Shown here in pieces: positions 1 to 35,259 of a stretch of 35,259 bases of DNA. Source of the stretch: Cellvibrionales bacterium (GTDB lineage: Bacteria; Pseudomonadota; Gammaproteobacteria; Pseudomonadales; JAHEIH01); assembly GCA_024639455.1 (NCBI GenBank), contig JAHEIH010000013.1, positions 1 to 35,259 of the forward strand, read 5' to 3'. The notes beneath the pieces are model-generated. The model saw only the letters and a list, made by a program, of their open reading frames with translations. It ran no database searches and was not told the origin of the DNA. Position 1 is the first letter of the stretch. Every line of letters begins with the position of its first letter. The position numbers and the translations under genes were made by a program.

Positions 1-122
1 CCGAAAACTTCTGCACAAACGCGAGTCAGCGCAGCAGTCAGAGTAGTTTTACCGTGGTCAACGTGACCGATGGTGCCCACGTTTACGTGGGGTTTCTTCC
101 GTTCAAATTTTTCCTTAGCCAC
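1..122 (-). CDS. tuf: Elongation factor Tu, N-terminal part (runs off window)
   Basis: Reading leftwards from a GTG codon, the first 40 residues are [20 protein letters not shown] followed by [15 protein letters not shown], the EF-Tu N-terminus with its P-loop (GHVDHGKT). EF-Tu is the GTPase that brings aminoacyl-tRNA to the ribosome. GAGGA lies seven bases before the GTG, which supports this start. The gene is cut by the window edge, so the rest cannot be checked. It is divergent from an EF-G gene, whereas in most gammaproteobacteria a tuf gene lies directly downstream of fusA and just before rpsJ on the same strand. Whether this is tufA, tufB or the only copy cannot be told here. Confidence 0.96.
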
Positions 123-189
123 CGCTAAATCCTCAAACTTTGTAATTCAAAAAATGTCGACGTGGAAACGCCATCCCATTGGGCGCGAA

Positions 190-217
190 ATCATAACTTC
201 CTTTTCATGGGAGTCAA
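190..217 (-). promoter_or_regulatory. Probable tuf promoter
   Basis: On the minus strand TTGACT (-35, 217-212) and TATGAT (-10, 195-190) are 16 bases apart. The predicted start would give a leader of about 60 bases before the tuf GTG. Five of six bases match consensus in each box. Confidence 0.6.
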
Positions 218-318
218 GGCTTCGAGCGTATTTTTGCTGATTTTTTGATCAGGGAGGGTGTCTTTGTGCATATATATGCCAATAAGATGAAATTTTCTGA
301 ACAAATTTCGATCAGCTA

Positions 319-347
319 TTCCCTCGCCATCGTTAGAAATGTATAAT
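319..347 (+). promoter_or_regulatory. Probable promoter of the EF-G gene
   Basis: A perfect TATAAT lies at 342-347, with only a weak -35 (TTCCCT) 17 bases upstream. A transcript starting near 354 would leave a leader of about 33 bases. This supports the ATG at 387 as the start of the EF-G gene and argues against the in-frame start at 339, which lies upstream of the -10 box. Confidence 0.5.
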
Positions 348-386
348 ACGGCGCACTTTTTTACCCCCTTGGATTCGAGTGATACC

Positions 387-2480
387 ATGACTGACTTAAC
401 AAAATACAGAAACATCGGCATTTTCGCTCACGTTGACGCTGGCAAAACCACAACGACTGAGCGTATCCTGAAACTTACCGGTAAGATCCACAAAACTGGT
501 GAAGTACACGACGGTGCAGCGACCACTGACTTCATGGCACAGGAGCAAGAGCGCGGCATTACCATTCAGTCAGCAGCGACCACCTGTTTCTGGAAAGACC
601 ACCGCTTCAACATTATCGATACTCCCGGACACGTTGACTTCACTGTTGAAGTATACCGTTCGTTGAAAGTGCTCGATGGTGGCGTAGGTGTTTTCTGCGG
701 ATCTGGCGGTGTTGAGCCTCAGTCAGAAACTAACTGGCGCTACGCGAACGACTCAGAAGTGTCACGTATTATTTTCGTTAACAAGCTGGACCGCATAGGT
801 GCAGACTTTTTCCGCGTTGTAGGTCAGGTGGAAAAAGTATTGGGTGCTAATCCTCTGGTGATGACGCTCCCTATCGGTCGTGAAGACGAATTCACAGGTG
901 TTGTCGATGTACTGACCAAAAAAGCTTTCATTTGGGATGACTCGGGCCTGCCTGAAAACTACGAGGTAGTCGATTGTCCTGAAGATATGGTTGATATGCT
1001 CGAAGAGTACCATGAGAAGTTGATCGAGACGGCGGTTGAGCAAGATGATGACCTGATGATGGCTTACATGGACGGCGATATGCCCTCTGAAGAAGACATC
1101 AAGCGTTGTATTCGCAAAGGTACTATTAACCTTGACTTCTTCCCCACCTTCTGTGGTTCGGCGTTCAAAAACAAAGGTGTTCAGTTGGTATTGGACGCTG
1201 TTGTTGATTACCTGCCTTCTCCCGTTGAAGTGGATCCCGAGCCCCTGACTGACGAAGAGGGTAACGAAACTGGTGAGTATGCCACTGTGTCGATTGATGA
1301 GCCCTTCCGTGCGTTGGCGTTCAAAATTATGGATGACCGTTTCGGCGCGTTGACCTTCGTACGTGTCTATTCTGGTAAGTTGAACAAGGGTGACACCATT
1401 TTGAATAGTGCTACCGGCAAGACCGAGCGTATTGGTCGCATGGTGGAAATGCACGCGAACGATCGTAACGAATTGTCTTCAGCGCAAGCGGGCGACATTA
1501 TTGCGATCGTGGGTATGAAAAATGTTCAAACCGGTCACACTCTGTGTGATCAAAACAAGCCTTGTACCCTTGAGGCGATGGTATTCCCTGAGCCCGTAAT
1601 CTCTATTGCTGTTGCACCAAAAGATAAAGGTGGTTCGGAGAAAATGGGTATCGCTATCGGTAAAATGGTGGCAGAAGACCCTTCATTCCGCGTTGAAACC
1701 GACGAGGATTCAGGTGAAACCATTCTTAAAGGTATGGGTGAGTTGCACTTGGATATTAAGGTCGATATTCTCAAGCGTACCTATGGTGTTGATTTGGAAG
1801 TAGGCAAGCCTCAAGTAGCCTACCGTGAGACTATTACTTCACCTATCGAAGATAGCTACACGCATAAGAAGCAGTCGGGTGGTTCTGGTCAATACGGTAA
1901 AATTGATTACCGCATTCGTCCCGGCGAAGCCAACACTGGCTTCCAGTTCAAGTCAGTGGTTGTAGGCGGTAATGTACCTAAAGAATTCTTCCCTGCTATC
2001 GAAAAAGGCTTTGAGTCTATGATGCAGGAAGGTCCTTTGGCGGGTTACCCTTTGGTTGACGTAGAGGTAGAGTTGTATGACGGTGGCTACCACGCGGTTG
2101 ACTCATCGGCTGTTGCATTCGAAATCGCTGCTCGTGGTGCATTCCGTCAGTCTATGCCTAAAGCTAATCCACAGATTCTTGAGCCTGTTATGAAGGTTGA
2201 CGTTTTCACTCCCGAAGATCACGTAGGTGACGTTATCGGTGATTTGAACCGTCGTCGTGGCATGATCCGTGACCAAGAGCCCGGTATTACTGGTGTTCGC
2301 ATTAAGGCAGACGTTCCTTTGTCAGAAATGTTTGGTTACATTGGTCACTTGCGTACTATGACGTCTGGTCGTGGTCAGTTCTCTATGGAGTTCAGCCACT
2401 ACAGTCAGTGCCCCAGCAACGTTTCTGAAGAAGTTATCGCAGCCGCTAAGGCACGCAAAGAAGCCGCTAAAGCCAAGTAA
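387..2480 (+). CDS. fusA2: Elongation factor G, second paralogue (EF-G2 / FusA2 type)
   Basis: A 697-residue translational GTPase. The GTPase motifs are all present: AHVDAGKT (P-loop), ERGITIQSA (switch I), DTPGHVDF (G3), NKLDR (G4) and GSAFKN (G5). Domains II to V follow, with a typical domain IV segment ([17 protein letters not shown]). From memory the sequence is closest to the second EF-G of Shewanella, Vibrio and similar genera (start [20 protein letters not shown]), not to the str-operon EF-G. EF-G drives tRNA-mRNA translocation and, with RRF, ribosome recycling. In bacteria with two copies the tasks can be divided, but which applies here is unknown. No rpsL or rpsG precedes it, which supports the paralogue reading. 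The gene has its own -10 box and terminator. Confidence 0.9.
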
Positions 2481-2502
2481 TTGTTACTGGCTTTACGCAA
2501 GC

Positions 2503-2525
2503 AAAGGGCGCCATTGGCGCCCTTT
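2503..2525 (+). terminator. Intrinsic-type terminator after the EF-G gene
   Basis: A perfect 10-bp stem AAAGGGCGCC / GGCGCCCTTT with a 3-base ATT loop begins 22 bases after the stop codon. The T run after it is short, so termination may be partial. The stem is itself nearly palindromic and could act on either strand. Confidence 0.7.
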
Positions 2526-2761
2526 GTCGTTTGGGGGCTACTGGCTAGTAGGTCGCGGCGAGGCTATTTCAACGTTGGTGGTGTTGGGTGGGTTTTTTAG
2601 TCTGTCTCATGCTTAAAATGACGTTGTTGCAGATTATTTAGTCAAATTTTGTATAAGAAAAATAAAATAAACGCTTTCCTAAATTAGTAAATCATTATAT
2701 GTTTATTCTTTGAGGTTATACCCTAATTACAATAACGACTAATGCACTGTTGAGGATGAGT

Positions 2762-3298
2762 ATGGACGATAAACCTGCAATTATTTCTTGGAAGGCGGCC
2801 GGCATTGCGCTTGGGCTGCTGTTGGTGTTTGCAACGTGGTACAACAAGCCGTTGGGTGTATCTACCCAGTTCGTAGTTACCGATGCCATTGTTGTGCACA
2901 AAGTTGCCCCTGAAGCGGCTGAAGCCAATAAGTACATGGCGAAGTATGGCGAAAAGCAAGATTGGGGGATCGGTTATGGCTGGATGCTAGTGATCGGCAT
3001 GTTTGCTGGTGGCTTCATTGCGGCTCGCCTTACTGGTGATAAGCAACCTGAGGCGGATAAAGGTTCTATGCCCCCTATGTGGGAGCGCGTGTTTGGTGCG
3101 TCGCGTGGCAAGCGTTTTGCGGCGGCCTTTGCTGGTGGTGCGTTACTATTGTTTGGTGCTCGATTAGCGGGTGGTTGTACCAGTGGTCATATGATTAGTG
3201 GTATTTCACAGTTGGCGATCAGTTCCTTTATTTTTGGTATTTGTACATTTGGTGCCGCGATCTTGATGGCGCACTACTTGTACCGCAACAGAGGTTAA
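2762..3298 (+). CDS. YeeE/YedE-family sulfur transport protein, first half-size subunit
   Basis: A 178-residue membrane protein of the YeeE/YedE (Sulf_transp) family, which moves thiosulfate or related sulfur compounds across the inner membrane. It has hydrophobic segments near residues 10-28, 72-92, 118-136 and 145-172. The family signature GARLAGGCTSGH (Cys139) is present and is followed by GISQLAISS. E. coli YeeE carries both halves in one chain; here they are two genes four bases apart, an arrangement common in Proteobacteria. I chose the ATG at 2762 because GAGGA sits six bases upstream of it, while the earlier in-frame starts lack such spacing. No sulfurtransferase or regulator gene is adjacent, so the substrate is inferred from the family only. 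Confidence 0.85.
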   Translation: MDDKPAIISWKAAGIALGLLLVFATWYNKPLGVSTQFVVTDAIVVHKVAPEAAEANKYMAKYGEKQDWGIGYGWMLVIGMFAGGFIAARLTGDKQPEADKGSMPPMWERVFGASRGKRFAAAFAGGALLLFGARLAGGCTSGHMISGISQLAISSFIFGICTFGAAILMAHYLYRNRG

Positions 3299-3302
3299 TG
3301 TT

Positions 3303-3830
3303 ATGACTATGGCTGTTGGTTTTCTGATTGGTTGTGTCTTTGGTGCGATTCTTTTTATGGGCGGTGCTACAAGCTATCGCCGTATTTTGGGTACGTTATT
3401 ACTCAAGGATATGCACATCATCAAATTGATGTGTACCGCTATCGGTGTGGGTACCTTGGGTATCTATCTGCTTGATTTGGGGGGGGTGGCTAATCTCAGC
3501 ATCAAGCCTGCCTATATAGGGGGTGTTGCTTTAGGCGGCGTTATCTTCGGTATTGGTTGGGCGATTTCGGGTTACTGCCCAGGCACTTGTGTGGTGGGTG
3601 CCTCGGAAGGTAAGCTCGATGCAATCTTTACCGTGGTGGGTGGCTTAGTTGGTGCGTTAGTTTTCTCTTTTGCCTATCCTGCGTTGGAAGAGGCTATATT
3701 AAAGCCGCTTGATTTTGGCAAAATTTCATTAGCTACCGAGCTGGGAGTTAGTGGTATTTGGATTGCTATACCCATGAGTGCGGCGCTCATTGCGCTGTCC
3801 TTCTTTGTACTGAAGGATCGCTACGAATAG
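3303..3830 (+). CDS. YeeE/YedE-family sulfur transport protein, second half-size subunit
   Basis: A 175-residue membrane partner of the preceding gene. It carries the second family signature SGYCPGTCVVGASEGK with Cys92 and Cys96, the residues thought to relay the sulfur substrate in this family. About five hydrophobic segments are visible, and the chain ends with the basic tail LKDRYE. AGAGG lies eight bases before the ATG, overlapping the end of the upstream gene, so the pair is probably translated together. A strong terminator follows, making this a two-gene unit inserted between the elongation-factor genes and the S10 block. Confidence 0.85.
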   Translation: MTMAVGFLIGCVFGAILFMGGATSYRRILGTLLLKDMHIIKLMCTAIGVGTLGIYLLDLGGVANLSIKPAYIGGVALGGVIFGIGWAISGYCPGTCVVGASEGKLDAIFTVVGGLVGALVFSFAYPALEEAILKPLDFGKISLATELGVSGIWIAIPMSAALIALSFFVLKDRYE

Positions 3831-3857
3831 CTGTAGCTAAGCGGTATTGTGTGAGAG

Positions 3858-3886
3858 CGGGCGCCAGGTAGGCGCCCGTTTTTTTT
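3858..3886 (+). terminator. Rho-independent terminator after the YeeE pair
   Basis: Stem CGGGCGCC / GGCGCCCG with an AGGTA loop, followed by eight T. It separates the sulfur-transport genes from the ribosomal block. Confidence 0.9.
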
Positions 3887-3923
3887 GTCTGTTGCGTGGC
3901 GATAAAATAAACGAGATTAGTGC

Positions 3924-3952
3924 TTGTTTTTTGAGCGGTGGCTATATAGAAT
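3924..3952 (+). promoter_or_regulatory. Candidate upstream promoter of the S10 block
   Basis: TTGTTT and TAGAAT are spaced by 17 bases and followed directly by GCGCTC. A GC-rich discriminator of this kind is typical of stringently controlled rRNA, tRNA and ribosomal-protein promoters. A further weak pair, TTGACA at 3987-3992 and TATCGT at 4009-4014, lies between this site and the stronger promoter downstream. Confidence 0.4.
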
Positions 3953-4074
3953 GCGCTCTCTTTTTTTGGGGTCAGTTCCTAGTGGATTGACATGCCGCTG
4001 CAGAGTTTTATCGTAAGCGGTTTTTGAGTTGGATGTCCGCCCTGTATGAGTAGGCGCAATAAGTTGCGCACCGC

Positions 4075-4103
4075 TTGACAGGGCGTTCGTACATATGTAA
4101 AAT
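4075..4103 (+). promoter_or_regulatory. Main S10-block promoter
   Basis: A consensus TTGACA, a 17-base spacer and TAAAAT make this the best promoter match upstream of rpsJ. Transcription from about 4110 gives a leader near 107 bases. Confidence 0.75.
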
Positions 4104-4109
4104 CTCGCT

Positions 4110-4216
4110 TCCTTTTTCGGGGGTGCCTCTTCACGAGCGCATTCGTTCATTACAAACAGGCGAATTTGTATTGTGCGTGGCATCCCATTATTTAACCGTT
4201 TTGGAGTTTGGTTTAG
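4110..4216 (+). other. Untranslated leader of the S10 block
   Basis: This completes the roughly 390-base gap before rpsJ, which contains no convincing gene. One small hairpin is visible (TACAAA / TTTGTA, 4151-4170, 8-base loop). In E. coli the S10 leader carries an L4-responsive attenuator. I see no strong hairpin plus U-run here that would reproduce it, so leader-mediated control by L4 is not supported by inspection. Confidence 0.4.
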
Positions 4217-4528
<312 letters not shown>

Positions 4529-4615
4529 TCATACCGAGCCCCTTTGTGGGGTAGGTGTAACGCTCTGGAATGGGCGGCCATAGCGGGTAAAAGCCCCGTA
4601 CACATGAGGTGAAAT

Positions 4616-5251
4616 ATGACAATAGGTTTAGTCGGTCGCAAAAGCGGCATGACACGTATCTTTACAGAGGATGGCGTTTCAGTACCTGTTACTGTGCTGG
4701 AAATGGCTCCTAACCGCATTACTCAGGTCAAGACGGGTGATGTTGATGGTTACACTGCTGTGCAGGTAACTGCTGGTGAGCGCAAAGCGTCTCGCGTCAG
4801 CAAGGCCGAAGCTGGTCACTTTGCGAAGGCGGGTGTTGAGGCTGGTCGTGGTCTGTGGGAATTTCGTGTTGATTCAGTAGAAGAGTACCAAGTCGGCGGT
4901 GAGCTGAGTGTTGGTCTGTTTGAAGCGGGTCAGAAAGTTGATGTCACTGGTCAGTCTAAAGGTAAAGGCTTCCAGGGTGGTATCAAGCGTTGGAACTTCA
5001 ACGGCTTGGATATGACCCACGGTAACTCGCTGTCTCACCGTTCGAATGGTTCAATCGGTCAGTGTCAAACTCCCGGTCGCGTTTTCAAAGGTAAGAAAAT
5101 GTCTGGCCATATGGGTGCTGAGCAAGTGACTGTGCAGACTCTGGAAGTGGTTCGCGTTGATGCTGAGCGCAACCTTCTGTTGATCAAAGGTGCCGTTCCT
5201 GGTGCCCCAGGTGGTGACGTGATCGTACGTGCCGCTGTGAAAGTATCTTAA
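4616..5251 (+). CDS. rplC: 50S ribosomal protein L3
   Basis: 211 residues starting [20 protein letters not shown], with the long loop [19 protein letters not shown]. Gln149 in GSIGQ matches the glutamine that PrmB methylates in E. coli L3. L3 is an early assembly protein whose loop reaches towards the peptidyl-transferase centre. GAGGTG lies close upstream. The 87-base gap after rpsJ holds a small CCCC/GGGG hairpin near 4540 but no gene. Confidence 0.98.
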
Positions 5252-5263
5252 GGGGATTAGGCA

Positions 5264-5881
5264 ATGGAATTGAATATTGCAAAACCCGGTAACGCAGCAT
5301 CAGGTGCCCTGCAGGTTTCTGACGCGACGTTTGCTCGTGAATTTAACGAAGATCTGGTGCACCAGGCAGTTGTTGCCCAAATGGCAGCTGCTCGTCAGGG
5401 TACTCGCGCTCAAAAGACTCGCTCAGAAGTTAGTGGTGGCGGCAAGAAGCCTTGGCGTCAAAAAGGTAGTGGTCGCGCTCGTGCCGGTACTATCCGTAGC
5501 CCTTTGTGGCGCACTGGTGGCGTAACTTTCGCTGCTAAGCCTCAGGATCACAGCAAAAAGCTGAACAAGAAAATGTACCGCGCGGCGATGCGTTCTCTGT
5601 TGTCTGAGCTGGTTCGTCAAGAACGTTTGATCGTTGTTGAGGACTTCGTGGTTGATGGTCCTAAGACCAAAGGTTTGGTGACTAAACTGGCTGACTTCGG
5701 TGTAAGCGATGTGCTGATCGTCACTGGCGAGGTTGATATGAATCTGTTCTTGTCATCACGCAACTTGCACAAAGTTGATGTTCGCGACGTTGAAGCAGTA
5801 GACCCAGTAAGTCTGATCGCTTTCGACAAGACCATCATGACGGTTGATGCTGTTAAGAAGTTTGAGGAGTTGTTGGGATGA
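5264..5881 (+). CDS. rplD: 50S ribosomal protein L4
   Basis: 205 residues with the conserved extended loop [18 protein letters not shown], which lines the peptide exit tunnel. In E. coli L4 also represses its own operon at transcription and translation. Its stop overlaps the rplW start (ATGA), so the two are probably translationally coupled. Confidence 0.98.
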
Positions 5882-6174
5882 ACCAAGAACGTATTTTTCA
5901 AGTCCTGAAGGGGCCTCGCGTTTCAGAAAAAGCCGCTATGGCTGCTGATGCTGGCAATCAGGTCGTTTTCACTGTTGCAGTTGATGCCAGCAAGCTTGAG
6001 ATCAAGCACGCCGTTGAAAAACTCTTCGACGTCAAAGTTGACAGCGTCAATGTTGTGAATGTTAAAGGTAAAGTGAAGCGTAATAAGTACGGCGCAGCTC
6101 GTCGTGCATCACTTAAGAAGGCTTATGTTCGTCTCGCTGAAGGTCAAGAAATTGACTTTAGCGTTGCAGAGTAA
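5878..6174 (+). CDS. rplW: 50S ribosomal protein L23
   Basis: 98 residues starting [19 protein letters not shown], with [16 protein letters not shown] in the C-terminal half. L23 borders the tunnel exit and is the docking site for trigger factor and SRP. It overlaps rplD by four bases. Confidence 0.97.
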
Positions 6175-6188
6175 GGGGTTGGCAGACA

Positions 6189-7016
6189 ATGGCTATCGTT
6201 AAAAGTAAACCAACATCTCCAGGTCGTCGCTTCGTAGTAAGCGTTGTTAATCCTGATCTGCACAAAGGCGCTCCGCACAAGCCTTTGCTGGAGAAGAAAA
6301 GCAAGACTGGCGGTCGTAATAACAACGGTCGTATCACTACCCGTCACGTAGGTGGTGGTCATAAGCAGCACTACCGCGTTATCGATTTCAAACGCAACAA
6401 AGATGGCATACCAGCTGTCGTTGAGCGTCTCGAATACGATCCAAACCGTAGCGCTAACATTGCACTTGTTTGTTACGCCGATGGTGAGCGTCGTTACATT
6501 ATTGCTCCCAAAAACGTAAAAGCGGGCTCTGAGCTTATGTCTGGTTCAAACGCTCCTATTAAAGAAGGTAACACTCTGCCTCTGCGCAACATCCCAGTGG
6601 GTTCTGTTATCCACTGCATTGAGATGAAGCCCGGTAAAGGCGCGCAAATTGCTCGCTCGGCTGGTACTTCGGCTCAGTTGATCGCTCGCGATGGTCAATA
6701 CGTGACTGTTCGTTTGCGCTCAGGTGAAATGCGTAAAATTCTGAGCGAGTGTCGTGCGACTTTGGGTGAAGTGTCTAACAGTGAGCACAGCTTGCGTTCA
6801 CTGGGTAAAGCGGGTGCTTCACGCTGGCGTGGCGTTCGTCCTACCGTTCGCGGTGTGGCGATGAACCCTGTTGATCACCCCCATGGTGGTGGTGAAGGTC
6901 GTACCTCTGGTGGTCGTCACCCTGTGACTCCCTGGGGTGTGCCTACTAAGGGTTACAAGACACGCAAAAACAAGCGTACTGATAACTTAATCGTCCGTCG
7001 TCGCGGTGCTAAGTAA
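6189..7016 (+). CDS. rplB: 50S ribosomal protein L2
   Basis: 275 residues (273 in E. coli) with the invariant [14 protein letters not shown] loop that approaches the peptidyl-transferase centre, and a basic C-terminus ending in VRRRGAK. L2 is needed for subunit association. The N-terminal RNA-binding part has [19 protein letters not shown]. Confidence 0.98.
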
Positions 7017-7058
7017 GCACTGCGTCGGTAGAGTGAACTAATAGAAGAGGAAGCGGTT

Positions 7059-7334
7059 GTGCCACGTTCATTAAAAAAAGGCCCGTTTATTGATCTTCAC
7101 TTGCTGAAAAAGGTAGAAGTTGCCTCAGAAGCAAATGATCGTCGTCCTATCAAAACTTGGTCTCGTCGTTCGATGATACTGCCCAACATGGTTGGTCTGA
7201 CTATCGCCGTGCATAACGGTCGTCAACACGTACCAGTTTTGATTTCTGAAGATATGGTTGGCCATAAGTTGGGTGAGTTTGCTGTTACCCGTACTTATCG
7301 CGGCCACATTATTGATAAAAAAGCTAAGCGTTAA
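7059..7334 (+). CDS. rpsS: 30S ribosomal protein S19
   Basis: 91 residues starting at GTG ([20 protein letters not shown]), with AGAGGAAG upstream. The tail [19 protein letters not shown] is typical of the family. S19 lies in the 30S head next to S13 and contacts the A-site tRNA region. Confidence 0.97.
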
Positions 7335-7366
7335 GCTTGGTTGGCCACTAACTAGAGGTTTTAGAG

Positions 7367-7705
7367 ATGGAAGTTGCTGCTAGTTTGAAAGGTGCACGCA
7401 TTTCAGCGCAGAAAGCCCGCTTGGTTGCTGACCAGGTACGTGGTAAGTCTGTTGAAGACGCGCTGAACTTGCTGAGCTTTAGCACCAAGAAAGGTGCAGA
7501 CATCATCAAGAAAGTACTGAACTCTGCGATTGCTAACGCAGAGCACAATGAAGGTGCTGATATTGATGAGTTGAAGGTGTCGACTATTTTCGTTGACGAG
7601 GGTATGACAATGAAGCGCATCAAGCCACGTGCCAAAGGCCGTGCTGACCGTATTTTCAAGCGCACTTGTCACATTACAGTAAAAGTTGCAGATAGCAATC
7701 GCTAA
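7367..7705 (+). CDS. rplV: 50S ribosomal protein L22
   Basis: 112 residues starting [20 protein letters not shown]. The long beta-hairpin segment [15 protein letters not shown] is present; in L22 it forms part of the exit-tunnel constriction and is where macrolide-resistance changes occur. The E. coli protein has 110 residues. Confidence 0.97.
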
Positions 7706-7720
7706 GTAGGAGACGACCAC

Positions 7721-8389
7721 ATGGGTCAGAAAGTACACCCAACCGGTATCCGTCTGGGTATTGTGAAAGATCATACCTCGGTATGGTATGCGAACAGCAA
7801 AGATTACGCTGGTAAATTGATCAATGACTTGCAGGTACGTGAGTTTTTGAACAAGCAGCTGGAAAACGCTTCGGTTAGCCGTATCGTTATCGAGCGCCCT
7901 GCGCAAACTGCTCGCATTACTATTCACACTGCCCGTCCCGGCATTGTTATCGGTAAGAAAGGCGAAGACGTTGATAAGTTGCGTCGCACTCTGTCAGAGA
8001 TGATGGGCGTGCCTGTGCATATCAACATCGAAGAGATCCGCAAGCCAGACTTGGATGCCAAGTTGGTTGCGCAAAACGTTGCCCAGCAATTGGAGCGTCG
8101 TGTTATGTTCCGTCGCGCTATGAAGCGCGTCGTTCAAAACGCCATGCGTCAAGGCGCTGAAGGTATCAAGGTTCAAGTAGGCGGCCGTCTTGGCGGTGCT
8201 GAAATCGCACGTACCGAATGGTACCGCGAAGGTCGTGTGCCTCTGCACACCCTGCGTGCCGATATCGATTACGCAACTTACGAAGCGTCAACCACCTACG
8301 GTGTGATCGGCGTTAAAGTTTGGATTTTCAAAGGCGAAGTTCTGGGTGGCGAAAGCAATGAAGCCGCTAAGAAAAAAGCGAGTAATTAA
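7721..8389 (+). CDS. rpsC: 30S ribosomal protein S3
   Basis: 222 residues. The N-terminal type II KH domain carries [15 protein letters not shown], and the C-terminal domain has [21 protein letters not shown]3 shapes the mRNA entry channel together with S4 and S5. AGGAG lies just upstream of the ATG. Confidence 0.98.
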
Positions 8390-8400
8390 GGGCTAAGCAG

Positions 8401-8814
8401 ATGTTACAACCCAAGCGCACAAAATTTCGCAAGATGCAGAAAGGCCGCAACCGCGGTCTGGCTCTTCGCGGTAGCAAAGTAAGTTTTGGCGAATACGCGT
8501 TGAAATCAGTTGGTCGTGGTCGTATCACCGCACGTCAGATCGAATCTGCACGTCGTGCCATGACTCGTCACATTAAACGTGGCGGTAAAATCTGGATTCG
8601 CGTATTCCCCGACAAGCCAATCACTGGTAAGCCTCTTGAGGTACGTCAGGGTAAAGGTAAGGGTAACGTTGAGTACTGGGTGGCACAGATCCAACCAGGA
8701 AAAGTGTTGTACGAAGTAGAAGGTGTTTCTGAAGAGTTGGCTCGTGAAGCGTTCTCTCTGGCTGCGGCTAAATTGCCAGTTGCTACTGCCTTCGTTAAAC
8801 GTCAGGTGATGTAA
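8401..8814 (+). CDS. rplP: 50S ribosomal protein L16
   Basis: 137 residues starting [20 protein letters not shown], with the conserved [14 protein letters not shown] loop near the A-site tRNA elbow. The stop codon shares a base with the next start (TAATG), so L16 and L29 are coupled. Confidence 0.98.
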
Positions 8815-9005
8815 TGAAAGCTAGTGAATTGCGTGAAAAATCCGTTGAGGAATTGAACGGTCAACTGCTCACTTTGTTGGAGCAGCAATTTAAACTTCGC
8901 ATGCAGCAATCGACTGGGCAATTGGCACAGACACACTTGCTGAAAGCGAACAAGCAAGATGTTGCGCGCGTGCGCACTATCTTGAACGAGAAGGCAGGTA
9001 GTTAA
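8814..9005 (+). CDS. rpmC: 50S ribosomal protein L29
   Basis: 63 residues forming a helical hairpin ([20 protein letters not shown] and [18 protein letters not shown]). This is the usual size. L29 lies beside L23 near the exit tunnel. Confidence 0.96.
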
Positions 9006-9006
9006 G

Positions 9007-9270
9007 ATGGCTGAGCAAAAAGTAACTCGTACTCTGACTGGTAAAGTAGTCAGCGACAAGATGGATAAAACCATCACTGTTTTGGTCGAGCGTCGCGAGA
9101 AGCACCCTGTTTACGGCAAGTACGTAACTCGTTCTTCTAAAGTACACGCGCACGATGAAAACAATGCGTGCAAAATCGGCGACACCGTTACTGTCAAAGA
9201 AACCCGTCCCTACTCTAAGTCAAAGTGCTGGGCTCTGGTTTCAATCGATAGCAACGCTGTTGAAGCCTAA
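9007..9270 (+). CDS. rpsQ: 30S ribosomal protein S17
   Basis: 87 residues starting [20 protein letters not shown], with the OB-fold segment [20 protein letters not shown]17 is an early-binding protein of the 30S body. Only one base separates it from rpmC. Confidence 0.97.
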
Positions 9271-9300
9271 GTTGCTGTAACAGTTATTGAGGAATAGACA

Positions 9301-9669
9301 ATGATTCAAACTCAATCGTACTTAAATGTTGCAGATAACACTGGCGCTCGCCGCGTTATGTGCATCAAGGTATTGGGCGGTTCGCACCGTCGCTATGCCA
9401 AAGTTGGTGACCTTATCAAGGTCAGTATTAAAGAAGCCAGCCCTCGTGGTCGCGTTAAGAAAGGTCAGGTGATGAATGCTGTTGTGGTTCGCACCAAGAA
9501 AGGTGTTCGTCGTCCAGACGGTTCACTGATCAAATTCGACGACAACGCTGCAGTGTTGCTGAACACTAACCTTGCGCCTATCGGTACCCGTATTTTTGGT
9601 CCCGTAACTCGCGAGTTGCGTTCAGAGAAGTTCATGAAGATTATTTCTTTGGCTCCTGAAGTATTGTAA
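9301..9669 (+). CDS. rplN: 50S ribosomal protein L14
   Basis: 122 residues, starting [20 protein letters not shown] and containing [21 protein letters not shown]14 helps form intersubunit bridges and is the target of the silencing factor RsfS. In E. coli this gene opens the separately transcribed spc operon. Here only 30 bases precede it, so S10 and spc genes are probably read as one transcript. Confidence 0.98.
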
Positions 9670-9696
9670 TCAGGAACAGGGGTAGGGGATAAGCAA

Positions 9697-10011
9697 ATGC
9701 TTAAAATTAAACGTGACGATGATGTAGTAGTCATCGCAGGTAAAGACAAAGGCAAGCGTGGCAAAGTTGTTCGCGTGCTTGATAACGGCAAAATGATCGT
9801 TTCTGGCATCAACATGGTTAAGCGCCACACTAAGCCTAATCCGCAAGCAGGTATCGCTGGCGGTATCGTTGAGAAAGAAGCAGCAATTGATTCGTCAAAC
9901 ATTGCTATTTTCAACGCTGCCACAGGTAAAGCTGACCGCGTTGGTTTCAAAGTGGACGGTGATGCCAAAGTTCGCGTCTTCAAGTCAACTGGCGAAGCGA
10001 TTGACGCTTAA
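9697..10011 (+). CDS. rplX: 50S ribosomal protein L24
   Basis: 104 residues with an N-terminal KOW motif ([18 protein letters not shown]) and [19 protein letters not shown]24 is one of the two assembly-initiator proteins of the 50S subunit. Confidence 0.97.
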
Positions 10012-10025
10012 TTTAGGTGATGACA

Positions 10026-10562
10026 ATGGCGAATTTGAAAAAAGTATACAACAACGAACTTGCTGCCAAGCTCAAAGAAGAACTCGGCTTAAGCAATGTA
10101 ATGGAAGTGCCCCGCATTACCAAAATCACTTTGAATATGGGTGTTGGTGAAGCATTAGGCGACAAAAAGGCATTGGAAAATGCTCTGGCTGACCTCGAGA
10201 AAATCGCTGGTCAAAAGCCTGTCGTAACCTTGGCGCGTAAATCTATCGCGGGCTTTAAAGTTCGTGAAGGTTGGCCCATCGGTTGCAAAGTAACTCTGCG
10301 TCGCGAGCGTATGTATGAGTTCCTGGAGCGCTTGATTTCTATCTCAATCCCTCGTATTCGTGACTTTCGCGGTGTGAGTGCTAAGTCTTTCGATGGCCGT
10401 GGTAACTTTGCTATGGGTGTAAATGAGCAAATCATTTTCCCAGAGATCGATTACGACAAAGTCGACAAGCTGCGCGGATTGGATATTGCAATTACAACAA
10501 CTGCCCGTACCGATGAAGAAGGTCGTGCACTGTTGAAAGCATTTAACTTTCCCTTTAAGTAA
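10026..10562 (+). CDS. rplE: 50S ribosomal protein L5
   Basis: 178 residues with [36 protein letters not shown] and [15 protein letters not shown]5 carries 5S rRNA with L18 and L25. I place the start at the ATG giving [11 protein letters not shown] because TAGGTGA lies six bases before it and its length matches the E. coli protein. An ATG three codons upstream is possible but badly spaced. Confidence 0.97.
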
Positions 10563-10604
10563 GTAGTTAACAGCTTCCAGAAACGAGGCTAAAGGTAAAA
10601 GATT

Positions 10605-10910
10605 ATGGCAAAGCAATCGATGATTGCGCGCGAAGCAAAGCGTGAAAAAACTGTAGCGAAATTCGCTGCGAAGCGTGAAATGTTGAAAGCGATCCTGAAA
10701 GACGTGAACGCTAGCGAAGATGAAAAGTGGGATGCACAAGTTGCTCTGCAAAAAATGCCCCGCGATGCTAGCCCTGTGCGTATCCAGCGTCGCTGCAAAG
10801 TGACTGGCCGCCCTCACGCGGTCTACCGCAAGTTCGGTTTGTGCCGTAACAAATTGCGTGAAGCGGCTATGCGCGGCGACGTGCCTGGCCTCGTTAAGTC
10901 TAGTTGGTAA
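10605..10910 (+). CDS. rpsN: 30S ribosomal protein S14 (zinc-free form)
   Basis: 101 residues, the long form without the paired CxxC zinc knuckle of short S14; the core is [20 protein letters not shown] and the end [18 protein letters not shown]14 is a late-assembling protein of the 30S head. The zinc-free form means this copy does not depend on zinc supply. Confidence 0.97.
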
Positions 10911-10952
10911 GCAAGATATACGCGACTATCTAGGCGCGAGTAGGAGTTTAAT

Positions 10953-11348
10953 ATGAGTATGCAAGATCCTTTGGCGGATATGCTAACCCGCATTCGCAAT
11001 GCGCAAATGGCGGAAAAAGCAAGCGTCAAAATGCCCTCTTCAAAATTGAAAGTGGCTGTAGCCAACGTTCTTAAAGAAGAAGGTTTCGTATCTGAAGTTG
11101 CAGTTAATACTGTTGACGGCAAATCAGAACTGTCTATCCAGTTGAAGTACTTCAACGGTGCGCCAGTGATTTCTGAATTGCACCGCGCAAGCACTCCAGG
11201 TCTGCGTCGTTACGCTGGCCGTGACGAGTTGCCTTCGATTCGCGGCGGTTTGGGTGTAGCCATTATTTCTACCAGCAAAGGGGTCATGACTGACCGTGCA
11301 GCGCGTAGCGCTGGTGTTGGTGGCGAAGTGCTTTGCACAGTCTTTTAA
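10953..11348 (+). CDS. rpsH: 30S ribosomal protein S8
   Basis: 131 residues starting [20 protein letters not shown] and ending in the family signature [20 protein letters not shown]8 organises the 30S central domain. In E. coli it also represses the spc genes by binding their mRNA near the L5 start; I did not find a clear copy of that RNA fold here. Confidence 0.98.
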
Positions 11349-11375
11349 TCCGGTTTTAGTGACGAGTTTTGTACT

Positions 11376-11909
11376 ATGTCTAGAGTTGCAAATAGTCCTG
11401 TTACCCTGCCTTCAGGTGTTGAGCTGAAGCTCGACGGTCAGTCCCTGAATGTCAAGGGTGGTAAAGGAACATTGAACATGGATATCCACGACCTAGTCGA
11501 GGTATCACAAGAAGAGAATGTCGTTACTTTCAAGGCACGTAATGGTTCGCAAAAAGCACGCGCTTTGGCCGGAACCACCCGTGCATTGGTAAATAACATG
11601 GTTATCGGTGTCAGTGCTGGTTTTGAGCGCAAGCTTGAACTGGTTGGCGTTGGTTACCGTGCGAAAGCCTCAGGTAACGTATTAAACCTGTCAGTAGGTT
11701 ACTCGAATCCTATCGATTTCGAAGTACCTGCCGGCGTGAGTGTCGAAACCCCTACTCAGACAGAAGTTGTTCTGAAAGGCATCGACAAGCAATTGTTAGG
11801 TCAAGTTGCGGCGGTTATCCGTGCGTTCCGTGCGCCTGAGCCCTACAAAGGCAAAGGTATTCGCTACGCAGGTGAACAGATCCTCCGTAAAGAAGCCAAG
11901 AAGAAGTAA
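11376..11909 (+). CDS. rplF: 50S ribosomal protein L6
   Basis: 177 residues, same length as E. coli L6, with two repeated domains and the signature [20 protein letters not shown] near the C-terminus. It lies at the base of the L7/L12 stalk near the factor-binding site. Confidence 0.98.
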
Positions 11910-11920
11910 GGCGAGAGATT

Positions 11921-12271
11921 ATGAGCGTAAAAAACAATGCAAGATTGCGTCGTGCCCTCCGCAGCCGTATGAGAATGCGCGAGTTGGGTGTAGAGCGTTT
12001 GAGTGTTCACCGCACCCCTCGCCACATCTATGCACAAGTATTGTCAGCCGATGGTTCAAAAGTATTGGCGCAAGCTTCTACTTTGGACAAAGAGCTGAAG
12101 TTGGCTTCAGGTGGCAATATCAATGCAGCGGCTGAGATCGGTAAACTGATCGCAGAGCGCGCTAAAGCAGCTGGTGTTAGCAAAGTAGCTTTCGACCGCA
12201 GTGGTTTCAAATACCACGGTCGTGTAAAGGCACTGGCTGATGCAGCTCGCGAAGGCGGTTTGGAATTCTAG
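11921..12271 (+). CDS. rplR: 50S ribosomal protein L18
   Basis: 116 residues with a very basic N-terminus ([18 protein letters not shown]), then [16 protein letters not shown], and the typical end [18 protein letters not shown]. It binds 5S rRNA together with L5. Confidence 0.97.
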
Positions 12272-12280
12272 GGGAACGAC

Positions 12281-12796
12281 ATGGCTAAAGAACAGAAAGA
12301 CAACGGTGAAAATGCAAACGAAGGCTTGATCGAGAAGCTCGTTCAAGTTAACCGCGTTGCTAAAGTTGTAAAAGGTGGTCGTATCTTCAGCTTCACCGCA
12401 CTGACTGTAGTGGGTGATGGCAATGGCCGTGTAGGTTTTGGTCGTGGTAAGGCGCGTGAAGTACCAGTAGCTATTCAAAAGGCTATGGAACAAGCTCGTC
12501 GCAACATGATCCAGGTAGACCTGAAGGGTGATACTATCCAGTATCCCATCAAAGCGAGCCATGGTGCTTCTAAGGTTTACATGCAGCCTGCGTCAGAAGG
12601 TACTGGTGTTATTGCTGGTGGTGCGATGCGTGCGGTTCTTGAAATCGCCGGTGTTCACAACGTATTGGCTAAGTGCTACGGCTCTACCAATCCCGTGAAC
12701 GTTGTTCGTGCAACCTTCAATGGCTTGAAAAACATGCGTTCACCCGAGGCAGTTGCTGCCAAGCGTGGTAAGAGCGTTGAAGAGATTTTGAACTAG
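12281..12796 (+). CDS. rpsE: 30S ribosomal protein S5
   Basis: 171 residues with the double-stranded-RNA-binding-like signature [18 protein letters not shown]. The N-terminal loop [15 protein letters not shown] is where spectinomycin-resistance changes occur in other bacteria. S5 contributes to decoding accuracy with S4. Confidence 0.98.
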
Positions 12797-12808
12797 GGCG
12801 TTAAGATC

Positions 12809-12994
12809 ATGGCTAAGGCTAAGACTATTAAAGTAACACTGGTAAAAAGCACCAGTGGTCGTTTGGAGTCGCATAAAGCGTGCGTAGCCGGTTTAGGTTT
12901 ACGTCGCATTCGTCACACCGTTGAGGTTGAAGACACTCCATCTGTCCGCGGTATGATTAACAAGGTGAACTACCTTTTAAAAGTTGAGGAATAA
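12809..12994 (+). CDS. rpmD: 50S ribosomal protein L30
   Basis: 61 residues starting [20 protein letters not shown], with [20 protein letters not shown]. Normal size for the bacterial family; absent from some bacterial phyla, so its presence fits Proteobacteria. Confidence 0.97.
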
Positions 12995-12998
12995 GGCA

Positions 12999-13445
12999 AT
13001 GTCTGATTCATTGCGTTTAAACACGCTGAGCCCTGCCCCCGGCCACAAAACTACCGCTAAGCGCGTAGGTCGTGGTATCGGTAGTGGCCTGGGTAAAACT
13101 GGTGGCCGTGGTCACAAAGGTCAAAAAGCTCGTTCAGGCGGTAGTGTTCGCCCTGGTTTCGAAGGCGGTCAAATGCCTTTGCAAAAGCGTTTGCCGAAGT
13201 TTGGTTTTACTTCACGCATCGCTCGCGTGACTGCTGAAATTCGCACAGCCGAATTGAACAAGTTGACTGATGAAGTTATCGATCTGGATGCATTGAAGCG
13301 TGCTGACCTGATACAAGATAACATGCAACGTGCCAAGATCTTCCTGGCTGGTGAAGTCACCAAAGCAGTGAAAATCAAAGGCCTGGCAGTAACTAAGGGC
13401 GCTAAAGCAGCTATTGAAGCTGCCGGTGGTTCTGTAGAGGAATAA
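12999..13445 (+). CDS. rplO: 50S ribosomal protein L15
   Basis: 148 residues with the glycine-rich arm [19 protein letters not shown] and [18 protein letters not shown]. The start is the ATG giving [12 protein letters not shown], four bases after the rpmD stop; an in-frame start inside rpmD is less likely. L15 is a late 50S assembly protein. Confidence 0.97.
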
Positions 13446-13446
13446 C

Positions 13447-14772
13447 ATGGCAAACCAAGGCCAGTTAGCACTCGGCAATCAAGCCGGACTGGGCGAGCTT
13501 ATGGCTCGCCTTCGTTTTGTATTGCTTGCGATTATTGTGTATCGCGTTGGTACCCACATACCTGTGCCCGGTATCAACCCCGATCAACTCGCAGCTTTGT
13601 TTAACCAAAATCAGGGAACCATCCTTGGTCTGTTTAACATGTTCTCGGGCGGTGCGCTCGAGCGTATGTCGATTTTGGCCTTAGGTGTCATGCCCTATAT
13701 TTCGGCGTCAATCATTTTCCAGTTGATGTCAGCGGTGTCACCCACCCTGCAGCAACTTAAGAAAGAAGGTGATGCGGGCCGTCGCAAAATTACCCAGTAC
13801 ACCCGGTATGCCACGGTGGTACTCGCGACGATCCAAGCCTTTGGTATGTCGGTAGGTATGGCCGGTCAAGGCCTGGCCTTTAGTGCGGATTGGTCTTTCT
13901 ACTTCATCTCAGTAACCTCTTTGGTAACTGGTGCTGTATTTTTGATGTGGTTAGGTGAGCAGATCACCGAGCGCGGTATCGGTAACGGTATTTCGTTATT
14001 GATTTTTGCTGGTATTGTGGCGGGTTTACCCTCAGCAATCGGCCAATCATTAGAGTCAGCGCGTCAAGGCGAAATGAATATTGCAATTTTACTGTTCATT
14101 CTTCTTTTGGCAGTTGTTGTTATTTACTTGATCGTTAAGATCGAGCGTGGCCAACGTCGCATCACTGTTAATTACGCTAAACGCCAACAAGGTCGTCAAG
14201 CGTTCGGTGGTCAGACAAGTCACTTACCGATGAAAGTGAACATGGCGGGTGTTATCCCGGCTATTTTCGCAAGCTCTATTTTGTTGTTCCCTGCTTCGAT
14301 TGCGCAGTGGGTGAGCAGCTCAAGTACGGACATGGATTGGTTGCAGGACGTTGCCTTGGCAATTGGTCCCGGTCAGCCGCTGAACATTATTTTGTTCACC
14401 GTGTTGATCGTGTTCTTCTGTTTCTTCTACACGGCGTTGATGTTTGACCCCAAAGAAGTGTCAGAAAACCTGAAGCGTTCGGGTGCGTTTTTGCCCGGCA
14501 TTCGTCCAGGCGAGCAAACCGCGAAGTATATCGACGGTGTTCTGACTCGCTTGACTGTGTTTGGTTCGGCCTACATCACCTTGGTGTGTTTGCTGCCTCA
14601 AGCATTAGTTGTTGTTTGGAACGTGCCCTTTTACTTGGGCGGTACCTCGCTACTGATCGTAGTCGTGGTGGTCATGGACTTCATGGCGCAGGTGCAATCA
14701 CACCTGATGTCTCATCAGTACGATTCACTGATGAAGAAGTCTAATTTAAAAAGTTATGGTAAGAATGCCTAA
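13447..14772 (+). CDS. secY: Protein translocase subunit SecY
   Basis: 441 residues with ten membrane segments, the channel of the SecYEG translocon. Visible signatures are [14 protein letters not shown] after the first segment, [19 protein letters not shown] with the plug region, [19 protein letters not shown], and the cytosolic C5 loop with [15 protein letters not shown]. The order rplO-secY-rpmJ is universal in this group. One base separates it from rplO, so its level is tied to that of the ribosomal proteins. Confidence 0.98.
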
Positions 14773-14787
14773 CGCTTAGTGTTAGGC
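14767..14787 (+). other. Hairpin across the secY stop codon
   Basis: GCCTAAC / GTTAGGC pairs as a perfect 7-bp stem whose 5' arm contains the secY stop codon. Only CTTTC follows it, not a U-run, so it looks like an mRNA-stability, processing or coupling element and not a full terminator. Confidence 0.4.
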
Positions 14788-14804
14788 CTTTCGGAGTAGT
14801 GAAA

Positions 14805-14918
14805 ATGAAAGTACGTGCATCAGTTAAAAAGATCTGCCGCAACTGCAAAGTTGTTCGTAGACACGGTGTTGTTCGAGTGATCTGCAAAGAAGCTCGCCAC
14901 AAACAACGTCAAGGCTAA
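14805..14918 (+). CDS. rpmJ: 50S ribosomal protein L36 (zinc-binding form)
   Basis: A 37-residue protein, [17 protein letters not shown] and so on, ending RHKQRQG. The zinc-ribbon ligands are Cys11, Cys14, Cys27 and His32 (CxxC-x12-C-x4-H), so this is the zinc-dependent form, unlike the zinc-free S14 of the same block. GGAG lies about ten bases before the ATG. L36 is a late-joining 50S protein. Confidence 0.96.
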
Positions 14919-14937
14919 TTGCCCAACTTTTTATTTG

Positions 14938-14966
14938 TTGATTTTGTAAGCAACTTTAGCTAGAAT
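14938..14966 (+). promoter_or_regulatory. Promoter of the alpha gene set (rpsM to rplQ)
   Basis: TTGATT and TAGAAT with a 17-base spacer, then CTTGCGCC. It lies in the largest gap inside the block (111 bases), just where the alpha operon begins. The leader would be about 55 bases. In E. coli S4 represses these genes by binding a pseudoknot near the rpsM start; I cannot confirm that fold by eye. Confidence 0.65.
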
Positions 14967-15029
14967 CTTGCGCCTTTCGAGCTGCGCGTAAGTTTTTTAA
15001 GCGTTGTTGAATTTATTTTGGAGTAAAAG

Positions 15030-15386
15030 ATGGCCCGTATTGCTGGCGTAAACATCCCAGATAACAAGCATGCGGTTATTTCGCTGACTTATATCTATGG
15101 TATTGGCCGCACCACTGCTAAAAGCCTGTGTGCGTCTACTGGTATTGCTGAAGACACCAAAATTGGTGATCTGAACGAAGAGAAGCTCGACGTTTTGCGT
15201 GAAGCGATCTCTAAATTGATCGTTGAAGGTGATTTGCGTCGTGAAGTGTCAATGAGCATTAAGCGCTTGTTGGACCTCGGCTGCAACCGTGGCTTGCGCC
15301 ACCGTAAAAACCTACCTGTTCGTGGTCAGCGTACTAAAACCAACGCGCGTACCCGCAAAGGTCCTCGCAAACCCATTCGGAAGTAA
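15030..15386 (+). CDS. rpsM: 30S ribosomal protein S13
   Basis: 118 residues starting [20 protein letters not shown], with the helix-two-turn-helix region and the basic C-terminal tail [18 protein letters not shown] that contacts the P-site tRNA. TTTGGAG lies eight bases before the ATG. Confidence 0.98.
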
Positions 15387-15409
15387 GATTCGTCTTGCTT
15401 CCTAATTTA

Positions 15410-15431
15410 GTGTAGCTACACCACTGTGTAG
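15410..15431 (+). other. Overlapping inverted and direct repeats between rpsM and rpsK
   Basis: Three six-base blocks lie in a row: GTGTAG, CTACAC and, after CACT, GTGTAG. The middle block can pair with either neighbour. The second pairing (6-bp stem, CACT loop) is favoured because the first would leave almost no loop. Confidence 0.4.
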
Positions 15432-15456
15432 TGTTGATATTGAAGTAGGAAAGTTC

Positions 15457-15849
15457 ATGGCAAAGCCAAAAACTGCACCTCGTAAAAAGGTGAAAAAGTC
15501 CGTCGCTGACGGCATTGCGCATATCCATGCGTCATTCAACAACACCATTGTCACAATCACTGATCGCCAAGGTAATACTCTGTCTTGGGCAACAGCTGGT
15601 GGCTCTGGTTTCCGCGGCTCTCGTAAGAGCACGCCATTCGCTGCTCAGGTGGCTGCCGAGCGCGCTGGTCAATCTGCTATGTCAGACTACGGCCTGAAAA
15701 ATTTGGATGTGCTGGTTAAAGGTCCTGGTCCCGGCCGTGAATCAGCGGTACGTGCCCTTAATAATGTTGGTTACAAAATCACCAATATTACTGATGTGAC
15801 TCCGATCCCACACAACGGATGTCGCCCACCCAAGAAACGTCGTGTTTAA
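15457..15849 (+). CDS. rpsK: 30S ribosomal protein S11
   Basis: 130 residues with the signature [18 protein letters not shown] at the C-terminus; the Asn-Gly pair in it is the one known to form isoaspartate in E. coli S11. S11 lies in the 30S platform with S18 and S21 near the exit of the mRNA channel. Confidence 0.98.
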
Positions 15850-15874
15850 CGGCTGAGAGATACAGGATTCTAAA

Positions 15875-16495
15875 ATGGCTAGATATATTGGTCCTAAGTG
15901 TAAGCTTTCACGTCGTGAAGGCACCGATTTGTTCCTGAAGAGCGGTGTACGTTCTCTGGATTCAAAGTGTAAAGAAGAAACCGCACCAGGTATGCACGGT
16001 GCACGTCGTGGTCGTTTGTCTGACTACGGTGTTCAGTTGCGTGAAAAGCAAAAAGTTCGTCGCATCTACGGTATTCTGGAAAAGCAATTCCGCGGCTACT
16101 ACAAAGAAGCTGCTCGTCGCAAAGGCAACACAGGTGAGAACTTGTTGCAGTTGTTGGAATCGCGTCTGGACAACGTTGTTTATCGCATGGGCTACGGCTC
16201 AACACGCGCCGAAGCACGTCAGCTGGTTTCACACAAATCAATCACTGTGAATGGCGCAGTTGTTAACATCGCTTCTTACCAAGTAAAAGCGGGTGACGTT
16301 GTGGCTGTTCGCGAGAAAGCGAAAAATCAATTGCGTATTCAATCTGCATTGCAACTGTCTGCCAACCGTGGCGACATCAGCTGGATTGACGTTGACTCAG
16401 GCAAAATGATGGGCACGTTCAAAAACGTCCCCGATCGTAGCGATTTGCCTTCAGAGATCAACGAAAACTTGATCATTGAGCTTTACTCTAAGTAA
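15875..16495 (+). CDS. rpsD: 30S ribosomal protein S4
   Basis: 206 residues (E. coli 206) starting [20 protein letters not shown], with an S4 RNA-binding domain ([20 protein letters not shown]). It is a primary 16S binder, a decoding-accuracy determinant and, in E. coli, the repressor of its own gene set. Confidence 0.98.
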
Positions 16496-16527
16496 TTAAC
16501 AGCAGATACACGCGATAGGTGGCATTT

Positions 16528-17529
16528 ATGCAAAGTTCAGTTAACGAATTTCTTACTCCACGCGTCATCGATGTTGAGGAAGTTAGCACTACTCGTGCAA
16601 AAGTGATTTTAGAGCCTCTGGAGCGTGGTTTCGGCCACACTCTTGGTACAGCTCTACGTCGTATTCTTCTTTCTTCAATGCCTGGTGCAGCGATTACCGA
16701 AGTTGAAATCGACGGCGTTGAGCACGAGTACAGCGCAATCGAAGGCGTATTAGAAGACGTCATTGAGATTTTGATGAACCTGAAAGGTGTTTCACTGGTT
16801 CTGAACGAAGTCGATAGCACAACACTCACATTGTCTAGCTCAGGCAAAGGCATCGTGACCGCTGGCGACATTCAAACCGATGGCCACGTCGAGATCATCA
16901 ATCCCGAGCACGTGATTGCTCACCTCGACGAAAAAGGTTCAATCAGCATGCGTTTGACCGTTGCCAAAGGCCGCGGCTACCAACCTGCTGAAGTACGTAA
17001 CGAAGGCGACGAGGAAACTCGTTCACTGGGTCGTCTGCAGTTGGACGCTTCGTTCTCTCCCATTAGCCGTGTTTCTTACGTTGTAGAAAGCGCGCGTGTT
17101 GAGAACCGTACCGACTTGGACAAGCTGGTTTTGGATCTGGAAACCAACGGTACCATTGATCCTGAAGAAGCTATCCGTCGCAGCGCCACTATTCTGCAGC
17201 AACAGCTGGCTGTGTTTGTTGACCTCGAAAGCGAGAAACAAGCTGAGCCCGCACAGGCTGAAGAAGAAGTTGATCCCATCTTGTTGCGTCCCGTTGACGA
17301 CCTGGAACTGACTGTACGTTCAGCTAACTGCTTGAAAGCAGAAAGCATCTACTACATCGGTGACTTGGTACAACGCACTGAAGTTGAACTGTTGAAGACT
17401 CCTAACCTCGGTAAGAAGTCTCTGACAGAAATCAAGGATGTATTGGCATCTCGTGGTTTGTCTCTGGGCCTGCGCCTGGACAACTGGCCACCAGCTAGCC
17501 TGCGCAACGACGATCGCGTTCGTCTGTAA
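16528..17529 (+). CDS. rpoA: DNA-directed RNA polymerase subunit alpha
   Basis: 333 residues. The N-terminal assembly domain contains [20 protein letters not shown] and the C-terminal domain (about residues 248-330) has [18 protein letters not shown], with Arg264 matching the UP-element-binding Arg265 of E. coli. The start [12 protein letters not shown] matches the family; a GTG three codons upstream is less likely, although AGGTGG there gives good spacing to the ATG. Confidence 0.98.
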
Positions 17530-17537
17530 TTGTTATC

Positions 17538-17555
17538 GCAGCGCTGCGGCGCTGC
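17538..17555 (+). other. Hairpin between rpoA and rplQ
   Basis: GCAGCGC / GCGCTGC is a perfect 7-bp stem with a TGCG loop, eight bases after the rpoA stop. No U-run follows. It may tune rplQ expression relative to rpoA or stabilise the rpoA mRNA end. Confidence 0.4.
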
Positions 17556-17605
17556 TTCCAAATTGTAAACTTGCTGTGATAGCAAGCGTTGTAAGGATTT
17601 GAGTT

Positions 17606-17992
17606 ATGCGTCATCGTCAGAGTGGCAGAAAATTTAACCGTAACAGTGCTCATCGCAAAGCGATGTTCCGCAATATGTCGGCATCATTGTTCGAGCACGA
17701 GTTGATTAAAACAACCCTTCCCAAGGCAAAGGAACTGCGTCGTCACGCAGAGCCTCTGATCACCTTGGCTAAAGAAGATTCAGTAGCAAACCGTCGTTTG
17801 GCGTTTGATCGTCTGCGTAGCAAAGACGCGGTAGGTAAACTGTTTGCTGAACTGGGTCCACGTTACCAAGGCCGTCCTGGTGGCTACATTCGCATTTTGA
17901 AATGCGGTTTCCGTGCCGGTGATAAAGCGCCTATGGCTTATGTTGAGCTAGTTGATCGCCCTGAAGATGCGGTCGCTGCCGACGAAGAATAA
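17606..17992 (+). CDS. rplQ: 50S ribosomal protein L17
   Basis: 128 residues starting [20 protein letters not shown], with [20 protein letters not shown]. It closes the ribosomal block and has the usual acidic C-terminal tail of gammaproteobacterial L17. GTAAGGA lies upstream of the ATG. Confidence 0.98.
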
Positions 17993-18017
17993 GTTCGGTT
18001 CTTTCGATCTGATTCAT

Positions 18018-18046
18018 AAAAACCACGCTTCGGCGTGGTTTTTTTT
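18018..18046 (+). terminator. Rho-independent terminator of the ribosomal block
   Basis: AACCACGC / GCGTGGTT with a TTCG tetraloop, flanked by A and T runs (eight T). A very stable, classical terminator. Confidence 0.93.
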
Positions 18047-18083
18047 GCCCAGCGATGGGCGTAATCCCTGTACAATATTTGTC

Positions 18084-18734
18084 ATGACTAAAGGCAATTC
18101 AAAAATCGTTACTAGTAACCAGCAGGGTATCCATCCCAATCTAGAAAACGTTGTTCGCCGCCATTTGGCTCATGCCAATCAAAAACCATTTAGTGAGCAT
18201 ACGCTAGTCGCCTTTGCGCAGGCGCAAGCGTGGATCGGCCAACGTGAGAACCCTCTCATTTTAGACGCCTGTTGTGGTAACGGAGAAAGCACGTTGACTC
18301 TTGCTGAACAGCATCCTGATGCCTTGGTTATTGGGATTGATAAATCTATTCATCGATTACAAAAGCATAACGGTGAAAGTGATCGCTATTTATTATTGCA
18401 GGCAGAACTTAACGATTTTTGGCGTTTGGCACGCCAGGCGGGTTGGTGTTTGTATAAGCACTACTTGCTTTATCCCAACCCCTATCCCAAAAGTGTGCAT
18501 TACAAACGTCGATGGCATTGCAGTCCTGCTTTTGCCGACATTCTCGCGCTTGGCGGCGAGCTCACAGTAAGGAGTAATTGGTCGCTGTATATTGATGAAT
18601 TTGCAGCGGCCTTGTCAGTGGCGGGCATTGAGGCACAATGTCACGTTTATATTAGTGCAGCACCGATAACGGCGTTTGAACGAAAATACTGGGCAAGCGG
18701 GCAAACCAGTTGGCAAACCCGGGTGTTACTCTAA
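18084..18734 (+). CDS. TrmB-like SAM-dependent methyltransferase
   Basis: 216 residues. A Rossmann methyltransferase core is visible: motif I LILDACCGNGEST (58-70), motif II LVIGIDKS (81-88), and a TrmB-like block YPNPYPKSVHYKRRWH (130-145). Canonical TrmB, which makes m7G46 in tRNA, has an acidic PDPW in this place; here the Asp is Asn132 and Trp is Tyr. The chain is also shorter than E. coli TrmB (239). It may be a diverged tRNA methyltransferase or a paralogue with another substrate. I chose the ATG after the terminator; the longer frame would start inside rplQ. A TACAATAT-like -10 lies just before it. Confidence 0.7.
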   Translation: MTKGNSKIVTSNQQGIHPNLENVVRRHLAHANQKPFSEHTLVAFAQAQAWIGQRENPLILDACCGNGESTLTLAEQHPDALVIGIDKSIHRLQKHNGESDRYLLLQAELNDFWRLARQAGWCLYKHYLLYPNPYPKSVHYKRRWHCSPAFADILALGGELTVRSNWSLYIDEFAAALSVAGIEAQCHVYISAAPITAFERKYWASGQTSWQTRVLL

Positions 18735-18875
18735 TTGCACATTTTTGGTGCGTCTCGTGCTTGTGCGTGGTGCTTGATGCCTTTTACTGATCTCAAAAGC
18801 TACTAATGTCGGTGGATTTTTTGGGCATTGATTTTGCAATCCTTTGTGATGTTACCCACATCGTTTTGGAGCGCT

Positions 18876-20405
18876 ATGAAAACCTTTCTCCCCTTTAAAG
18901 TTGGCCAATGCCTTCAGCCAGGTACACACAGCACGGCGGCTGAAGGATTTTCATTCCATATTCCACAAGGGGATGCCTTGATTAAAAAAGGCGCGGTCTT
19001 TGTTTTTGTCTCAAGTACGGACGTCGACGCCGATAGTCGTGCGATCGCACAGCGCTTGGTCAATGATTACAGTGCGACGTCACAAGTGTGGTCTGTGACT
19101 GAGGCCATTGAACGGGTAATGGCAGTGGCTGATGCTTTTTTGGCGGGGTGCAGCTTTACAATGCTGGTTATCAAAGGTGCCACTGCGCACATTGTGCAGC
19201 ATGGCAATACGGCGTTGATACATTATGGTGAAGGTGGTTCGGCGTGTTTGTCGAACACGGACGGGCATCGCATTAAAAAGTTGGCTATCGCCGCGGGCGA
19301 GGTGTTTTGTTTGGCGCCCATTGTGATACGGGAAAAACTTATGTCCTCGCCCATTATCGATTGTATTAAAGCTAAGGAAGAGGATTTAAATCACACAGCG
19401 TTTGGCATGACGCGTGTGCTTGAGACTCGTGGTTCCGAGCTCTGCCACAGCGTAGCGTTAATTGAGCTGGTCGATCTGCCACAAGCACTCATAAAAGAGG
19501 CGGCTGAAACTGTTTGCTCGCCCCCCGTGTTGGTTGAGGACGATATCTATGAAGGGTATCGTGTCCTGTCTTTGCTTAGCGAAAGTACGCGCAGTCGCGT
19601 TTATCGAGTGACTGACGGCGCTATTGAATTTGCCTTGAAATGCCCATCCACCGAGCTTGAGCCGCGCCAAGAGCGCGAAGCCTTTTTATTGCAAGAGTGG
19701 CTGCTGCAACGGTTAGATCATCCCGCCATTGTTTCTTCGGTGCCACAACAAACAAATCGCCAATCGCTGTATCTGCTAACACCATTTGTCGATGCGCCGC
19801 CGTTAGGGCAATGGCTGGCAGCACACGAACCAACGTTAGCGCGCGTAATGGATGTGATAGATCAGTTGGGCAAGGCCTTGTTGAGCATGCATCGCGCCGG
19901 TGTTTTCTATCGCGCGCTGTCGCTCGATAATTGTTTAATTAGCCGCGACGACCGTGTCTCAATTATCGATATGAGTGCTGCGTATGTGCGCGGGATAGGG
20001 GCTTGTGGGCCTATTCCCCAAGAGTTGATGGGCACCACGCTTTTGGCGCCCGAGTTGGCACGTGGTGAGCCTGGTACAGAGGCTAGCGATCAGTACATGC
20101 TCGCGGCACTCATGTATAACGTGTTAAGCAAGGGTAAGGCGCCCTCGCCGCAAGGTTATACCCCTCTCGCGCCGTTTAACGCTCAGCTTTCTCCGTGGAT
20201 TGATGAGTGTTTACAAAAAGCCCTCTGCGATGACCCGCTGTGTCGTTATGGTGATGTGGCTGAGTTTATCCATGCTTTAAAACACCCTGCGCCGAAGCGT
20301 CATGAAGTACCCATAAGTCGCCGTTTACCGGTGGGATTTTGGCAAGTGCTTGCGGTTATCTTGGGGATCGGTTGGTTAATGACGCTTATTGTATGGTGGC
20401 GTTAA
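18876..20405 (+). CDS. Degenerate PP2C phosphatase-protein kinase fusion with C-terminal anchor
   Basis: 509 residues. The first about 230 resemble the PP2C half of the kinase/phosphatase fusion found beside nitrate-assimilation genes in Pseudomonas: SRAIAQRLVNDYSATSQVWS aligns with that family, but the metal-binding ADG and GD motifs are gone (SSTDVDADS, HGNTALIHYG). A protein-kinase fold follows from about 235 to 480. Lys255 (FALK) is kept; the catalytic HRD loop reads YRALSLDN, with the catalytic Asp replaced by Ala347; the DFG motif reads DMS (Asp365). One membrane helix ends the chain (about 485-506), so both domains face the cytoplasm. Probably a membrane-bound double pseudoenzyme acting as scaffold or sensor. 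Start chosen at the ATG with GGAG upstream. No nitrate genes are near. Confidence 0.75.
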   Translation: MKTFLPFKVGQCLQPGTHSTAAEGFSFHIPQGDALIKKGAVFVFVSSTDVDADSRAIAQRLVNDYSATSQVWSVTEAIERVMAVADAFLAGCSFTMLVIKGATAHIVQHGNTALIHYGEGGSACLSNTDGHRIKKLAIAAGEVFCLAPIVIREKLMSSPIIDCIKAKEEDLNHTAFGMTRVLETRGSELCHSVALIELVDLPQALIKEAAETVCSPPVLVEDDIYEGYRVLSLLSESTRSRVYRVTDGAIEFALKCPSTELEPRQEREAFLLQEWLLQRLDHPAIVSSVPQQTNRQSLYLLTPFVDAPPLGQWLAAHEPTLARVMDVIDQLGKALLSMHRAGVFYRALSLDNCLISRDDRVSIIDMSAAYVRGIGACGPIPQELMGTTLLAPELARGEPGTEASDQYMLAALMYNVLSKGKAPSPQGYTPLAPFNAQLSPWIDECLQKALCDDPLCRYGDVAEFIHALKHPAPKRHEVPISRRLPVGFWQVLAVILGIGWLMTLIVWWR

Positions 20406-20514
20406 GCATGAACGAAAAATGAGTGGAAATAAAATAGGTTTGTGACTATTCTGAATTGGAAACATCGCTGAGCCATATGGACAGTGCCTCACTCAAATAA
20501 TTTTTTGCCGCACT

Positions 20515-22953
20515 ATGGTCAATGTCGTTTCTTTGCCCCCTAAGCCTCAATCAGCGCAGCCCTGGCGTCGCTGGTTCGGCTTTATTCTGCCTAACCCTGA
20601 GTTAGACGATGCCCAGCGCGACGCGCGTTACTGGTCGGCGGATATCGCCGCCGCCATGTCGGTGTTGGCGGTTATGCTGTTTGCCATGATCAACCTTATC
20701 GCGGTGCGTTGGCCCTGGGCAGCGTTCGAGATTTTTGACGGTTTTTTACTGCTTACCTTTGTATTGTACCCCTTGGTATGGGCGTTATACCGTTGGCTGG
20801 GGCGCCGTGAGTCGCTGTTGTTTTACTTCTTTGTAATGCTAGTATTTGCCATAGCTGCTGGTTTTAGTATCAAGGGTTTGGCGGCCACAGGTAGCTTACT
20901 GCTTGGTGTGGTTTTAGCCCGCCTACTTTTACCTCGACACCAGGCGTGGTGGATCTGTCTGGCTGGCTTGTGCGTCACTCTTATATATTGGTTGGGAATC
21001 AGTCACAGTGACCTATTGCAAAATGCCATTGTTTATCGTGTGTTAGTGGTCAGCTTTGTGGTTTTTACTGTCATGGACGCCGTGTATGCCAGGGCGAACC
21101 AGGGGTTGGTTGTCAGTCATCTCACGGGTATGCGCAGGCTATGGCAGGTGACGGGTGTAACAACGCTGTGTATCTGGATCTTGGGAGAATTCACTGATTT
21201 CCCTATGAATTCGATGTTGGTCATCATATTCAACGGCATCGCCCTGCTATGGTTTATAGCTGAACGATTGTTAAAGCCGTTTATGGGTCTTTTCCTATTT
21301 GCTCTTATTGCCCTTGTCATGCAGTCGTTTCAGGCCCTAAATTCCAGTAATTTGGCACTACCCTATGCGATATTAGCCGTTTTGGCCATGTCGCTGGCGT
21401 TTCCGCTCGGCCTTTTTGTTATAGGTACGGTCGCGATCGTGGTGCTTAATTCCTCGCTGTATATCATGCACGACCATCTGACTCTTGATAGCTTGTATGC
21501 CCGCTTCATGCTGGGGGCCTTTTTCTGTATGCCATTAACGATGTTAGTTCACGGATTTTTTGTACCGAGTGTGATGCAGCCATTGACCAATATGTTGCGC
21601 GACAATACTTGTCGGCAGCGATTTTTCAAGCGTACCTTGCTAGGGTTGGGGGCGGTCCTTATTTTAGTCTCCCCTGTGCTCATCGCTATGCCCACCGAGT
21701 CGTTTTTAGTGCGCTTTATGTCGTCGAGTATTAGCTGGTTCTGGTGGTGGACCATTGCCCTCACTGTGATCATGGTCAGCGCCATACTGGTGATGAGAAT
21801 CAAACGCAGCCATGAACTTTCGCAATTACTCTTGCTGGCACAACAAGACAATGAAGTAAAGTCCATGTTTGTAGAAAACATGAGTCACGATATTCGCACA
21901 CCTATGAATGGCTTGCTCGGTATGCTGCAAGTGCTTGAGCTAGATACGTCATTGAACACTCAGGTGGCTAAGCGCTTAACAACGATTAAACAAAGTAGCA
22001 TGCAGTTATTGCATTTGGTCGATGATATTTCCGATATTGGTCGCATTGAACGCGGTGAGTTGCAAATGCACGTTGAACCGTTTGATTTGTCGGCATGGCT
22101 CATTGGGCAGCTCGACCTCCAGCGTCAAAAAGCTGTGAAAGCCGGGGTTGTATTGTTGATCGACAGGCAGATCGACATACCCTGTTGGGTGGTGGGTGAC
22201 GCGTTTAGGTTGGGGCAAATTCTCGATAATTTGGTCGGTAATGCCATTAAGTTCTCGCCGGGTGGCATTGTTCAAATAGATCTGCGCTTCCGCAGTGGGA
22301 TCTTTGAGCTGCGGGTGGCAGATGATGGTATTGGTATGGACAAAGCCACCTTGGCGCGTATTTTTAATCGCTTCGAACAGGGCGATGTCGGCTATACCAA
22401 ACGTTTTCAGGGGCTAGGCTTGGGGTTGGCAATTGTCAGTGAACTTTTGCAATTGATGGGCGGCGAATTACAGGCCGATTCAACCCCTTGCGAAGGCAGT
22501 GTTTTTAAGGTTTGCCTGCCCTTGCCGGTTGCACAACCTGTCGATGGCGCGCCGAGTATGCCCTCTTCTGAGTCTTTACTCGGTTCCCTTGCTGTGCTGG
22601 TAGTCGATGACGACGAGGTCAATGTATTGGCGCTTGAGGCCATGCTGTCCGGTAGCGTTGGTCAAGTATTTAAGGCGCAGCGTGGCCACGAAGCACTCGA
22701 GTGTTTAGCGCAACACGCGATAGACGTGGTGATTACTGATATTGATATGCCTGAAATGAATGGTGAGCAATTGTTGCGCCTCGTTAAGCAGCAGTATGCC
22801 GTGCCTGTGATTGCCATCACTGGCCATGCTACAACTGACGAATTGCAGCGCTTTCAACGTGTAGGGTTTGAGGTTGTGCTCAGTAAGCCACTGCTGCGTC
22901 AGCACTTGCTAGACACCCTAGCCAGGGTAGGTAAGGGTGTTGTGCATGCGTAA
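20515..22953 (+). CDS. Membrane hybrid histidine kinase with receiver domain
   Basis: 812 residues. About a dozen hydrophobic segments fill residues 45-430 with no clear periplasmic sensor domain. Then come HisKA (MSHDIRTPMNG, phospho-acceptor His458), the ATPase domain (N box DNLVGNAIKFS with Asn576, G1 VADDGIGMDKAT, G2 GLGLGLAIVSEL) and a receiver (VVDDDEVN, phospho-acceptor Asp742 in ITDIDMPEMNG, Thr in AITGHA, Lys in LSKP). All catalytic residues are present. Output must be through another protein, since no DNA-binding or HPt domain is attached. No good Shine-Dalgarno sequence precedes the ATG, so the exact start is uncertain. It overlaps the next kinase gene, to which it is paralogous (shared RLL-PR-WW/YW and GMRRL-like stretches in the membrane part). 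Confidence 0.92.
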   Translation: MVNVVSLPPKPQSAQPWRRWFGFILPNPELDDAQRDARYWSADIAAAMSVLAVMLFAMINLIAVRWPWAAFEIFDGFLLLTFVLYPLVWALYRWLGRRESLLFYFFVMLVFAIAAGFSIKGLAATGSLLLGVVLARLLLPRHQAWWICLAGLCVTLIYWLGISHSDLLQNAIVYRVLVVSFVVFTVMDAVYARANQGLVVSHLTGMRRLWQVTGVTTLCIWILGEFTDFPMNSMLVIIFNGIALLWFIAERLLKPFMGLFLFALIALVMQSFQALNSSNLALPYAILAVLAMSLAFPLGLFVIGTVAIVVLNSSLYIMHDHLTLDSLYARFMLGAFFCMPLTMLVHGFFVPSVMQPLTNMLRDNTCRQRFFKRTLLGLGAVLILVSPVLIAMPTESFLVRFMSSSISWFWWWTIALTVIMVSAILVMRIKRSHELSQLLLLAQQDNEVKSMFVENMSHDIRTPMNGLLGMLQVLELDTSLNTQVAKRLTTIKQSSMQLLHLVDDISDIGRIERGELQMHVEPFDLSAWLIGQLDLQRQKAVKAGVVLLIDRQIDIPCWVVGDAFRLGQILDNLVGNAIKFSPGGIVQIDLRFRSGIFELRVADDGIGMDKATLARIFNRFEQGDVGYTKRFQGLGLGLAIVSELLQLMGGELQADSTPCEGSVFKVCLPLPVAQPVDGAPSMPSSESLLGSLAVLVVDDDEVNVLALEAMLSGSVGQVFKAQRGHEALECLAQHAIDVVITDIDMPEMNGEQLLRLVKQQYAVPVIAITGHATTDELQRFQRVGFEVVLSKPLLRQHLLDTLARVGKGVVHA

Positions 22954-24931
22954 TTCGCGTCTACTCTCCGTGTGGCTGCCTGACACATTGCGCGACAAGG
23001 CGGAAGCGCCAATGCGCAAGCGAGCATTTAATGCCTTCGTGCAGTGTTTTAGTGCCATTGTGACTCTTATTTTGTTCTATATGGTATTCAATAATGCCCC
23101 TCTGGAAGTTTTTCGGGGAGTCATCCCTTGGGCGTTTCCACTTTTCGTGCTGACCATCATGGGGCGTGTGGTTTTTCGTCTAGCTGGGCAGATCGAGTGG
23201 TTTTTTACGGGTATTTTTTTCTTGTCTGCCTTAACGCCTTGGTCCAGTGTCCCTTCGCAGGGGGTGGCACCCTTCGGCATGTTACTCACCGTTGCCGGGG
23301 CTGTTCGATTATTACAGCCTCGCTATAAAGCCTATTGGCTATTGCTTTTGATACTGTTGTCATTTCTCTGCCAGTTGCCTCAACTCACGATGTCCGAGAT
23401 GATGACCGCGCTTCGTTATCTGTTAGGAAGTGTTGCCTTTTTTCTGTTGTTTGACTTTGCCTTAGTCACAAAGCGGCTTGGCCAAGCCGGGCGAGTCTTA
23501 GCTACGATGCGCCGTTTAGCCTTGGGGCTGTCCATATTATTTTCGGCGAACTTAGTCGCGGCATTCTGGCAGTGGGACATGGCCTCAGTGTTATTGGATA
23601 CCGCAGTGGTGTTGTTATGGCCGTTGTGGCTTTTGCTGCGACGGTGGTTGAATCCGCCGGTGGTCGCCGTGGTGGTGTGTGTGATATTGGTTGTGGTCCA
23701 TATGATTGCCCTTTTCACCTTAGGGGCGCGCGCGTTTGCCTTTGCCGCGTCCATTTATCTGTTGTTATATGTGCTGTTACCCCCACGTTTTTTCTGGGGA
23801 TTTTTTGTGGTGATGTATGTGACTGATATCACCTTCTTGTTGGCAAGCCACGAGCAATTAAATGAGCAACTGTTGTTTCGTCAGGGGTTGAGTATGCTGC
23901 TGGTGGGTTCGATGATTGTGCTTGTGCAGCCTATGCGCCGGTTTTTATCGCGCGGAACCCAAAAACCCCCCATCGAGGCATGGTGGCAGCCAGATATCAA
24001 GTGGCGGCTACTCGGCTACTTTGCCCTCTGCATCATAGTGATCTTGTTACTGGCCGTCCCTCTTCTATTGTTGGCCCACGCAGATCGCGCAGTGGTAAAT
24101 CTCAATGAGCTACTTCTGCTGTATTGTCTGCTCAGTGTTGCCGCTTGGGTCGCGTGGTTGGCGGCGCACTCTCATCGTCAAGAAAAGGCTATTCTTGCCT
24201 ACACTGAGGCCGCTCGACAAGCGAGCCAGGCGAAACAGCAATTTATGAGCAACATGAGTCATGAAATGCGCACCCCGCTCAATGGTATTTTGGGGATGAT
24301 TCAAGTATTGAAATTCGAGCTCGATCTTAGCCCTAAGCAGCAGGCATATGTTCAGCTGTTACATCGCGCCGGAGACAGTTTACACCGTTTGGTGGAAGAA
24401 ACGCTCGACATGACGCGTATTGAACGTGGTAAGTTTGCCCTAAGCCGTGAGCCGTTCATGCTTAACGACTGCTTGCAGGCCCTGCAACAGCAGCTTAGAG
24501 ATGACGCGCCAGCAATAGCCGCCAATTTACGTCTACACGACCGCTTACCGAGTGGTGTGATGCTGCACAGTGACAAAGACCGGCTGATTCAGGCGCTCGA
24601 TATTGTGATACGCGACATGTTAAGTAGCGAGGCCGTTGCTGCGCTTGATGTTGAGGTGAGACTTGAAGAGGGTAAGGTTGTATTGAGTTTTAAACAACAA
24701 GGCCCGCGCTGGGAAGACAGCCAGCGTGACGCTTGGCAGCAATGGCAGGCTCGTAGCGATAGTAGCGTGGGACTGTCGATAGCGTTTGAGATCTTTAAGC
24801 AAATGGACGCGACCTTCACTATTGCTGCCCATCCTGTGGCAGGGGTGAATCTGCATCGGTTGGTACTGCCCTTGGCGCTCTCAATGATTCGTGACCAAGC
24901 CAGCCAGGAGGCGCCGTTGCCTCGTCGTTAG
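22946..24931 (+). CDS. Membrane histidine kinase paralogue with eroded ATP-binding domain
   Basis: 661 residues, starting at an ATG that overlaps the stop of the upstream kinase gene, so translation is probably coupled. The membrane part (about ten segments) resembles the upstream kinase. HisKA is intact: MSNMSHEMRTPLNGILGMIQ with His439. The ATPase region is not. Aligning QALDIVIRDML with QILDNLVGNAI of the neighbour puts Asp557 in place of the essential Asn; the G1 box reads KQQGPRW instead of DxGxG; G2 is reduced to SSVGLSIAFEIF. It may be phosphorylated by its paralogue in a heterodimer, or pass phosphate on, without binding ATP itself. A TAG ends it, and the same frame continues into a receiver domain. 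Confidence 0.85.
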   Translation: MRNSRLLSVWLPDTLRDKAEAPMRKRAFNAFVQCFSAIVTLILFYMVFNNAPLEVFRGVIPWAFPLFVLTIMGRVVFRLAGQIEWFFTGIFFLSALTPWSSVPSQGVAPFGMLLTVAGAVRLLQPRYKAYWLLLLILLSFLCQLPQLTMSEMMTALRYLLGSVAFFLLFDFALVTKRLGQAGRVLATMRRLALGLSILFSANLVAAFWQWDMASVLLDTAVVLLWPLWLLLRRWLNPPVVAVVVCVILVVVHMIALFTLGARAFAFAASIYLLLYVLLPPRFFWGFFVVMYVTDITFLLASHEQLNEQLLFRQGLSMLLVGSMIVLVQPMRRFLSRGTQKPPIEAWWQPDIKWRLLGYFALCIIVILLLAVPLLLLAHADRAVVNLNELLLLYCLLSVAAWVAWLAAHSHRQEKAILAYTEAARQASQAKQQFMSNMSHEMRTPLNGILGMIQVLKFELDLSPKQQAYVQLLHRAGDSLHRLVEETLDMTRIERGKFALSREPFMLNDCLQALQQQLRDDAPAIAANLRLHDRLPSGVMLHSDKDRLIQALDIVIRDMLSSEAVAALDVEVRLEEGKVVLSFKQQGPRWEDSQRDAWQQWQARSDSSVGLSIAFEIFKQMDATFTIAAHPVAGVNLHRLVLPLALSMIRDQASQEAPLPRR

Positions 24932-25309
24932 TTGTCTTCCTTAGCCGAAGCCTTGGTGTTGGTGGTGGATAACGATGGAACCAATCGTTTGGTCATGCAA
25001 ATGGGTTTGTCGCCACACGTGGCAAAGGTGTTTTTAGCCGAGAATGCCGAGCAAGCCCTGCAGCTACTGGAGCCACAACCGGTCCACTTGGTGCTGTCTG
25101 ATATTTCTATGCCGGGCATGGGTGGCGAAGCCTTGTTGAATGCCCTTGCTGAGCGCCAACCCGATCTCCCCGTGATGGCGTTAACAGGTAATGCATCGCC
25201 ACAAGATATCACGTACTATCACAGCGAAGGTTTTATTGGCGTTGTTGCAAAACCTGTGGTGTTTGAGGCGTTGATCCAAAAGATTCAGCGTATTTTGTTG
25301 CCCAAATAA
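24932..25309 (+). CDS. Receiver domain, separated from the upstream kinase by one in-frame stop
   Basis: 125 residues comprising a single REC domain: acid pair Asp13 and Asp15 (VVDNDG), phospho-acceptor Asp57 in LVLSDISMPGMGG, Thr in ALTGNA, Lys in VAKP. The residues for phosphorylation are all there. It follows the TAG of the kinase gene directly and in the same frame. A separate start would have to be the TTG right after the stop, with AGGAGG about 20 bases upstream, which is too far for good initiation. The neighbouring paralogue has kinase and receiver in one chain, so this is most likely the receiver half of a split hybrid kinase; a split gene, readthrough and sequencing error are all possible. 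Confidence 0.75.
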   Translation: MSSLAEALVLVVDNDGTNRLVMQMGLSPHVAKVFLAENAEQALQLLEPQPVHLVLSDISMPGMGGEALLNALAERQPDLPVMALTGNASPQDITYYHSEGFIGVVAKPVVFEALIQKIQRILLPK

Positions 25310-25376
25310 TCACCGGATAAAGGTATGTCATTGAGCGGCGTAAACCCAACCTCTGGTTTTGCATAGGGTCGAATAG

Positions 25377-26288
25377 ATGCTATTACCCTTGGTGACCCAC
25401 CCGAGTTACAGTTATGTGTTTCCTGAGAAGCATCGCTTTGCGATGGATAAGTTTGGGCGCTTAGCAAGTTATTTGCGTGAGCGGGGAATATTACGTGCCG
25501 ATAATCTCTATCGCCCTGGCATATGTAAAACGGCGTGGTTAGAGGCGGTGCATTGTCCTGACTATATCGAACGTTTTCGCAGCGGGCGTTTAACCCGTGT
25601 TGAAGAACGCCGGCTGAATCTGCCTTGGAGTGAAGGGCTCGTTAAGCGGACCTTTATTTCCCCTGCGGGTACGGTATTGGCTGCCCAGCTTGCGCTACAT
25701 ACGGGTATGGCTTGTCATTTAGCAGGCGGGACACACCACGCTCACTATGACCACGCTTCAGGTTTTTGTGTATTTAATGATTTGGCCATGACCGCCAAGG
25801 TCTTGTTGAAGCATAGTGGTATTGAACGCGTATTGATCTTTGACTGTGACGTTCACCAAGGCGATGGCACCGCTCTGTTGTTAGCCAACGAGCCTCGCGC
25901 GTTTACCTGCTCCATTCACTGCGGTAAAAACTTTCCCTTTACCAAGCAGTTGAGTGACGTGGATGTTGAGCTCGATGATGGCATGAGTGACGACGAGTAT
26001 TTGGCAGTGGTGCAAGATACGTTGTGGCAGGTGCTAGATTCATTCCGGCCGCAGATTGTGCTTTATGATGCGGGCGTAGATGTTTATCAGCAGGATCCCT
26101 TAGGGCGCCTGAACATCAGTTTGGCGGGCATTCGTGCGCGCGATGAATACGTGCTGAAAACCTTGTTGGATCGAGCAATACCCGTGGCGACGGTGATTGG
26201 TGGCGGCTATGACGACGATCGCTCAGCGTTAGCGAAACGCCACGCTATCGCGGTTGAAGTGGCGCACGAATTGATGATGACTCGCTAA
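25377..26288 (+). CDS. Histone-deacetylase-family protein (arginase/deacetylase fold)
   Basis: 303 residues of the HDAC / acetoin-utilisation / acetylpolyamine amidohydrolase superfamily. The active site is complete: GGTHHAHYDH with His120 and His121, FDCDVHQGDG with zinc ligands Asp158 and His160, third ligand Asp240 in QQDPLGRL, and the catalytic-type Tyr278 in GGGYDDD. The short form and GGTHHAH resemble the HDAC11-like (class IV) bacterial group. The substrate (acetyl-lysine, acetylpolyamine or another amide) cannot be told from sequence. It is cytoplasmic, with no signal peptide. It follows the kinase-receiver genes by 67 bases on the same strand and may belong to their unit. Confidence 0.88.
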   Translation: MLLPLVTHPSYSYVFPEKHRFAMDKFGRLASYLRERGILRADNLYRPGICKTAWLEAVHCPDYIERFRSGRLTRVEERRLNLPWSEGLVKRTFISPAGTVLAAQLALHTGMACHLAGGTHHAHYDHASGFCVFNDLAMTAKVLLKHSGIERVLIFDCDVHQGDGTALLLANEPRAFTCSIHCGKNFPFTKQLSDVDVELDDGMSDDEYLAVVQDTLWQVLDSFRPQIVLYDAGVDVYQQDPLGRLNISLAGIRARDEYVLKTLLDRAIPVATVIGGGYDDDRSALAKRHAIAVEVAHELMMTR

Positions 26289-26533
26289 GAGAGTTCGGAT
26301 TGGGCGGATGGTAGTTCGATGACTTTCAGCGGCATTTGACCGTCGCGACGCGTTTCGAGTGTGCCGTCGTAAATAGTGACGCATTCCACATTGCTCAAAA
26401 GCATATATTCATCGCGCTTGACCAGCTGGTCATAGGCGTCTCTTGCGCTTTGTGCGGCTAAATGAAAATAGTGTCGACCACCGAGGGTATCAACGTCGGC
26501 GCTGAATAGGAGTTCTCGGCCAGTCCTGTGCAT
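26285..26533 (-). CDS. Small hypothetical protein
   Basis: 82 residues starting MHRTGRELLFSADVDTLGGR, with no membrane segment and no domain I recognise. Its composition is that of a soluble alpha/beta protein, including QSARDAYDQLVKRDEYML and a strand-like VECVTIYDGTLE. Its stop overlaps the stop of the HDAC gene by four bases on the other strand, an arrangement of real convergent genes. GAAGAAGAA precedes the ATG, and upstream is a divergent gap with an A/T-rich stretch. Function unknown. Confidence 0.55.
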   Translation of the reverse strand: MHRTGRELLFSADVDTLGGRHYFHLAAQSARDAYDQLVKRDEYMLLSNVECVTIYDGTLETRRDGQMPLKVIELPSAQSELS

Positions 26534-26704
26534 TCTTCTTCTTCTTTTATGTTATAAATTAGCAAACCAGTATAAGGATTTGGCCAGTGATTGGCAACGA
26601 TTAGGTGCGATGGTGTTGTTGGTGCCGCCACACCGGTTTACCAATTCGGATTGCTATTTATCGAACGATCTATAGTATTCCGCCTTCATGTTGTGGGGTG
26701 TCGT

Positions 26705-28960
26705 ATGATGGGTCGTGTTTGTTTGCTGTTTTTATTGTCTTTGTTGGCTGCTTGCGGCGGAGGTGGCAATACTTCGGCGACGTCAGTTCCCGATCTGGCT
26801 CCACCCGCCTCTGCCAGTGTGGCTATTAGCACGTTTAATGCAGATTCCCCGTTTGTTTTTGTTAGCGGTACTAGCCAGCAAATTAGTGGCGCTGTCGAGC
26901 TGACGCTGGGTGACTACACTCATGAGATAAGGCCCGCGAGCAGTGGAAGCTGGCAGTGGCAAGCCAGCCAGTGTGATGAGGCATTAGCGAGTGGAAATTA
27001 TCGCGTCACTGTGACGGCGACTGCAGTCGATGGCCGAAATGTGCAAGTGAGCCGTGACTTTTCGGTAGCTTCACAGGTGTTCATGAAGGTGCACTATTTT
27101 CGCCGTGAGGCAAATTACAAGGGATGGGGTCTCCACCTCTGGGGAAATGCTGTAACCCCTGCATCGCAAACCACATGGAATAGCCCGAAGACGTTTGATT
27201 GTCAGCAAGACGGTTGGGTGCAGTTCTGGGTGCCGTTGCAAGACCTCGACGAGGTTTTCAACGTTATCGTTCACGCAGGGGATTTCAAAAACACCCCGGA
27301 TGACCTCGCGCTAGTACCCCGAACCTTTGGCGTGGACGTCTATATTGTACAGGGTGACCCCACCCTTTATGCGACCCTGGCCGAGGCGCAAGTGGCCATC
27401 ACTAATGCAGGTAATGCCTCAGAAAATCTTGATTTAACGCCAGTTTCAATCGGTAATACTAGCAGTGCTTTGCCCGCTGGGTGGGCAGACAGTGCGGCCT
27501 TTATGGAAATCTATGTGCGTGGTTATCAGGACAGCGACGGCGATGGACAGGGCGATCTCCAAGGTCTTATTCAGCGGTTACCCTACTTGGCTGACTTGGG
27601 CGTGAAGGGCGTGTGGTTGATGCCAATCACTGAAAGCTCTGACAATGATCATGGCTACGCGGTGGTCGATTATCGCGATATAGAAGATGACTACGGCGAT
27701 TTGAGTGATTTTCAAACGCTCTTAAGCGAAGCTCACCGGCTAGGGATTGGGGTGATCATCGACTACGTGATGAATCATAGCTCTAGTGCTAATCCGCTAT
27801 TTTTAGATGCTAGTTTAAGTACAGATAACAATAAGCGAGAATGGTATAACTTCGCCAGCTCGGACTTGGGTTGGGGGCCTTGGGGCAATGGCTGGCGCGC
27901 AACTGGCAGCGGCGACTATTACTATGCCCCGTTCAGTGCCATGATGCCCGACTTTAATTTGAGAAATCCCGAGGTAGTGCAGTTCCACCTCGACAATCTG
28001 CGCTTTTGGCTAAATATGGGGGTGGATGGTTTTCGCTTCGACGCGGTGGGAGTGCTGTATGAATCTAGCGACGGCAGTGTGACCGTCAACCACCCCGACA
28101 ACCACCCTTTAATGGCTCAAGTCCAGCAGTTGCTGAATAGTTACGACAACCGCTTTATGGTTTGTGAGGCACCGGATGGTCCGCTCGCCTATGCACAGTC
28201 AACGTCTTGTGGTCGCGCTTTTGCCTTTGGTGTGCAGCATGCGATTTTGCAGTCTGTGCTTCACGGCGGTTTGCGCAGTGAAGTGGTCAACCATTTCAAT
28301 CAATCAGTGCGTGATCGCATGCCGTTGCTATTGTCCAACCACGACCACTTTGCCGGTGATCGACCGATGTCTTTTTTGTTGGCGCAAGAGGGTATTGATG
28401 GCGACAATGTTGACGGCTTTTTGAAGGCGGCAGCATCGGTATATCTTCTTTCATCGGCGACGCCGTTTACCTATTACGGCGAGGAAGTTGGCCAGACCGG
28501 TAGTGGGGGAGACTGGGACCTTCGACGCCCCATGAGCTGGACCGATGATGAAGGCCATGCTGGTTTCAGCAGTAGTGCCACCCCGTTTAGGCCGCCTGTC
28601 GATAATGTTACCAGTAACAATGTGCAGTCTATGCAGCTAAATAGTGAGTCCTTACTTTCTCATTATGCGCTTTTATATCAAGTGCGTAGGCAGGTGCCTT
28701 TGCTGGCGACCGGGCAGTTAACCCTGCACAGTTCGGTCAATGCGCCGGTCATGGCGTTGACCCGGGAAAGCGACGAGGGGCAGGCTATTGTGTTGGTGAA
28801 TCTGAGTAATAGCGAACAAACAATGCGAGTCCCTCGTGATTTGAATGGTCGCTATGTCGAGGCGCTCAATGCAAATGCGGTGAGTGTGGTGGAAGATAGC
28901 GTAAGCACGCTTAGCGTGGCCTTGCCAGCACACGGGGCGGCTGTCCTTTTGCGACAATGA
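26705..28960 (+). CDS. GH13 alpha-amylase/pullulanase-like lipoprotein
   Basis: 751 residues. A lipoprotein signal ends in LLAAC with Cys17, followed by GGGGN and a Ser/Thr/Pro linker. Next are an Ig-like region (about 40-120), a pullulanase-associated (PUD/CBM41-like) domain from about 127 (VHYFRREANYKGWGLHLWG), the GH13 barrel (about 262-650) and a C-terminal beta domain. The GH13 regions are DYVMNH, GFRFDAVGV (nucleophile Asp446), MVCEAPDG (acid/base Glu488) and LLSNHDH (Asp547). It should hydrolyse alpha-glucans at the cell surface. The exact bond specificity and GH13 subfamily are not settled. I chose the ATG giving a proper lipobox signal; a longer in-frame start would put a non-hydrophobic extension before it. 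Confidence 0.9.
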   Translation: MMGRVCLLFLLSLLAACGGGGNTSATSVPDLAPPASASVAISTFNADSPFVFVSGTSQQISGAVELTLGDYTHEIRPASSGSWQWQASQCDEALASGNYRVTVTATAVDGRNVQVSRDFSVASQVFMKVHYFRREANYKGWGLHLWGNAVTPASQTTWNSPKTFDCQQDGWVQFWVPLQDLDEVFNVIVHAGDFKNTPDDLALVPRTFGVDVYIVQGDPTLYATLAEAQVAITNAGNASENLDLTPVSIGNTSSALPAGWADSAAFMEIYVRGYQDSDGDGQGDLQGLIQRLPYLADLGVKGVWLMPITESSDNDHGYAVVDYRDIEDDYGDLSDFQTLLSEAHRLGIGVIIDYVMNHSSSANPLFLDASLSTDNNKREWYNFASSDLGWGPWGNGWRATGSGDYYYAPFSAMMPDFNLRNPEVVQFHLDNLRFWLNMGVDGFRFDAVGVLYESSDGSVTVNHPDNHPLMAQVQQLLNSYDNRFMVCEAPDGPLAYAQSTSCGRAFAFGVQHAILQSVLHGGLRSEVVNHFNQSVRDRMPLLLSNHDHFAGDRPMSFLLAQEGIDGDNVDGFLKAAASVYLLSSATPFTYYGEEVGQTGSGGDWDLRRPMSWTDDEGHAGFSSSATPFRPPVDNVTSNNVQSMQLNSESLLSHYALLYQVRRQVPLLATGQLTLHSSVNAPVMALTRESDEGQAIVLVNLSNSEQTMRVPRDLNGRYVEALNANAVSVVEDSVSTLSVALPAHGAAVLLRQ

Positions 28961-29030
28961 CCCACGTTCGCTGTTCTCTTAGGCGACATCTGGTAGATTA
29001 CTCAAAAATGACATAATAAAAGGCCGTTTC

Positions 29031-30878
29031 ATGAAATCTTCACTGTTTTTGCTGCTGGCGGGAGTCGCCGCCGTTTCCTCTAATGCAGCGGATGCATCAT
29101 TGAATTACCCCACTACCCCCCTGTGGGGCGATACGCATTTGCACACGTCCGCCTCGGGGGATGCGGTGATTTTTGGTGGCAGTATCTCGGCAGAAAAAGC
29201 GTTTCGTTTTGCCCGTGGTGAAAAGGTGATGGCGCGCTCGGGTCAAATGGCGCAGCTGCATCGGCCGCTTGATTTTCTGGTCATTGCCGATCACGCCGAA
29301 GCCTTTGGCATGTTTAACCGTCTTGATCACCCCTTGTTGGCCTCGGATAAAGCATTGCAAGCATTAGTGGCCAAAAGTAAAGAGTCACCCGCCATGGGCA
29401 TGAAGGTGATGGGACGTTTAATCGCCGATATTGGCAATGGTGTTGGGCCGGCTTCACTACAAGATCCCGCCAATATCGCGCAAATCAGTGGCGAGGCATG
29501 GGCCGAATTTACCGACCTGGCCGACCGTTTCAATCAGCCCGGTGAGTTTACCGCCTTTATCGGTTATGAATGGTCGTCCCACCCTGCAGGTGACAATCTA
29601 CATCGTGTTGTCGTGTTTAAAGATGGCGCGGACAAAGCGCAGCAAGTGTTACCTTTTTCATCCATGCAGAGCCAAGACCCCGCCGATTTGTGGCGCTGGA
29701 TGGGCCGGTTTGAGGAAAAAACCGGGGGCGAATTGTTAGCGATACCCCATAACAGCAATATTTCTGGTGGCAAAATGTTCCCGACAGCCGTTGAGAGCGC
29801 CGCAATGACTAATGCGCAATTAGCTGAGCGTCGCCGTTGGGAGCCCTTGGTAGAAATTACCCAGATAAAAGGTGATAGCGAGTCCCATCCGGTGCTGTCT
29901 CCAAGTGATGAGTTTGCCAGTTTTGGCGATGAAGGTTGGGATCACGGCAACCTACCGCTGACTAATCGAGAGACCGATGCTATGAAGCCGTCGGAATACG
30001 TGCGTGAGGCGTTGAAGCAAGGCTTGTTGATCGAACAGCAGCGCGGTGCAAACCCCTATAGTTTTGGGGTGATTGGTTCGACCGATGCACACACGGGCTT
30101 ATCGGCAGTAGAAGAGGATAATTTTTGGGGTAAGCACAGCGGCAATGAGCCACGCCCAGAGCGCTTGTCACAGATTACCCGTCGCAACCCCCACGATGCA
30201 GAGGTTTACCGGGTCGGCTGGGAGTATCAATCGGGGGGGTACGCCGCGGTGTGGGCAGAGGAAAATACCCGTGACGCCATTTTTGATGCAATGCAGCGTC
30301 GAGAGGTTTACGCCACGACCGGCACTCGAATTACCTTGCGCGTGTTTGCTGGCACCGCTTTTCAGGCAGACTGGTTTGCCCGGGAGGATTGGTTGGCCAA
30401 GGCTTATCGGCACGGGGTACCAATGGGGGGGGAGTTAACTGGCGCTAGCGCTGCCCCACAGTTGTTGATTCGGGCGGATAAAGATCCCATGGGTGCCAAT
30501 CTGGATCGATTGCAAGTGGTGAAAGGTTGGGTTGACGAGCAAGGCATGGCACAGGAGAAGGTGTTTGATGTGGCTTGGAGCGATCGAGAGTCACGCCAGG
30601 TGGGTAAGGATGGCCGCTTGACCCCCGTGGGTTCAACGGTCGATGTTGCCTCGCCGTCTTACACTAATAGTATAGGCGCAGAGCAGTTGGCTACGCTGTG
30701 GGTTGACCCTGAATATCACCCTGAGCAAGCGGCGTTTTACTATGTAAGGGTACTAGAAATTCCTACGCCAAACTGGGTGGCTTACGATGCCGCACGTTTC
30801 GATGTGAATATCCCTGAGGGCGCGATCTTGAGTCATCAAGAGCGTGCCTATTCATCACCGATTTGGTACCGCCCCTAA
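29031..30878 (+). CDS. DUF3604-family secreted protein (PHP-like metal site)
   Basis: 615 residues with a signal peptide (MKSSLFLLLAGVAAVSSNA, cleavage near 19-21). The DUF3604 pattern is clear: LWGDTHLHTS with His36 and His38, DFLVIADHAE with Asp87 and His88, then AIPHNSNISGG, LVEITQIKGDSE and VIGSTDAHTG. The His/Asp set resembles PHP-type phosphoesterases, so a periplasmic metal-dependent hydrolase is likely, but to my knowledge the family has no firmly established substrate. It is the first gene of a tight run with the glycosyltransferase-like and EVE genes. ATAAAAGG lies upstream of the ATG. Confidence 0.85.
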   Translation: MKSSLFLLLAGVAAVSSNAADASLNYPTTPLWGDTHLHTSASGDAVIFGGSISAEKAFRFARGEKVMARSGQMAQLHRPLDFLVIADHAEAFGMFNRLDHPLLASDKALQALVAKSKESPAMGMKVMGRLIADIGNGVGPASLQDPANIAQISGEAWAEFTDLADRFNQPGEFTAFIGYEWSSHPAGDNLHRVVVFKDGADKAQQVLPFSSMQSQDPADLWRWMGRFEEKTGGELLAIPHNSNISGGKMFPTAVESAAMTNAQLAERRRWEPLVEITQIKGDSESHPVLSPSDEFASFGDEGWDHGNLPLTNRETDAMKPSEYVREALKQGLLIEQQRGANPYSFGVIGSTDAHTGLSAVEEDNFWGKHSGNEPRPERLSQITRRNPHDAEVYRVGWEYQSGGYAAVWAEENTRDAIFDAMQRREVYATTGTRITLRVFAGTAFQADWFAREDWLAKAYRHGVPMGGELTGASAAPQLLIRADKDPMGANLDRLQVVKGWVDEQGMAQEKVFDVAWSDRESRQVGKDGRLTPVGSTVDVASPSYTNSIGAEQLATLWVDPEYHPEQAAFYYVRVLEIPTPNWVAYDAARFDVNIPEGAILSHQERAYSSPIWYRP

Positions 30879-30881
30879 GGC

Positions 30882-31625
30882 ATGTCGGTATGTGTGCTGC
30901 AATCGCATCGCGCGCCGCTGCCGCACCCTTGGCTGGCTGCCTGCTTGGCAAGTGCGCGCGATTGGGCCGTGCAGCGTGGCTACGACTACCACTTTGTCGA
31001 CGATGACTTGTTTGACGTCCTTCCCGAAGACATGCGTCACCGAGACGATATTGGCGCTGTGATAAAAAGCGATTTGGCGAGGTTGCGCTTTGCGCAAACC
31101 TTGCTGGGCTCATTTGAGCGGGTGGTGTGGTTGGACGCAGATGTGTTGGTGATAGCGCCGCGCGTATTCGATGTTCCTGTCAGTGGCAGTGCCGTCGGGC
31201 GCGAAAACTGGGTGCAATCCGACCGGAAAGGTAATCTGCGCAATTATCGTAAAGTACATAATGCAGCGATGGTTTTTTCGCGTGGCGATAGCCTGCTGGG
31301 GTTTTACGCCGACAGCGCCGAGCGCCTGCTGCGGGCCAATACTGCAGCTATGCCTCCACAATTTATCGGCCCCAAATTACTGACCGCGCTTCACAACACC
31401 GTGCAATTGCCGGTGTGGGAAAGCGCCGGCATGATGAGCCCCATGGTGGGATTAGACTTACTGGGCGAGGGCAATGGTCGTGCCCTCGCCGTGCTGCGCG
31501 AAGCACATACAGTGCCCGTGGCAGCCCTTAATCTTTGTAGCTCCAGTTGCCAACGTGGCGAGCTGAACGATACACAGATGGCCGCCATTATCGACATCCT
31601 GTTAACGCGCGAGGCCCTGTCATGA
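30882..31625 (+). CDS. Glycosyltransferase-like protein with DxD motif
   Basis: 247 residues of nucleotide-diphospho-sugar transferase type. After an N-terminal alpha/beta part (CVLQSHRAPLPHPWLAACL; GYDYHFVDDDLF) comes VIKSDLARLRFAQTLL, then VVWLDADVLV with the metal-binding DAD at 85-87. KVHNAAMVF fits the acceptor side of such folds. No signal peptide or membrane segment is seen, so it is cytoplasmic. Donor and acceptor are unknown. It starts three bases after the DUF3604 stop and overlaps the EVE gene by four bases (ATGA), so all three are very likely cotranscribed. Confidence 0.65.
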   Translation: MSVCVLQSHRAPLPHPWLAACLASARDWAVQRGYDYHFVDDDLFDVLPEDMRHRDDIGAVIKSDLARLRFAQTLLGSFERVVWLDADVLVIAPRVFDVPVSGSAVGRENWVQSDRKGNLRNYRKVHNAAMVFSRGDSLLGFYADSAERLLRANTAAMPPQFIGPKLLTALHNTVQLPVWESAGMMSPMVGLDLLGEGNGRALAVLREAHTVPVAALNLCSSSCQRGELNDTQMAAIIDILLTREALS

Positions 31626-32080
31626 AGTACTGGTTGGTTAAAAGTGAGCCCGAGGAGTGCGGCATCGACGATTTTGTAGCCGCTGGCGCCGGATCTATTC
31701 GTTGGGATGGTGTGCGCAACTACCAAGCCCGAAATTTTATGCGTGAGATGGCGGTGAGAGATCAGGTGCTGCTGTATCACTCGTCCTGCAAACACATTGG
31801 TATCGCCGGTGTCATCGAAGTTGCGGTGGCCGGTTATGCGGATCCAGCGCAATTTGATCCTGAGTCGCCGTATTTTGACCCCAAGGCCAGCGTCGACAAC
31901 CCGCGTTGGACGGCAGTAGATATGGTGCTGGTAGAAAAATGGCCGCGCTTAGTAGGCTTGGATACCTTGCGTGCAAGTGCCGACCACTTAAAGGATTTCA
32001 AACTCATCGACAAGGGCGCTCGCCTTTCTGTGATGCCGGTGTTACCGGTGCATTGGGCGTTTATTCAATCGCTGCGTTAA
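31622..32080 (+). CDS. EVE-domain protein (PUA-like, THYN1 type)
   Basis: 152 residues starting MKYWLVKSEPEECGIDDF, with IRWDGVRNYQARNFMREM, VLLYHSSCKHIGIAGVIEV and a C-terminal VMPVLPVHWAFI. EVE domains are PUA-like folds that recognise modified bases in DNA or RNA; the aromatic cage residues (Trp, Tyr) of the family are recognisable in WDGVRNYQ. The ATGA overlap with the gene before it implies translational coupling. Its stop overlaps that of the convergent ogt-type gene, so a modified-base reader and an alkyl-DNA repair enzyme lie tail to tail. The longer frame that starts inside the upstream gene is not used. Confidence 0.92.
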   Translation: MKYWLVKSEPEECGIDDFVAAGAGSIRWDGVRNYQARNFMREMAVRDQVLLYHSSCKHIGIAGVIEVAVAGYADPAQFDPESPYFDPKASVDNPRWTAVDMVLVEKWPRLVGLDTLRASADHLKDFKLIDKGARLSVMPVLPVHWAFIQSLR

Positions 32081-32589
32081 GCTGGTGGCGTTATCCCTTC
32101 AATATTTAGTAGACACTGCTTGATGTCGGTGCCCCCGGTGTAGCCTGCGAGCTTGCCATCGTTTCCTATGACTCTATGGCAAGGGATAACAATGGGCAGG
32201 GCATTGGCTCCGTTGGCGTTGGCTACTGCGCGATAGGCGCTAGGTTTGCCAATAGCGGCGGCCAGTGCGGCATAACTGAGTGTGCGACCAAAGGGAATGG
32301 CTTGCAATTGTTGCCAGACGACTTTCTGAAAGTCTGTGCCTTGTAGTTTAAGCGGGAGGTTAAAATCGCGTCGCTGTCCCAAGAAGTAGTTTGCCAGTTG
32401 CAGGCTGGTTTCGGTCAGAATGGGATGTTCGCCGGTATGCCATTGCGCTTTGTCGATCCCCAGTCGACGACAGACACGGCTGTCGTCGTGGGGGTGGAAC
32501 CCCCAGCTCAGCATGAGTAGATGGTTCTCGTCGCATACGGCGGTGATAGGCCCGGCCGGGGTCGGAATGGCGTGGTAGTAAACTTTCAT
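32077..32589 (-). CDS. ogt: Methylated-DNA--protein-cysteine methyltransferase (Ogt/AGT type)
   Basis: 170 residues. The active-site block IPCHRVIG contains the acceptor Cys137. FQKVVWQQLQAIPFGRTLSY is the DNA-binding helix region before it, and YTGG follows. The enzyme moves the alkyl group from O6-alkylguanine onto this cysteine once and is then spent. There is no AraC/Ada N-terminal domain, so this is the stand-alone constitutive form rather than Ada. The ATG is at the left end of the gap that also holds the amylosucrase operators, so the two genes are divergent. Confidence 0.95.
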   Translation of the reverse strand: MKVYYHAIPTPAGPITAVCDENHLLMLSWGFHPHDDSRVCRRLGIDKAQWHTGEHPILTETSLQLANYFLGQRRDFNLPLKLQGTDFQKVVWQQLQAIPFGRTLSYAALAAAIGKPSAYRAVANANGANALPIVIPCHRVIGNDGKLAGYTGGTDIKQCLLNIEGITPPA

Positions 32590-32652
32590 GCACTGGCTCC
32601 ATTAGCAAGCGTCAGGTAAATCAAACATAGCGTGTTTTCATTGAAAATAAAT

Positions 32653-32685
32653 CAACCGGTTGCAGAAATAGCTTGCAACCGGTTG
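32653..32685 (+). promoter_or_regulatory. Twin LacI-family operator upstream of amylosucrase
   Basis: Two identical perfect palindromes, CAACCGGTTG at 32653-32662 and 32676-32685, stand 23 bases apart start to start. The central AACCGGTT with CG in the middle is the hallmark of LacI/GalR-family operators, and the arms extend to GCAACCGGTTG. Both lie in the ogt-amylosucrase gap, 75-108 bases before the amylosucrase ATG. No LacI-type gene is in the window. A sucrose- or maltodextrin-responsive repressor is the likely partner by analogy with other amylosucrase loci. Confidence 0.7.
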
Positions 32686-32760
32686 TAGTTGTTGATATTT
32701 TGCTCAAAAATGACATTCGGCCGTGCAAAGAGTCGGTATAGACAATAATCAGAGATCAAT

Positions 32761-34677
32761 ATGAACACAGCTGTCACTCATGAGGCCATCGATAATGCCC
32801 TGAGCCGCGTTAAGCGTAAAGCCGGGAGCAATGTTTTTAAACAGCGTTTGGCTGAGCACCTGCCAACCCTGCTAAATTTGCTGCGCGGAGTCTATGGTGA
32901 AGAGCGCGCCGATGCCCATCTACCTGCTTTAGTGGATACCCTTGCTGAAGGTTTCTTCGCCCGCAATGACACCCTGCGCGCCAAAGATGAGCAGCGTATT
33001 GCCCACCCGCAGTGGCACAAGTCACAAGAGATGGTCGGTATGGCGGTGTATGTCGACTTGGTGGCGGATGACTTACAGGGCCTGAAGGCAAAATTGCCTT
33101 ACTACGCCGACTTAGGCATTACTTACTTGCACTTGATGCCGCTCTATAAAGCGCCCGAAGGTGACAGCGATGGCGGTTATGCTGTGTCTGACTACCGCGC
33201 GATGAACCCGTCGTTAGGTACTATGGAAGACCTGCGTGATTTGGCCGCCGCGATGGACGCGTTGGGTATGAGTCTCGTGATGGACTTTGTGTTCAACCAC
33301 ACCTCGGATGAGCACGCCTGGGCGATGGCCGCCAAAAATGGCGATGCCATGTTTAGCGACTATTACTACATGTTTAACGACCGCGTGCAGATCGATCAAT
33401 ACGAGCGCACGCTACGTGAAATTTTCCCCTCGGTCCGCCGCGGCAGCTTTACTCAAATTGAGGATGGCCGCTGGGTGTGGACCACTTTTAACAGCTTCCA
33501 GTGGGACCTGAATTACTCCAATCCCGAGGTTTTCCGTGCCATTGTGGGCGAAATGTTATTTTTGGCGAACGTTGGCTGCGACGTATTGCGCTTGGATGCC
33601 TTGGCCTTTATTTGGAAGGAAATGGGCACCACTTGCGAAAACCAGCCTAACGCACACCGTTTGATCCAGGCATTCAATAGCTGCTTGCGTATCGCGGCGC
33701 CTTCGGTTGTTTTCAAGTCGGAGGCCATTGTGCACCCCGACGAGGTGATTCAATACGTCAGCCCAGAAGAGTGCCACTTGTCATACAACCCTTTGCTGAT
33801 GGCATTGATTTGGGAGAGCCTAGCGACACGCGAAACGCGCCTGATGACTAAGAGCTTAAGCTATCGATTCCACGCCCATTCGCACGCCAGTTGGGTCAAC
33901 TACGCGCGCTGCCACGACGATATCGGCTGGACTTTCGACGACCGCGATGCAGCCGTTATCGGCATTAACGGTTATGATCACCGCTTGTTCTTGAATAAAT
34001 TCTTCACCGGTGAGTTTGACGGATCTTTTTCCAAGGGTATGGGCTTCCAATATAACCCCGATAATGGCGATTGCCGTGTTTGTGGCTCGCTGGCGTCACT
34101 GGCTGGTCTTGAGCGAGCACTGGAGAATGGCGATCTGCACCAGATATGGTTAGCCGAGCAGCGCATTTTGATGATTCACAGCATCATTCTGAGTATCGGC
34201 GGCGTGCCTCTGTTCTATCAGGGCGACGAACTGGCCATGCTAAACGATTACAGTTTCCTCGAAGATAGCCATAAAGCGCACGATGCGCGTTGGGTTAACC
34301 GCCCCCGTGTCACTGCACCAGCGCTGCAACTAGCGCAGACGCAGGGTACCGTGCAGCACCGTGTGTTCAACGGGCTGCGCCACATGATTAATTTGCGCAA
34401 GTCGTACGACGTGTTCGGCGACGCCCGCAGTCAAGTCTACGAAACCGGTAATAATCATGTTTTCGCTTACCTGAGAGCCATTTCAGGTGGTGACAAAGTT
34501 CTGTGCTTGGTGAACTTCAGCGAGTACGACCAGTGGGTAGAGCCTTCGATTCTCGAGAAGCTCTCGCCTGCGAAATTTGCCAAAGATCTTATCTCTGGTG
34601 TCACGATGGGGACTCAGTCGCACGCGCATGTGCAGCTGAAGTCTTATCAGGTGTTGTGGCTGCATACCACACCCTAA
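32761..34677 (+). CDS. Amylosucrase (GH13 subfamily 4)
   Basis: 638 residues, the normal length of the family. An N-terminal helical domain (1-95) precedes the GH13 barrel. Catalytic residues: nucleophile Asp279 (VLRLDALAF), acid/base Glu321 (FKSEAIVHP), His385-Asp386 (ARCHDDIGW), and Asp137 in GDSDGGYAVSDYR for the sucrose-site salt bridge. Each lies exactly seven positions before the numbers I recall for Neisseria polysaccharea amylosucrase (144, 286, 328, 393), a strong structural match. The enzyme moves glucose from sucrose onto an alpha-1,4-glucan and frees fructose; close relatives mainly hydrolyse sucrose. There is no signal peptide, so it should act in the cytoplasm. It is transcribed alone and followed by a terminator. 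Confidence 0.9.
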   Translation: MNTAVTHEAIDNALSRVKRKAGSNVFKQRLAEHLPTLLNLLRGVYGEERADAHLPALVDTLAEGFFARNDTLRAKDEQRIAHPQWHKSQEMVGMAVYVDLVADDLQGLKAKLPYYADLGITYLHLMPLYKAPEGDSDGGYAVSDYRAMNPSLGTMEDLRDLAAAMDALGMSLVMDFVFNHTSDEHAWAMAAKNGDAMFSDYYYMFNDRVQIDQYERTLREIFPSVRRGSFTQIEDGRWVWTTFNSFQWDLNYSNPEVFRAIVGEMLFLANVGCDVLRLDALAFIWKEMGTTCENQPNAHRLIQAFNSCLRIAAPSVVFKSEAIVHPDEVIQYVSPEECHLSYNPLLMALIWESLATRETRLMTKSLSYRFHAHSHASWVNYARCHDDIGWTFDDRDAAVIGINGYDHRLFLNKFFTGEFDGSFSKGMGFQYNPDNGDCRVCGSLASLAGLERALENGDLHQIWLAEQRILMIHSIILSIGGVPLFYQGDELAMLNDYSFLEDSHKAHDARWVNRPRVTAPALQLAQTQGTVQHRVFNGLRHMINLRKSYDVFGDARSQVYETGNNHVFAYLRAISGGDKVLCLVNFSEYDQWVEPSILEKLSPAKFAKDLISGVTMGTQSHAHVQLKSYQVLWLHTTP

Positions 34678-34712
34678 GTTTATTAAGTCTCGGCTTAATT
34701 GTTATCTCTTTT

Positions 34713-34735
34713 GGGGCGCTTTGCGCCCCTTTTTT
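34713..34735 (+). terminator. Rho-independent terminator after amylosucrase
   Basis: GGGGCGC / GCGCCCC with a TTT loop and six T. A smaller ATTAAG/CTTAAT hairpin lies between the stop codon and this terminator. Confidence 0.92.
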
Positions 34736-34737
34736 GT

Positions 34738-35066
34738 CTACAGGGATGTAGTTATGTCCCGGAGGGCATGACGCCCGAGAGTGACGTGTTGCAGAAACAA
34801 TAATATTTGTTGATATGGCCGAGAACGGCACGCCAGGGTCATTTTTTGCTCTTGCAATAATGACATACCCGCCATCCCTGGCTGTAACGCCCGTGAGGGA
34901 CGTGGCCATGTGGGAGTCTGTGCGCAGCACAGACGAAAGCATTCCCTTGTTCTCAAAACATGCTGCCAAAGCCCTTTTGCAGACTTTTCTAGCCTTATAA
35001 AAGCCGGATTCAAATTTGAAATATCGTTCTATAATCTGCCTGAATGAGCTGATAAGGAACCTTGTA
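34738..35066. other. Intergenic stretch with repeats, no convincing gene
   Basis: About 330 bases without a credible coding region; the open frames on the minus strand have no recognisable domain and cross the hairpins. A 20-base element at 34769-34788 recurs with three mismatches at 34885-34904 (shared core ACGCCCG...GACGTG). CAGGGATG at 34741 and CATCCCTG at 34873 are inverted. AAGGA precedes the next gene. The block looks like an extragenic repeat of the REP or small-MITE kind. Confidence 0.4.
34916..34934. repeat. Perfect 8-bp inverted repeat
   Basis: GTCTGTGC / GCACAGAC with a GCA loop. It is a strong hairpin in RNA but has no U-run, so it is not an intrinsic terminator. Confidence 0.5.
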
Positions 35067-35259
35067 ATGCCTGCCATAAACCACCTCTTCGTCTACGGCA
35101 CCCTTGCACCTGGTAAGCCCAACGAGCATATCGTGAGCGGTCTTAATGGCAAGTGGCAGCCGGCGACTGTGCGAGGAGAGCTCAAAGAAATAGGCTGGGG
35201 AGCGAATATGGGCTACCCGGGTATCGTGCTTGGTAATCAGCATCCTTGGGTCGATGGAC
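35067..35259 (+). CDS. Gamma-glutamylcyclotransferase-like protein, N-terminal part (runs off window)
   Basis: The 64 visible codons read MPAINHLFVYGTLAPGKPNE and continue with VRGELKEIGWGANMGYPGIV. The FVYGTL start and the RGELxxxGxYPG pattern are those of the GGCT/AIG2-like (YtfP) fold, which acts on gamma-glutamyl amines or peptides. The catalytic glutamate of the family lies downstream of the window end, so activity cannot be judged. AAGGA is placed seven bases upstream of the ATG. Confidence 0.8.
   Translation, partial: MPAINHLFVYGTLAPGKPNEHIVSGLNGKWQPATVRGELKEIGWGANMGYPGIVLGNQHPWVDG

Follow-up and report, generated by a model that had tools for sequence, protein, structure and literature searches.

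Gene order and the in-frame stop

The window, that is the whole stretch of 35,259 nucleotides analysed here, is an entire contig (C2) of a 2.88 Mb genome assembled in 29 contigs and 99.5% complete. It carries, in one direction, a Ser/Thr kinase-like gene, the genes P0001, P0002 and P0003, and a gene of the histone-deacetylase family (Table 1). In P0001 a membrane part is followed by HisKA, HATPase_c and receiver domains, and the N, G1 and G2 motifs are present. The ATG assigned to P0002 overlaps the P0001 stop by 8 nt; an alternative GTG start at 22937 would give an ORF of 664 aa (22937-24931).

Table 1. Features of the P0001-P0003 region (positions in the window)
Feature	Position	Strand	Basis or remark
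Ser/Thr kinase-like gene	18828-20405		same direction as P0001-P0003
P0001, intact hybrid sensor histidine kinase, 812 aa	20515-22953	+	Pfam HisKA, HATPase_c, Response_reg
P0002, membrane-bound predicted pseudo-histidine kinase, 661 aa from ATG	22946-24931	+	ORFs, Pfam, alignment
P0002 H-box M-S-H-E-M-R-T-P	24254-24277	+	phospho-acceptor His and HExxT stretch intact
P0002 degenerate ATP-binding region (N box, G1, lid, G2 lost)	24572-24787	+	alignment with 27 other kinases; no HATPase_c match
AGGAGG	24906-24911	+	sole + strand copy in the window
In-frame TTG, 5 nt past AGGAGG	24917-24919	+	4-codon reading, ends at TAG
In-frame TAG in the kinase-receiver linker	24929-24931	+
P0003, 125-aa receiver domain, TTG start adjoining the stop	24932-25309	+	ORF, Pfam, residue comparison
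Histone-deacetylase-family gene	25377-26288		same direction as P0001-P0003

A sequence-only reading of this DNA had proposed that a TAG ends the sensor frame and that a complete receiver follows in the same frame, and this is confirmed: TTG adjoins the TAG and the receiver ORF runs to 25309. Read jointly from ATG 22946, the frame has 787 codons and a single stop. Once X had been put in place of the stop, the joint frame aligned with the 812-aa P0001 from residue 14 to 786 (26% identity, E 8e-48), and thus along its length, although its membrane part matches P0001 weakly. When P0001 was used as the query against its own genome, P0002 and P0003 appeared joined as one place with one TAG. The TAG falls in the part of the alignment that corresponds to the linker between the domains, and the linker stretch after the stop, LSSLA in the pair, is similar to LGSLA of P0001. 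This linker makes up 22 of the 787 codons (2.8%); the codons that lie one step from a stop number 228 in the joint frame and 8 in the linker, the TAG itself counted.

A stop inside a frame colinear with a hybrid kinase is an unusual feature here. Not one internal stop occurs among the 150 matches listed, of 327, to the kinase-receiver part of P0001 (37 genomes, E<=1e-30), some of which cover the kinase core only and among which the P0002/P0003 pair does not appear. At E<=1e-15, 2 of 40 places in two genomes of the family had an internal stop, namely P0002/P0003 and a candidate place with a TAA at C333 of the same-genus genome, and a receiver search added one further candidate place with one TAA, on C13 of the source genome. 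An internal TAA in another receiver (C27, L007) proved on reading to be an ordinary gene end. The next-codon, same-frame arrangement is unremarkable in itself, since in 36 of 276 genes sampled from 340 kb the frame stays open for 100 codons or longer beyond the stop; a start codon stands directly after the stop in 12 of the 276, and 3 of these 12 open a long frame. The sample was drawn by a longest-ORF rule from ORFs of at least 120 aa; of the 284 chosen, 8 were discarded because their codon score was low.

The rarity of internal stops speaks for a sequencing or assembly error, for which a change of one base would be enough. The completeness and contiguity of the genome speak against it, as do the ribosomal-protein, secY and rpoA genes of the same contig, where each of the ten ORFs scanned in the cluster covers almost the full profile of its family. 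Such an error is possible but unsupported, and we rate it as highly unlikely.

Programmed readthrough of the TAG, which would yield some full-length hybrid besides the short form, had been offered as well, and found no positive support. The frame is open on both sides of the stop and colinear with a fused paralogue, as readthrough would have it. However, the 35 tRNA hits in the genome, two and a further three of which were read as neighbours, include no CUA anticodon; the TAG is followed by U, which makes an efficient termination context; TAG is a common normal stop, ending 72 of the 276 sampled genes; and no ortholog was found in which a conserved context could be seen. Taken together, readthrough appears very improbable. 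A suppressor tRNA or a general code change found no support in the same tRNA hits and the same use of TAG. Frameshifting or hopping over the TAG was likewise set aside, the receiver being in frame 0 and inspection having disclosed no matching landing codon. The predicted RNA structure at the junction was no better than that of shuffled sequences (z -0.57).

The receiver could also have been a separate single-domain gene beside the kinase at all times, never fused to it and sharing its frame by chance. Same-frame neighbours are indeed common, as the 36 sampled genes illustrate, and the tree of 27 receivers took in no stand-alone regulators: its rows all came from proteins found through kinase searches, so it does not address a never-fused origin. 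In this tree P0003 and P0001 fall into a group of 11 rows from the source genome and its genus, with a support of 92/81 that is below the starred level; the trees do not place P0001 and P0002/P0003 as sisters. Against chance stand the colinearity with P0001, which includes the linker stretch after the stop, and the own-genome search with P0003, whose seven best matches besides itself lie in long frames (559 to 1061 aa). We consider this the least probable of the explanations weighed here. Given the colinearity and the receiver matches in long frames, the ancestor of P0002/P0003 was probably a hybrid kinase. The earlier proposal of a hybrid now split stands to that extent; the three causes offered for the split (nonsense mutation, readthrough, sequencing error) are not fully separable.

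A sensor core without ATP motifs and an altered receiver

The part upstream of the TAG had been called a histidine kinase, and the degeneration of its ATP-binding domain had gone unnoticed; it is not an intact one. Pfam places HisKA (PF00512) at residues 432-498 of P0002 (E 4.8e-19), but HATPase_c (PF02518), found in P0001, gave no Pfam match in P0002. Among 28 aligned kinases (L094 and L038, with unmatched H-boxes, were left out), P0002 alone lacks the N box, G1, the ATP lid and G2 together, as judged by inspection, and the phospho-acceptor His in MSHEMRTP is kept. From this alignment, P0002 is probably no longer able to bind ATP.

The AlphaFold model of the P0002 core, built on 4 sequences, has a kinase-core fold with a pLDDT of 74.5, model residues 181-199 and the tail being below 50; a full-length model was set aside for its pLDDT of 46.5. 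Foldseek with the core model returned GacS, the RetS-GacS complex and RetS as its first three PDB matches. GacS is an active kinase, and the fold match thus does not single out pseudokinases. With the core fold kept in the model and the ATP motifs lost, P0002 is a predicted pseudo-histidine kinase. Its codon score is 0.174 as a whole and 0.249 in the core; the membrane part scores 0.131, against 0.136 for the 5th percentile of genes, which may come from its hydrophobic composition.

P0003 matches Response_reg (PF00072) over residues 9-119 (E 6.3e-21), and its codon score of 0.364 is near the 75th percentile of the 276 genes (median 0.308). The sequence-only reading held the conserved residues of the receiver to be intact. 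The phospho-acceptor Asp, the Thr and the Lys are present, whereas the acidic pair is D-N, with Asn as one of its residues. An Asn in this pair occurs in only 1 of the 26 other receivers compared, a same-genus hybrid kinase that has E-N (L024). Judging from this substitution, Mg2+ binding by P0003 may be weaker than usual.

At its catalytic-loop position the Ser/Thr kinase-like gene of the window has YRALSLDN, the Marinimicrobium relative (L048) having HQDLRPAN, and it has IDMS where that relative has IDFG. By its sequence this gene looks catalytically disabled too, in which case two predicted pseudokinases would flank one active hybrid kinase, P0001.

Search for relatives

A scan of a genome contig collection with P0002 revealed no ortholog, records very near the source genome possibly being excluded from it. 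With the membrane part of P0002 as the query, 390 genomes of the order yielded matches in 2, the source genome itself and one with a weak partial match. That genome search did not return P0001 at E<=0.001, and the pairwise comparison of the P0001 and P0002 membrane parts gave E 4e-5 over 192 columns. A three-row profile matched the source genome alone among 369 genomes of the class; the profile is weak because L011, which supplied the third row, is not significantly similar in its membrane part to the other two rows, P0001 and P0002. L011 (788-2812) is a distant membrane kinase of the same genus, of similar length and with an intact ATP site, with no receiver and in another gene context. Neither membrane part was present at 80 named deacetylase loci, some of which were ended by contig ends. 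The 75% complete genome of the same genus contained no match to the neighbouring deacetylase and no close match to P0001.

The best named relative of the deacetylase gene has 71% identity and belongs to Gammaproteobacteria bacterium LSUCC0057; the named relatives of this gene loosely place the source genome among the gammaproteobacteria. A Ser/Thr kinase-like gene was present at 1 of the 80 deacetylase loci. In Marinimicrobium agarilyticum (L048) such a gene (8178-9950) lies directly upstream of the deacetylase gene (10001-10903), unlike the window, in which P0001/P0002 and the receiver sit between the two. The promoter and terminator scan of 20300-25500 gave counts of 3 and 8, compared with 5.5 and 7.1 in shuffled sequences, hence no excess beyond noise. 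A literature search on gene fission found no report; one on hybrid kinases broken by a stop turned up a paper on rcsD of Yersinia pestis, and papers on single-domain receivers came to light as well.

The main rival to a functional split is that a hybrid kinase gene on its way to being lost has recently acquired a nonsense mutation, the receiver being a remnant of which little or none is made. The degenerate ATP site of P0002 is consistent with such a loss, and so are the altered acidic pair of the receiver, the low codon score of the P0002 membrane part and an adjacent Ser/Thr kinase-like gene that also lacks catalytic residues. The lack of an ortholog, both with the membrane part in the order and with the three-row profile in the class, points the same way, as does the incomplete same-genus genome with neither a deacetylase match nor a close P0001 match. 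On the other side, no second stop occurs in the 787 codons, the codon score of the receiver is normal, and the stop lies in the linker with a start codon at once after it. The reading is open apart from the TAG although the ATP site is thoroughly altered, and long service as a pseudokinase therefore fits better than plain decay. All in all, loss seems to us unlikely, but it deserves to be taken seriously.

The start of the receiver and a possible coupled split

It had been stated that the receiver lacks a well-placed start. This is half right: a possible start codon is at hand in the TTG directly after the TAG, but the only + strand AGGAGG of the 35-kb window lies 20 nt upstream of TTG 24932, and 5 nt upstream of TTG 24917. 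TTG is a weak start codon. In the 340-kb sample, GGAG stands upstream of 37 of 185 ATG genes compared with 40 of 2581 internal ATG codons, which indicates that this genome uses Shine-Dalgarno sites, and in 33 of 38 cases the GGAG stands 5-8 nt from its start. By this rule, the AGGAGG suits TTG 24917, with its four-codon reading to the TAG, better than TTG 24932. Codons that are ATG, GTG or TTG account for 8.6% of internal codons in the sample. An AGGAGG within 26 nt upstream was found for 0.07% of 97,509 sampled internal codons and an in-frame AGGAGG-N4-9-start for 0 of 103,029 sampled gene codons, frequencies to be read with the fact that the site at the junction was looked for after the event. 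The AGGAGG may be there by chance, may help reinitiation, or may be the trace of an internal start in the fused gene.

An internal start of this kind has an explanation of its own, in which AGGAGG-N5-TTG 24917 serves a fused gene as an intragenic start for a free receiver, and the TAG, acquired later or a base error, prevents fusion and start alike. The spacing is typical of the genome, TTG 24917 is in frame with the receiver and no other AGGAGG lies on the + strand of the window. This account requires, however, that the TAG be recent or wrong, and the AGGAGG is perhaps a mere run of Gln-Glu-Ala codons in the linker. An internal start in ArcB has reportedly been detected by ribosome profiling; our literature search on internal starts yielded nothing fitting. 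We regard such an origin of the free receiver as improbable. A more elaborate possibility, somewhat less remote and still doubtful, is that selection has shaped the whole junction, AGGAGG-N5-TTG-(3 codons)-TAG-TTG, into a device by which the receiver of a hybrid pseudokinase is produced in diffusible form. Whether drawn in by the internal AGGAGG or arriving at the end of the pseudokinase, ribosomes would restart at the TTG by way of the tiny frame, and the junction would thereby determine how much membrane pseudokinase there is relative to free receiver in a complex of P0001, P0002 and P0003.

The distances between the genes are in keeping with translational coupling. Reinitiation has been reported to work across overlaps and very short distances, overlaps rather than gaps being the rule for coupled pairs; in three pairs of E. 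coli a distance of +2 nt reduced it by 5, 20 and 70%, and the candidate pairs of that study range from -8 to +6 nt (PMC10666635). P0002 and P0003, on one strand with a gap of 0 nt between stop and start, fall within this candidate range. The 8-nt overlap of P0001 and P0002 is an arrangement of the coupled-pair kind too, -8 nt being the third commonest overlap in the same study, where overlaps are the commonest form, unlike the 0-nt gap with TTG of P0003 (PMC10666635).

The explanation that we favour, tentatively and at a little under an even chance, is that the TAG is genuine and has cut what was once a hybrid sensor kinase into P0002, a pseudo-histidine kinase of the membrane, and P0003, a single-domain receiver set free. 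The two would share one operon, with P0003 as a translation-coupled second product, a possibility that the sequence-only reading had not considered. Ribosomes that end P0002 at the TAG would restart on the adjacent TTG by termination-reinitiation, perhaps aided by the AGGAGG just upstream. The position of the stop in the short linker, the TTG as the next codon and the normal codon score of the receiver argue for a coupled split, and zero-gap pairs have a precedent in the genome (the 3 of 276 sampled genes). Against it count the 20-nt spacing of the AGGAGG, the weak TTG start, the D-N acidic pair, the low codon score of the membrane part and its weak match to P0001, the trees without a sister relation to P0001 and the unremarkable RNA folding at the junction; none of the genomes searched yielded an ortholog split in this way. 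At the protein level, P0002 would pair with P0001, the active hybrid kinase, much as RetS pairs with GacS. It might modulate P0001, accept phosphoryl groups or remove them from the P0001 receiver, and the free P0003 might serve as an extra phosphoryl acceptor. Gene order and the 8-nt overlap are what suggests P0001 as the partner.

Among the closest known systems is RetS of Pseudomonas aeruginosa, partner and inhibitor of GacS; the kinase core of RetS, alone and in the complex with GacS, came up in the first PDB matches to the P0002 model. RetS has undergone some degree of loss at its ATP site. It is a membrane protein with its receivers fused, whereas P0003 has a frame of its own. RetS accepts phosphoryl groups from GacS, acts as a transmitter phosphatase on the GacS receiver and inhibits GacS autophosphorylation (PMC5992135). 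In Corynebacterium glutamicum, the pseudokinase variant of ChrS and HrrS resemble P0002 and P0001 as paralogous sensor kinases, one of which has a disabled CA domain, and the two form heterodimers; the ChrS variant arose by a laboratory-evolved frameshift and involves no split receiver (PMC9491836). RocA of group A Streptococcus is a natural membrane pseudokinase without CA residues, and interacts with the active kinase CovS (PMC7028121). It comes from a distant bacterium, its His is dispensable, and no receiver is mentioned in the part of that paper that was available (PMC7028121). P0002 may act on P0001 in the manner of RetS, RocA or the ChrS variant.

The elements of this locus (zero-gap pairs, pseudokinases, single receivers) have all been described before, and P0002/P0003 most likely represent a modest variation on known two-component signalling. 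If the TAG is a nonsense mutation in a fading gene, the case is an ordinary one. If the split is real and kept, the locus would capture, in nature, a hybrid kinase in the course of coming apart, in which the enzyme part has become a pseudokinase and the receiver has been freed with a coupled start, beside an active paralogue that the split kinase may regulate. It would then offer a small case of how pseudokinases and single-domain receivers arise.
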